From contig OZ026844.1 in NCBI GenBank assembly GCA_964023205.1, positions 10,526,790 to 10,590,789 of the forward strand: DNA of 64,000 bases, given 5' to 3'. Position 1 is the stretch's first letter, and each line of letters opens with the position of its first letter. The notes beneath the pieces are model-generated. The model worked only from the letters and a program-made list of their open reading frames with translations, searched no databases and was not told where the DNA came from. A program made the translations under genes and the position numbers. Origin of the DNA: Lutraria lutraria. Lineage: Eukaryota; Mollusca; Bivalvia; Venerida; Mactridae. This document shows, piece after piece, positions 1 through 64,000 of this stretch.

Positions 1-388
1 TGGACATGGGTCAGCTGGGGTCAAAAACTGGGTCACCAGGTCAAATCTTAGGTAAAAATCTTGTAAAAGCTCTAAATGTCATGGTTTTAATTGGATCTTG
101 GCAGATTGTTTGTATTAATGATATTAAGGACAAGTTCAAATATGGGTCACCTAGGGTAAAAAACCAGGTCACAAGGTCAAATCTTAGGAAAACCTTATTA
201 ACTCTGTAGATGTCAAATTTTGATCGTATCTTCACCAAACCTAGTCAGACTGTCTTAATGATATGTAAGACAAAGTCGAACATAGGTCGTCTGGGGTCAA
301 AAACTATGTCACCGGTTCAAAACAATGTTTTAATGAGTGAACAGTGATTGTCATGTGAGCGATATAGGGCCATCTTGGCCCTCTTGTT
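1..388 (-). repeat. Terminal-hairpin repeat, core A, cut by window start
   Basis: Read on the minus strand, this begins with the family's 5' terminus (ACAAGAGGGCC, then a GGGCCAAGATGGCCC hairpin and CGCTCACATGACA). It runs into core A units recognised by the phrases 'gacctagtttttgacc' and 'aggtttggtgaagatc'. Its 3' end lies outside the window. Short open frames here are repeat-derived and match frames in the other core A copies. Confidence 0.85.
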
Positions 389-558
389 TTGGCTATTGTT
401 ACATAGTAAAAAACAAAATCCCTACCCTACCTACCTAGTCCTAAAGTACTTGGTCAAAACAAAAAACTTTTATTTTTATTTTTAGCCTAGGGTTGACAAC
501 TTCACATGTTTTCATATAATGAAACCAAACTTTGATACATACATACACTTAGACATAC

Positions 559-666
559 ATTTAATCTTGCAATTTCCTTGTCAATGAAAAAACTCTTTTC
601 ATTTGTTTCTCTACGCTCCTCCAATTCTAGTGAATTCACTGTCTGCTCAGTTTTCTCATCACATAT
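559..666 (-). CDS. Candidate internal exon of an unrecognised minus-strand gene (third visible exon)
   Basis: On the minus strand, a pyrimidine-rich acceptor (ctacatttcag) precedes 36 open codons that end at a good donor (AAT/GTATGT). The peptide is charged: it begins ICDEKTEQTVNS and ends FFIDKEIARLN, with a Glu/Arg-rich middle suggestive of a helix. The exon starts and ends in phase 0, matching the phase-0 end of the exon at 979-1127. I do not recognise a domain. The gene continues past the window start. Phase agreement across three exons is the main support; transcript data are missing. Confidence 0.55.
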
Positions 667-978
667 CTGAAATGTAGGTAGAATGAAAATCTGGTCCAGC
701 AAACGGATTTCTTTTGAATACTGTATAAATATTTATATATTATTACTATATATTATTTATTTATACATATTTATTTTAGCCTACCCCTAGCAGCAATACA
801 TTTTTAAGATTTACTCTGGCAGTCAATAAGTTATAACAATTTGACCTCTGATTTCATAAATATGATCTTGTCCTTGCAGCAAATCTTTCGTTGACAACAT
901 CCTATTTCATAGTCTTCAGTAAGGGTACTGATAAACTATATATCTGACTGGTGGGGCTTTATAAATGTTTGAACTTAC

Positions 979-1127
979 TCTTTGTACTGGTTTACAATCA
1001 TTTTGCTGTTCTGTACATTGTTCTTCCTTGCATTTATCATCCACTGTTTGTTTATTAAGTTTGTGTAATGTTTCATCATCGTCTGTCTCCATTTTGTAAC
1101 AGCATTCAGCTGACACATTTTGTCGTT
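979..1127 (-). CDS. Candidate internal exon of an unrecognised minus-strand gene (second visible exon)
   Basis: The acceptor (tttcattttag) follows a long T-rich tract on the minus strand, and the donor is AGA/GTAAGT. The 149-bp exon begins with two bases that complete a split codon and then reads 49 codons to phase 0. The peptide is very acidic and polar (for example METDDDETLHKLNK and KEEQCTEQQND) with several cysteines. It looks like a disordered linker, not a catalytic domain. The incoming phase matches the outgoing phase of the exon at 2074-2130, and the outgoing phase matches 559-666. Confidence 0.55.
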
Positions 1128-1629
1128 CTAAAATGAAAAAAATGAAAAAGTATGTCTTCCATAATGGCAGCAAATCACACCAGATACACAAAAGCAATTT
1201 TGTTGTATTTGTCTAACTCAGATATATTGATAAGTGATCTTTTTGCTTGTACATGTATAAAAATCTAGTAGCTCATTTCAGACAGAGAGAAAATCAAAAT
1301 CTCTCCATTTGCCCTTCGACCAATTGGTGTTAACTCGATCTTTGACCAATTGACTTGGGTCTTGTCAGACCTGTGTGTGATATCGCTATAGTTGACATTA
1401 AGTGTCATCTTGGCTGTTCACTGATGGGCATGTTTTTTTTCATTTTGAAGTTTTATAGCAGATATGAAAATTCTGTATAGAGGGACAAATGGTGCAAATA
1501 CTGATATTTGTCCCTTGAGTGCAAAGAAAATTGCTTGCTGCCAAAGAAATTTGTTAGTTCAGAAATGTACATTGAACAATACCCTGTGCCGCTTTGACAC
1601 TAATAACACGATAGTACACTATATGGCTA

Positions 1630-2030
1630 AGGCCAAGGGCACGTAACTCTGGAATGAGTGGATCACTGGGCATGAAAATTGTGTCTTGTACATAATTTAA
1701 AAAATTATACATTTCATACTGATACTATATTTCAAGTTTCAATTCAATCCCTTGAAAAATGTGAAAGTAGTTTGCTCCACAAACATTCATGAACTAAGAA
1801 TGCCATTATATACTACATAAGTAAGTTGAAGGGCACATTACTGGATTGAGTGACTCGCTGGGCATGAAAATTGTGTATTGCACATTCTACACTTCATTGT
1901 GATTATATTTCAAGTTTAATTGTAATCGCTTACAGAAAGTGGACGTAGTTTGCTCCACAAACATGCAAAATTGTATGAGGACGGACCGACCATCAACCCA
2001 CCGACAGAATGACTCCAATATACCACCTCT
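1630..2030 (+). repeat. Two diverged direct copies of a ~190-bp repeat
   Basis: Two successive units share the phrases 'gggcatgaaaattgtgt', 'atatttcaagttt' and 'gtagtttgctccacaaaca', starting near 1650 and 1840. A 'gacggaccgacc' segment follows, like the closing segment of other dispersed repeats in this window. The repeat lies in the intron between the exon candidates at 979-1127 and 2074-2130. Confidence 0.6.
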
Positions 2031-2073
2031 CAAATTTCCGTTGTGGGAGTATAAATATTGTAAACAAAAGTAC

Positions 2074-2130
2074 CTTGTTCCACAAGCTGAACCAAAGGAG
2101 GTGCAGGTGTAATCGGAACTGTTGCATCTC
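2074..2130 (-). CDS. Candidate internal exon of an unrecognised minus-strand gene (first visible exon)
   Basis: On the minus strand a branch-site-like 'gctaat' and the acceptor 'ttaccatttcag' precede a 57-bp open segment. It ends at the donor CAAG/GTACTT. In the frame that fits the next exon it encodes a Pro/Val-rich peptide, DATVPITPAPPLVQLVEQ, with a split Gly/Glu codon at its end. Alone it would be weak. Its value is that its phase joins exactly to 979-1127. The upstream exon, and so the start of the protein, is not identified. Confidence 0.5.
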
Positions 2131-3296
2131 CTGAAATGGTAAATTAGCTTTTGGAATGCCAATAGCTTAAAACATTTTATCTACACATTATATACACAAC
2201 ATGAACAAGTATTACATGCAGTTCTGTTAATTTGTTCAAGATATCACTGAGATGAACATTATGAAAAGTTTGATGAAGATCCAATCAGTGATCTTTAGCT
2301 ATAGTGTTAACAACTCCAATTGTGGACGTTGGACATTGATCAATACTAATAAATTTAAGCTCAGGAATCACTATGTGCTCAAGCAGGGTGGCCACAGAAA
2401 TCCGAAAGTAAAATTCCCTGATCTTTCCCTGAATTTTCCCCGACCAGAAGTTTTTTTCCCTGATCACTTTTTGAATCAGTATAGCTAACACAATACAGTA
2501 TAGGTATCACCTCCAATCACCCCTTATAGCCATACCTTTTCAACTTTTGTTATAACCATAATACATTTGATAGAATAAGCATTCAAGTTAAACTTTGCTA
2601 ATCAATTCCACAGGCAATTTATTCAATTTCAGCCATTGACCAAAGATGTTATATACCAAATGTAGGCTATAATTAATAATGTAGTTAACCATTATAAATG
2701 TCAAATCAGTCATATACATAATAGAAAATTCAATACAAAGGAAATCTTGACGGCATAGACGTACTTGCACTTTAGATTTTAGTTACAGTTACATTTTATT
2801 AAAACAAAACGCTGCATTCTGACATAATTAGGTAGAAAAATATGGTTCTTATCAAATTTAGAAGCACTTTGCAAGCTGCCTATTCAACTGATCATTCACA
2901 TCGTATACTAGTATGCACATGGAAAAATGTATTGCAACATCTATTACATTTTACTCTTATTAAACCATTTTTATTGATACTTGTAAACCAAGCATCACAT
3001 GAAAGACATGTAACCCACACGTCAGAAACCAACTTCCAATTCACTGTTATTGAAGTTCAATGACTTAAAATTATTCTTCATTCTTTGTATGTTAAATCAA
3101 TTATGGGACTTCCCCAAATGTTGTTGTATGACATTTTGATAACTAGGCATATGCTGTGAATGTAAGGCCAGTGTTCATGGAAGACAAAGTCCCACTATGT
3201 TCATACCATTATAGGCTACTTATTTCAGTCTTCAAATTTAGCACCAGACCTTGGACCATCGTACAGTAAATTTGAAAAGGTCAGTGGTCCAACTGT
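2131..3296. other. Non-coding stretch
   Basis: No supported exon was found. It holds a short fragment with 'attccctgatctttccctgaattttcccc' character near 2400-2460, likely a dispersed repeat, and otherwise A+T-rich sequence. Open frames here are short and show no motif. Confidence 0.5.
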
Positions 3297-3442
3297 TCTG
3301 TAAAATTTTCAGTTTTGCGAAAATTGAGCTAAAAATGTGCCCCCTAGTGTGTTCACAAGGTAAAAGTTTGAAGATGCACGACGCCGGATGAAGACTGATC
3401 ACAAAAGCTCATCCTGAGCACAAGTGCTCATGTGAGATAAAA
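3297..3442 (+). repeat. Terminal-hairpin repeat, 3' fragment
   Basis: The 3' end of a core A-type copy: 'gtgttcacaaggtaaaagtttga', 'cacgacgccgga', 'tgatcacaaaagctca', the closing hairpin, and a slightly altered terminus 'gtgagataaaaa'. The 5' part is missing or too diverged to recognise. Confidence 0.7.
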
Positions 3443-3782
3443 ATCATCATAAATCTCAATTAGTATCAGTTGCCATAATGAAAATCTTTTGATTGAACAA
3501 ACATAAACTTATATAAAGAAGTTAAATTCAGAAACATTTTAACTGCCTTTATGTATCAAAATCTGAAAAGAAAAGGCTTAGTTTGAGCTCTGGGGTAATG
3601 GTTGCTCATCTTTCATTGTAGCTCCTCCTCTGTATAATATTATGCCAATTTTGTGCTTATATTTAATATTGAAACAATCACTATTACATCTTACAAGTAT
3701 AAAACATACAAAGATTTTGAGACACTTGGTAGGTGAAAAGTTGCTTATCATTAGGAAATGCACAGCGCAGTATTTCTGCAAC

Positions 3783-3786
3783 TCTC
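3783..3786. repeat. Target-site duplication of LTR element (TCTC, left)
   Basis: TCTC directly precedes the 5' LTR, and the same four bases directly follow the 3' LTR at 12318-12321. A 4-6 bp duplication is normal for Ty3/gypsy integrases. Confidence 0.8.
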
Positions 3787-4014
3787 TGTGGTGATTGGGC
3801 CGTATCTGTCTGAGTCCGAATCGGGAGGAACCGGAAGTTAGCGCTTAGCGCTGGGTATTCTGGGAATCGACGCTATCAAAAGAAGACGTATCACAAACGA
3901 CAACACACTAGTAGCTAATCTGCGAATATCTGGTGGTTTAGAAGACATCCATCCATTACAACCTTAGGTGAGTTAATTGTATTGCTTGTTATTGTAAAAC
4001 GGTGAATTACAACA
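3787..4014 (+). repeat. 5' LTR
   Basis: 228 bp, starting TGTGGTG and ending ACAACA. It matches 12090-12317 at 226 of 228 positions. It contains the motif CCTTAG/GTGAGT near 3963-3973, a strong splice-donor match. No clear TATA box was seen; the transcription start is not assigned. Confidence 0.95.
3962..3973 (+). promoter_or_regulatory. Strong splice-donor-like site inside the LTR
   Basis: CTTAG/GTGAGTT, with GT at 3968-3969, is a near-consensus 5' splice site. If transcription starts upstream in the LTR, this donor sits in the leader of every transcript. It could be joined to the acceptor-like site at 10113-10114 to make a subgenomic mRNA for the third ORF. The same site recurs in the 3' LTR at 12265-12276. 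Confidence 0.5.
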
Positions 4015-4015
4015 T

Positions 4016-4026
4016 TGGTGGCAGCG
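4016..4026 (+). other. Primer-binding site, tRNA-Leu type
   Basis: TGGTGGCAGCG begins two bases after the LTR. Its complement is CGCTGCCACCA, the acceptor end plus CCA of an animal tRNA-Leu (AAG-type) as I know it. Eleven consecutive bases match; the match stops after that. Confidence 0.7.
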
Positions 4027-4257
4027 TATATTCGTCCCTACGCTGTGTTGGAGATATCGCTACCAAAGACTGAAGAATTGTCACGAGTGAGAAGATTGGG
4101 TAAAGTGCGTTCCTGCGCAGTGAGTGCTTATTTTTTATTGATAAATAAGTTATAGATTGTTGATATCAATCGAATATTAGCTTATTTAGTGTAATTAATT
4201 TGTGTTTATTTTGTGATTTAGCGTATTTGATTAGTTTGTTTTCGGCGGTAAGGATAA

Positions 4258-5433
4258 ATGGCATCGGGAGGTGATTATAAGATGGAACCAAGGGAAAGGG
4301 AATCTTTGGAGTCTGAGTGTGGCCCGATTGCCATAAACTTTGCCGGGGAAAGGGACCTAATCAAAATTCCTGGAATCAAGGGTACACTGGCTAAGATTAT
4401 ATGTAGTGTGAGGGAGAATTCGGGGAATATAACCCCGGAAATCTTGGAGGCTCTGTCTAGAAAGAAGTTGTCTAAAAAGGCAACGGCAATGATAGCCTTT
4501 TCAAGGAATAAATCCCTTATGGTCCTTAGCCAGTCGGATGATTCCTCCGAGTCAGACTCGTCTCAGTCCGAGTCGGATGAGGAGGAGGTGGTAAAAAAGG
4601 GGCAGAAATCGTTGGAAGGCTGGCCTGAGGTACTTAAGGTTATCCAGGCGGCTACAAAAGTCCTGAATCCAAAGACGGACAGTTGTGGCCCGAAGGATAG
4701 GAAACCAAGGGCCAGTCAGCCAGATAAATTGATATCCCCGGCTGATTTTGGGGCTACTGGGTCAGTTGCCAAGCCCAGTGAACATGCCGTCACCCCAAGA
4801 CGTAAACTTGGCTTTAGCGGGGATGCCATACCTAAGACACCCTCGCTGAGTGAACTGTCTTACTACAACAATATGAGGCAAAAAGACATGGTGAAGTCCT
4901 TGCCAAAAATATTGTTGTATGATGGCAAAAGTAGCTGGGAGGCCTTCCGTATTAAGTTTAATAGGTTTGCGGATGCCTCGGATTGGACAGAAAAGGAATG
5001 TTTAAACGGGATATGCTGGTGTCTGACAGACAAGGCAGCTGAATACTATGCCTTGTTGAGTGAGAGCGAAGAGTCTATTTCATATAGTAGTCTTTTTAGT
5101 AAGTTGGAGGCTAGGTTTGGTGAGCAAGAGTTGCCAGAGGCTGCACAGGTTAAGTTTCAACAAGCCGTGCAGCAATCTGAGGAGAGTATGGAGGACTGGG
5201 CTGATAAAGTCCTCACCCTTGGTACAAGGGCCTTTAGGAAATTGCCTGAGAAGTTTATTAACTCTCAGGTAATTAGTAGATTTTGCCAGGGTTTACTGAA
5301 CCGTGAGGCGGGGCACCATGTGTGTATGCAGGAACCGCATACCATACAGGATGCTATCCAAATGGTCAGAAAATACCAGCAAGTCCATTCAGCAATGTAT
5401 GGCAAGACAAAAAAAGGGAAAGGTCGAGAGTGA
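4258..5433 (+). CDS. gag: Gag polyprotein, capsid part
   Basis: 391 residues from the ATG at 4258, preceded by a 243-bp leader after the LTR. The N-terminal third has an IPGIKGTLAKII stretch and an acidic Ser/Asp/Glu patch (residues ~95-112). Residues ~210-385 match the retrotransposon gag capsid region: a W-x-x-F segment (SSWEAFRIKFNRFA), a 'LEARFGE' helix, and a QS-x-E-S-x-x-x-W motif (QQSEESMEDWADKV), all classic for Ty3/gypsy Gag. The frame ends just after an A7 run (KKGKGRE). The coding signal then resumes in the +1 frame, so the stop at 5433 reflects a frame change, not the natural end. Function: particle formation around element RNA. Confidence 0.9.
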   Translation: MASGGDYKMEPRERESLESECGPIAINFAGERDLIKIPGIKGTLAKIICSVRENSGNITPEILEALSRKKLSKKATAMIAFSRNKSLMVLSQSDDSSESDSSQSESDEEEVVKKGQKSLEGWPEVLKVIQAATKVLNPKTDSCGPKDRKPRASQPDKLISPADFGATGSVAKPSEHAVTPRRKLGFSGDAIPKTPSLSELSYYNNMRQKDMVKSLPKILLYDGKSSWEAFRIKFNRFADASDWTEKECLNGICWCLTDKAAEYYALLSESEESISYSSLFSKLEARFGEQELPEAAQVKFQQAVQQSEESMEDWADKVLTLGTRAFRKLPEKFINSQVISRFCQGLLNREAGHHVCMQEPHTIQDAIQMVRKYQQVHSAMYGKTKKGKGRE

Positions 5434-5692
5434 GAGAGTTTTTGCTGTGCAAACCGCCCCTAAGAGTGAGCCCGAGGGAGTTGATTTTGTCCAAGCCTTA
5501 AGGGAGTTAGAGGAAAGGCTGGTGAAGGTTATAACAGAAAACCAGAATCAGACCCGCCCTGCCCCTAGACGTCCCTAGAAGTGTTTTGGATGTGGCCAAT
5601 TAGGACATATGAGGAGAGAGTGCCCCCAACAGCAGGGTTTAAACGACAATGGGGCGGAGACTCAGGCCTACCCCCGCCCCCGACAAACATAA
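5434..5692 (+). pseudogene. Gag C-terminus with nucleocapsid zinc knuckle, frame-shifted and interrupted
   Basis: Coding continues in a different frame from the capsid part. A charged linker is followed by a TAG at 5576-5578 and then directly by one CCHC zinc knuckle (C-x2-C-x4-H-x4-C, CFGCGQLGHMRREC) and a short Pro/Arg tail ending at TAA 5690-5692. The knuckle binds element RNA. Whether the frame change at the A-rich run near 5409-5416 is programmed or a mutation cannot be told from one copy. The TAG is a break in this copy. Confidence 0.8.
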
Positions 5693-6230
5693 GCAATTCC
5701 AGAATGGCCGCTAAATTTCCTACAATTGATAACCCAAGCCCAGGTGAGGGAAATAAATTGTTGGAAAAGGTTAACCCTCAGGTGGACAAAACAAAGGTAG
5801 TTGAGTCGACCAATGTACCATGTGAGGATCCAGTTGTGGTTTGTCAGGTAGAGTCCATTTCTCAATTCTCAATTGGGATAACGGTAGGGGATAGGCTGGT
5901 AAATGCTATTGTGGACACTGCAGCCCAAGTGACCTTAATCTCAGATAGGGTCTATAATGCATTAATATGTAAACCCCCCATTGTTCGAAGGGTCCAGCTA
6001 AGGGCGGTAGGAAGGGAAATGGCCATGCAGGGTTTTGTTGCGGGACCTATTAAAGCTGAAGATAGGTGGTCGCTGGTATGAGGAAAATGTGCATGTGGCT
6101 CCCATAGAACAAGACATGCTCTTGGGGTTTGATATTCTTAGAAACCGAGGCCAATCAGTTCTAGACATGGGGAGGGGAGTACTATGGTTTGATGGAATGG
6201 AAATCACTTTAAACACTGGGTTGTGTCAAG
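5693..6230 (+). pseudogene. Aspartic protease, split over two frames
   Basis: A retropepsin-like domain. The first half (5861-6050) holds the catalytic motif IVDTAAQVTLI, where the usual DTGA/DTGS is DTAA. The second half, in another frame from about 6050, has the conserved DMLLGFDIL segment. The frame changes near 6040-6070, and again before the RT part near 6230. Role: maturation of the Gag and Pol polyproteins. As written, the domain cannot be made in one piece. Confidence 0.8.
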
Positions 6231-7890
6231 GGACCCCCCTGGTTGCAAGGGTGACAGTGACCAAAAAACGTGTTATACCCCCCAGTCTGTGGCCAAGGTA
6301 GAATGTGGTATCAGTGAAAACCTCCCGGATTATGTTGTAGAGCCTGTAGGTAATGTAAATCTGTTGGTGCCAAGGGTGGTAAGACAGGGTGGGAGCAAAC
6401 CAATAGTGTGTGTGTTAAACCCGAGTGATCGATACAGAGTTGTGAGCAAGGGAATGGAAGATTCGGTACTGATTCAAGAAGTCAGAGAGCCCACCACGGA
6501 GGCCTCTGATAAGAACCAGACTGGATTAGGCATTCCAGAACATTTGCAGGAATTGTATGCAAATGCAATGGAGAACCTGAGTGAAGACGAAGGGATTCAG
6601 TTAGCTCAGTTGCTAATTGAGATTCAGGATGTCTTTGCAAGGGATGACTTTGACTTGGGTAGCTTCACTGCGATGGAGCATAAGATTGAGACGGGTAGGG
6701 CCCACCCAGTAAAGCAAAGAATGAGACGTACTCCCGCTTGCTTTGCTGGGGAGGAAGAAGCCCATCTCAAGAAAATGCTTCAGGCAGGGGTCATACAAGA
6801 GTCTACGTCAGACTGGGCGTCAGCCCCAGTTTTGGTTAAGAAAAGGGACGGGAGTGTGAGGTGGTGTGTAGATTATAGGGCCCTCAATGAGGTAACTGTT
6901 AAAGATCTATACCCACTTCTCCTCATAGATGACTGTCTAGACATAGTGTCAGGCAGTGTGTTATTCTCTAAATTAGATGCCAACTCAGCATATTGGCAAC
7001 TAAAGATAAAAGAAGAGGACAGAAAGAAAACAGCCTTTACTACAAAGTATGGGCTGTACGAACATGTCCGAATGGGGTTCGGATTAACCGGAGCCCCCGC
7101 AACGTATGCCAGAGCTATGAACCTGATTTTAAGGGGGCTGACATGGAAAACCGTGTTAGCCTTCTTGGACGATGTTATCGTGCTTGGCTCCTGTTTTTCA
7201 GATCATCTGATAAACTTGAGAGAGGCATTACAACGATTTAGTCAGTATGGCATGAAACTGAAACCTAGGAAGTGCTCCCTGTTCCAACAGGAAGTAGAAT
7301 TCCTGGGTAGACGGGTTGGTCATAATGAACTTGCAGTAACTGAAGATGACATTAAAGTAGTACGTGATTGGCCGGTTCCTACCAGTGCCAAGCATGTAGA
7401 AAGGTTCATGGGGTTGGTAAACTATCATAGAGGGTTCATAAAGGACTTCTCTAAGATAGCAACTCCAATGTATGCAGTTACAGGCAAAAATAACTTTGTC
7501 TGGACTGATAAACAAGAGAATGCTTTTAAGTTGTTGAAGAAAGCATTATCTGAACCCCCTGTGTTGGCGTTACCAAACCTGCATGACGACTTTGTGTTAG
7601 ACACAGATGCTTCGGACAATGCCATAGGTGCGGTCTTATCGCAAATCCAGGAGGGACAGGAACGGGTGATAGCTTATGGAAGCTATGCGCTGACTAAAGA
7701 GCAGCGTAGGTATTGTGTGACTCGTAAGGAGTTATTGGCGGTAGTGCGTTTTACGAGACAGTATAGGCACTACCTCCTGGGGAAACCATTTGTTGTGCGA
7801 ACCGACCACTCTAGTTTGAGGTGGTTGATGAGGGTTTCGGCAGCCGCAAGGCCAGTTGGCGAGATGGCTAGAGGAGCTGTCTCAGTATAG
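6223..7890 (+). CDS. pol: Reverse transcriptase and RNase H (Pol, central part)
   Basis: 555 open codons; the first ~30 are probably out of frame with real Pol. RT runs from about residue 150 to 400: the KKRDGSVRWCVDYRALN block, FSKLDANSAYWQLKI, then FGLTGAPATYARAMN, the catalytic box FLDDVIV (residues ~314-320, a common gypsy variant of YxDD), and FLGRRVG. RNase H follows (DTDASDNAIGAVLSQ, then TRKELLAVV and RTDHSSLRWL). The frame breaks near 7850 within RNase H and continues in the next frame. This block copies element RNA into DNA and degrades the template. It is the best-preserved part of Pol. Confidence 0.95.
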   Translation: MSRDPPGCKGDSDQKTCYTPQSVAKVECGISENLPDYVVEPVGNVNLLVPRVVRQGGSKPIVCVLNPSDRYRVVSKGMEDSVLIQEVREPTTEASDKNQTGLGIPEHLQELYANAMENLSEDEGIQLAQLLIEIQDVFARDDFDLGSFTAMEHKIETGRAHPVKQRMRRTPACFAGEEEAHLKKMLQAGVIQESTSDWASAPVLVKKRDGSVRWCVDYRALNEVTVKDLYPLLLIDDCLDIVSGSVLFSKLDANSAYWQLKIKEEDRKKTAFTTKYGLYEHVRMGFGLTGAPATYARAMNLILRGLTWKTVLAFLDDVIVLGSCFSDHLINLREALQRFSQYGMKLKPRKCSLFQQEVEFLGRRVGHNELAVTEDDIKVVRDWPVPTSAKHVERFMGLVNYHRGFIKDFSKIATPMYAVTGKNNFVWTDKQENAFKLLKKALSEPPVLALPNLHDDFVLDTDASDNAIGAVLSQIQEGQERVIAYGSYALTKEQRRYCVTRKELLAVVRFTRQYRHYLLGKPFVVRTDHSSLRWLMRVSAAARPVGEMARGAVSV

Positions 7891-8690
7891 CATGATGGTA
7901 CGTTACCGTGCTGGTCGGGACCATGGAAACGCGGATGCATTGTCTAGATTACCTTATAAGGACAGTGCACCGAGTTCCATTCTGAGATACGATCGGATAA
8001 ACTGCCTTGTGGTGGATGCCAATACTGTTGGAAGGCCCAGGAAAACTGGGGTCCCTTCCTGGAGACAGTGGATGATGCAGTGATGGAAGTCACCAGATTG
8101 GAAACGACTATTCCGTTGGCCACGGATGGGGTGGCGGATCTGGTAGACAGGGGAGTACACTGGGGACCATCCAAGAAACCCGAAGTTCTTGTAGGGGAGA
8201 ATTTGGTTACAACAATGTGCAGCCAAGCACAGGAATGGGGGGTCCAACCCTTGGGTAACGGGGAAGCCTGGGGTCCGGTGGACATGGCAGATGTGGCTGC
8301 ATTTGATCAGGTGATCATGGGTATACACTGGGACCAGTCAATCACCTTAACTGGCGATACTGTGAGTGTAAATGTGGTCACACGGGGAATTGCCAAGGCA
8401 AAGGTGCTTGGGATGCCACTTGAGGTCACAAATACAGATGAGCAGGATGGGGGAAAAGGGGGGAACCTAGTCAAATAGTTGACCCATCTATACCCCCTGA
8501 AACTAGTTTTAGGGATCCTAAGACCAACTCATGTTTGGATTTTCCTAAATCAAGCTCGAGTTGGGGCTTTTCGAATGCAGATTTGAAGCATTCGCAGGGC
8601 CAGGACGAGGATCTGAGTACTGGAGTATTTGGCCAAGGGAAATGAACCTGAAACTTCAATACTGTTCAGAGCCAGCCCCGCATCAAAATA
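7856..8690 (+). pseudogene. RNase H end and linker to integrase, several frame changes
   Basis: The first frame (to 8083) begins ARWLEELSQY and contains GRDHGNADALSRLP, the hallmark end of the gypsy RNase H/connection region. Coding character then moves to another frame at about 8040 (VDDAVMEVTRLETT...). It changes again near 8460 and near 8640. The middle is poorly conserved linker, so exact switch points are uncertain. Confidence 0.7.
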
Positions 8691-10088
8691 TTACTGGTTG
8701 AATAGAAAACAACTGGTTTTTATCGATGAGGTGTTGTACATGGAAGATGGTAACACGGGGGATACCGTACTGGTTCTACCCCGTGAATTACAGGAATAGG
8801 GTATAACTTGGAACCATGACCTCCCGTCCTCGGGCCACCAGGGGGTGCAGAGAACGAAGGAGAGAATGAAGGAAAAGTTTGCCTGGTTCGGTATGGCCAG
8901 AGATATTAAGGGTTACGTGAATGGGTGTGAATCATGTAACCAGAACAAGAAATCCACTAAGCAGGGTAGGTGTCCTATGATAGAATGTCAGGCAGGGGCA
9001 CCTATGGAAAGGGTGCATATTGATTTCTTAGGGCCGTTACCAAAGACTGCCCGGGGAAATGAGTATGTACGCATGATAGTGGATCAGTTCACTAAATGGG
9101 TAGAGTGTATTCCACTGCCGACTCAGACGGCAGAGGCTACAGCAAAGGCTGCAGTCGACCAATTCTTTGCGAGATTTGGGACCCCATTCCAAATCTTCTC
9201 AGATCAGGGTCGTAACTTTTAGTCAAAACTGTTTGCTGAATTATGCAAGGTAATGCAGATTCATAAAACACGTACGACGCCATACAGACCATCAGCCAAT
9301 GGGCAGGTGGAGAGATATAATAGCAGTCTTATGAATGCTATTAGGTGTTTCATTGGAAAATCCCAGAACCAATGAGACCTCTATTTGCAACAAATAGCGG
9401 GAGCTCTCCGATCTTCGGTAAACCGAATGACTGGCTTCACTGCCAATATGATGATGCTGGGGAGAGAGGTAAATACCCCTGCGGATATAATGTTTCCACA
9501 TTATAAGGGAGTAGTTATGGATCAGCCTTCATATGTGCAGGAGCTTGCCGCCAACTTGCAGAAAGCCCATGAGGTAGCCCGGTCTGTCATGAAAACCACT
9601 TCAAAGCGGATGAAAAGAAATTATGATCTCCGCCCCATAGAGAGAAAATATGAGGTGGGAGATGTAATTTATATCTTAGATTATGCAGCTTTGAAAGGTA
9701 AATACAAAAAGCTCTGCCCCCCCCCCCCCCCTGGAAGGGCCCAGCCGTTATAGTTTCCAAACTATCGGATGTGCTTTTCAGGGTGAAACTAAGAAATGCG
9801 GTCATGATGGTAAACCATGATCGCATCAAGAAGTGTAGAGACCGTGAAACCCCACAGTGGATAAAGCACTGGTTAAAACAACCAGATGATGCTGTGGTCA
9901 CAGCTCATGGGGATGACCGGGTGTACTGTTCCTGCAGGCAACCCTGGCAGGGCCGGTTTATGATTCAGTGTAACTACTGTGGGGAATGGTACCATGGGTC
10001 CTGTGTAAATATCACACCGTCCGACGCCGTTGATATTGACCTCTACAGGTGTGCTGACTGTAAAATCAGGAAGCAAGCCGTTGACTAA
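8691..10088 (+). pseudogene. Integrase with H2C2 zinc domain, DDE core, GPY-like module and C-terminal PHD finger
   Basis: Order: a YYWLNRKQLVF lead-in; HHCC zinc domain (HD...GHQG...CESC, ~8812-8940); DDE core with HIDFLGPLP (first Asp), SDQGRNF (second Asp) and PYRPSANGQVERYN (Glu). A basic C-terminal module has DVIYILD and a W-K-G-P-A segment. Then comes a PHD-type finger at 9927-10061 with C-x-C, C-x2-C, H-x2-C and C-x2-C pairs (YCSC, QCNYC, WYHGSC, YRCADC) and the aromatic WYHG step. Breaks in this copy: TAG 8797-8799, TAG 9220-9222, TGA 9373-9375, and a frame change across a run of 15 C at 9717-9731. The end is TAA 10086-10088. PHD fingers commonly read histone H3 tails, so a role in target choice is a reasonable inference. 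Confidence 0.9.
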
Positions 10089-10097
10089 TTCTGTTGT

Positions 10098-10119
10098 GTG
10101 GTTGTACATTTCAGATATG
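10098..10119 (+). promoter_or_regulatory. Splice-acceptor-like site before the third ORF
   Basis: A T/G-rich tract ends in 'tacatttcag', with AG at 10113-10114. The first in-frame ATG of the third ORF starts at 10117, two bases into the presumed exon. With the donor in the LTR this arrangement resembles env expression in gypsy/errantiviruses. It is a sequence match only. Confidence 0.45.
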
Positions 10120-10938
10120 GCAAGTAGTACTATGACTGACGGGTTGGAAAGGGCGAACAATCTCTCAGCCAAAGAGAAGTTGCTAGCCCCTAAGGAACTT
10201 GCCCGGAAGGTGACGGCCTGCAATGACAAACAACGGGGTGAAGATGCCCTGTTGAGACAGGTTGAGGTCGCCAAGAGGACCAATAGGAAGTTGTGGTTGT
10301 CCGCTCTGACCCGGGAGTTGGATGTGTTACAGTACCAGAGAAGGGAATGGTTGGCCCTTTAGCTCCTGCTAGGGTCAAGACTGTCAGTGAGGATGCTCCC
10401 CATGGAATCAGTAGGGACATCCGCATCTGGAACGACCCTTCCCTGGAGAGAGTAGTGGTAGACCTGGGTGGTTTATCCAGCAGCAAGTCGGAGGATATGG
10501 AAGTGGAACCAATTCCTTCGGATCAGGAAGACAAGTTGCTGGAGTCACCGGAGAAGCCGACGAAGCCAATCAGTCCTGTGAGGCCGAGGAGGCGTTCCCC
10601 GTCTGCTGACCTGATGAAAGTTCCCCCCGTACTTGGCAGTCAGTCACGTGAGCGGACTGTTAGTAGCCAGGCTGTTTCTAGGAGTAGATCCAGGGACAGT
10701 CTGAGCAATGAATCACACAAAAGGGTCAGAAGAGGGGATATCCGGGTTACTACTCCGGGCATCCCTAGGTGATTTGATAAGGTACCTGGAATGTGCGGGG
10801 TGTTTGGAGTTAGAGGCAGAGATAGAACCAGAGCTGGTGACAGCGATGGGGGAACTCTGTCAATATCTTCAAATGGAACCCCCGAAGGATTGGAAATTGG
10901 AAACCAAGGGGAACGCAGTCACCGCACTCTTACACTGA
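10117..10938 (+). pseudogene. Third ORF, N-terminal half: charged helical and Ser/Arg/Pro-rich region
   Basis: It starts at ATG 10117, 28 bp after the Pol stop. Residues 1-80 are charged and helical in character (SAKEKLLAPKELARK, LLRQVEVAKRTNRK). The frame then shifts near 10340-10360 into a Pro/Ser/Arg-rich linker (PVRPRRRSPSADL, SRSRSRDSLSNES) that could hold a nuclear-localisation signal. It returns to the first frame near 10710-10770 for a short helical segment (LECAGCLELEAEIEPELV). A TGA at 10936-10938 interrupts it. I see no envelope features: no signal peptide, no cysteine-rich ectodomain, no transmembrane segment. No known domain was recognised in this half. Confidence 0.6.
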
Positions 10939-11895
10939 CGAGTGCTGATGTTGCTGGTGTCTCTGTTGGAACCTCACCAAGTAGAAACTATCAGAGACCA
11001 ATTCCCACTGGAGCCAGAAGAAATGGATATGCTACCGACACTTCCCTGTGGTTTTGACAGTCACTGCCATTTGGATAGAACAATGAGGGATGTAGGGCTA
11101 TGTACTAGCCACCCTCAATTGGACACCATTTTGGCAGCCGTGGACCCCTAGGAGGCGTACGAGGTAAAGGTAAACCGAGTCGTCGGGGTGTTTTGCGATC
11201 CAGAAACTTACCCAAGTCTGGATAGACTGAAATCCTGGGTGGAACAGGGAGTGGTACATACGGTAGGTATCCATCCCAAACGGTCACTAACGGAAGAAGG
11301 TTTTCAGAAATTAAGGAACCTTCTGGAAGAACCGGAGGTGGCCGGACTGGGTGAAGTGGGACTGGACCGAACCGAACCACAAGAGACATGGGTGGGGCAG
11401 ATGTTGAAACTGCAGAAAGTTCTATGTCTGTTGAAGCCAGAACACGTCTTGGTCCTCCATGCTAGAAGCACTCAGCCAGTGTCTGACGAGGCCCTGCTCA
11501 CACTGATGTTCATTCTGAAGTCGCATACCAATGTAAGGCGTGAACAGTTGATCCACGTGCACTGTTTCACAGCCACCACCTTGTTAATAGGCCAATGGTT
11601 GGAGAATTTCCCCAACTCGTACTTCGGTTTGACATCAGTGGTGAAGAAATTTGACAGGAAGTCCGGTCAAGTGGAGGCGATACGGAGTATAGATCAGAGT
11701 AGGCTTCTTCTGGAGACTGACTCACCGTATTTCCCTCCCTCGGGCTATAGAAGATCAATCCCAGCTCTTCTTGGAATGACCGCTGCTACGGTAGGCGAAG
11801 TGCTAGGCATCCCATGGAAGGAGATATTGGAAGTGACTGAACATAATGCTGAGCGGTTGTATGTACAGAAGCAACCGCCCAGGGGACAGTTGTGA
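10939..11895 (+). pseudogene. Third ORF, C-terminal half: TatD/TATDN2-like metal-dependent DNase
   Basis: Same frame throughout, one TAG at 11149-11151, natural end TGA 11893-11895. The TatD signatures appear in the family order. These are SHCHLD (His-x-His, 11062-11070), GIHPK, GLGEVGLD (Glu 11353), VLHAR (His 11458), HVHCF (His 11560) and ETDSPYF (Asp 11719). So every expected metal ligand is present. A C-terminal helix follows (TEHNAERLYVQK). The wording HCFTATT and LLLETDSPYF is closer to eukaryotic TATDN2-type proteins than to the bacterial TatD I know. Known family activity: Mg-dependent nuclease on DNA or RNA-DNA substrates. Why a retrotransposon would carry it is unknown; processing of cDNA ends, flaps or R-loops is speculation. 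Confidence 0.9.
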
Positions 11896-12089
11896 ACCAA
11901 TTGGAGCTGGGGAGGGGGGTAAGGGCTGTTATGTTTTTTTTGGAAAGCAGGATCCTTCCTGCTGGGTGGGTCACTGCATCACGCATGTGACCAGTTAGTG
12001 TCGTGTTTTAGGGTGCCCTGTTGTAAGAACACTCGGATTCAGAGAAACACAGTTCGTGGACCAAGTGCTTTGGATAGAACAGGGAGGTG
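11896..12089 (+). other. 3' untranslated region of the LTR element
   Basis: Non-coding tail between the third ORF and the 3' LTR. It has a G-rich purine tract (ggagctggggagggggg, ~11903-11919) and a shorter purine run (cagggaggtg) directly against the LTR, the better-placed candidate polypurine primer for plus-strand synthesis. Confidence 0.6.
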
Positions 12090-12317
12090 TGTGGTGATTG
12101 GGCCGTATCCGTCTGAGTCCGAATCGGGAGGAACCGGAAGTTAGCGCTTAGCGCAGGGTATTCTGGGAATCGACGCTATCAAAAGAAGACGTATCACAAA
12201 CGACAACACACTAGTAGCTAATCTGCGAATATCTGGTGGTTTAGAAGACATCCATCCATTACAACCTTAGGTGAGTTAATTGTATTGCTTGTTATTGTAA
12301 AACGGTGAATTACAACA
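12090..12317 (+). repeat. 3' LTR
   Basis: 228 bp, differing from the 5' LTR at positions 12110 (C for T) and 12155 (A for T). It is followed directly by the TCTC duplication at 12318-12321. Confidence 0.95.
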
Positions 12318-14580
12318 TCTCCTCCATGGCGTCCTCCTCCGAAAGAGAGAGCTTTCCATCAATTCCCGGCGATTCCGAGTCGGTCCGTATCCTATATAAC
12401 AAACATAAAAGCCAAAAGCATGTGTTGTTACTTCTTAAACTTTTGCCAAAATTACCTTTCAGACTGTCAATCCATAATCACTACACATTTATTTTCCACC
12501 TTCAGTACGCTGACTTTAAAAATCAATACAGCTGTACACATGTCTGTCGGTGTTTCTTTTTGAAGTCAGCTGTCTCCACATATCATTGTCCTGTGCATAT
12601 TTCGGTGTCATAAAACTTGCTGAGACAGGATGGTGTGTAATTTACCGCTTATCTGATTGTTAATTGAAGTTTCACGTGAAATTGGAGTAATAGTAGCAAA
12701 TTGGGACCTTGCATGGTTATTGTTTTAGGTACGTGACGTAGATTAAATAAACAAGTAGTGTCATGCAGTTGTCTATAATTTGAAATCTGATATTTTACAG
12801 TATCAGTAAAACGATTTAAGAATTACATATAAAACTCATACTTAGTTTTATTTTGATCTCATGAAATGTTTCTGTTTTACAGTTTATTATTAATTGTCTA
12901 ATATGAAATATCACTAACAATCGTATTTTCATCTTTTTTTATTATACAGACAAAATAATTGCACCATGATTATTTGTTCAAACATCATAATATATATTGC
13001 GTTCCTGCACATTTTAACAATCAATAATTATAACGTCGGTATGACATAAAAAAGTTGACAATTTTCGAAATTAACTGAAGTTTGTCACACCACCAATGAC
13101 ATCTTTTTTGTATAAATTCAAAACGAATAGCAATGTTCAATTGTTTGTACCGAACGGCTAGTAACCATTAATTTGGATAAGTGTTAAAAAATATTGTCAT
13201 TTATAATACAATATCATTTAAGGCCGTATCTTTACCATAGGCAAGTATTTGCCGATCTGTAAATAAAGTATATATATATAATAGTGCTCGCAGAACGGGT
13301 GTACTGGCTTTTACACTTTGTGAAATATGACGTCACGACATGCGACTATTCTTTCAAAATGGCGGCGCCCTAGGAGATTCGTATAATCACTAAATGACAA
13401 TATTAAATCACCCATATTTTTGTTAAATGGTGGATTTTTAAAAAAAAAATGCAGGAATCATCATAACTTTAATAGTTCTACACGACTAAGTGCTTGAAAA
13501 GTCAACATTGCGTTGCAAATATAAGAATTACATACTAGTGTATGTAACATGATTTGAGTGCAATCAAGACATGTACAAAAATTGTATTCGGTACCCATTA
13601 AAGTATACAGTGCGTGGTTCATTGATTGCTTGCAGCTGAAACACGCGGTCGAAGTAATTGGCCGAAAATTAGAGGATTATTCAAGTAGAAAAGGTTCATT
13701 TAAGATAATGCATCTTCACACTTTTATTTTTAACATTTGATTCCATACATATAAGGGTTTATTTCAGATTCATAAGGCTCTCAGGCACATGTGACCTATA
13801 TACAAATATATAGACGTAGCAAGTTGACAAAAGAGATGGTATAAATTTACATTAAGATTGGTTACCACTTATATAGTACGAGAAAGTGGGAATTTGTTTA
13901 TAGTTCATTCATTAATGCATATTTAACAAATAAGAGGGAAAAAATAATCTGAAAGCTGTAGCTTACAAAATTATTTAGACAGTACAACAGTTATAATAAA
14001 AAGAAAGAGAGAATAATAAGTAGGAATGTGATCGAAGATGGGTTTAAAATATTTGTGTTCGTAACATCGCTGTTGTAGTGGGAAAGGGACATTACTCCCG
14101 CATTGGTTGGTAGGAAATCGTAAAAAAGGTAAATAAAAAAAAAGGTTTACAATTATATTATATATGTTCAAGACTATTAATATTATAATTACCTCTTACA
14201 AATAGGTATTTGGTTGTAAAAAATTCTCAAACGTAGCGTACGGTTGTTGCAGACGAAATCAAGACGCACTTGGCAAATTAGATATTCAAGCGTAAAGATT
14301 GGCATATGTAGCTAAAATATGATAAAATATGTTAAAGTAAATGCCCGAACGCCCCTTTTGTCGTGACGTCGGTCATATATATTGATAAAAAAGTTTAGGA
14401 AATTTTTCGTCACAACATAATTTCTGTGTAGATAAATGATGTAAACATGTTTGTGTGGTAAAAGGTTGTGCCTGGCCCTATAGAACAAAATTATTTCCAT
14501 TTCCCGCGTGATTTCATCGAAAATCACATCGAAATGATGTGCAATCCATGCAGAGCTAAATTTGTAGACTATCCAGTGTC
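12318..14580. other. Non-coding flank of the LTR element
   Basis: The first ~80 bases after the LTR are richer in G+C and CpG than the surroundings and stay open on the minus strand from an ATG at 12357-12359. This may be a first exon split by the insertion, but it is not proven. At 13328-13335 there is a perfect CRE palindrome (TGACGTCA) and at 13356-13366 a YY1-like AAAATGGCGGC. The rest is A+T-rich with no supported gene; open frames at 13558 and 13971 lack motifs. Confidence 0.45.
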
Positions 14581-14636
14581 ACATTACACATTTTCTTTCT
14601 AAGCGTAAGCTGAAACAAATAAATCCGAAAATAACG

Positions 14637-15210
14637 ATGGGACGTCGTCCTGGAATGACGTTGAGGTTGAATAAACTCAGAGCTATTGGAATGCTAATGG
14701 CTGGTATGTATGCTAGAGACGTCGCTCGGCATTTCGATGTTCATGAGTCGACCATCAGTCGCCTAAAGACCAAATTGCAGCAAACAGGCAACGTGACTGA
14801 TCGACCCCGTACTGGACGGTCCCGAAAAACAACACCAAGGGAGGACCGTTATGATATGACTGTCAGAAACAGGCTGCGAGCAGCTGGATTAAGAGGACGT
14901 CGCCCTTACGTCGGTATCCCTCTGACAGACATCGTCAGGCGTGTGTCCATTGGGTTCAGATTCATCGCAGGTGGTCACGCAGACAATGGAATGACGTTCT
15001 ATTTAGTGATGAGTCACGATTTAACCTGTCATTTGCACTGATGGTAGGATTCGTGTTTGGAGGAGATGTAATGAGAGGTTTGATCCTAAAAACGTCATAA
15101 ATCATGATCGTTACGGTGGTGGTAGCGTAATGGTATGGGCGGGAATTTACCATGATGGTAAGACAAAGCTTGTGACGGTTTTCGGGAATCTGACAGCACA
15201 GCCAACTCTA
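14637..15210 (+). pseudogene. Tc1-like transposase, truncated and frame-shifted
   Basis: It begins with MGRRPGMTLRL, then a Tc1-type helix-turn-helix (ARDVARHFDVHESTISRLK) and the GRPR-like hinge (DRPRTGRSRKTTPRED). After a deletion the second helix-turn-helix (TVRNRLRAAGLRGRRP) is present. The frame then shifts near 14930, after which the catalytic-core start is seen: HWVQIHRRWSRRQWNDVLFSDESRF, with the first catalytic Asp in FSDESRF. A further shift is followed by a segment typical of YGGGSVMVWAGI. The sequence stops before the later catalytic residues. No inverted terminal repeats were found. A dead remnant of a cut-and-paste transposon. Confidence 0.85.
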
Positions 15211-15258
15211 AACCTTATTTTTTACTAGGCCTGAGGAATGGTACACCCACCTCCTAAC

Positions 15259-15518
15259 TTTTTAGCTCACCAGAGCACAATGCGTTCATGGTGAGCTTTT
15301 GTGATCACTTTGTGTTTGTCGTGCGTCGTGAAGTGGGGGGTCATATTTACTTTAAACAACTTATCCTCCTACATTATTATGAAAATTGTTACCAAACTTT
15401 GCTAGAATGATCCTTGGGTAGTCCCCATTCTAAGTTCATATAGGAAAAAAATGAAAAAAGTTCCTTCTCCAAATGTCTTTTTGATGAGTGATTATAGGGC
15501 CATTATGGCCCTCTTGTT
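15259..15518 (-). repeat. Terminal-hairpin repeat, short copy
   Basis: Both termini are present in minus orientation: 5' ACAAGAGGGCCATAATGGCCC at the right and the 3' hairpin plus GTGAGCTAAAAAG at the left. Only a short piece of core remains between them, so it is an internal-deletion derivative of the longer copies. Confidence 0.85.
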
Positions 15519-17484
15519 TACCTTTCCGTACAATTTCAAGAACAAAAAAGGCCTTACCTACCTTCCATATTTGACTGTTTTGTAGTTCCGAACAACAGCA
15601 GTGCCTTCAGAGCTTTGATTATTCATGTTATGATTATTTAACCCATTCCTTACTATTGATTCTTTACAACATAAATGTAGGATTTGTCATCACATGTAGG
15701 CAACTAGGTCCCCCCTAAAAAAAGTAGGGCTGCATATCTCAAAGTTTTCAAATCTTTTTGAAGTTCTGAGATATAGTGTACAGTCAAACCTGTGATTAAA
15801 GGCCACCTTTGGGAAAGACAAAATGATAAAACATTATGCCCCCTCAGGGTGATCTTTGACCTGAAAATACACAGGTTCTGTACAGATGATCATGAAGAAC
15901 CAACATGTGAAATTTGATGTTTGTAGTTGTATGCGCACTATCTAGAACGATGGTCCATGGTTGGCTCATACCATATTTGGAGCGAAGTTCCTTTAGCTAC
16001 ACATTACTTTTTCTACTTTCAATTATGTGACGCCTCTTACATCCGCATTGCAAAAATAGTACCAAGTATACATTGCAGACTGCAGTTTTAATAAAAGTTG
16101 GATATATATTGCAGGATTAAAACTGTAAAACTAACAAGTACAAAAAAAGGATAATAATTCAGTATCATCCGCACAAAAGTTGCATTCTACGTTTTGAAAA
16201 TAGCTTCATTCAGTAAAGCAGTGACTGGGACAAATATACACAGGGATTGGAAACTGTCGATTTATTCTAGATGTAATGTCTTTGGTTTGGCCGTGCATGC
16301 TCACTGACTTCTATTCGAATGCGCTTTCAACAAAATCAGCGTCGTTTTACACGCAATGATAGTTTATAATTGATAAATTAAGACTAGAATGTTGGCACAC
16401 AATCGATTTTGGCTTGTATTAACTTCAATATTTTGTTTTAGTTACTTTCAATTTTGACATTTGACATTAGGATATAAAAATTGATGTGTCAGAGGCTATT
16501 TAATCAATCATGTACAGGTAACGGATAAGCCAAGAGACTGCAATGTTATATTAGATTAAACTCAATACACTACAACCACGACTCTGATTCGTGTACGATT
16601 TTAATCAATCAAACCAAAGTTCTGAAAGTTGTCGTCAGGGGCGGCTTCGATTTTCACTCCTGTCACATTAACAAAACATTAAAAATCCGCAGGAGGAAAC
16701 CTTCATGATATATGCATAAAATGTAGCCGCACACGTAGCAGGACCTTAGTCTACCCGAGCAGGACCAAATTTTTTCACTTATGTTTGTTTACAAGTCGAT
16801 TTCTCCACTATAGAATGGCCAATAACAAAATCATTTGGTCATAGTACGCAGTAAACGTTACAGTTTATGATTGTATTTCCAAAAATACGCTTTATTATGC
16901 TTTAAGACAGTATAAAATAGTCGGCAAACAGCATATAGAAAAATATAGTAGTACTTTGGGGGTGTATTAATTGTGGCTTTCCATAGTAAAACAGTTGCTG
17001 AATCATCGTCTAGAACGTCTGCTGTTACTTCCTGAAATGAGATGAAAAGCTATTTTGAACCCCAGCAATAATTTACGAGCAGTTTACGTCTCTTCCAAAC
17101 ACAATTTTGTATCGTCCGTAGCACATTTAATCCATTCGCACGAGTTTCTCGTGTGTCCATTTGTATCACCTGTGAACATTTGTTGGTTTAGATACACTTG
17201 AAGTTACACTTTGTGTAAAACAGACCTGTGTAAGATTTGAACAAAAATGTGGCCATGTGACTCATAAAATTTGGTCATTTATACGTTGGCGGGACAAGGC
17301 AGCTGTCATTGTTTGATAAAAGAGAATGTTTCTGATGAGATTTTGTTCCAAGATGTGGACAGTTTTGGAATGTTGCGACAACTGTACGGATAGGTAAATT
17401 TGTTATTTTGCAATATATTGTGATAAGCTTTAATTCACGTGACGGCTAATTAAGCTTCCTTATATTGTAACATATCATACAAGT
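15519..17484. other. Non-coding stretch
   Basis: No gene seen. Near 15779 the phrase 'tacagtcaaacctgtg' resembles the end of a small MITE seen near 26350-26515. Otherwise mixed A+T-rich sequence without motifs. Confidence 0.4.
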
Positions 17485-17892
17485 ATGGCGGTGCACGTGG
17501 TTTTTCTAATGAGTACTAAAATACTGTACAATAAAATGTCTCGTGTTGTTAAGCAAAGGGGTTTGTCACGAAAAGAAAATCCTAACAATAAATTCTATGT
17601 AACCCATATATATATAGAAGGGAAAGAACTTAGACAATTTGAATTTTCCAACGCATGTTATAAACTTCCCTCACAGGAGATTGAAAATTTATCCATATTT
17701 CACTTGCTACAACAAATCACTCATATAATTAATCACTCATATGTATATAATAAACACAAGGATACATTCTACTGTCTTGAAACTTTACAGCCCAATATAA
17801 ATCCAATTAATGATAAAAACTGGACTTATGTTCGTTTTGACAGATGGCGGGAAAAAATTGTTTCATTCCTTGTGTTTATATATATAGCTTAA
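17485..17892 (+). CDS. Unrecognised 135-codon open frame
   Basis: Opens at ATG 17485 (MAVHVVFLMSTK) and closes at TAA 17890-17892. The peptide is rich in Asn, His, Tyr and Ile, as expected from A+T-rich sequence, and shows no domain I know. There is no clear splice context. It may be a chance frame. It is listed because it is the longest frame outside recognisable elements in this part of the window. Confidence 0.15.
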   Translation: MAVHVVFLMSTKILYNKMSRVVKQRGLSRKENPNNKFYVTHIYIEGKELRQFEFSNACYKLPSQEIENLSIFHLLQQITHIINHSYVYNKHKDTFYCLETLQPNINPINDKNWTYVRFDRWREKIVSFLVFIYIA

Positions 17893-17909
17893 TAGTCCAA
17901 GGCTATCTT

Positions 17910-18048
17910 AACTTTTACTACCTTTCAAGATATTTAAACTGGCTATTTATGAATTTTCAATCGAAAAATGGTCAAACTTTACAAAAAGACACAGTTTTAA
18001 AATCATAAATAGCGAGTTTAAAATATCTTTTAAAGTAGTAAAAGTATA
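17910..18048. repeat. Long inverted repeat (hairpin)
   Basis: The left arm (17910-17957, 'acttttactacctttcaaga' and 'ggctatttatgaatttt') pairs with the right arm (about 17996-18048, 'aaatcataaatagcgag' and 'aaagtagtaaaagtat'). There are few mismatches and a ~40-base loop. It could be the core of a small MITE or a transcribed hairpin; no target duplication was identified. Confidence 0.6.
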
Positions 18049-18147
18049 CATTTTCTGTTAGCGTATTGAGTTGCCCACAGTTGCACTATATACAGATAAT
18101 TATGTTAATATGCCGACTGACTATAAATACAAATTTGTATTCTTGTA

Positions 18148-18744
18148 TTTCATTTTTAATGAGTGCCAATGTGAGTTTTTAGGATCGAGCTATGTCCGTC
18201 GTCGTCTTCCGTCCGTCGTCAACAATTTCTTTAAACAACATCTCCTCCTAATTGAACGAAGCTCTACCAAAGTTGTTCAAAGAATTCCATTCCATGCAGA
18301 TCTCTGGTTGCTATGGCAACCAAAAGGATTTTTTTTGAAAATCTTCAAAAATCTTCTCAAAAACCAGAGGACCTAGAGCTTAGATATTTAGTGCGTAGCA
18401 TTGTCTAGTGGACCTCTACCAAGTTTGTTCAAATTATGGCCCGGGGTAAAAATTGTCCCCCCCCCGCGGTTTACTCTATGTTATATTGGAAAATTAAAAA
18501 ATCTTCTTGTCCAGAACCACAAGGCCTAGAGCTTAGATATTTTGTATGTAGCATTGTCTATTAGACGTCTACCAAGTTCGTGTAAATCTATTGGCCCTGC
18601 CCATTGGGTCAGTTGATTTCAACAACTACTTGACAGTTGGGGTAGATAACTTTTTACCATGATAAATAACTTCCCTTGATTAAATTATTCCTTAGTGCTA
18701 CGATACTCAGGTGAGCGATACAGGGCCATCATGGCCCCTTTGTT
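18148..18744 (-). repeat. Terminal-hairpin repeat, core C
   Basis: Minus orientation. The 5' terminus is at the right (caaaggggccatgatggcccctg). Core C units are marked by 'ctaggccttgtggttctgg', and the 3' zone contains 'ggttgctatggcaacc' (rc also a short palindrome) and a degraded end at the left near 18148. Confidence 0.8.
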
Positions 18745-19120
18745 GTAACAATAGGTTTTTAACTGAAATGCTGTTGAAAACATCAGGGGTTAGTACGTTG
18801 TTGTGTGGTGTATACACATGGTTCTTTCTGCTTATTTTGACAGTACTGCAAGAATTAATTTTTCTGTATATTCATGTATATTTATCATTATATAAATGAA
18901 ATAATTCCCTTTAGTTTGGTGGTTAAACGTTCTAAATATGTGTGAGCTCAACCCAACCTAATGACCAATGAACGTAAGAATGGAAACAATTAGAATGTTC
19001 TATAACAATACAAGCACTTACTAGTACTCCTAAGAATTTTGTGTGACAATGATTCACGGTGAATGATAATGGGTGACTTAGTTATAAATTACAACACTGT
19101 GTTACAACAAACATACTCGT
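18745..19120. other. Non-coding stretch
   Basis: A+T-rich sequence between a hairpin repeat and a small MITE; nothing recognised. Confidence 0.4.
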
Positions 19121-19121
19121 A

Positions 19122-19288
19122 TACAGTGCAACTTGTCCAAGGCAATACCCTTTTGAAGTAGCAAAATAAGGTTGCTACTCTAGTGATGTTAAATTAATAG
19201 TTAAATCGTGCAGTAGGAAAAAACATACTGTCGTTGAAGAGGTTGTTGCTCAAGAAAGGGCCGCTCTGGAGAGGTTGTACTGTATACA
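19122..19288. mobile_element. Small MITE with TACAGTGCAA-type termini, copy 1
   Basis: It begins 'tacagtgcaacttgtccaagg' and ends with the approximate inverse, 'ctggagaggttgtactgta'. It shares an internal 'gttaaattaatagttaaat' with the copy at 55983-56143. TA at both ends suggests a Tc1/mariner-type target. About 165 bp, no coding capacity. Confidence 0.7.
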
Positions 19289-19795
19289 TAATATTATACA
19301 GTAAGGAATTCTACTACTATTTAGTGATTAAATTTATTCACAGATCTGTGTTGTGACCATATATTCATGACCACAAGCTGTTACGCTGCATGGCCTGGCT
19401 CGTTCACGATGACATAATTTTCAAGTCGCCATTATGTGAGAGATTTGAGAGAGGTAATTCTTATTTTAATGCTATTAAGTCGGTCAGTGCATATTGCATA
19501 ATACATGTATTATATTTGTTAGTTATTTACTAAAAGGGTCACTTTGTTACACCACACGTTTAAGTGATTAACAAATATAGCATTATCATTATTATAATTC
19601 TGTTCTTTAACTAATAGAGTTACTTTATATATTTGTACGATATTCAAGATTAGATTCACCTTGTTATTATTATATGTGTAAGTTATTTACGAATAGGGTC
19701 ACTCCAGTGAATTAACCTGTTTGTATGACAGCTTACCTAAACAGGGACTTGTAAATATTCAATATTTTCTTGAATTCAAACTCCGCCTTTAGACA
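19289..19795. other. Non-coding stretch
   Basis: Contains two loosely similar pieces with 'gttatttacgaatagggtcact' / 'gttatttactaaaagggtcact' near 19520 and 19680; nothing else recognised. Confidence 0.4.
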
Positions 19796-20915
19796 AGCAA
19801 GAGGGTTAAGATGGCCCTATATCGCTCACATGACAATCATTGTTTGTTCATTAAAACATCATAAAAACCTGTGCCATGAGGTCTGTTGATATCAAGGGTT
19901 TCCTGTGATTTACGGACCAGGTGACCTAGTGTCTGACCCATAGATGACGCATGTCCGAACTTGTCCCACATATTATTAAGACAAACATTCTAACAATGTT
20001 TGGTGAAGGTCGAATCAAAAGTTTACATCTGAAGTGTTAATAAGGTTTTTCCTAACATTTGACCTGGTGACCTAGTTTTTGACATCAGATGACCCATATT
20101 CGAACATGTCCTCATTAAGACAAACAATCTTACAAGGTTTGGTGAAGATCCAATCAAAACAGTGACATCTAGAGCATTAACATGGTTTTTACCTGAGATA
20201 TAATTAACCTGGTGACCTAGTTTTATACCCTAGGTGACCCATGTTCAAACTCGTTTAATATATCATAATGACAAACATTCTGACAGAGTTTGGTGAATAT
20301 CTACTCAAAAGTGTAACACCTACAATGTTAACAAGACTTTCCTAAGATTCCTAAGGCGTAGTTTTTGACCACAGGTGATTCATATTCAAGCTTGTCCTAC
20401 ATATTATTAAGACAACTAATTTGACAATGTTTGGTGAAGATCCAATTATAACTGAAATCTCGAGTGTTGACAAGGTTTACCTAAAGTTTGACTAGTTTTT
20501 TACCCAAGATGACTCATGTTCGAACATTATGGCAAGGTTTCATGAAGATCCAATCAAAACAGTCACTTCTAGAGTGTTCACAAAGTTTTCCAGTAATATT
20601 AATTTGCCCTGGTGACCTAGTTTTTTTTATTCCAGATGATCCCATTATCGCACTATCCAATCAAAACAGTGATTTCTAGAGTGTTCACAAGGTTTTCCTT
20701 CAATTCGCCCTGGTGACCTAGTTAAACTCCAAATGACCCAGTATCGAAGTCGTCCGAGAATTTGTTAATATTAACATTCTGACCCATTTTTGTGAAAATT
20801 GAACTTAAAAAGTGGTGCCTATGTGTTCACAAGTTAAAGTTGATGCTGCCCAACATCGGATACCAAACCATGACTGATCACAAAAGCTCACCTGGGCACT
20901 TATTAGAGCTGAAAA
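19796..20915 (+). repeat. Terminal-hairpin repeat, core A
   Basis: The 5' end is AAGCAAGAGGGTTAAGATGGCCC and the 3' end is 'aaaagctcacctgggcacttattagagctgaaaa'. The core consists of about seven diverged units with 'gacctagtttttgaccc' and 'ttggtgaagatccaatcaaaa'. More diverged than the copies at 50-52 kb. Confidence 0.85.
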
Positions 20916-21599
20916 TTTATCTTTATAAATCAGCATTTTAACAATATAATTTTACAAGACAGTGTAAGTTTATTTTAGTTTGTACTTACAATGGATGGTT
21001 TCAGATTTCGTAAGCATAGTGACCCTTTAATCTATTTCATTGAAGTACATTTTATGAAACATTCATATCATAATTATGATGTACAGTATCAGAGGCTGAA
21101 TAAACTCTAAATAAACTTAGATTGATTTTTTTGGTGTAAAGGGAAACACCCTAGAGATAGTAAGGGTGGCTTATTACTCACGGAAATTACTTTCATTAGT
21201 TATTAAGTAATGTTGCCATGCTGCAGTGCTTGACTCCTAGTGCACCAGGCCTATGTCCTTCGGCATCTTGAGTTCAAGCCCTAGACCTAATTTTCTATAA
21301 GTACAAAATGTTTAGGTATCGTAATATTGGAGGTTTCATTCACTTACATAATCAATAACAGTTTATCATTTTGTGGTTACAGGTCACATGGAAATAAGAA
21401 ACAGTCTTCAACTAAAGTTGTAAGCACAGTACACTTCAAGCATAAGGCTATGATTGGGAGATTTGGGCGAATTGTTCTTGACAATAAACTACTAACACAG
21501 TTCGATGACAATTAGAGCAAGAGCGACAGTCAGCAATATAAGACTATTCATGGCTTCATGGTAAAATTTTATTTAATGATTGTGTAGTACATGTATGAC

Positions 21600-22760
21600 A
21601 TTCTTGTTCTTAGTGATAGATTGGGATGGTAACTTACTTAAATACTTATCCAGGAAGTTACATACTTTGTTTGTCCATTACATACTTAATGAAGCACTTA
21701 CATATTTGGAGACTTGCATACTATGTCAGGAACTTACATCCTTAGCCAGGTACTTACATTCTTCTTTAATTTGTTTTGAAACTCAGTAAGTCTGTAACAT
21801 AGTCTGTTAGAAAATAACATACTTAGTAAGGCAATTATTGTATACTTAGTTACATCATTTCATATTTTTAATATGTTACATAAAAAGTAAGGCACTTAAA
21901 TATTTAGTCGTTTTCATACTTAAGAAGTAAGGTATTTTCATATTTTAGCTAGGCAATTACACTCCCAGTTAGGCACTTACTTATTTGGTCTGTTACAAAT
22001 TCAATTCAGCACTTTAATATAATACCAGACGCAATAATACTGTTACATATTGGGTAAGAAATGTACTTAGTCAGTCTGTAAGCATAATTAGTCAGGTACT
22101 TGCATACAAAGTTAATATGTTACATACTAAGTTCAGCACTAACATACTTAGTCAGTTGCATACTAAGTCAGACATTTGTATACTTAGACACATACTTACA
22201 TACTAAGTTTTGTCTCTTCCATACTAAGTCAGTTACATATTAAGTCAGCCACTGTTATGCTTAGACAGATACTTATTTAGTCAGGTCCTTATATATGCTA
22301 AGTTAGTCTGTTACATCCTTTGCCAGGCACTCATATACTGATTCAGATATTTACATTATAAGTCGGGCACTTACATACTTATTCAGATACTTTAATACTA
22401 AGCCAGGCACTTACATACTTATTCAGATACTTTAATACTAAGCCAGACACTTACATACTTATTCAGATACTTACATTATAAGTCGGGCACTTACATACTT
22501 ATTCAGATACTTTAATACTAAGCCAGGCACTTACATACTTATTCAGATACTTTAATACTAAGCCAGGCACTTACATACTTATTCAGATACTTTAATATTA
22601 AATCAGGCACTTACATACTTATTCAAATACTTAGACACTAAGCCAGGTACTTTTATACTTATTCAGATACTTAAATACTATGCCAGGCACTTACATACTT
22701 ATTCAGATACTTACATTATAAGTCAGGCACTTACATACTTATTTAGATACTTAAGGATTT
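21600..22760. repeat. Degenerate satellite, ~20/40-bp units
   Basis: A long tandem array built on 'cttacatacttagtcaggca'-like units. At 22330-22740 it is regular, with a ~40-bp higher-order unit ('gcacttacatacttattcag' then 'atactttaatactaagccag'). It is more diverged to the left. Further blocks of the same sequence occur at 22860-22930, 24100-24160, 24400-24705, 26195-26350 and, in a related 45-bp form, at 27300-27675 and 33681-33800. Short open frames within it are meaningless. Confidence 0.9.
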
Positions 22761-22949
22761 CCAAGTACATTTGTACAATAGGGAGTGTTAAAGCTCCATT
22801 AGCTTTTTGTATGTTAGAATTAAAGTAGGTCTTTTTGTACTTATCAGTGAAATTGACATTATTCAAATACTTAGACACTAAGCCAGGCACTTTTATACTT
22901 ATTCAGATACTTAAATACTATGCCAGGCACATAAAAATAATAATAAAAA

Positions 22950-24083
22950 TCAAGTCCCTTTGTAATCGGGGGTCACTTGATTTATGTAGACTTGTATAGG
23001 AAAATTTTAACAAATCTTCTCGTCCAAAACCATGAGGCCTTGGGCTTAGATATTTTGGATGTTGCATTTTCTTGTGGATCTCTAGCAAGTTCGTTCAAAT
23101 CATGGCCCCATGGTCAATATTGGCCCGGTCCTGGGGGTCAGTTGATACAAAATATCAAAGCTCTAGGCCTAGTGGTTTGGGACAAGAAGATCTTTTAAAA
23201 TCTATATAAGTCCATATAAATCAAGTGACCCCCGGAGCAGTGCCAATTTTGACCCCGGGGCCACAATTTGAACAAACTTCATAGAGGTCCACTAGACAAT
23301 GCCACATACAAAATATTGAAGTTCTAGGCCTTGTGGTTATGAACAAGAAGATTTTTTTCAATTTTCCTATATAAGTCTATATAAATCAAGTGATCCCCGG
23401 GGCAGGGCCAATTTTGACCCTAGGGCAATAATTTGAACAAATTTAGTAAAGGTCCACTAGTCAATGCCACATACCAAATATTATCAAGCTCTAGGCCTAG
23501 TGGTTTCAGAGATTTTTTTAATTTTCCTATATAAGTCTATATAAATCAAGTGACCCCTGGGGCATGGCCAATTTTGACCCTAGGGCAATAATTGGAACAA
23601 ACTTGGTAGAGGTCCACTAGACAATGCCACATACGAAATATCGAAGCTCTAGGCCTTGTGGTTTTGATCAAGATTTTTTTTCAATTTTCCTATATAAGTC
23701 AATATAAATCAAGTGACCCCCGGGGCGGGGCCAATTTTGACCCTAGGGTAATAATTTGAACAATCTTAGTAGAGGTCCACTAGGCAATGCAACACACCAA
23801 ATATCAAAGCTCTAGGTCCTCTGGATTTTGAGAAGAAGATTTTTAAAGATTTTCTAAAAAAATCCTTCTTGTTGCTATGGCAACCAGAGTTCTGCGTTGA
23901 ATGGAATTATTGAACAACTTTGGTAGAGTTAAAAGCAGGGAACATACCTGTGAAGTTTTGATGAAATTGATCCAGTGGTTTAGGAGGAGATGTTGTTTAC
24001 AGAAATTGTTGTCGACGGATGACGACGGACAAAGCTTAATCCTAAAAACTCACATTGGCACTCCGTGCCAGGTGAGCTAAAAA
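22950..24083 (+). repeat. Terminal-hairpin repeat, core C, with an inverted first unit
   Basis: The 3' end is complete ('ggcactccgtgccaggtgagctaaaaa'). At least four core C units of ~163 bp run forward from ~23150, each with 'aagtgacccccggggc', 'ttgaccctagggcaataat', and 'gaggtccactagacaatgcc'. The first segment, 22968-23135, is the same unit in the opposite direction, so the element has a head-to-head arrangement and lacks the standard 5' terminus. It lies inside the satellite. Confidence 0.85.
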
Positions 24084-24164
24084 TGTAACCCTGCCCCAGT
24101 TGTTTACCTACTTATTCAGATTCCTAAATACTTAGCCAGGCACTTTATATATACTAATTTGATT

Positions 24165-24400
24165 TTTTTTTTTGAGGCCCCAACTGGGTAACCCCATTTA
24201 TTTCACCCCATAATAAGTATGAGGAGGTGGGGTTCATCTCACCATCATACCTTACATTTAATTTCACAATTCATATCTACCACATAACAACGTAACAATA
24301 TACTGTAATGAACATAAATATGAGTAAATAAATGGTTTACAACATAACATAATTCATAAAGTGAAATAAAGTCAAGTCAATGGATTATCTTATAATGGTA
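24165..24400 (-). repeat. Possible retroposed fragment with oligo(A) tail
   Basis: On the minus strand a segment ending 'gaaataaatggggttaccc...cctc' runs into an A12 tract. This looks like the 3' end of a retroposed transcript or LINE/SINE tail inserted in the satellite. The family was not recognised and no target duplication was defined. Confidence 0.3.
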
Positions 24401-25017
24401 TATTGGTCAAACACTTAAATACTAAGGCAGACATATACATACTGATTCAGGCACTTAAATACTAAGCCGGGCCTTACATACTAAGTCAGACATACTTAAT
24501 ACAATACTTACATATTTTGTCATAAGTCATACATACTTAGTGAATTAGATATATACTTATGCACTTACATACTAAGACAAACACTTACATACTAAGGCAA
24601 ACATTTACATGCTTAATCAGGCACTTAGTTACATACTTAGTCAGTTTCATACTACGTCAGACACTGCATACTTATTCAGATACTTACATACTTAGTAATA
24701 AACTTACATATGAGGCTTGTCCAAAAAGTTTGTGGACACTTATGGTAACTTTTAAACAAAACAAGATAACAACATCATACTTTCAGTATATCGAATATTG
24801 ATATATTACAGTATGGCACGTAAAATGTCATCACAATATAACAAAAAATAGGGACACTGTTCACATTCAAACAGGTGTACCTATCATTGTGCGGGGCACG
24901 TTACATCCACTTATGACGTCGGCGTTATTTAGAGCCGTGATGCTAAAATATTTAATACAGTCACATCTTCTCAAAATAAGGAAATGACATATTTTAACAT
25001 GCACACTGTGTAACTTG

Positions 25018-25473
25018 TAGAGCTGGGTATTGGTCCAAGCGTAACACGATATATCACAATATTTCATGCTGTATCGCGATACGTATCGTGATATACATAA
25101 ATGGTAAATTTACAGAAAAGCATTAAAAATTAACATTTATGTAATGTCTTGGGTAATAATACAGACTATAGCTGACAGTGTAGTTTCACACTTCAAATAA
25201 CTTGTTCTTTTTTAGCACTGTTGAAACTGTTAATGCATGTATACATATAAATATGTATGCATGCACAGTCTATAATATTACAAGATTGACCAGCATTTAG
25301 ACATGAATAACACTTTACCACAATGTATGAACTATTTTTTACTATAATAAACACAAAGTTCAGTTATTTAAGCTAAACCCGATATATCGGTATGCTGAAA
25401 AAATATTTTGATATTTATATTGTCTAGCTGATATCGCGATATACCGATAAACCGATAAAACCTCCCAGCTCTA
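25018..25473. mobile_element. hAT-type MITE nested in the mariner
   Basis: Terminal inverted repeat TAGAGCTGGG at both ends and a perfect 8-bp target duplication GTAACTTG (25010-25017 and 25474-25481). The 8-bp duplication and the TAGRGCTG-like ends point to a hAT transposase acting in trans. The inside is non-coding and has several ATCGCGATA-type palindromes close to each end, which could be subterminal transposase sites. Confidence 0.85.
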
Positions 25474-25489
25474 GTAACTTGTTCATCCC

Positions 25490-25805
25490 ATAATGGATTA
25501 ATTAATTGATTTTGCTGATTTTGTTTTGGCTTTCATACTGTTACGCGCCTATCCTCAAGAACTAGCTCGTTGACCGACGCCACAAGTGCATCCTTAACAT
25601 TTTCGGGTGCCCCACTCTCTTATCATTTTGTTTAGTCTGTCTATTCCATCAGCAAGCGTTTGTGCCATTTATAAATGAACGATCTATAAACAGTGCTCTT
25701 TCCTCTTATTAAACTTATCATTTTCATTGTCTCATATGGTGTTTTGTTCAGTTAAACACACAATTTAGTAATCGTATGTTGTTCTTCTGTGTCAAAAGAC
25801 GCCAT
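25490..25805 (-). pseudogene. Mariner transposase, N-terminal remnant
   Basis: From ATG at 25803-25805 on the minus strand: MASFDTEEQH, then LNKTPYETMKMISLIRGKSTV and YKWHKRLL. This is the N-terminal helix-turn-helix region of mariner transposases of the type annotated as SETMAR-like in molluscs. An in-frame TAA lies in the first helix and further stops follow. The catalytic DD34D part is absent. Confidence 0.8.
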
Positions 25806-26349
25806 TTTGCGAATTTCAAATCTCGCAGAAGCTGAGAACAATTGCCCGTTGATTAAAAATGATACGTTTGACGTCACTGAAATTTGCATGAATTGATGTC
25901 ATAATATGTCGCATGCAAATGACAGATGTTCAGTGTAATCTCGCAAAAATTATGAATTTTGTGCCGTGATATCTGAAACATCAACTGTTCGAAAATTGGG
26001 GTGGCCCGCGCAACGCTACCGTTGGTTATTATATCGGCTGTAACTTTGAAAATAATAAGTAAAATTTCATCAGAATCATTGATAATATGTGTTTTGGAAT
26101 ATGTTTTGCTTTGATATAGCTTAATTGGGTGTGATGACGTCGGGAAAAATAATAAAGGGGGTGTCCATGAACTTTTTGGACAATTAAAGCTTCGTATTTA
26201 GTCAAACTTACATACTTAGTTAATCAGTAATATACCAAGTCAAGAACTTAATACTAAGGCAAATACTTACATATTTAATCAGGCACTTATATACTTTGCC
26301 AGTCACATACATACAAAGTTAGTCAGTTACATACTTAGTCAGGCACTTA

Positions 26350-26520
26350 CATTCAGCCAAACCAGTGTCCACCCTTAGGAAAGAGAAAATGTGGCCTTTA
26401 TTGACAGGTGACCTTTATTTGGAGGTCATTTGTTCCATATATTCAATGGCAGTTCTTTAAAGTTCAGAGGATGGCCTTTATTCAGGGGTGACCCCTTACA
26501 CAGATTTGACTGTATTTAGT
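26350..26520. mobile_element. Possible small MITE
   Basis: It begins 'aaaccagtgtccaccctta' and ends with the approximate inverse, 'gggtgaccccttacacagatttgact'. Repeated 'ggcctttatt' motifs lie inside. A related end occurs near 15779. The boundaries are approximate. Confidence 0.4.
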
Positions 26521-27016
26521 CAGATCCATTACTAACTTAGTTTGTCTGTTTATATTTTGTTAAGCACTTTTGTGAATAGAGATTCGAACTTATATATTTT
26601 CATATTTTGTCTAGTTAATGATCATTTAATTAACACAGAAATTGTTCTTTTTATAGCATGGTGCAGATAACTAAGAAATCACTCATTAACTGGATGTATG
26701 ATCTGTAGAAAGCTGAGGTGGTATTGTTTTCCCATGGTACTCCTGTATCGATCTGATGCCTACCTGAGGGTATGTACACAAGTCTCAAGTATAGTTTCAT
26801 AGACATGTCTTAGCTGAGATTCTACAATTGTTACTTTGCATATTTTTCAATTATAATTAATAAGGGCTTACTTATTTGTCAAGTACATACACATGTTCTT
26901 GAACCAGATTTTGTGTCAGCTAATGGATCCTCATAAAAGCAGGACCATGGTTGCATTTCATCGGAGTGTGGTCAGTTGATTCTGAACATTATTAGTCAAT
27001 AGTTAAAAGTTAATAA

Positions 27017-27287
27017 TGTGAGATTTTATTAAACTGTCAAAGCTGCATAATTTCAAGGTCAATGCTTGCATTTATTTTACTTTCGGCAAGGTAGTACCGT
27101 ACAATTACTTTGGTAATCTGTACTATGATTTTTGTAATACCAGTGAACAAACGTACAATTATGTATTTAACGATGAGTACAAAACATTATAAAATGGTAA
27201 AAAAAATAACTGGTTTGAAGCTAAAAATAATCACATTCATTGACGGTGTAATTATTTAGCTTTGACAGTTTAATAAAATTGCACCAC
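27017..27287. mobile_element. Palindromic MITE, TGTGATTTTATTA family, copy 1
   Basis: The left end 'gattttattaaactgtcaaa' and right end 'tttgacagtttaataaaatt' are near-perfect inverses. 'gcaatgcttgcattta'-like and 'agctaaaaataa' motifs are also mirrored further in. Non-coding, about 270 bp. Other copies lie at 36478-36668 and 39441-39724. Confidence 0.75.
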
Positions 27288-27299
27288 ACAAACAATAAG

Positions 27300-27675
27300 G
27301 CAGTCATTTACATACCAAGTTATATACACTAATTAACATACAACTAGCTAATCACTTACCAAGTTATATACACTAATTAACATACAATTAACCAGTCACA
27401 ACACAAGTTATATACACTAATTAACATATAATTAACCAGTCACAACACAAGTTATATACACTAATAAACATACAATTAACCATTCACTTACCAAGTTATA
27501 TACACTAACATACAATTAGCCTGTCACCAAGTTATATACACTAATTAACATACAATTAGCCAGTCACTACACAAGTTGTATACACTAATTAACATACAAT
27601 AAGCCAGTCACTACACAAGTTGTATACGCTAATTAACATACAATTAGCCAGTCACTATACACATTATATACACTA
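27300..27675. repeat. 45-bp tandem repeat array (left part)
   Basis: About eight units, each with 'aagttatatacactaattaa' followed by 'catacaattagccagtcac'. The array is split by the LINE inserted at 27676 and resumes at 33681. Confidence 0.9.
27665..27675. repeat. Left target-site duplication of the LINE
   Basis: TATATACACTA, matched by TATAGACACTA at 33681-33691 (10 of 11). The flanks are tandem repeat, so part of the likeness could come from neighbouring units. The exact abutment to both element ends favours a true duplication. Confidence 0.7.
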
Positions 27676-28625
27676 CCCCCCTGCCGGGTAGGGGATAGAA
27701 TATCCCGGTTGTAAGTCCTGCAGATGGGGTAAGACTCCTCCGAAAAGGACACACACAATAAGTTTAAAAAACAATTACATAACAAAACGATACAGGTTAT
27801 AAAACATTTAACAAACAATATTTTTCCACACCTAAAATATAAATACAACAATACAAATAAAATCTCTAAACAAATTCTATTCTTTAAATCTATCCTTTCT
27901 CATATACTAACATGCTCATTTGTTTGTGTACCATTTGTGCCAGTGGGTAGCACACTGGACGAAGATTATAATCTCATCTGTAACTAATAATTATATGTCT
28001 TTTGTGCTTGTCTACACCATTTCATGCTCTAATCACTATATTATTACTATATACAAATACACTCAAAACAATATTCCTCTTTACAATATAAGACTGTTAC
28101 TATTTAAATTCATTATACATCTTATCATATAACAAAATATATTTTATAACCTATTCTTGTACATATATACCTGTTATTTTTGTTGTAATTGTTAATTATC
28201 ATATTGTACACCATACCATACTATACTTAAAATCTTCTGCTGAACAGGATATATCTTGATCACAGAAGCCACTTGTTTGCCGTGAGTGGCGACTCGTATG
28301 CCGGAAAAGGGGAACCTGGTAGTTGAGAAAGCCCAGGGATCTCCAGCTATCAACACACTACTTTGGCCCCAATTTCGGATAGACGAGAGGGATAAGTTAG
28401 ACCCGACTTGTCTAAATCGGCTCGGTCGTGCCTAGCTTAGGATTTATCCAAAGCGGCGGCTGATGGGTTAATTGATAAACGGTAATTTTTAATTCAACGT
28501 TTGTCAAGTATAATAGTGATATATCTTTGACGTTGGAAATAGGATAGCCATTTCCATTGCACGTCCCCTTGTTGGGCTCCATGGTGGGTGAGGAATATTG
28601 CTATTGAAATATAATTCAATCAATC
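27676..28625 (+). other. 5' leader of the LINE
   Basis: About 950 bp. 27676-27760 is G+C-rich ('gccgggtaggggatagaata', 'cctccgaaaaggacac'). An A+T-rich middle follows, then a second G+C-rich block at 28240-28480 (gtgagtggcgactcgtatgc, gttgagaaagcccagggatc) that is likely structured and, from memory, resembles conserved leaders of Nimb elements. It should contain the internal promoter. Confidence 0.55.
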
Positions 28626-29792
28626 ATGGCTTCTCAAATTAAAAGACCTAGACCTTCCCCAGTTTCCACTGAAGAGAATATTCCTACATTTGTAGTAATA
28701 CAAAGTATTGACACAAAACCTATAACATCTCTATCTCCCTTTGTCATAGAAAAACAATTGGAGAGTTTTATTGGTCATCCAAAGATGGCCAAAAAACTAC
28801 AAAACCAAACACTTTTAGTACAAACTAACACAAAAAAACAAGCTGAAACACTACTAAACATAAAAACATTTTTCAACATAAGAATTAATGTACAATTACA
28901 TCAAAGACTGAACACATTAAAAGGAATTATCAGAGATCCAATCTTAAAAGATGAAAATGAAGATGAAATTCTAGAGTACTTAAAGCCTCAGGGGGCATTA
29001 CATATAAGAAAATTTAAAACTAGAATTAATGGAACATTGAAAAACACACAGACACACTTAGTTACTTTCAACACCCCAAACTTACCTAAAGATATAAAAA
29101 TATTTTATAGATCAATCCCTGTTGATACCTATTTTCCAAACCCTTTAAGATGTTTCAAGTGCCAAAAGTTTGGCCATCATATATCAAATTGTAAAACAGA
29201 AGAGTATACATGTGAAAAATGTGGTGAAAAAAATCACTCATCTGACAGCTGTACAAATCCTCCAAATTGTGTTAACTGTGGAAAACATCACTTTGCCAAC
29301 TCAAAGGACTGTGATATATGGTTCAAAGAAAAAGAAATATTAAAAATCAAAACCATTCGAAAGATCTCTTACCCAGAAGCTAGATCAGCTTTCGAACTTT
29401 ACTCTGAACCAAAATATTCAAAAATTGTTTCTGCTAAACCTACTACTGTAACAAAATCAATTTCAACACAATATGACCCTGCTGACTTCAAAGATGAAAC
29501 TTCCAACACCACAAAACAGCAAACTACCACCAAACAAAAAACAACAACACAAACAAAATCAACATCACAAACAAAATCAACATCACAAACAAAGAAAACA
29601 AATGAAAAACAAACAAACTCTCCAAGAAAATCAAGAAATAGATCAGCTAGTAGCCAAAGATCTCCGACCAAAAAACAAGATCATTCAAATCATTCAAATC
29701 GACCCAAAAAAGGCTCGACCGACCCAATTAAACTAGCAAACAGATATGAAAATCTCGAGGACATGGAACTTGTGATTGATCCTCCAACATAG
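28626..29792 (+). CDS. LINE ORF1, gag-like RNA-binding protein with three zinc knuckles
   Basis: 388 intact codons from ATG 28626. Residues ~30-165 form a divergent RNA-binding region (FVVIQSIDTKPI, LSPFVIEKQLESF). Three CCHC knuckles follow: CFKCQKFGHHISNC (~175), CEKCGEKNHSSDSC (~195) and CVNCGKHHFANSKDC (~215). Then comes the KEKEILKIKTIRKISYPEAR segment common in I/Jockey-group ORF1. The C-terminus is a low-complexity Gln/Thr/Lys/Ser tail that includes an 18-bp tandem repeat (QTKSTS). It coats the LINE RNA and delivers it to the nucleus. The frame is undisturbed, unlike ORF2. Confidence 0.9.
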   Translation: MASQIKRPRPSPVSTEENIPTFVVIQSIDTKPITSLSPFVIEKQLESFIGHPKMAKKLQNQTLLVQTNTKKQAETLLNIKTFFNIRINVQLHQRLNTLKGIIRDPILKDENEDEILEYLKPQGALHIRKFKTRINGTLKNTQTHLVTFNTPNLPKDIKIFYRSIPVDTYFPNPLRCFKCQKFGHHISNCKTEEYTCEKCGEKNHSSDSCTNPPNCVNCGKHHFANSKDCDIWFKEKEILKIKTIRKISYPEARSAFELYSEPKYSKIVSAKPTTVTKSISTQYDPADFKDETSNTTKQQTTTKQKTTTQTKSTSQTKSTSQTKKTNEKQTNSPRKSRNRSASSQRSPTKKQDHSNHSNRPKKGSTDPIKLANRYENLEDMELVIDPPT

Positions 29793-29851
29793 ATAATTTA
29801 ATGTTAAATTTTTATCAGATTTTTATTTATATTTTTACTTTTCTACCTTTC

Positions 29852-32800
29852 ATGACAAATAGCTTTTTATTGCAGTGGAACTGTAGAGGCCTTAAACCAA
29901 ATCTAAATGAATTAAATCTTATTTTAGAAGAGTATAACCCTAATATTATATGTTTACAAGAAACTCTACTAAAACCATCTGATAAATTAGATTTAAAAAA
30001 TTTTACTTCTTATCATCACATACATAACAATCCACTAAAAAACTTCTATAATGATAAATTCTAAGATCCCTCAAAATTCCATTCACCTAAATACAAATCT
30101 ACAAGCAATTGCTGTAAAAGTTTCTTTAAATAAATCAATTACTATATGTTCAATTTATATACCTCCTCATTATAAATTAACTCAAAATGAACTAGAAAAT
30201 GTTCTATCCCAACTCCCACAACCCTACATAATTGTAGGAGATTTTAATGGCCATAATGAATTGTGGGGCAACTCACACTCAAATGATAAAGGTAAAATAA
30301 TTGAAAAGTTTTTATCTGAAAATGACTTATGTCTTTTAAATAATGATTCTCCAACTTATTTACATCCAGCATATGGCACTTATACAACCATTGACTTATC
30401 TATAGTTCATCCATCTCTATATTTAGATTATGAACTATCAATAAATGAAGATTCTCATGGTAGTGACCACTTTCCCATTATAATCAAAGAAGTTGAAAAA
30501 AGAAATAGCCAAAATTCTCTAAAATGGAATTTCAAGAAAGCAAATTGGGAAAAATTTAATATTCTATGTAATAAACAATTAACATATAACAGATTTAAAG
30601 ATAATGAAGACCCAATTTTATCTTTCACAGAAATTTTAATAAACATATCTCATGAATGTATCCCCAAAACAAGCCCTCAGGCAAAAAAGCGAAATCCCTG
30701 GTACAATGATGAATGTAAAGAAGCTGTAAAAAAGAGACAAAAACAGTTTAAAATGTTTTAATAAATACCCAACTGTAGATAATCTAAATACATGCAAGAT
30801 AATGAGAGCCAAAGCCAGAAGAACAATTAAAAAAGCAAAACAAACATCATGGCAAAATTACGTATCAAAAATAAACAATAGAACCCCTATGAAAAAAGTA
30901 TGGGAAATGATAAGAAAAATCAGTGGAAAATCTAAACAAACAAAATACTCTCATATAAAAGTAAATGATAAATCATTTGAAACTAAAGAACAAATAGCTA
31001 ACATCTTAGGAGAAACTTTTAAGAAAAACTCATCTTCATCTAATTATACTGATAATTTCAATAACATAAGAAATAAAAAAGAAAAAGAAAATATAAACTT
31101 TGACTCAAATAACGATGAAACATACAACTTCCCACTAACAATAAATGAACTTGAAACTTCTATAAAAGATGCAAATGATTCAGCTGCTGGACCAGATCAA
31201 GTACATTATCAACTCCTTAAACACTTACCAATACAATCTCTAGAAACTTTATTGAAAATATTTAATATAATATGGGAAAAAAATATTTTCCCAAAAAGCT
31301 GGAGTGAAGCAATGATTATTCCAATACCTAAACCAAACAAAGACCCCACAAATCCTACAAATTATTGACCAATAGCATTAACTAGCTGTATTTGTAAAAC
31401 CTTTGAAAGAATTATAAATAAAAGACTAGTCTGGTTTTTAGAAAAAAATCACTTAATTTCAAAATACCAAACAGGTTTCCAAAAAAATAGAAGTACTACT
31501 GACCAATTAGTAAGGTTAGAAACTTTCATTAGAAATGCTTTTATTAAAAAACAACATGTAGTAGCAATTTTCTTTGATCTTGAAAAAGCATATGATACTA
31601 CCTGGAAACATGGAATCATAAAAGACTTACATACTATTGGTCTCAAAGGCAATCTTCCCAAATTTATTTCAAATTTTTTATCAAATAGATCTTTTAAAGT
31701 AAAAATGGATACCACATTATCTGAAACTTATGAACAAGAACAAGGAGTACCACAAGGTAGCATTCTATCTCCAACATTATTTAACATAAAAATAAACAAC
31801 ATTACAAAATGTCTGGAAAATGATATAAACTGTTCTTTATATGTAGATGATTTTCTAATCTGCTATAGATCTAAAGACATGTCTACCATAGAAAACAAAT
31901 TACAGGAAAATCTAAACAGAATTGAAAAATGGTCTTCAGAAAACGGTTTTAAATTCTCAAAAACAAAAACAAACGGCATTCATTTTTGCCAAAATCACAA
32001 ACTTCATCCTGACCCATATTTAAAAATATATGACAGTCAAATTCCAATAATAGAGGAAACCAAATTTTTAGGAGTAATTTTTGACAAAAAACTCACCTTC
32101 ATACCACACATAAAAGCCCTAAGAATAAAATGTCAAAAATCTCTAACCTTATTAAAAGTTTTATCTAACACAAACTGGGGTGGTGATAAAGACACCCTCT
32201 TAACACTATATAGATCATTGATAAGATCAAAATTAGACTATGGCTCTGTCATATATGGATCAACACGTAAAAGTTACTTAAAAACACTAGATTCCATTCA
32301 TCACCAAGGACTAAGATTAGCTTTAGGAGCTTTCAGAACATCCCCTATTGAAAGTTTATATTCTGAAGCTAATGAACCATCTCTGTGCACTAGAAGACTA
32401 AAACTATCTTTACAATATGTAACAAAACTTGCATCTGATACCAACAACCCTGCTTACAATGATATATTTAATCCAATATATAATATATTTTATGATAATA
32501 AGCCAAATGCCATCAGACCACTAGGATTAAGAATAAAACCCTTCCTCCAAGAAGCAAACATCAATATAAATAATATCAAACCTTTCTCATCTCCAAAAAA
32601 AGCACCATGGACCATTAAAGCACCTGAAGTAATACTAGATTTATCTAAAGACAAAAAACAACTTACAAACCCAATATTTTTCAAATCCAAATACTTGGAA
32701 ATCAAAACTAAATATAAAGATCATATATCAGTCTATACAGATGGATCAAAACAAGATGAAAAAGTTGCCTGTGCTGCTATCCAAACATACGAATACACCA

Positions 32801-33519
32801 ACTTAAGATTACCCGACCATAGTTCAATCTTCTCAGCTGAAGCCACAGCAATCTTTATCGCCCTTCAGTCTATACAAGAAACAAACAACAATAAATATAT
32901 TATATTTTCAGATTCTCTTTCAGTACTAAAATCCCTGAAAAATATAAATCACCAAAATCCTTTAATACAACAAATATTTAACAAATATTCAAATCTAAAC
33001 ACAACAAAAAGTATAATTTTCTGCTGGATACCTAGTCATATAAATATTCTAGGAAATGAAATAGCTGATCAAGAAGCAAAAAATGCTTTAAAACTGAATG
33101 TAACAAATATCAAACTTCCTTATACAGACTTTAAATACAAAATTAAAAAATTCATTAACCTAGAATGTCAAACATTCTGGGAAAAATTCACAAATAACAA
33201 ATTATTTCAACTGAAACCTAAATTTAAAGACAACTTCAGCTACCCAATCAATAGAAAAAACCAAGTAATACTTACTAGATGTCGTATTGGTCACTCTCAT
33301 CTTACTCATTCATATATTCTGAAAAACGAAGAAAAACCACAATGTATTTCATGCCACACAGATTTTTCTTTAAAACACATTCTTATAGAATGTCCAGAAT
33401 TTAACATTACACGCTCAAAATACTATAAGGTTGACAATATACATGATCTGTTTTTACATGTATCTCATCAAGATATCTTATTGTTTTTAAAAGAAATTAA
33501 AATTTTTAACAAATTATAA
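29852..33519 (+). pseudogene. LINE ORF2: endonuclease, reverse transcriptase, RNase H
   Basis: The likely start is ATG 29852 (MTNSFLLQWNCRGLK), 59 bp after ORF1. The APE endonuclease spans ~29860-30490 (CLQETLL, VGDFNGHNELWG, SDHFPI). A frame change with a small loss lies near 30050, and another near 30750. RT runs ~31150-32050 with SAAGPDQVHYQLLK, IPIPKPNKDP, then a TGA at 31366-31368 before PIALTS, FFDLEKAYDT, GVPQGSILSP, and the catalytic YVDD at 31840-31851. RNase H spans ~32730-33100 (YTDGSK, AEAT, FSDSLSVLKSL, NEIADQEA). Near 33343 a CISC...H...C zinc motif closes the protein. It nicks target DNA and reverse-transcribes in place. Confidence 0.9.
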
Positions 33520-33680
33520 AAAATCATTTTACTATATACATTTATGTTTTTAGATATATATTTGTAATTTCTTTAGAAATAAAATAATTTATATTTAAAT
33601 ATACTTTCCAGAAAAATTAAAAAGACGCTATATGACCAAGGATGTTAAGGCGTCTATAAACAAAATATTAACTAACTAAC

Positions 33681-33691
33681 TATAGACACTA
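33681..33691. repeat. Right target-site duplication of the LINE
   Basis: TATAGACACTA directly follows the TAAC tail and differs at one base from the left copy. Confidence 0.7.
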
Positions 33692-33800
33692 ATTAACATA
33701 CAATGAGTCGGTCACTTACCAAGTTATATACACTAATTAACATAAAATTAGCAGGTCACTTACCTTGTTATAAACAATTAGCCAGTCACTGACATTGTTG
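33681..33800. repeat. 45-bp tandem array, right part
   Basis: The interrupted array resumes ('cactaattaacata', 'accaagttatatacactaat'). To about 34200 it fades into looser 'agtcacttac'/'agttatatac' sequence. Confidence 0.8.
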
Positions 33801-34850
33801 TCTTATACATTTGGTCCATTACTTGTCAAATACATACTATGTATACCTATAGTTATACCATTAACATTGTCACTTACTTGGTCAGATACTTACATAGTTA
33901 TATACATTTAGCTGGTTACTTAGTCAGTCACTTATGGTATTATAGACACAACTAGTCACTGATAATGTATTTATGATAGGGTAAGCGACTGACTTAGTTT
34001 ATTACATAGGTGTTTTTTTACATATCCTATTCAAAAATGCTTGTTAAAAATAGTTAGTCACTTAGCAGGTTATATACACTTGGTCAGGTGTAACTTATTT
34101 TAGTTACTTAAACTAAGTCAGTTATATACATGGTCAATCACTTACCAAGTGTATAAAATAGGGTAATTTTAAGTGACTGGTTAATTGTATATAACTATGT
34201 AAGCTTAAAGTCATGCACTTACCTATAGTCTCATATAGACTTAGACATGTCTTGCATAATATGGCTATTATAATTAAGATATTACAAGTGTGATAAGGTG
34301 ACTGGTTAAGATACTGGCTAATAGCTCTAGTTGTATACAACTAAGAAAGTATCTGATATTTAGTTACTTACTTCGTCACATTGAATATTATAACTACATG
34401 TATACTACTCAAAATTTGATAAGGGTCACTAGCAATATTGCTCAAAGTTAATTGCTTCAAAATGTTAATACTACTGATGATTAGATTTGATTAAAAATTG
34501 GTCATTTAGGCATCATATGCCAGTGAAAAAATGAAACAATATTTGTCCATTGAAGCATATCTGTATATCATGCAGTTATCATAGTATCTACAATTGGGAA
34601 AACTTTAAGTTATAATGTCCCCTTAGTAGAATATGTATATTTTATATAATTTTTTTTTTATACTTGGAGCTCAAATTTTCAGTTCACATCTCTAATAAGT
34701 CAAGCTACATGACTCTATCAACAAAAATGCATGTTATATTGATTTTTACCCTGTTATGTCTCTGCAGTTATAAAACATTCAATTTGCAAGTGCAGTACAT
34801 GGAAAGTACAGTATGAATCTTTGAAATAATTTTTGAAATTGATAGAATGT
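33801..34850. other. Decayed satellite and non-coding DNA
   Basis: Loose matches to the satellite ('gtcacttacttggtcagata', 'acttaccaagtg') to about 34400, then A+T-rich sequence with no recognised feature. Confidence 0.4.
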
Positions 34851-34852
34851 TA

Positions 34853-35285
34853 AGCCACATTACAGAAAAACAAAATGAGATGGATGTCCATTGAGGAAAT
34901 GGCCCACACAGGCTTTATTCAGTGAGGGGTCCGTACTACTATTATTTTATGTATATCATTATAGCTGTCTAATGTATTTGGCATTCAGTCAAGCAATCAT
35001 TTTCTTACAAACTTCAAAGATTCTGGCAATGTAGAAATAAAAGACATTAATATACACTTATATTTTCCACTAATTAAATGTTCATGAATACATTTGACTG
35101 CTGTAATGACTTACTTGAAATGGTAGCATAATACCACATTGAATTTAATGAGTTACTTTAAACCATAACTTAAATCACTATAAATTTTTACAAGTTAATG
35201 ACATTCAATACTTTTTGTGGACATTGGAGAAAATTGGAAGTTATAAGGTAAAAATCCCCATTTTGTGTTTTTCTGTAACATGGCT
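34853..35285. mobile_element. Candidate MITE
   Basis: The left end 'agccacattacagaaaaaca' and the right end (complement) 'agccatgttacagaaaaaca' form an inverted repeat of ~27 bp with about five mismatches. The inside is non-coding. No clear target duplication, so boundaries and class are tentative. Confidence 0.45.
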
Positions 35286-36477
35286 ATCGATTTAAATAAT
35301 TACTTCGAAGATTCATACTTACCACATGCAAATTAACTGTTTTGCAACTATAGAGAAGAAACGGGTTAAAAATCAATAGAACACATTTTGTTTATATGCA
35401 TATTTTACAAAGCGAGTTATAAGTTTTGTTAAGTGTATTTGTCAGTATTTGTAGGATATATACAATCATTGAGTAAGTGTTCTTTATCAAATTTGGAGTA
35501 GTATATTTCTTGATGTATTAATTGTGTATGCATAATTATATGATTGTTCAATAGAATATTTATGTGATGTGATAATGCAATAATTTAGGGATGTAATATT
35601 TGTATGTAATACGTTAACAAGATGTTGAAAATGAGATACACAAGGCCGACCCTTACACATTTGGTGGTCTGTGTAAAGTCTATGGACTTATGGAAAATTT
35701 TGCCGTCTTTGTGGGCAAATTTTTTTTCTTTTTTTTTTTTAAATTCTACTTTGTTCACATATTTACTTGATTCTAATATTGTGTGATTTTTATTTACTTC
35801 ATTTCTTCACTTGCTTATTGTATTGTTGATTTTACAAAATTTTTGAATAAAAATACTAACAAAAGACCAAGTCTAGCAGTTTATTTATACACTTTTAATG
35901 ATATTATTAATTTGTGTACCAAAACATGCATTTTATATGCAAAACAACAAATGATCTTCTATATCACAATATATGACTACCTGAATGTTTCTATTATGTT
36001 TTATAAACACAATGTAGGTGTGTCTATGGCAGACTACATTTCATTTTATTTAGTATACATACACACTAAGATGACTTGCTTGGAAAAAAAAAACTACCAC
36101 ATAATTTATGATGTGGATTTAAATGTCACTTATAACAAATTCGCTTGAATAATTCCGGCATTAATGTCCAAGTCGCTTAACACACACAATGAAACACCTT
36201 TCCATCCTCCAACTATTACAACTTTTTGTAACTGAAACGAGAAAAAAATTAATTAAACATCCAAATAAGGGGTGGGAGGGAAATTGTTGACTTATCATGT
36301 AGCCTGCCAATACTACACTAATTCCCGTGTATTTCACGGTCTGTGCGCTTCAATACACTCTAAAATACAGTACCACCGTTTATATTTCGGAATTAATTGT
36401 ACCTAGTGTTTTTATAGACGTCAAGTGACCCTTTTCTAGGCAAAGTGAGTTTCTAAAACACTTATCATAATAGGAGA
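35286..36477. other. Non-coding stretch
   Basis: A+T-rich. A 121-codon frame at 35783-36148 has a hydrophobic, low-complexity composition and no motif; it is probably chance. No RNA gene or repeat family was recognised. Confidence 0.4.
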
Positions 36478-36668
36478 TTACGTTATTTTATTAAACTGTC
36501 TATGCTTGCATTTGTTTTTAGCTTTGATTACTTTCGTAATTTATACGATAAGATGTTGAATGGGACATTGCCTAATGATAAAACAAACAAAAACTACCGA
36601 CTTTTATATATAAGGCTAAAAGTGAATGCATGAATAAAGTTTTGACAGTTTAATAAAATGTCACTATA
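36478..36668. mobile_element. Palindromic MITE, TGTGATTTTATTA family, copy 2
   Basis: 'ttattttattaaactgtc' at the left and 'gacagtttaataaaatg' at the right, with mirrored inner motifs. Shorter than the other two copies. Confidence 0.65.
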
Positions 36669-37455
36669 AAGTATAAAGAATACATGTACAGTGTTGTTGA
36701 GGATTGTTGAACTGTTTAAACAATGATCCGGCAGAAATGAAGAATTTTCATTTTTTGCAAATTGATTATGCCAGTGTCAACGTCATTCTTGCATATAATA
36801 ATGCTCTTCCTTAGGAAAGTAATGCTGTACAATCCTGAATATTTATATATTAAATTCAATCATGGTACCCAGTAGACTTTCAGTTTAACATTGAGATCAG
36901 CATCAAGGATCAAGTACAATCATTCATGAGGAGTCAAAAACAAACATACAATGCATACAAAACTATATCCCCCCCCCCCAAAAAAAAGCGGTGGGGGGCA
37001 CAAAAATGTACATAAAATAATTGACGGTCACGGAACATTTACAATGATGATCGGTTTGTGACTTAACAATCAACAAAGATGTAAAAAGTTGTATCTGCTA
37101 TAAACACATGTCCCAATTTAAAACTGAATCAAACTAACATGTAAGGGAGATGTTTCACTCAATTATGAATGAACTGAAAGGCGATTAAAACAATTGTTGT
37201 CTAGAAGATATTTCTCTAACTTAGCTGTTTGTTTTCCATTGTTGCGTTGAAAGATTTCACAGTAAGCCATATACCTACATCCAAAATTGTATCCTGTATC
37301 ACCTACAAAAACATCAGATAAAACAGAAAAAACTCCATACAGTTATTTACAGTACAATAGACCTTAGTTAGTGTTTCTTTGTTTTATTGGCATTGTTTCA
37401 GAAATCAACAACTTTTAGAACATTATAATTTATGGAAGATAAAAACACTGTAGAC
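36669..37455. other. Non-coding stretch
   Basis: Includes a C9/A8 homopolymer junction near 36970-36990. Nothing else recognised. Confidence 0.4.
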
Positions 37456-39200
37456 ACAACAATATGCTGAGACTCCGGTGTATTCATTCATTGCATATGC
37501 CCCTGTGGCATGCTTGTTAAGAACAAGAGGGCCATGATGGCCCTATATCGCTCACATGACAATCACTGTTCACTCATTAAAACTTTGTTTTGAACCTGTG
37601 ACCTAGTTTTTAATCCGAGATGACCCATGTAAGAACTTGTCCTACATATAAATAAGACAAACATTCTGACAAAATTTGGTGACGATCCAATCAAAACCAT
37701 GAAAACTACAGCATAGACAAGGTTTTCCTAAGATTTGACCTTGTGACCTAGTTTTTGACCCCAGATGACCTATGTTCGAATTTGTCTTACATATCATTAA
37801 GACAAACATTCTGACAAGGTTTGGTGAAGATACAATCAAATTTTGACATCTACAGTATTAATAAGATTTTCCTAAGATTGACCTCGTGACCTGGTTTTTG
37901 ACCCTAGATGAGCCATATTTGAACTTGTCCTTAATATCATTGAGACGAACAATCAGACAAGGTTTGGCCAAGATCCAATTAAAACCATGCAATTTAGAGC
38001 TTTTACAATATTTTTACCTAAGATTTGACCTGATGACCCAGATTTTGACTCTGGCTGACCCATATTCTATCTTGACCCACATATCATTGAGGCAAACATT
38101 TTGACAAGGTTTGGTAAAGATCTAATTAAAACTGTGACATCTACAGTGTTAACAATGTTTTCCTAAGATTTGACCTGGTGACCTAGTTATTGACCCCAGA
38201 TGACCCATATTTGCACTTAACGATTATATCATTAAAACAAACAATTTGACAAAGTTTGGTGAAGATCCAATTATAACTGTGAAATCTACAGTGTTAACAT
38301 GGTTTTTCATAAGATTTGACCAAGCGACCTAGTTTTTGACCCAAGATGACCCATGTTCGAACTCTTCCAAGATATTATAAAGACAAACATTCTGACAATG
38401 TTTCATGATAATCCAATCAAAACAGTGACTTCTAGAGTGTTCACAAGGTTTTCCAGCAATTTGCCCTAGTGACCTAGTTTTTTACCCGAAATGACCCATT
38501 ATCAAACTTGACCTACATATTATTGAAATAAACATTCTGACAAAGTTTCATGAAGATCCAATCAAAACAGTGATTTCTAAAGTGTTCACAAGGTTTTCCC
38601 TTATTTGGCTCTGGTGACCTAGTTTTTCAGCCAAAATGGCCCAATATCGAACTCGTCCGAGATTTTGTCAATATTAACGTTCTGACCCAGTTGTGCTAAA
38701 ATTGAACTAAAAATGTGGCCCCTAGTGTGTTCACAACAAAAAGTTTGACGACGCACGAAGCACGACCCCGGACGGAGACTGATCCTAAAAGCTCACCCTG
38801 CCACTTTGTGACATGTGAGCTAAAAAGTCCATTTGAACAATTCTGAGTCCAAATTACATCAAGGTAAAAGTGAGGTTGGTTGATATGGGTAGATTGAGAA
38901 TGTAGGCAACAACAGTTACTGTATACGTATTCAAATGTTCTAGTAATTAAGCAGTGTTGGTGCTAGATGAAATGGTAAAATCTACTTAACCTGGAACAGA
39001 ATCATTCAAAGTCTAAATTAAATCAAGGTCGAGGTCAAAGTATGGTTGGTTGATATGGGTGGATTGAGAATGTCATAGGCAACAACTGTATTAGTATTCA
39101 ATTGTCCTAGAAAGTGGTGTTGGTGATAGATGAAAATAATGGTAAAACTACTTAACCTTGTATGAACGGACAGGGCAATCACCATAATTATGCCCCCTGC
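37456..39200 (+). repeat. Dispersed repeat D (ends 37456-37521 and 38827-39200) interrupted by a hairpin repeat
   Basis: The left piece has the short palindrome 'gcatatgcccctgtggcatgc'. The right piece has 'ccatttgaacaatt' and two units with 'gttggttgatatgggt', 'aggcaacaac', 'agatgaaatggtaaaatctac'. An undisturbed relative at 61455-61830 reads straight through the site where the hairpin repeat sits here. That shows the insertion and helps to define its ends. Confidence 0.75.
37522..38826 (+). repeat. Terminal-hairpin repeat, core A, full copy
   Basis: Complete: AACAAGAGGGCCATGATGGCCC at the start, about seven core A units with a spacing of ~144 bp, then the 'gacgacgcacgaagcacgac' and 'gatcctaaaagctcaccctg' zone, and the terminal hairpin (GCTCACCCTG...CATGTGAGC) followed by TAAAAA. 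No target duplication is visible. Non-coding; open frames inside are units read through. Confidence 0.9.
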
Positions 39201-39440
39201 ATCATACATAACTAAGCAAGAAACTGGATGAGTGTCTACGTGAATGACAAGTGTATATAACTAAGTAAGTAACTGACTAAGTATTTAGGTGTTCTCATAT
39301 GGATGGATGAAAGGATGGTAGGACAGACTGGACAATCACTATATATCACCTGTATTGTAGATGCTGTAGGCATAACTAGAAAAGCTACATCATAGGATAT
39401 TCTTACATACTAGTTTGACATTATTATTCTGCAGGTACAT

Positions 39441-39724
39441 TGTGATTTTATTAACCTGTTAAACCTGAATAATTTCATGGTCGCTGAATGCGATTATTTT
39501 TAGCTTCTTACCACAGTCGATAGTTTTTGTATTTATTTTACTGTTAGGGAATGTTCCATTCTGCATGTTTACATAATATTATGTTGCATATCATTAAATA
39601 CATGCACATTAGACAACCGGTGTAACAAATTATAAAAGTAATTGAACCTTACCAAAGCTAAAAATAAATGCAAGCATTGACCATGAAAGTATGCAGCTTT
39701 TGTCAGTTTAATAAAATCGCACAA
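39441..39724. mobile_element. Palindromic MITE, TGTGATTTTATTA family, copy 3
   Basis: 'tgtgattttattaacctgtt' at the left; 'gtcagtttaataaaatcgcaca' at the right. Mirrored inner motifs 'catggtcgctgaatgc' / 'gcattgaccatg' and 'tttttagctt' / 'aagctaaaaa'. Confidence 0.75.
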
Positions 39725-40880
39725 TATCTGGCTTTGAATTCGATTATCAATTAACCAAGATCAAACAACAACATGAGGGTTGATTATTTTCAACCATTAG
39801 CAACATGTTTTTGAATGTCTAGTTCTAAACAGAAACAATCATTGGCTTCAAGCTTATTTTTTTATAAATAACTCAGAACTTACAATGTTTCAGACCTCAC
39901 AATGTTATTTTTTTTAAAATATCAGTTTTCCTTTGTTCAATACTCTCAGATAGTGATGTCAGTCTTGTACTAATTAATGACTGTTAATGACTATATCATC
40001 CAAGTTTTTAGCCAATATTATCTCATCAAAATTCAGATCATAATTATATAAGACATATTATTTACTTACCATCAAGGTCATAAGATTTCTTTGGATGCTG
40101 CTGAACAATTTTCTCAGATTATCTAGAAAATAGATAGATATTCAATAAACAGTGAAAAAGTAGAAAATCTTACAAAACACGCAGAAAATCTTGCATAACA
40201 AATTTTGCACTTGAAATCCCCACTGAAGCTATGACGATAGAAAATGAAAACCAGTCAACAAACTTTATCCCTCATTGGTTGCTTCGGCACTGTCTCCTAA
40301 TTAAAGTAAAACAGCATACAAGTTCCCATTCCATGATGCAGTGCAATTCTAAATTAATTTCAGTTCAGTTTCCATGAGTACTTTCAGTACTTTGATTGTA
40401 TGATGATTACAATGTTTGTTCATAAAGAATGAAAACAGAAAGATTAACTTGAGTTTATCTGGGTTACAAATTCATTCTTTTAGGCTATAGTATAGTGGCA
40501 TATTTCAGTATGATTTAATTATAGAGTACTTTCGTGAAAATTTATCAGATTTTCATGATAAGATTTTCTGACATTACCGTGTACCGCGGATTTCCTCCCG
40601 AAAAATGGTCATTTTTTCAGAAGTCAATGCACAATAAAGAATTTTTGCATGAACATCCTTTAAGATATTAGCTAATGCAGAAATGATCTATTCAAATTTC
40701 CATGGAAACTGCACAAAAAGCATCACCTAGTGGAGTGGTTTTTCATTGATTTTCATGTTATTTCCAGCATTGCTCCATTAATTTTGTACATTCAGTTATG
40801 CAATTTACATAACTGCAATGCTGAATCATTTCCAAATCCAAAAAATGCAAGAATGTTATATTTTGTCATCAATACATCTT
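39725..40880. other. Non-coding stretch
   Basis: A+T-rich; no supported exon, RNA gene or known repeat. Confidence 0.4.
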
Positions 40881-41739
40881 AAAAGGCTAATTTTCACCCT
40901 TGGGCAATACTTTTAACAGACTTGGTAGATGTCCGCTAGACAATGCTACAAACCAAATATCGTAGGTCTAGGTCTTGTGGTTTTGGGCAAGAAGATTTTT
41001 AAAATTTTCCTATATAAGTCTATTCAAAATCAAGTGACCCCAGGGGCGGGGCCAATTTTGAACCTAGGACAATAATTTGAACAAACTTGGTAGAGGTCCG
41101 CTAGACAATGCTACAAACCAAATATTGTAGCTCTAGGTCTTGTGGTTTCGGACAAGAAGATTTTTAAAATTTTCCTATATAAGTCTATTCAAAATCAAGT
41201 GACCCCAGGGGCAGGGCCAATTTTGAACCTAGGACAATAATTTGAACGAACTTAGTAGAGGTCCATGAGACAATAATACACACCAAATATCTAAGCTCTA
41301 GGCATTGTAGTTTCTGATGAGAATTTTTTTTAAATTTCCCTATATAAGTCTATATAAAATCAAGTGTCCCCCTGGGACTGGGCCAATTTTGACCCTAGAA
41401 CAATAATTTGAACAAACTTGGTAGAGGTCCACTAGACAATGCTACATACCAAATATCTAAGCTCTAGGCCCTGTGGTTTTGGACAAGAAGATTTTTAAAG
41501 TTTTTCCTATTGGTTGCCATGGCAACCAGAGTTTTTAATGAAATTAATTTTTTTAACAAATTTGGTAGAGCTTCATGCAAGGAACATCCACGTAAAGTTT
41601 CGTGAAATTGGCCAACTGGTTAAGAAGGAGATGTTGTTTAAAGCAATTGTTGACGCACGCAATACGCACACACGGACGACAGACATCACGCGATCACAAT
41701 AGCTCACCATGAGCACTTTGTGCTCTGGTGAGCTAAAAA
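40881..41739 (+). repeat. Terminal-hairpin repeat, core C, 5'-truncated
   Basis: Four core C units ('aagtgaccccaggggc', 'gaggtccgctagacaatgct', 'ctaggtcttgtggttt') at ~165-bp spacing, then 'ggttgccatggcaacc', the 'cgcacgcaatacgcacac' zone and the end 'tgctctggtgagctaaaaat'. The standard 5' terminus is missing. Confidence 0.85.
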
Positions 41740-42221
41740 TGAGCTGAAAAAGTTGTACTTTCTAAACTTATATTTATTCTATTTTCTGGTAACGGCTGTC
41801 GAGTATTGCAATTGATTATGGGATTGCCGATCGATATTGTTTTTTTAGCAGTTGCGAATCCATGTATGTATATATATATAAAAAAAAATTATGTCCTTGA
41901 TGAAGGTAAAACTTTCTTTCATGAAAATTAACTCACTAAGTGTATGCAGAAATATGTCCTCATACAATAGCAATAAGAATTTACAGCACAACCTCCCTAC
42001 AACAGCCACAAATGGGAAGGACAAGGATGGCTATTGTAAGGAGGTGGCTGTTGATGAGAAGAGCATGAAAATAGAGTAAAACATCAATCAAGGTTGCTAG
42101 TATACTGGCTGTTGATTGGAGGTGACCGTTCATGGAGGTTACACTGTATATATAAGGAAAACTATGTACATTAAAACTACCTATTGATTTCCTGTCTGTA
42201 GTATCTGATCTTTAGTACACA
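41740..42221. other. Non-coding stretch
   Basis: Contains an AT dinucleotide tract near 41865-41890 and phrases of the 'ggtggctgttgatgagaag'/'gttacactgta' type, possibly a decayed MITE end near 42110-42150. No gene recognised. Confidence 0.35.
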
Positions 42222-42361
42222 TCATCTTATTGTTTTATCTTCATTAAGATGGTAATCTTCATCAATGAAGAACTGGTTTGTTTTGTTTCCATGGTGAAGG
42301 TACAGCTGAACATGACCTTCATAGCCGTCTTCAGAGTTTGTTCCACAATCATAGAATAAAG
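42222..42361 (-). CDS. Candidate last exon of an unrecognised minus-strand gene
   Basis: On the minus strand an acceptor (cttctgctgaatttgcag) precedes 140 bp that reads 45 codons and a TGA at 42222-42224. It starts with two bases of a split codon. The peptide is acidic and ends in DEDYHLNEDKTIR; it also contains YEGHVQLYLHHGNK. The composition looks protein-like, not A+T noise. A LINE tail lies only ~50 bp upstream, in what would be the intron. No domain recognised. The incoming phase does not match the exon candidate at 44596-44714, so at least one more exon would be needed. Confidence 0.35.
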
Positions 42362-42410
42362 CTGCAAATTCAGCAGAAGTCAAATTGTAATCTTTGGAGT
42401 TACACATTGG

Positions 42411-43450
42411 CAGAACAGAACAGAACAGAACAGAACAGATAATTTATTCAGATATGTACAAAGTACATAATCCATAGGGCTGTCCCGATATGGCCATGTA
42501 TTGGTACGTACCGGTACAGTGCTGAACGATATGCGTATCGTATCGGAAGGTCCCGTATCGGTCGTATCGCGGTTTATTACTTTTATATTAAGAACTCTTA
42601 GAATGTTGAATAACTGAACTAGATTTACGAATTTACTCTCATTTAATCTTCGACAATGCTTACTCAAATAAAATTAGGGATTTTTATTCTATTAATAGAC
42701 AATAGCAGCGTGAGGTAGATATTGACTTATAAATCATATCACGTCAACAAGTAATTTTACATAAAATATGGCAGCATTTTGGTTTGCCGATTGATGAAAC
42801 AAATAGGCATGTAGCTATCTGTAAGAGGTGTCACCGCGAAGTCAAGTATATCTGGTGGAACTAGCAACCTTGAAACACATACGTCTCGTCATCATAACAT
42901 CCAAGTTGAAGGTTTCAAAAGTTTATTATCTATTTAGTACTGGTAGTCAAAAGTCATAAACCTGTTTTTTTATATAAAAACATCGTGCTGTAATTCGTGT
43001 GAATTTAAACAATAATTTTGCCTAGTTTCTATTCTTGATTATAAGGCTATTTATGGGTCAGAGATTAAACTTGCTTCTGATTTAGTATTTCTCATAATTA
43101 TTTAATTTCCACTAAATCAACTAAACATTTGTGAATCATAAGTACAAGACAGGTTTAGTTTTAGCAACAAACAAGTGTGCAGAGTTAAAAAAAAACTAAT
43201 ATTACAACTTTTTCATTACCATGAAATACTCTTATATTGTATCGTAGATATCGTATATCGCTAGTTCCGTATCGCAATACGTATCGTATCGGCTGAGATC
43301 TGTATCGGGACAGCCCTAATAATCCATATAAGAAACTAAATACAAGTACAAACGTACAAGTCACATGAAGATTTACACAGATAATGGTCAACTTATTCAT
43401 ACATGAGAGAAATACATTGGAGTCACAGTTATCGAAATTTGGATGGTTTA
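42411..43450 (-). mobile_element. LINE 3' end with TTCTG tail, split by a MITE
   Basis: Read on the minus strand, sequence with 'gtactttgtacatatctgaa' ends in 'taaattatctgttctgttct', a pentamer TTCTG tail like that of CR1-type LINEs in molluscs. The body is interrupted at 42475-43318 by a hAT-type MITE and resumes at 43319. No protein-coding part was recognised, and the far boundary is uncertain. Confidence 0.45.
42475..43318. mobile_element. hAT-type MITE with perfect terminal repeats and 8-bp duplication
   Basis: 844 bp. TAGGGCTGTCCCGATA at the left is matched exactly in reverse complement at the right. The 8-bp duplication ATAATCCA flanks it (42467-42474 and 43319-43326). Both subterminal zones are packed with CGTATCG/CGATAC motifs, plausible transposase sites. 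No coding capacity. Confidence 0.9.
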
Positions 43451-44595
43451 TCAAATTTTGTTATCAAGTGTTTAAAGCTTTATCTGACAGACCTATTATT
43501 GGCAAAATAATTATTTTGATAATGTGATAGGAATCATACTCAAGTGCCTAAATTTAATAAATTAATATTGGGAGCTAGCCACATGTTTTTTGTTGCCTTT
43601 GATTTGAAAAATTGAAACTATTTTTTCAGGTGACTTTCCATGATATGCAAGGGATAAAATTAGTATTAGACAATATATAATAAAATTACAAATACATATA
43701 TACATAATAATTATTTTGCTAAGCAACTATTAAAGAGAATTAAAAGGGAGATAACTCAAAAATTAAAATTCAACAAAATGAAAAATCAATAAAATTAAAC
43801 ATTTTCAATGTTTAATAAAACTTTTTCCTGCTTCCAAGGTAAAATGCATTGCTGTCTATATCTTATGGAGTCAAGTAGGGCATGTTTGAATTCAACAAAT
43901 GCTGCTTGAATTGTTAAACAGTGCAGGAATAAAATGTTCCATGTCCATGTCATGTTTGTTAAATTACTGAGACAGGTTTTGGTAAACTCTTCAGAAAATA
44001 CCATGTTAGGTAATGAAAACAATGTTATTATACACTTGTTGAAAATTCTGCAGCATTTCATGTCAGACATAGCTTTGTACACTTAGACGTGTTATTATTC
44101 TGTTGACAAAATGAGGAAAATTTCAATCAGATTTCAAGGCTTTTTCACAATCAAGCAAAATCCATTGTCAGGGTGAATTCCATAAATAGAATCTAAAGAC
44201 TACAGTACATCCTCATGATTTGGCAATAGAGTTTGGACATGCCACAGTGATTCATCGGAACATGCAGGCTGTAATTCTAAACAGAAAGCCCCATGTAACA
44301 TTTTAACTCTTAGTTAAGACAGACCCAAGAATGTTCCAATAATCAATTATATTTCGGTAATTTATCTTTAACACAGTGCCTATACCACATGACTGTCCAA
44401 AGGCTTTGTTGTTGTCGAGCGTTTGTTTACTGATTTTATCCCTTGCATATCATGGACAGTCACATGACATGGCCACCGTGTTTAAATGACAACCCAAAAG
44501 GAAAAAAACTTAAAAAGAATAAAACATTGTTCATTGCAAATAAGGAGAGACAATATTTGAGTTATATTTATGAAACACTTCCAAGGTCTACATAC
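43451..44595. other. Non-coding stretch, possibly LINE or host untranslated sequence
   Basis: A 95-codon minus frame (43795-44082) contains runs such as SLPNMVFSEEFTKTCLSNLT but no motif or splice support. It could be a decayed repeat. Otherwise unremarkable. Confidence 0.3.
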
Positions 44596-44714
44596 CTGAA
44601 GCAGACATATAAACAGTATAGAAGTATTATGGGAAGGCTCTTCCATTGCAGCATCACAAAGATGAGAAGTAGATGATTTCATTCTCATTTTTCTCCCAAG
44701 TTCTGACAACCAAT
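44596..44714 (-). CDS. Candidate internal exon of an unrecognised minus-strand gene
   Basis: The acceptor 'gttgtttttttgtag' and the strong donor CAG/GTATGT bound 119 bp that reads 39 codons in one frame (WLSELGRKMRMKSS ... ILFICLLQ). It ends in phase 0. Another frame closes at TGA part-way. No domain recognised and no confirmed partner exon. An upstream donor-like CTAAG/GTACGTG on the same strand near 45109 does not match in phase for this frame. Confidence 0.3.
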
Positions 44715-45277
44715 CTACAAAAAAACAACAACATAATTTCAATTTTATATGAAATTGAACACTTATTAAATGAAGAAAAGTAGACTGCTGCATGCGGAGA
44801 GCAAGGTAAGTATTGGTACAGAATCCAATTGGTGTACTGCCCGCAGCAGGACTGGTAGTGTAAAGCGGGATGGCAAAACAGAGAAATATCAAATTCATTG
44901 AGCTGAGAGCTTAAGGTTGCTAGGGCCCCAGTTGGTTCCAGGGATGATCAAAACCACAAAATTCTGCAGATCCGTGTAAAAAAACACCCCTGCATCATGT
45001 ATATTACAGAAATATTGTGGAAAACAAGTGTATGACCAAAAAATATTTCAATAAATTCAACAATACTCTGAGAGTGATAAATTTAGACTAAGTAATTTTT
45101 TACACGTACCTTAGACTAATGGCCAAGTCTTCATTGTAGAACACAGGCATAAAAAAATACAAGTCTGTTCATTCATATGTACGATTCATAGAATTGTTCA
45201 CTGTTCTTCTTGTTGCCAACAACTGTAATATAAAATGATAAATCTAAAAATAAACACTGATATCATGGGTCCATTAA
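44715..45277. other. Non-coding stretch
   Basis: Only weak exon-like signals on the minus strand (see the exon candidate at 44596-44714). No repeat recognised. Confidence 0.35.
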
Positions 45278-46016
45278 AGACGATTTCAGTAGTTCGCTAC
45301 ATTTTTCACATAGACATAATTATAGGAAAAATTAAAACTGATCAATGAATTTTTTTTAAACTTTGCATGGTCGTAGCATAATGATAACAGAAACATTTTA
45401 AGCAAAACAAAATTGGCGGTCACTGATCTCGTTTTTGAGTTATTTGCTCTTGAATTTGATTTTTTTGCCTATTTCAGGTAATTTAAAGGGCAGATAATTC
45501 ACCATAATGGAAAGCAAGGCCTTATCTATTTTCATTTTTATGTAGCCGACTTCTTTTCATGTCATCATGAAATATGTCATGAATTAACAAGGAGTGTTTT
45601 TTAATTTTTTTTCTCTCTTTACCTAAACCAATGCCAATTTTCTTTAAAAATGGCCTAATTTTGAAGAATTTTCAGTCTCTTAACTTCAACTGAGAAAAGA
45701 CAATATAAATATTTAATGGAATTGCATGAAATTTTGTTTTTAGACCGAGAATAGGATGAAAAACATTAACCAAAAGTAAAACCATGGTATTTGAGATTTA
45801 TGTATGAGTTATCCGACCTTAAAATGACATAAAATAAGCAAACATTCAAATTCAAGGGCAGATAACTCAAAAACGAGATCAGTGACCCCCAATTTTTTTT
45901 CACTTAAAATGTTTATCATATGCTACGATTATGCAAAGCTTAAAAAAATTCATTGATCGGTTTTAATTTTTCCTGTAAGTCTGTGTGAAAAATGTAGGGA
46001 ACTACTGAAAACGTCT
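45278..46016. mobile_element. Foldback element with long inverted repeats and TTAA duplication
   Basis: 739 bp. The left arm ('agacgatttcagtagttcgc', 'cactgatctcgtttttgagt') is matched in reverse by the right arm over ~190 bp with roughly 85% identity by eye. TTAA flanks both ends exactly (45274-45277 and 46017-46020). TTAA targets are typical of piggyBac-like transposases. A related, rearranged piece occurs near 62022-62285. Non-coding. Confidence 0.75.
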
Positions 46017-46030
46017 TTAAAGGCTATTTT

Positions 46031-46926
46031 AACAAGAGGGCCAAGATGGCCCTATATCACTCACCTGAGAACAACTACGCTATAATGAATGACCAGGTGA
46101 TAGTTTTTCATCTTGTATTCGCGGTTTCTACACACCACTAGTGAAGATAATGAAGGCGCTATATTGTAATAAAGCTGAAATATAGCAATTTTTCTAAGTC
46201 AAGGGCCCATAACTCTCGAAGTACTGGTTCAATTTCGCCTACATTAAACTGTCAGAGACCTTTAGGTCATACACATTCATTGTAAATATGTTTAAGGTGA
46301 ATCGTCAAAGCACAAATTTGTGAAAAAATAGCCACTTGACATTTTTGCTATGCATCCTAAAACGTGGCGTTGTTAAAAATTGAAAATAAACATGGAAGAA
46401 CATTTGAAAAATTGAAATATGGAAACCCTCAATGACATGTTGAAGTTATTGTTGGACATTGTAGTTCAAATTATTTTTGATATTATGATACATTATTTTG
46501 GCGACTGGAATTTGCGTAAATTCAGGTGAGAATTATAGATACTTGTTAATCATCAAATATTATTTTACTGGTGCAGAAATGTACATTGAATCATTAGCTA
46601 TTGATAAAAACTCATTTCAGTTATGTACTTTCAGTAATTATTGAACAATGTCACTTCTTTAGGATGCATAGCAAAAACGTCAGACGACCATTTTGTCACA
46701 ACTTTGATTCACCTTAAGATTGGTGAAAAAATGAAGAGTGTAAATAAAGCAAATTTTCTAAGTCAAGGGTCCATTACTCTGGAAATACTTTATCACATTT
46801 TGCCCATAATCAAACATAATAAATATATAGCTGCGGATGCTAAAGCACCCTAAGTGTGGATGGGCATCAGACATTAATTGATCCTAAAAGCTCTTCCTGA
46901 GCCATTGGCTCATGTGAGCTAAAAAA
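46031..46926 (+). repeat. Terminal-hairpin repeat, core B
   Basis: The 5' end is AACAAGAGGGCCAAGATGGCCC, then 'tatatcactcacctgag'. Core B units are marked by 'caagggcccataactctcg' and 'gtcatacacattcattgtaa'. The 3' end is 'gatcctaaaagctcttcctg', closing hairpin and 'gtgagctaaaaaa'. A ~350-bp unrelated stretch (46330-46660) sits between two similar phrases 'tatgcatcctaaa'/'ttaggatgcata', an inverted pair hinting at another small insertion inside. Confidence 0.85.
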
Positions 46927-48015
46927 TTTAACCAATCGTCCAGCTTAAGAATGTTAGATTTAAAATAAGTCATTGAGCACTTATTATGATGTTTCATTAT
47001 TTTACACAATACTGTCAGTAAAACAGTAAATCTGTTTTAAATAACCGAGCTCAAATGCAACCACAAAATAATTATTTCATGTATAACATTCAAATAACCA
47101 CCTGGGTCTCCTTAAAATACATAAAAGAAATATATGTATTTTTCTGGTTACATGTTCATTGCAATAGGATAGGTAGGTTTGGGCTTTTTTGGCTCTTGGA
47201 ATCAGGTGGAAAAGGTAAAGCAAGAGATAAAGTGGATGGACTGTTCTATGGACCTAATTCATGCCATATATACCAATGTACACAAAAAGCATGAAACTGT
47301 AATGTAAGAAATACAACATTATACTAAATATCATGGGTGGAATGTAAGTATTCAAGTGATATAAACTGCGACCACATAAAATATTCACTTTAAGAAATTT
47401 AGTTTTTATTTCATTTTTGTTTCATTGGATTTTATGCCACAGTCAAGAGTCATATGAGCGGACAGTTCACTAAATCATCTTTCCTGGGAAGAACCAGTAC
47501 TAGACTTTCATCCTCCGTAAGAAGCTGCCTACTTTCTCACATAAAGAGTGATGGCTCAAATTCACAGCCCTCTACCAGTGGAAGAAATTTTGGACTAGTA
47601 TTATAATGGAAACATTTCAACAATGTCCCTAATTATCAAATAAATACATAATCATTTGACAATAATTCTATAAATTACAACATTCAGCAATAACTTTACA
47701 ATATCCTAACAAAGAAATTGTAGAAAATTAAACTCAGTACAAAATATTAATACATATTTATTTGAAGAAAGAATTCATAATTTAATTGTATAAAACTCAC
47801 ATACCTATGGCTTAAAATTAATTTCATTACTAAGATATCAACCTACCAAGTGCTAACAATCTGATTGAAAACTGGTTCTCCTTACCAACGTGTGTACACT
47901 TTTCAAGAAGCATGAGAATTTTGCATCAAAAACTGGTTGACAAATTGGATGATAGGAGAGCACTGAACCGTTTTATACTGAGATTAAAATTTGCTGTGTA
48001 AACAAAATGATTAAC
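46927..48015. other. Non-coding stretch
   Basis: Near 47455-47610 the text 'gagcggacagttcactaaat' to 'ttctcacataaagagtgatg' resembles a dispersed mollusc repeat. No gene recognised. Confidence 0.35.
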
Positions 48016-48663
48016 AAACAAGAGAGCCAAGTGGTCCTGCAATGCTCACCTGAGAAATTAGTTGTGGCAATATCACTTACGAATTTGATTTACGTACATG
48101 TATGTGCTGCAGTCAGTAAAAAATATTGGAAAATAAGACCTAAGGGATATCATTTTTAGCAATTATGTAAAAGGGCCTCTACATGCTGCTATATGCAAAA
48201 TATATCGGCTCAAAACCTTGTGCCTTTATACAAGAACTTTTTTATATTTTCCCCTAAATAAATCTATATGAATTAAGTGACCCCTGGGGTGGGGCCAATT
48301 TTAATCCCAGGGACATTATTTTAGCAACTTTGTTAGAGGGTCTCTAGATAGTGCTCTATGGCTAATATCTAAGCTTTAGACAGACCATGTGGTTCAAGAC
48401 AAGATTTTTCAAGATTTTCCTATTGGTTGCCATGGAAACCAGAGTACAGCACAGAATGACATTCTTTTAGCAACTATTGTAAAGGACCACCCAAAGATTA
48501 TTCCTGTGAAGGTTTTTGAAATTTGATGGAGCCGTTTCAGAAGAAAGTCGTTTGAAAAATTTTTGGTAGACAGACGACAGACAAAATACTATAAAAATTT
48601 TTGGTAGACAGACGACAGACAAAATACTATACTAATACTTCACACTCAGGTGAGCTAAAAAAA
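48016..48663 (+). repeat. Terminal-hairpin repeat, core C, diverged
   Basis: Start 'aaacaagagagccaagtggtc', two core C units, 'ttgccatggaaaccagag', a duplicated 34-bp 'tttggtagacagacgacaga' segment near the end, and the terminus 'actcaggtgagctaaaaa'. Confidence 0.8.
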
Positions 48664-48844
48664 CACTGCAAACCCTTGTACAATTAATTGACCAGTGTAG
48701 AATATGTTGTGAATTTTACAAAGGATAAGGCCATACCAGTTCAATTATTTGTTCATCGAATTTGCCGTTCGCTTTTTATCAAAATTAGAAAAATAATATT
48801 TTAATTTTTGCTTTTGACTGCTTGTTGACACGCCATCATCATAA

Positions 48845-49240
48845 AACAAGAGGGCCGAGATGACCCTACATTACTCACATGACAATCATTCATTAAGGCT
48901 TTTCTCAAATTTGACCTGGTGACCTACTTTTTTACCCCAGATGACCCCATTATCGAACTTGTCCAAGATATCATTAAGACAAACATTCAGGCAAGATTTT
49001 GTGAAGATCTAATACAAACTGTAACCTCTAGAGGGTTATCAAGTTTTCCTAACATTTGATCCGGTGACCTAATTATTGACTCCAAATGACCCTTTATCGA
49101 ACTTTTCTAAGACATCATTAAGACAAACATTCTGAATTTCATGAAGATCCAATCATAACAATGATCTCTGGTGTGTTCAAAATTTTTCATTAAATTTGAT
49201 TTTTTTACCTTATTTTGACCCCAAATGACAATCTCTATCC
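48845..49240 (+). repeat. Terminal-hairpin repeat, core A, 3'-truncated
   Basis: Normal 5' terminus (AACAAGAGGGCCGAGATGACCC) and about two and a half core A units; the 3' hairpin is missing. Confidence 0.8.
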
Positions 49241-49845
49241 AGAGTTGTGATTCCTTCAACGTCTAAAAAGTAGTCAGGCTTCACAATGAACGGCACATTA
49301 TTTCAAAATGGTTACAACACTTCAAAAAGAAACTAAAATAGATGGTTTTGTTTTGTTTATCTAAAAAGAATCGCATACCTAAACTAAATGACAGGAAACT
49401 GACATTTGAGTCTTGTATCTCTTAGTTATATTATCCATGTTCGGAATTTTTCACTTTGCTATTACTCTGCTAAATTAGGTTTAGAGTTACAAGGTCAACT
49501 AGTCCCTAATGGCACAGCTTATAAGGGAGCAACATGAAGCATTTTCAGGAACAAAGTTCCTATACACCACATTTTGTAGTTACAAAACAGTGATGCCTCT
49601 AATCTGCATTTAAAGATAGTACCAGTTGTTGGTTAGGATTCTGTTGATCTTGAAAGCATGGGAAATATTTTGGCAATTTAAACAGTAAAACTAACAAGTA
49701 TAATAATTAAGATTTCATCCGCACAACATTGTCAATCAATACATGCATGAAATAGTTTCATTCACAAAAGAAGTGGTGGAATATTGATTGTCTCTCAGTG
49801 TAGAAAGATTACATAATGACACTTAGAAGCTCAGTATATACATGT
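49241..49845. other. Non-coding stretch
   Basis: No gene or repeat family recognised. Confidence 0.35.
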
Positions 49846-49848
49846 ATA

Positions 49849-50238
49849 TACCAGTTTTAAGGAAAATTTTGTTTTCCAAAATTTGGAAATTTCTGCAGGG
49901 GGGGATTTGACGAAAGAAAAAAAATTGTTCTAAAGTGGTCTTGTAATACATCCTATTGTTTGTTTGATTGAATCTAATGCAAAAATGTATATATAAACCA
50001 GTTTTAAGAAATTTAGTTTTTTGTCAAAATTTGGAAATTTCTGCAGGTCACACACAACCTTGAGGGATTTTTGGATTTTGATAAAAAAATATTTCGTTCA
50101 AAAATGGTCTTGTGATACATCCTATTGTTTGTTTTATTGATTCGAATGCAAAAATGTATAATATAAACCAGTTTTAAGAAATTTTGTTATTTGTCAAAAT
50201 TTGGAAATTTCTGCAGGTCCCGACCTGGAGGGTTAATT
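49849..50238. repeat. Three direct repeat units, ~140-170 bp
   Basis: Each unit has 'ataaaccagttttaagaaat' (or a near match), 'caaaatttggaaatttctgc' and, in the first two, 'acatcctattgtttgttt'. The third is partial and runs up to the next hairpin repeat. Confidence 0.8.
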
Positions 50239-50243
50239 TGTTA

Positions 50244-51395
50244 AACAAGAGGGCCAAGATGGCCCTATATCGCTCACATGACAATCACTGTTCACTCATT
50301 TAAACATTGTTTTGAACCGGTGACCTAGTTTTTGACCCCAGACGACCTATGTTCGAATTTGTCTTACATATCATTAAGACAAACAGTCTGACTAGGTTTG
50401 GTGAAGATACGATCAAAATTTGACATCTACAGTGTTAATAAGGTTTTCCTAAGATTTGACCTTGTGACCTGGTTTTTGACCCTAGGTGACCCATATTTAA
50501 ACTTGTCCTTAATATCATTAAGACAAACAATCTAACAAGGTTTGGCCAAGATCCAATCAAAACCATGACATTTAGAGCTTTTACAAGATTTTTACCTAAG
50601 ATTTGACCTTGTGACCCAGTTTTTGAACCCGGCTGACCCATGTTCATCCTTGACCCACATATCATTGAGGCAAACATTTTGACAAGGTTTGGTGAAGATC
50701 CAATTAAAACTGTAACATCTACAGTGTTAACAAAGTTTCCTAAGATTTGACCTGGTGACCTAGTTATTGACCCCAGATGACCCATATTTATACTTAACCG
50801 TTATATCATTAAAACAAACGATTTGACAAAGTTTGGTGAAGATCCAATAATAACTGTGAAATCTACAGTGTTAACATGGTTTTTCATAAGATTTGACCTA
50901 GCGACCTAGTTTTTGACCCAAGATGACCAATGTTCGAACTCGTCCAAGATATTATGAAGACAAACATTCTGACAAGGTTTCATGATCATCCAATCAAAAC
51001 AGTGACTTCTAGAGTGTTCACAAGCTTTTCCAGCTATTTGCCCTAGTGACCTAATTCTACTACAGAAATGACCCATTATCAAACTTGACCTACATATTAT
51101 TAAAATAAACATTCTGACAAAGTTTCATGAAGATCTAGTCAAAACAGTGATTTCTAAAGTGTTCACAAGGTTTTCCCTTATTTGGCCCTGGTGACCTAGT
51201 TTTTGACCCCAAATGGCCCAATATCGAACTCGTCCGAGATTTTGTTGATATTAACGTTCTGACCCAGTTTTGCTAAAATTGGGCTAAAAATGTGGCCCCT
51301 AGTGGGGTCACAACATAAAGTTTGACGACGCACGACGCCGGACGGCGGACGGAGAGTGATCCTAATAGCTCACTTTGTGACATGTGAGCTAAAAA
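50244..51395 (+). repeat. Terminal-hairpin repeat, core A, full copy
   Basis: Complete and close in sequence and unit order to 37522-38826 and 51558-52703. It has 5' hairpin, about seven units, 'gacgacgcacgacgccggac', a shortened 3' hairpin zone and GTGAGCTAAAAA. A 116-codon minus frame inside is repeat read-through. Confidence 0.9.
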
Positions 51396-51557
51396 TAAGA
51401 TTGCAAACCACGAATCTTATCACAAGTTATGACGATTATTCATACTCGATTTTTCAATTTGATTCATGATTACATGAATACTCAGATACTCGCCACAGCC
51501 CTAATTATTAACCATGTATAAATTCATGTTTTAAATACAAAAACATTACCTAAAACT

Positions 51558-52703
51558 AACAAGAGGGCTAAGATGGTCCTTTATCGCTCACATGACAATC
51601 ACTGTTCACTCATTAAAACTTTGGTTTGAACCGGTGTCCTAGTTTTTGACCCCAGATGACCCATGTTAGATCTTGTCCTACATATAAATAAGACAAACAT
51701 TCTGACTAGGTTTGGTGAAGATACGATCAAAATTTGACATCTACAGTGTTAACAAGGTTTTCCTAAGATTTGACCTCGTGATCTAGTTTTTGACCCTAGA
51801 TGACTCATATTTCAACTTATCTTTAATATTATTGAGACAAACAATCAGACAAGGTTTGGCCAAGATCCAATTAAAACCATGCAATTTAGAGCTTTTAAAA
51901 GATTTTTACCTATGATTTGACCTGGTGACCCAGGTTTTTACCCCGGCTGACCCATATTCAACCTTGACCCACATATCACTGACGCAAACATTTTGACAAG
52001 GTTTGATAAAGATCCAATCAAAACTGTGACATCTACAGTGTTAACAAAGTTTTCCTAAGATTTGACCTGGTGACCTAGTTATTGAACCCAGATGACCCAT
52101 ATTTGTACTATTACGGTTATATCATTAAAACAAACAATTTGACAAAAATTGGTGAAGATCCAGTTATAACTGTGAAATCTCTAGTGTTAACATGGTTTTT
52201 CATAAGATTTGACCTAGCGACCTAGTTTTTGACCCAAGATGACCCATGTTCAAAGTCGTCCAAGATATTATAAAGTCAAACATTCTGACAAGGTTTCATG
52301 ATGATCCAATCAAAACAGTGACTTCTAGAGTGTTTACAAGGTTTTCCAGCAATTTGCCCTAGTGACCTAGTTTTACTACGGAAATGACCCATTATCAAAC
52401 TTGACCTACATATTATTGAAATAAACATTCTGACAAAGTTTCATGAAGATCCAATCAATACAGTGATTTCTAAAGTGTTCACAAGGTTTTCCCTTATTGG
52501 ACCCTAGTTTTTTACCCCAAATTTATCAAACTCATCCGAGATTTTGTCTTTTTTAACGTTCTGACCCAGTTTTGCTAAAATTGGGCTGAAAATGTGGCCC
52601 CTAGTGTGTTCACAACATAAAGTTTGATGACGCACGACGCTGGACGCGGGACGGAGACTGATCCTAAAAGCTCACCCTGTCACTTTGTGACATGTGAGCT
52701 AAA
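51558..52703 (+). repeat. Terminal-hairpin repeat, core A, full copy
   Basis: Complete, same orientation as its neighbour 160 bp away. Ends in 'gctcaccctgtcactttgtg' hairpin and GTGAGCTAAA. No target duplication visible. Confidence 0.9.
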
Positions 52704-52719
52704 GAGAAGAAAGTATAGT

Positions 52720-53150
52720 CCCAGTGGGGTTTGAATCCATGACCCTCGAGAATAATTATGTCAATTGTCCGTAAAATTCAAGAGCATCTTTAACCTCTAA
52801 GTGTGACCCTTACCTAAGAGGTATTGACATGGGCCTATGAAAGACACAACACCACATAATGGAGAATATCTGCCAAATATTTCAGAAATCCACCCATAGA
52901 TGACAAAGTTACTGAGCAGAAATGAAAGAAAGTACTGATTTTTTACCTTAAAACTCTAATTGTGACCTTGACCTTCAAGATATGGAACTGAATCTAGAAT
53001 GTGAGGCATTCCCACATATTAATGAACATTTCTGCCAAATGTTTTAAAATCTACCAATGAACAATAGAGTTGTAGGTTGGGATGGACACAATGCATGCAT
53101 GCACGCACAGAAAAGGTGACTCTAGTATACATCCCTAAAACTTTGTTTGT
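52720..53150. repeat. Dispersed repeat with 'gtgaccttgaccttcaagat' units
   Basis: Two diverged units ('gtgacccttacctaagaggt' and 'gtgaccttgaccttcaagat'), each followed by a 'tctgccaaat' phrase, then 'gatggacacaatgcatgc'. Similar wording is common in dispersed bivalve repeats as I know them. Non-coding. Confidence 0.5.
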
Positions 53151-54300
53151 GGGGTTATAACTATGAACTCAGAAATATGAACATACAGATGTAGTATAAA
53201 CTCAGAAATAAAAAATAAAGACTTAAGTGTTAACTCAGAATTATGAACATAAAGTATTATGATGCATATTTTTCACTTTTTTGTTATATTGTATAATCAA
53301 TTGATATTGGTTAATAAATAGTAAAATATATTCTAAACATCACTAATGATAATCATGGCATGTTTGGTATTAAAATTGCAGTGTTCATTTCTATATATTA
53401 TATTTTGATATTATAATTTTAATTTACATATTAAATATATTGATGTTTTAAAATAGTTTATAATTTAGTTAAATGTTTTTGCGAGTTTTAGTACTTAAGT
53501 TGATTAAGACATCCTCTCAAGTCGTAGGTGTCCAAGCCATTTTGTTGTTATATGTTTTTAATAATTTAGTAAGTAATTAAGTAATCCTGTATGTTAAAGC
53601 CAATCTTTTGTTTAGTAAAATACCTGTGAAAATGTAGTTTATTTAGGAAGTCTTAAGTGTCAAAATTTGTATTTTTTGTATCAATGTTACTCAAATAATT
53701 AAATATAATGTCAGGAAATTAGCCACACCTTCTGCAGAAAGGCCTTATAAATACTTGGGTAGTTTAGTTATAAAAAAGATAGAAAAATATAGAAAAATAA
53801 TGGAAATATAGGATACATTAGTTAATATTTTATTTTTAAAAAATACAAATTGTCTTTGTGACGCGTTTTTGAATAAAGTCTAGGTGACATTTACTTTGTG
53901 TTTACTGAAATATTTTGGACTTCGATTTACTTTGTGTTGTATCATATTAATTTTGAACTTCGTGTGAATTTAGAACAAACATTTGTTGTTACTGACTAAA
54001 TAAATAATATTGAAGGAATATAGAACTTTGTGTTCAATCAACATCAACGATTTATCAGACTTGAATATACAATAAGATCTCAACAACAAGAAGTCATCAC
54101 CACACCACAGCCACGATTGCATTGTGATCTAGAATACAATTTAAACACATATTTTTAGATCATAATATAAGCATAAACTCAGAAATATGAATGTATAGAT
54201 GTTAGTATAAACTAAAAAAAATAAACATGAAGACGTGAAGTGAAAGATGTAGATATATAAAATGAAAAAATAAGGAGGGAAATAGTGGCCTAGGCCACTT
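53151..54300. other. A+T-rich non-coding stretch
   Basis: 'aactcagaaatatgaacata'-type phrases lie at both ends (53165-53240 and 54177-54200). Between them are a TATAAATA (53746-53753) and an AATAAA (~53872). That layout is reminiscent of a solo LTR, but no LTR ends or duplication could be fixed. Confidence 0.3.
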
Positions 54301-54369
54301 AGGCCCCAGAGGAAAAAAGGCCTAGGCCAATCTTTCCCTGGGAAAAAATGGTCAGGGGGAGAGAATGGC

Positions 54370-54500
54370 TTGTTACACCAGGACGGGGGGCCAATTTTGA
54401 GCCGACTTTATTTTAGCAATTTTGTTAGAGGGTCACTAGATGTTGCTCTCCACGCCAAATATCTAAGCTCTAAACCTTGTGCTTTTAGATATAAAACATG
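54370..54500 (+). repeat. Core C fragment
   Basis: One unit of core C ('ggggccaattttgagcc', 'gagggtcactagatgttgct', 'atatctaagctcta'), no termini. Confidence 0.6.
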
Positions 54501-54699
54501 TTACACCTGGGAGAGTTATTGCCCTCTTCAGATGAAAGATCTATTGAACAAGTTATTAATTTATGTGCCCTAAAGATTTATAATTAAATTTAAGGCCATC
54601 ATTAAAAAATATTTTGTTTGCGGTAACCCTACCTACTCATAGAAATTAAACGAGACACTGCATTAAGGCAATCACTATACATGTATATGACTCAGCATC

Positions 54700-55280
54700 A
54701 TTTCACCAGAGAACCAAGACACAATAATTGATGACCAGATAATATAGTTTCCATCTTGTATATCCCATTATTACGTGGATTTTGAGATCAAAACCAACAA
54801 TGAAGGTATAATGCTGTTAAACAAGCTAAAATGTAGCAAATTTTCTTATCCAAGGGCCCATAACTTTTGAATTCTGGTCCGATTTCACCCATAACTGAAC
54901 TTGTCCAAGACTGTAAGGTTGTAAATATGAGTAGGATCGGTGAATGAATGAATGCGCTAGAGTGTAAACAAGCTAAAATATAGCAAATTTTCTATGTCAA
55001 GGGCCAATAACTCTTGAAGTTATGGTCTGATTCCACCCATAATCGAACTTGTCCAAGATCTTTTGGTTATACACATTTACTGAAAATATGATTAATATTG
55101 ATGAATAAATGAATGCGCTAGAGTGTAGACAAACTCAAATATAGCAAATTTTCAAAGTCAAGGGCCCATACCTCTTGAAGTTCTGGTCCGATTCCGCTCA
55201 TAATCGAACTTGTCCAAGGTCTTTTGGTTATACACATTTACTGAAAATATTATTAGGATTGGTGAAGCCCAATTGACAGC
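54700..55280 (+). repeat. Core B repeat, both ends lost
   Basis: Begins within 'gagaaccaagacacaataat' and carries three units with 'caagggcccataac', 'ctggtccgattc', 'aatcgaacttgtccaagatc' and 'tatagcaaattttc' at ~150-160 bp. It closely parallels 62927-63798. Confidence 0.85.
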
Positions 55281-55980
55281 AGCTATGGTTATTTCAGAGT
55301 CACCCAAGAGAGCGGAGAGAAGATGAATGAGAACCAGGCATTTATATCCCAACACTTATTTCAAATAGTAATCTCATTTGAATATGCACTAAATACCATT
55401 GCGAAAGATGCATTTTCCTATACCGGTACATAAGTACGACAACATGCTTCAATAGGAATCAGTCACTTTTGTTAATATATTTTCTAATTTATTTCTTAGC
55501 AGAAATACTATGTAGAAACATACTTAGAACACACATGTATACAAATGACTGCTAAACTATACAAATGTATATTGCTCCTTGCTTATAAAGAAGAAAATTA
55601 ATGTTGTATTCTAAAAAATATATTGGTATGTATATGTGTTCTTGCTAGGGCCAATGCAGATAGAAATGGGGACATAAGAATGACATAAATCGCTTCCCAA
55701 AATCTTTATTTCTGCAGGGGTTTAACATCACACGCACAGCCAAGGTCATTTGGCCATAATTCCAGCTCTTACAGCGGGGATTGACATGAGGGATACACTG
55801 GTGTTAAACTATCAACCTTCCATAAGCCAGCTGGATATTATAAAAGTATACAGTGAAACCTCACATAATGACTAGCCTCAAAATTGGAACCAACTCATTG
55901 AAACAACCAAATATATTTGTACTAGCTAGCATGTAATATTTCCTATATACAAGTATTGGAACTTTGTTGATATATTACAT
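55281..55980. other. Non-coding stretch
   Basis: Nothing recognised. Confidence 0.35.
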
Positions 55981-55982
55981 GT

Positions 55983-56143
55983 ACAGTGCAATCTCTCCAA
56001 AGCAACACCCTTTGAGAGTAGCAAAATTATGTTGTTGTTGAGAGGTTGTTGCTCTAAAGAGGTTAAATTAATAGTTAAATTGTGTAGTGGAAAAATCATG
56101 CTGTTGTTGAAGGGAGGGCCACTCTGGAGGGGTTGCACTGTAT
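55983..56143. mobile_element. Small MITE with TACAGTGCAA-type termini, copy 2
   Basis: 'tacagtgcaatctctccaaa' at the left and 'ctggaggggttgcactgta' at the right, inverse of each other. Same interior 'gttaaattaatagttaaat' as the copy at 19122. Confidence 0.75.
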
Positions 56144-57778
56144 TTGGAAATAAGACTATCTTTATATCAAGAAGATTTATTTTCAATTCTAAAGGTTATC
56201 TATATAAGTAAGTTTTACATTTGAATCTGTGTGTATTAAGCAATTTTACAGAACTGGTCGATTTGAATTTATGACATTAAAAACTTACTGGATAAAAGAA
56301 AATTGTTGGAAGTGACAGAAACGTACAATTGACTTATTTTTTTAATCTTTCATCCACTTTTGACATTTTCAAATAAATAATCCTTTGCAAACCTACAACA
56401 TAATGAGCTGGGTATAAATTTTCTTCTCCTCAAACATGATGCAATTTTAGCATAGGAACCATCACTTTGTTAAAAGTTACAGTTAAATGTTTTTGTTTCT
56501 TCATATTTCATCTATTAAATATATGAGGTTTAACATGTTATTCTGATTTTTGATCAATAAAATTAACATATCTATGTTCATATTAAAGTATCGAAATGTA
56601 ATAAGTTTTCGTTTAACATCAAAACTCATTCCAGGTTTAAAACATGCAAAAAGGCACTAATAACTGAGACAAAGTATCATATCATGAAAGTAATATCAAC
56701 AATTAATATCTTTTAAAAAGGATAATTGCCATGGCTTGTATATAGTAGAAAATTAGTTCTTAGAATTTGTACACTGTAGATTATCTCATGTATTCAAATG
56801 AGCTGAAAACTGAAACAAAGTATTAAGAGTCTTAAGACTGCAGAGTGAGATAAAATAGTTTACATTAACTGTATTGTGACCTTTTCAAGCAGGCTATAAA
56901 CAACATGAAATGTCTTTAAAAAAGAAAGTCGCAACGTTTCTACAATATTATTTACACTGTTGAAACCAAGCGTATGATTTTATGAAATTCCTAAAATGCC
57001 TTTATAGTTATATTGAACAAATCGTTAACACATACTCCATCGATTTTACAAATTTGTTTCTCTTTATCAAAGACATGCATGATAATATGTGTGTATATAT
57101 AAGTCCTTGTCTTTATGCACACAGTGTCACAGACATTCACATTGAAGTGATGTTTGTGAATACTTTCATGTAAACAGAATTTACATAGTATTACAGTAAA
57201 TAAGAGAAATGCCTTGTATAATATATTTAATCTGATTTCCGAAAAAAATAGTTTGTATACCTTTAGCATTAAACTCAAGAATTCTTGTGGTTACATATTG
57301 TTCATGTAAACAATTTTAGCTCACTCTGGAGTCTTTAGACACTCAATATTTTGTTTCAGTTTACAGCCAATATGAATACATGAGATTTTTTCTTAGTACT
57401 AATTTTCTACTGAATACATGCCTTCATACCGATTATCTCTTTAAAAGATACTTCTTATTTCTTTTGATGTTGTTTAGAATTATATATTGTGTTATTCTTT
57501 GAAATTCTAAAAAAAATATGTCTGTTGAAAATTTGTTTATGGATATTTTTTTCTTAAATCATATATTGGATTGTTTCCCTTTATTCAGAGATTTTGGCAG
57601 TGGGATAATTTTTCTGGTTATGATTAAATTGTCTAGGTAAGATTTATATAGACATATAAAACACTCTTTTTATTGGTATGATACTGTATACGTCTTTAAA
57701 TCGGAGCGTTTTTGTACAATTATTTGTTATCAACGTGTACAGTAATGTAATTGATTTAAACTTTATACTATACATTTC
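56144..57778. other. Non-coding stretch
   Basis: A+T-rich. Open frames at 56982 (+) and 56991 (-) overlap each other and lack motifs. Confidence 0.35.
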
Positions 57779-57814
57779 AGTGAGTGAGTGAGTGAGTGAG
57801 TGAGTGAGTGAGTG
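57779..57814. repeat. TGAG microsatellite
   Basis: About eight TGAG units, directly upstream of the FLYWCH exon. Confidence 0.95.
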
Positions 57815-57857
57815 ATATTATTTTAGACATTACAATGGAGGACATTAACATTTTCAG

Positions 57858-58022
57858 AAATGTACCAAACGAAGTGTACAGTGGCATTGTAATGTTCGGA
57901 ATAAGAAAGTCCAGTGCTCCGCTAATGTACTCCAACAAGGTGACATCTTCACATGAGGACCAAAGGAGCACAACCATCCTTCAGTATCACATCTTGCACA
58001 GAAAGTGGAGGTCAAGCGTGAT
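57858..58022 (+). pseudogene. FLYWCH zinc-finger exon with an in-frame stop
   Basis: After a candidate acceptor (acattttcag), 55 codons in phase 0 run to the strong donor GAT/GTAAGT. The frame reads KCTKRSVQWHCNVRNKK, VQCSANVLQQGD, then a TGA at 57954-57956, then GPKEHNHPS and KVEVKRD. The W-x-C ... C ... HNH arrangement is the FLYWCH zinc finger, a DNA-binding fold shared by MULE-type transposases and host proteins derived from them. The start of the finger is upstream or lost. Another frame opening at 57808 is longer but has no domain. The stop makes this copy doubtful as an active gene. Confidence 0.65.
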
Positions 58023-58216
58023 GTAAGTTCTTTGTAAAATATTTCCAAAAGTTAGCTTTTCAGTATTTAGTATGTATGTTCTTTTACATGAAACAATATA
58101 CCTCAAGTAAAGTATAATGTCCAGAGATCAGAAGACTTCAGTTTAAATTTGTTTAAACAGTAGAAATTTTAAACTTAACATTCATTCCATTGTACCATCA
58201 CATTGTATTATTTTAG

Positions 58217-58408
58217 GTAAAACGTGAAGCTCTTAGGGATGTACATTCAGAGACAACAGGCTTTGTGAATTGTCAACTGACATCACGTTTTGAGCCAGAG
58301 AATGATCTCATTGATTTGAAAGTTTCTTCCTTGGTTAGAACAATGGACAGTACTCGTAGAAATCAACGTCCTGCTGAGCCCAAACCAGACAACCTCTTGG
58401 AGTTTGAG
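58217..58408 (+). pseudogene. Second exon of the FLYWCH/MULE-type gene
   Basis: Acceptor attattttag, 64 codons in phase 0 at both ends, donor GAG/GTAAAA. It continues from the finger (VKREALRDVHSETTGFVN) to a segment ending in TRRNQRPAEPKPDNLLEFE. A basic 'RxxRP..P' run followed by an 'L.FE' end is typical of the region between the FLYWCH finger and the MULE transposase domain in animal proteins of this type. The phase agrees with the first exon. Confidence 0.6.
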
Positions 58409-58800
58409 GTAAAATGTTGATACTGTTATTTATTTAGAGACAATTATCTGCTTATATTACAATATTATTTATTTATTACAATGTTATAAGTCTGGTAAAA
58501 ATAAGCATAATGAAGTTTATAATACCATAACATTTTATCCAAAGTTCTTATACTGATGTATTAATATGAATGAACTATATGAATAATTATTATGATAAAG
58601 GGTTTCATTTTCCATGAAATTTATGTGTTGTATTTTAATTATATTAATAGATAATTATTATTAATGAATATTTGTTTAGGTGTAATTCATAACTTGTAAA
58701 TGTAAGTCTAATGTCTGGTTTATAATCATACATGTTTGCAGTCTCAATCAAAATCTAGTGTATGTGTAATTTAATCTTATGATCTCTTTCATTGTTTCAG

Positions 58801-59060
58801 GGTATCACAAGGCGTTGAACACTAAAGCTGGTCGTGGGAAGTTGGCCTTTTATGTTCTAATCCCAATCCTTCATCAAGAGGCAAAGATGGTTGATTACAC
58901 TGTCAACCTTGTTGCACAGGAGGTGATTGTATGTATCCAGAAAGCTGTATTCAGATCCATGGACAAGGAAATGTTTCTACTTTGGGATTTATATGACAAA
59001 CATGAGCTCAGGGCAGAGGAATTCTTGGAAAAGGTTGGGGAGATTTATGGACGAATGTGA
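58801..59060 (+). pseudogene. C-terminal exon of the FLYWCH/MULE-type gene; catalytic core missing
   Basis: Acceptor cattgtttcag; the open frame is GYHKALNTKAGRGKLAFYVL, then PILHQEAKMVDYTVNL, MDKEMFLLWDLYDK and the stop at 59058-59060. It resembles the C-terminal end of MULE-derived proteins, after the 'N-x-x-E-G-x-H' step. The frame needs one base from the preceding exon, but the exon at 58217-58408 ends in phase 0. So they do not splice directly: the exon or exons for the MULE DDE core appear to have been lost from between. Candidate poly(A) signals (AATAAA) lie at ~59238 and ~59358. Confidence 0.55.
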
Positions 59061-60560
59061 AGTGATGAATGATTCCCGGAACATAGTGTCAGTGTGTAAA
59101 TATGTGTATATAATTGTTATGTGATGAATGCCACATGAACATTTTGTGTAAATATGTGTACATAAATGTTATATTTATTCTGTTTTTAAAGTATGGATAA
59201 GTATATAATATCATATTTATATTTGTTATCTCAGTAAAATAAATATTTTGTAATTTTCTGTTTTGTATTAGATATTTTGTATTTTCTGGCATTTCGAGTT
59301 GTTCAAATACTTTTCACATAAACAAACTCCTGTTCTTTAAATTCTTTCAGTGAAACAAAATAAATAGTTTACATATTTGTTAAATGTTTAAACACAATTC
59401 TGTCAATTCTAGTAAATTACATATTATTAAATAACAAATAATTGCTGAAACAATGAAACCTTATGTTTCAATATTTATATATATTCTATTTTGTGTTGTA
59501 AATAAACAAATTTGAAAATTTTAGTTTTTTGTTGTTTTGTTTAATTTTTTAAACTTACTTTCCTGTTATTTATGATCTTTTTCCTGATTAAATCAGACAT
59601 AAAGCAACATTTAAAACATCATAATCACTCACCTAATATAATATGGGGTGAATTGTCTTGAGGGGTGAATTATCTTACATATTTTAGGGGGTGAACTGTC
59701 TTGGGAGGTGAACCGTCTCGGATTTTTGAGAGGTGAATTGTCTGTGGAGTGAGTGGTCTGATTACCGTTTAACCTACTTTCGAACTTTCCTCTTCTGCTA
59801 ATACCGCGGTATTTACATGGGGCGCTGCAAGGGGTTTGTCAATAAGGTTTATTGTCGTCAGTTAGCACAAAATGTTTCACACTTATCTACTTTAACTGTT
59901 GATAACTATGAAATATATCTTTTGAAATATAAATCATTAAATATAACGCTTTGATAAGAATTCCAAGCTTACTTATCTCGAAGTCGACAACACATGGACA
60001 ATGGAAATAATTTTAGTCAAGAACCCTATTACGGGCCTCTTAGCATTAGCATATTTTCATGAAAAAGTATCCGTTAGATTTATAAATATATTCCTGCGTG
60101 TTTTGGTTCAAAAAATAAAAATCGAAGTAAATCCATACGCGTTATTTACAATATTTCAAACAAACAAAATCGTCAGAGCCTCCTTATTTGTATGGCTATT
60201 TTAAGAAAGATGTGACATAATTAAACTGACGCAATGCAACATTTATCAATGTCATTCATAAGATTCAGTACCAGACGAAAAAATATCACGATAATTCTTT
60301 GCAAGTATCAATTTGTTTAAGTAGTAAGGATTATGATTTTGATTTTGGGGATAGCGAATTTCTACTTCTGGGTAAGGTTTCAATGGATAAGATGACTAAG
60401 TTGTAACCTATCATTTTACGCTGTGATCGATACAGTTTGTTGTTAAACAAAGTTTACGACATCTGTCCTTCAAAAGTTCGCACAGGAACGGACGCTAGGT
60501 GGCGTCATTGAGCCTCGTTTGCGAAATTTGTAAATACCGCGATATTAGCGATACCGCAGT
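59061..60560. other. Non-coding stretch
   Basis: Holds poly(A)-signal-rich sequence after the gene above. A short degenerate tandem 'ggtgaattgtctt' repeat lies at 59648-59750, and there is a CTAGGTGGCG motif near 60493 (CTCF-core-like, probably chance). No other gene seen. Confidence 0.4.
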
Positions 60561-61010
60561 ATTACCAGAAACAACTATAATTTAAGGAACACTTCTGGAT
60601 ATTAATGACATTTAAGGGCCACTTCCGCAAACATTACCGGAAATCTAAGAACACTTCCGGAATTTTACGAACACTTCCGGAACTTCACAAACACTTCCAG
60701 AATTTAACTAACCCTCCGGAATCTAACAAACACTTCCAGAATTTAACGAAATTTAAGGAACACTTCTGGATATTAAAGAAATTTAACAGCCAATTCCGGA
60801 AATTAACGAAATTTAGCAAACACTACCGGAAATTCACGAACACTTCCGGAATTTAACAAATACTTCTGGAATTTAACGAAATTTAACTAACACTTCCGGA
60901 AATTCACGAACACTTCCGGCTATTGATGAAATTTAACGAACACTACCGGAAATTCACAAACACTTCCTGAATTCAACGAACACCTATGGAATTTAACGAA
61001 CCCTCTCGGA
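60560..61010. repeat. Minisatellite, 'acacttccggaatttaacga' units
   Basis: A degenerate tandem array of roughly 20-22 bp units, with alternations such as 'ttccggaaattcacgaacac'. The open frame across it is a by-product. Confidence 0.9.
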
Positions 61011-61230
61011 CACATCAAAGGTCCCACATCGACACCAAGAACCCTCTTGGACTCCTATGATCCCTCTCGGACACACCAAAGGTCCCACCCGAACTACAAA
61101 AGTCCCTCTCAGACACTGAAAAGGTCCCACCCGGACATACCAAAGGTCCCACCCAGACTCTAAAGGTCCCTGTCAGACACACCAAAGGTCCCTCTTGGAT
61201 TCCAAAGTCTCTAGGACTCCAGAGGTTGCA
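61010..61230. repeat. Second minisatellite, 'ggtccctctcggacacacca' units
   Basis: It abuts the previous array with a different unit of ~20 bp. A 106-codon minus frame (repeated GTFxVSERD-like words) is produced by the repeat. Confidence 0.9.
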
Positions 61231-61454
61231 CTGTGTACTAGTATTATTAGCAACCAGTTTAAAATGAAATTGAATATTTTGAACAGCTTTGAAATGGGAC
61301 CACTCAAGGATCAATCCAGCAAATTTTAGTTGCAATTGGCATAGTGATGTAGAACGAGATGTTGTTTAAGGACATTTGCTACAGTTTCCATACATGTATA
61401 TAGGTATAAAGGGAAAATGAAAACTCTTTATGATCACAGCAGATAACAACAAGA

Positions 61455-61830
61455 CGCTGTGTTCAATAAACGCATATGCCCCTGTGGCATGCTCGTGAAG
61501 CAATAGCCCATTTGAACAATGTCAAGGTCAAAGTCGGTATTTGGATGGGTTGAGAATGGTAATAAGCAACAACTGTATAAGTATCAAAGCATTCTAGCAA
61601 GCAATATTGGTGCTAGACGAAATGGTAAAATCTACTTAACCTGGAACAGAATCATTGTAAGTCCAAATTAAGTCAAGGTCAAGGTGGGATTTCTTGCTAC
61701 GGGTGTATTGAGAATGATCATACACAACAACTGTGTAAGTATCAAAGCGTTCTAGCAAGCAGTATTGATGCTAGACGAAACGGTAAAATCTACTTAACCT
61801 CGAACGGACAGACATTCTCATGAGATGTAT
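61455..61830 (+). repeat. Dispersed repeat D, undisturbed copy
   Basis: 'gcatatgcccctgtggcatgc' palindrome, then two units with 'aagcaacaactgtataagta', 'gctagacgaaatggtaaaat' and 'ctacttaacctggaacagaa'. Relative of the copy split at 37456-39200. Confidence 0.8.
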
Positions 61831-62021
61831 GTTGTGGGATGATCCCTTTGATCTTTACAGTGTTTTTAACCTCACAAGTCGCACCCCACAAGTCGAAATT
61901 ATCCCCACAAGTCCAGTTTGTACATAACTGAACCTCACAAGACCTAAATATACCAACTCTAACCCTAACCAATCCTAACCCCACAACCACCCTTGGGTGT
62001 GTACGGATGGACAGACATAAA

Positions 62022-62285
62022 AACATTTTAAGCCAAAAAAATATGGGTTGACAAACTCATTTTTTAATTATCTGCCCTTGAATTTTTGTCTAATTTCGAG
62101 TCATTTCAAGGGCAGATAACTTATACATGAATCTCAAATGCCTTATTTTTACTTTTGGTTTCTGTTTTTTTATTTTATTCTTGGTCAAAATGCCAAATTT
62201 CATGCAATTCCATTAAATATTTTATAACCTTTTTTCAGTTGACATAAAGAGACTAAAAAATCTTCAAAAATTCTCTTCTAATATT
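62022..62285. repeat. Partial relative of the foldback element
   Basis: Shares 'aacattttaagc', 'aagggcagataact', 'catgcaattccattaaatat' (in reverse) and 'cagttgacataaagagact'-like text with 45278-46016. No TTAA ends. Confidence 0.6.
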
Positions 62286-62926
62286 GTGGAGATGAGGGAT
62301 GTATGCAATCAGGCTGTTTGTTGGAAATGGAAGTTCAGGTCACTGAATAAAACTATTTCATCTTTTATCAGGTATATTAAAGTCATTATCATGTACTCAT
62401 GTCTACTTTCGATAAATCTAGACCCACAAGAAACAACCAACACCAAGCAAAAAGGCAAAAATGAAGGTAAAGGTGACAAGTACTAGAACATAAATTATAT
62501 AACCTCCATGAAAGTTCATCTCTCAACAACGGTCACATCTAAACAACGGCCACTTTGATTTCCCAAGAGTATTTTCAACATACTAAAAGAACCATTCTCC
62601 ACCGGTCATCTCGGTCATCCGGCCTGCATATTTGTTCCCAAAGACCATTTACTACCTCTGAACCGCTAGTCATTGACTGTTGTGTCGGTAAATAGCTATT
62701 CATAGCTAATGTTTAACATGTTTATATACTATCCGAACAATAAATAAAGTTTGAACTTGTTACAAGACTCAGTCAACGAATATAATATTATGTGCGTGTC
62801 AAATGTCAAACAATTGTCTAGTGTGTTTGATGGAATGGTGTCAAGGAATTAGTGTGAATTAATGGTTTATTAATTTCAAGTTATGACTGTTGACTTGCTT
62901 CTTTAAGACATTTTATGCATAAACAA
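62286..62926. other. Non-coding stretch
   Basis: Nothing recognised; a 66-codon frame at 62286 has no motif. Confidence 0.35.
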
Positions 62927-63798
62927 AACAAGAGGGCAACATAGGCCCTTTATCGCTCACCTGAGAACCAAGGCCAATAATCAATTACCACGTAATATAT
63001 GGTTTCCATCTCGTAAAACTCATTTTTACGTAGATTTTGAGATCAAAACCAACAATGAAGGTATAATACTGTTAAACAAGCTAAAACATAGCAAATTTTC
63101 TAATCCAAGGGTCCATAACTCTTGAAGTTGTGGTCCGATTCCATCCATAACTTACCATGTCCAAAACCATTAGGTCATACACATTCATTGTAAATATGAT
63201 TAGGATCGGTGAATAAATGAAGTCGCTAGACTGTAAACAAGCTAAAATATAGCAAATTTGCTAAGTCAAGGGCCCATAACTCTTGAAGATGTGGTCCGAT
63301 TCTGCCCATAATCGAACTTGTTTGAGATCTTTTGGTTATACTCATTTACTGAAAATATTATTAGGATCGGTGTATAAATGAAGGCGCTAGTGTGTAAACA
63401 AGCTAAAATATAGCAAATTTTCAAAATCAAGGGCCCATCACTCGTGAAGTTCTGGTCCGATTTCGCCCATAATCGAACTTGTCCAAGATCTTTTGGTTAT
63501 ACACATTTACTGAAAATATGATCAGGATTGGTGAATAAATGAAGTGTAAACAAGCTAAATATAGCAAATTTTGTAATTCAAGGGCCCATGACTCTAGAAG
63601 TTATTATCAGATTTTGCCCATAATCGAACTTAGCCGAGACATTGTGGCTATACACATTGTGAGCAAGTTTAATTAAGATTCGTAAAGAGTTGCAGTTGCT
63701 AGAGTGTAAACAAACTAATTGTGGACGGACAACGGACGCCGGACGCCGGACATTCACTGATCCTAAAAGCTCACCTGATGAATCAGGTGAGCTAAAAA
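62927..63798 (+). repeat. Terminal-hairpin repeat, core B, full copy
   Basis: 5' AACAAGAGGGCAACATAGGCCC, then four core B units of ~155-160 bp ('gtcaagggcccataactctt', 'gtccgattc', 'gaacttgt', 'tggttatacacat'). Then 'ggacgccggacgccggacat', 'gatcctaaaagctcacctga', the hairpin and GTGAGCTAAAAA. Confidence 0.9.
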
Positions 63799-64000
63799 CT
63801 CTGACTTTGTTCATGTTACTATGAGTACTAAAAACATGCAAGTTTCTGTTGCTTGAACAGCGTATTGCTGCCATCAAATGCAAGAATCTGGTTCAAAAAA
63901 TTTGCGGAGCACTTTTGTTGGTAGACCTCAAGTTCAAATGTGTAACAGTTATTTTTGTGAAATTGCTAAGACATACAGTATAGGTCATAAAAATTGCTCC

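What the first reader, a model, noticed from the sequence alone, without database searches (positions are those of the whole stretch)
10939..11895. A TatD/TATDN2-like DNase domain carried by an LTR retrotransposon in the env position
Between the pol stop and the 3' LTR the element carries a third ORF. Its C-terminal half has the complete set of TatD metal-ligand motifs in order (His-x-His, Glu in GLGEVGLD, His in VLHAR, His in HVHCF, Asp in ETDSPYF). These catalytic residues have survived in a copy that is otherwise full of breaks, which suggests selection on the domain in the active lineage. I know of no standard Ty3/gypsy accessory gene of this kind. A nuclease of this family could act on cDNA ends, flaps or RNA-DNA hybrids during replication or integration; that role is speculation. 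It may also explain multi-copy 'TATDN2' annotations in bivalve genomes.
Basis: partly seen in the sequence, partly recalled or inferred. Interest (0 to 1): 0.92.

Follow-up and report, generated by a model that had tools for sequence, protein, structure and literature searches.

The report
Retrotransposon lineage carrying TatD nuclease gene
Several families of jumping genes in one unnamed animal genome, with relatives in molluscs and echinoderms, carry after their usual replication genes an extra gene for a TatD-type DNA/RNA-cutting enzyme whose active site has been preserved, which suggests that these elements use the enzyme to copy or insert themselves.

Summary
Confirmed and extended. Window 3787-12317 is a Ty3/gypsy-like LTR retrotransposon (LTRs 228 bp, 2 differences; 4-bp TSD). 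Between pol and the 3' LTR lies a third ORF ending in a TatD nuclease domain (PF01026, E 6.9e-34). This copy is decayed: ORF3 starts near 10117 and has a frameshift, stops and a deletion that removed a zinc finger. The genome holds at least four such families (TatD 34-43% identical), each with integrase + PHD finger + ORF3 (RS-rich linker, CCHH finger, helical domain, TatD). One member of each was bounded: LTR pairs 100% identical, ORF3 open, TSDs in three of four. dN/dS in TatD is 0.04-0.22 in five informative pairs, higher in pairs with decayed copies. Metal ligands are kept in 46-47 of 47 relatives. One sea-star gene model joins integrase, PHD and TatD. Host TATDN2 is a separate lineage (AU p 0.0007), so 'TATDN2-like' is wrong. 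Likely role (inferred): a class II (HxH) metal nuclease acting on cDNA ends, abasic sites or RNA-DNA hybrids; activity untested. Closest precedent: DEDDy-exonuclease ORF3 of bdelloid LTR elements. Bonus: family B's pol also holds a Tpt1 RNA phosphotransferase.

The parts
3783..3786 (.). target-site duplication TCTC, left copy
   Evidence: equals 12318-12321
3787..4014 (+). 5' LTR (TGTGGT...TACAACA)
   Evidence: 228 bp, 2 differences from the 3' LTR
4016..4026 (+). primer binding site TGGTGGCAGCG, one base after the LTR
   Evidence: sequence; the same PBS follows the 5' LTR of family A copy L004 and family B copy L011
4258..5433 (+). gag ORF, 391 aa
   Evidence: PNMA 1e-5 (25.5 bits, cut-off 25), Retrotrans_gag 8e-5 (23.2 bits, cut-off 24.1), weak HHH_3 at the N terminus
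6193..7890 (+). pol piece: reverse transcriptase and RNase H
   Evidence: PF00078 2.3e-27, PF17919 5.6e-33, PF17917 4.7e-29
8800..9753 (+). pol pieces: integrase H2C2 and catalytic core (broken)
   Evidence: PF17921 7.8e-16, PF00665 3.4e-10; 65% identity to family B integrase over 8770-9717
9927..10061 (+). PHD finger at the integrase C terminus
   Evidence: PF00628 1.5e-8
10117..11895 (+). ORF3 as a whole (broken in this copy); start set by comparison with open copies and relatives
11047..11892 (+). TatD nuclease domain of ORF3, HxH to C terminus, with one in-frame stop
   Evidence: PF01026 6.9e-34 on 11155-11892; 97% identical to L002-L004
11062..11070 (+). HxH metal-ligand motif (HCH)
   Evidence: sequence; 47 of 47 relatives keep both His
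11353..11355 (+). metal-ligand Glu of GLGEVGLD
   Evidence: sequence; 47 of 47
11458..11460 (+). metal-ligand His of VLHAR
   Evidence: sequence; 46 of 47
11560..11562 (+). metal-ligand His of HVHCF
   Evidence: sequence; 46 of 47
11719..11721 (+). metal-ligand Asp of ETDSP
   Evidence: sequence; 47 of 47
12077..12089 (+). polypurine tract (GAACAGGGAGGTG)
   Evidence: directly before the 3' LTR; families B, C, D have CGGGGGGAG there
12090..12317 (+). 3' LTR
12318..12321 (.). target-site duplication TCTC, right copy

Best explanation
The element belongs to an animal Ty3/gypsy-type lineage whose pol ends in integrase + PHD finger and whose third ORF encodes a class II (HxH) TatD nuclease behind an RS-rich linker, a CCHH zinc finger and a helical domain. 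SHOWN: position, architecture, occurrence in four families, LTR and TSD boundaries, TatD fold of a relative, retained metal ligands, purifying selection. INFERRED: the protein is an active two-metal nuclease made as a separate product. The finger and basic linker bring it to the element's nucleic acid or to chromatin, and it works after reverse transcription: trimming 3' ends (the 1-6 nt between LTR and PBS), opening abasic or damaged sites in cDNA, or removing RNA left in RNA-DNA hybrids, so that integration by the PHD-guided integrase succeeds. The most likely activity is 3'-5' exonuclease plus AP endonuclease, as in TATDN1 and TATDN3.
Against: No expression or enzyme data. The window copy is dead. 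Two of 8 divergent loci had no IN in the fetched piece (L020/L035, L026/L038), and L020 has lost two ligands although its frame is open. dN/dS is 0.55 for L005/L006 and up to 0.73 in family B pairs with L013 and L022; low values show constraint, not which function. For other species only P0284, and the equal contig length of P0122 and P0214 (917645), speak to genomic context. The genome-wide test of how many IN-PHD copies have a TatD downstream did not complete. The bdelloid precedent found no significant departure from neutrality for its ORF3s (PMC5408684, passages).
Confidence: 0.72

Rival explanations
1. ORF3 acts mainly on RNA or R-loops, like host TATDN2: it removes RNA from RNA-DNA hybrids during plus-strand synthesis or shields the element's transcription in germ cells.
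For: Class II HxH is shared by TATDN2 and TATDN3 (PMC10085689, passages); loss of tatdn2 raises R-loops in medaka primordial germ cells, the tissue where an inherited element must act (PMC12709183, passages).
Against: The element TatD is not of the TATDN2 lineage; pol already has RNase H.
Confidence: 0.25
2. ORF3 counters host defence (cutting small RNAs or extrachromosomal DNA) instead of helping cDNA maturation.
For: Accessory ORFs in this position serve such roles in other retroelements (recalled, no call); the N-terminal part and linker evolve faster than TatD (dN/dS 0.30 against 0.15 in A, 0.15 against 0.04 in D).
Against: Deep conservation of the active site suits a constant substrate better than an arms race; no direct evidence.
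Confidence: 0.1
3. The TatD protein is a non-catalytic structural or nucleic-acid-binding part; the fold is kept but not the chemistry.
For: L020 keeps an open 558-aa frame after losing two ligands.
Against: Five active-site columns are 47 of 47 and two are 46 of 47 while mean column identity is 18%.
Confidence: 0.06
4. A host TatD gene happened to be caught in this one element or lies beside it by chance.
For: None found.
Against: Four families, LTR and TSD boundaries, tree.
Confidence: 0.01

Closest known systems
Bdelloid rotifer LTR retrotransposons (Juno, Vesta) with DEDDy-exonuclease or GDSL-esterase ORF3 (PMC5408684, passages)
   Same: Enzymatic, non-envelope ORF3 after pol; a 3'-5' nuclease with its catalytic residues; element ORFs closer to each other than to host enzymes; a Cys-His-Cys zinc motif is noted in some DEDDy ORFs.
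   Different: DEDDy/RNase D fold there, TatD (metal-dependent hydrolase barrel) here; no integrase PHD finger in the passages read; acquired at least twice and family-specific there, shared by four divergent families here; no significant departure from neutrality there, purifying selection here.
Chromoviruses (Ty3/gypsy with chromodomain at the integrase C terminus; definition from PMC12440569, passages)
   Same: Chromatin-reader module fused to the pol C terminus.
   Different: PHD finger nearest to CXXC1, PHF2 and BPTF instead of a chromodomain; extra ORF3.
Host TATDN2 and TATDN3 / bacterial YcfH (group II TatD)
   Same: PF01026 fold and HxH, E, H, H, D ligands.
   Different: Separate clade from TATDN2 (TATDN1 and TATDN3 were not in the tree); finger, helical and RS-linker regions; multicopy, open without introns in the intact loci, inside LTRs.
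Errantivirus-type elements with env as third ORF
   Same: Position of the third ORF.
   Different: ORF3 is an enzyme; Pfam lists no envelope domain.

Membership tests
TatD nuclease family (PF01026) | profile match over the domain | tested here: met
   window E 6.9e-34; open ORF3 of B 1.8e-40, C 7.3e-35, D 2.6e-42, A 3e-37
TatD nuclease family (PF01026) | metal ligands HxH, E, H, H, D | tested here: met
   window sequence; one open member of each family; 46-47 of 47 relatives
TatD nuclease family (PF01026) | TatD barrel fold | tested here: met
TatD nuclease family (PF01026) | metal-dependent nuclease activity | not testable with these tools
   needs protein
TATDN2 orthologue | groups with TATDN2 | tested here: not met
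   tree; AU test p 0.00074 against A + TATDN2 as one clade; separate host TATDN2 exons
TATDN1 or TATDN3 orthologue | groups with TATDN1 or TATDN3 | not tested
   no named TATDN1 or TATDN3 sequence was in the tree; HxH speaks against TATDN1 (class I, PMC10085689, passages)
LTR retrotransposon | LTR pair, PBS, PPT, TSD | tested here: met
   other families (no TSD seen for C)
Ty3/gypsy (Metaviridae) | pol order RT-RNase H-integrase | tested here: met
   window pieces in that order; L040 RNase H-integrase; relative P0217 has RT, RNase H and integrase in one frame
Ty3/gypsy (Metaviridae) | RT phylogenetic placement | not tested
   no RT tree was built
Ty3/gypsy (Metaviridae) | Ty3-type gag | tested here: inconclusive
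   PNMA 25.5 bits just above its cut-off, Retrotrans_gag 23.2 just under
Chromovirus | chromodomain at integrase C terminus | tested here: not met
   PHD finger found there, no chromodomain listed
Bdelloid DEDDy ORF3 elements | DEDDy exonuclease ORF3 | tested here: not met
   TatD is the one family listed for open ORF3 of A-D
Element with env as ORF3 | envelope glycoprotein | tested here: inconclusive
   no envelope Pfam domain; no transmembrane prediction was run

The most novel reading that the evidence does not exclude
An animal-wide lineage of LTR elements replicates with its own TatD nuclease as a regular, near-obligate component: the enzyme finishes or repairs the cDNA ends (or opens abasic sites) before a PHD-guided integrase inserts them into promoter-like, H3K4me3-marked chromatin. 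This would be an LTR-element use of AP-endonuclease chemistry parallel to, and unrelated in fold to, the endonuclease of LINEs.
Probability: 0.3. Interest if true: 0.92.

Novelty: new variant of a known kind. Interest (0 to 1): 0.82.

Why it matters
It adds a metal-dependent nuclease of a DNA-repair family to the parts list of LTR retrotransposons, in a lineage that moved recently (identical LTRs in the one bounded member of each of four families) and whose parts are found in mollusc and echinoderm proteins. Some invertebrate gene models named 'uncharacterized', 'TATDN2' or 'YcfH-like' are probably transposon proteins, so counts of TatD gene expansion in bivalves need checking. It makes a question directly testable: do retroelements need their own repair nuclease to finish or integrate cDNA?

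Tried and rejected
Host-gene capture from TATDN2: rejected by tree and AU test. Lone insertion: rejected by other copies. Viral contigs: four scans found no relative. Genome contigs: two distant bacterial loci, 27 and 29% identity. BFVD: one giant-virus protein under E 0.001. The helical domain's own fold was not searched alone; the fold list is filled by the TatD part. Papers: TATDN2 + retrotransposon, 8 listed; TatD + LTR retrotransposon, 2; TATDN2 + bivalve, 1; TatD + transposable element + integrase, 3; none of the titles or abstract starts shown is about a TatD-carrying element. PHD + integrase searches (5, 14 and 5 listed) showed no title or abstract start about a PHD-tailed integrase. 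Tpt1 or KptA with retrotransposon (20 of 37 listed, 10 of 3,490 listed) showed none about such an element. Subscription papers and Repbase were not searchable, so earlier notice cannot be excluded. In one search the pairs with L024 were out of register and are discarded; several near-identical pairs carry no signal. L023 and L025 match over the whole 3666 bp held, flanks included, and are not independent insertions. In one search two of the 'TatD' comparisons ran over whole ORF3s; one search repeats them on TatD alone.

Full report
What is there. The window is G000:C13:10526790-10590789 of an unnamed 728.5-Mb genome. An LTR retrotransposon lies at 3787-12317: LTRs 3787-4014 and 12090-12317 (228 bp, 2 differences), 4-bp duplication TCTC, primer binding site TGGTGGCAGCG one base after the 5' LTR, purine tract before the 3' LTR. 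Pfam finds gag-like matches (PNMA 1e-5), RT, RNase H, integrase H2C2 and core, and a PHD finger behind the integrase. The third ORF holds TatD (PF01026, E 6.9e-34) and stops at 11895, 194 bp before the 3' LTR. This copy is decayed: ORF3 carries a frameshift, two in-frame stops and a deletion of about 170 bp relative to family mates.

Other copies. TatD was searched in the own genome: 69 matches among 80 scored candidates; 30 of 69 became loci. I sorted the 30 by sequence: the window family A (12 loci: L001-L010, L015, L017, of which L010 and L017 are one place) includes three copies with an open 696-aa frame (L002, L003, L004; 97% identity). Three further families, B (10 loci: L011-L014, L016, L018, L019, L021, L022, L028), C (5: L023-L027, L026 more diverged) and D (2: L029, L030), have TatD ORFs with open frames of 733-764 aa in their intact members (L011, L012, L019, L023, L025, L029, L030); L020 stands apart. 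TatD identity between families is 34-43%. I fetched a 2.2-kb upstream piece for 8 of the 18 divergent loci: 6 of 8 contain integrase and PHD (L033, L034, L036, L037, L040, and a rearranged L039), 2 of 8 none (L035, L038). In family A, PHD lies in the flank of 10 of 12 loci; L009 and L015 show none. Full LTR bounds were sought for one member of each family: A (L004) 228 bp, B (L011) 258 bp, C (L023) 230 bp, D (L030) 227 bp, each pair 100% identical; duplications CTCT, ATCT and TAAC for A, B and D, none seen for C. In each the TatD ORF is the last before the 3' LTR. These are recent insertions with an open ORF3.

Selection. Nei-Gojobori counts: TatD domain A L002/L005 14 synonymous and 7 other changes, dN/dS 0.15; D L029/L030 8 and 1, 0.04; B L012/L014 0.22, L012/L016 0.20; binomial p from 5.8e-3 to 9.5e-6. 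The window against L002 gives 0.18. Higher values occur: A L005/L006 0.55, and B pairs with L013 and L022 mostly 0.26-0.73, as expected where copies have decayed since insertion. Pairs share branches, so these are not independent tests.

Origin. A tree of 101 of 202 usable TatD domains (12 of 214 hits dropped as short) puts families A-D, L020 and relatives from Mercenaria, Pecten, Argopecten, Dreissena, Haliotis and Strongylocentrotus on one side of a branch with 59 rows (SH-aLRT 97; quick search, no bootstrap; 36 of 98 inner branches weak). Host TATDN2 of this genome (exons at C13:17912371-17914418, 47-54% to Danio TATDN2) sits on the other side with Danio TATDN2, near chelicerate proteins. 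Holding family A with TATDN2 costs 191.7 log units, AU p 0.00074. So the enzyme was not captured lately from TATDN2; the deeper source is unresolved, and TATDN1 and TATDN3 were not in the tree. Integrase-region pieces differ less between families (49-71% identity) than TatD.

Other species. A search with ORF3 (93 hits; only the 7997 candidates sharing most words were scored) and one with integrase C terminus + PHD (102 hits) find the parts in named bivalve, gastropod and echinoderm proteins. P0284, Acanthaster planci LOC110990915 (861 aa, partial), has H2C2 36-94, core 111-207, PHD 378-409 and TatD 606-861 in one gene model. P0122 (TatD) and P0214 (IN-PHD) list the same longest contig length, 917645, suggestive only. 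Two 'Thiodiazotropha MAG' proteins in the clade are probably host-clam contamination (inference).

How it may work. Class II TatD enzymes have HxH and bind two metals; TATDN1, TATDN3 and three E. coli TatD paralogs are AP endonucleases, with 3'-5' exonuclease activity mainly on single strands for the human pair (PMC10085689, passages); TATDN2 is described as an RNA nuclease that resolves R-loops, and tatdn2 is needed in medaka germ cells (PMC12709183, passages). The LTR-PBS spacers (1 nt in A and B, 2 in D, 6 in C, taking the PBS to begin at TGG) mean that linear cDNA should carry a few bases beyond the LTR; a 3' exonuclease could trim them, and an AP endonuclease could clean damaged cDNA. This is inference. 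The PHD finger is closest to CXXC1, PHF2 and BPTF, readers of H3K4me3 (recalled), so insertion near active promoters is a prediction.

Known or new. Enzymatic ORF3s exist in bdelloid LTR elements: DEDDy exonuclease and GDSL esterase (PMC5408684, passages). I found no paper that reports TatD in an LTR element (listings only); Repbase was not available. I therefore file it as a new variant of a known kind.

Noticed in passing
L033:1-345 and L048 (G000:C4, family B copy of L011), between RNase H and integrase: Family B pol contains a Tpt1/KptA RNA 2'-phosphotransferase domain (PF01885 1.4e-32), closest among solved structures to tRNA 2'-phosphotransferase 1 (7yw2, 7.8e-26). None of the 102 IN-PHD relatives lists PF01885, though many are fragments and that search did not score this part. 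A second captured RNA-repair enzyme in one retroelement.
   Followed up: partly
L020 (G000:C8:28129736-28130434): Lone ORF of 558 aa with finger, helical domain and TatD, no pol in the 2.2 kb upstream, two metal ligands lost but frame open: possibly a co-opted, non-catalytic derivative, or only an old copy.
   Followed up: partly
L039 with L029 (G000:C1, family D): Copy with gag and a fragment of integrase in one frame (RT not seen in the piece held) but ORF3 open; the pair L029/L030 has dN/dS 0.04 in TatD: perhaps a non-autonomous derivative that keeps the nuclease.
   Followed up: partly
window 4258-4400; L050:1001 onward: Gag N termini in families A and D resemble a helix-hairpin-helix DNA-binding motif (HHH_3, E 0.0019 and below its cut-off in the window; D by eye).
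   Followed up: no
window 30039-33516: LINE-type element: endonuclease (PF14529 9.2e-25), reverse transcriptase (3.5e-36) and RNase H (3.6e-11).
   Followed up: no
window 14568-15041: Tc1/mariner-type transposase fragment (HTH_Tnp_Tc3_2, 2.8e-5, below its cut-off; HTH_23 1.8e-6).
   Followed up: no
P0175: A protein with TatD and a Ulp1-type protease domain (PF02902) outside the element clade; may mark another mobile element type with TatD.
   Followed up: no
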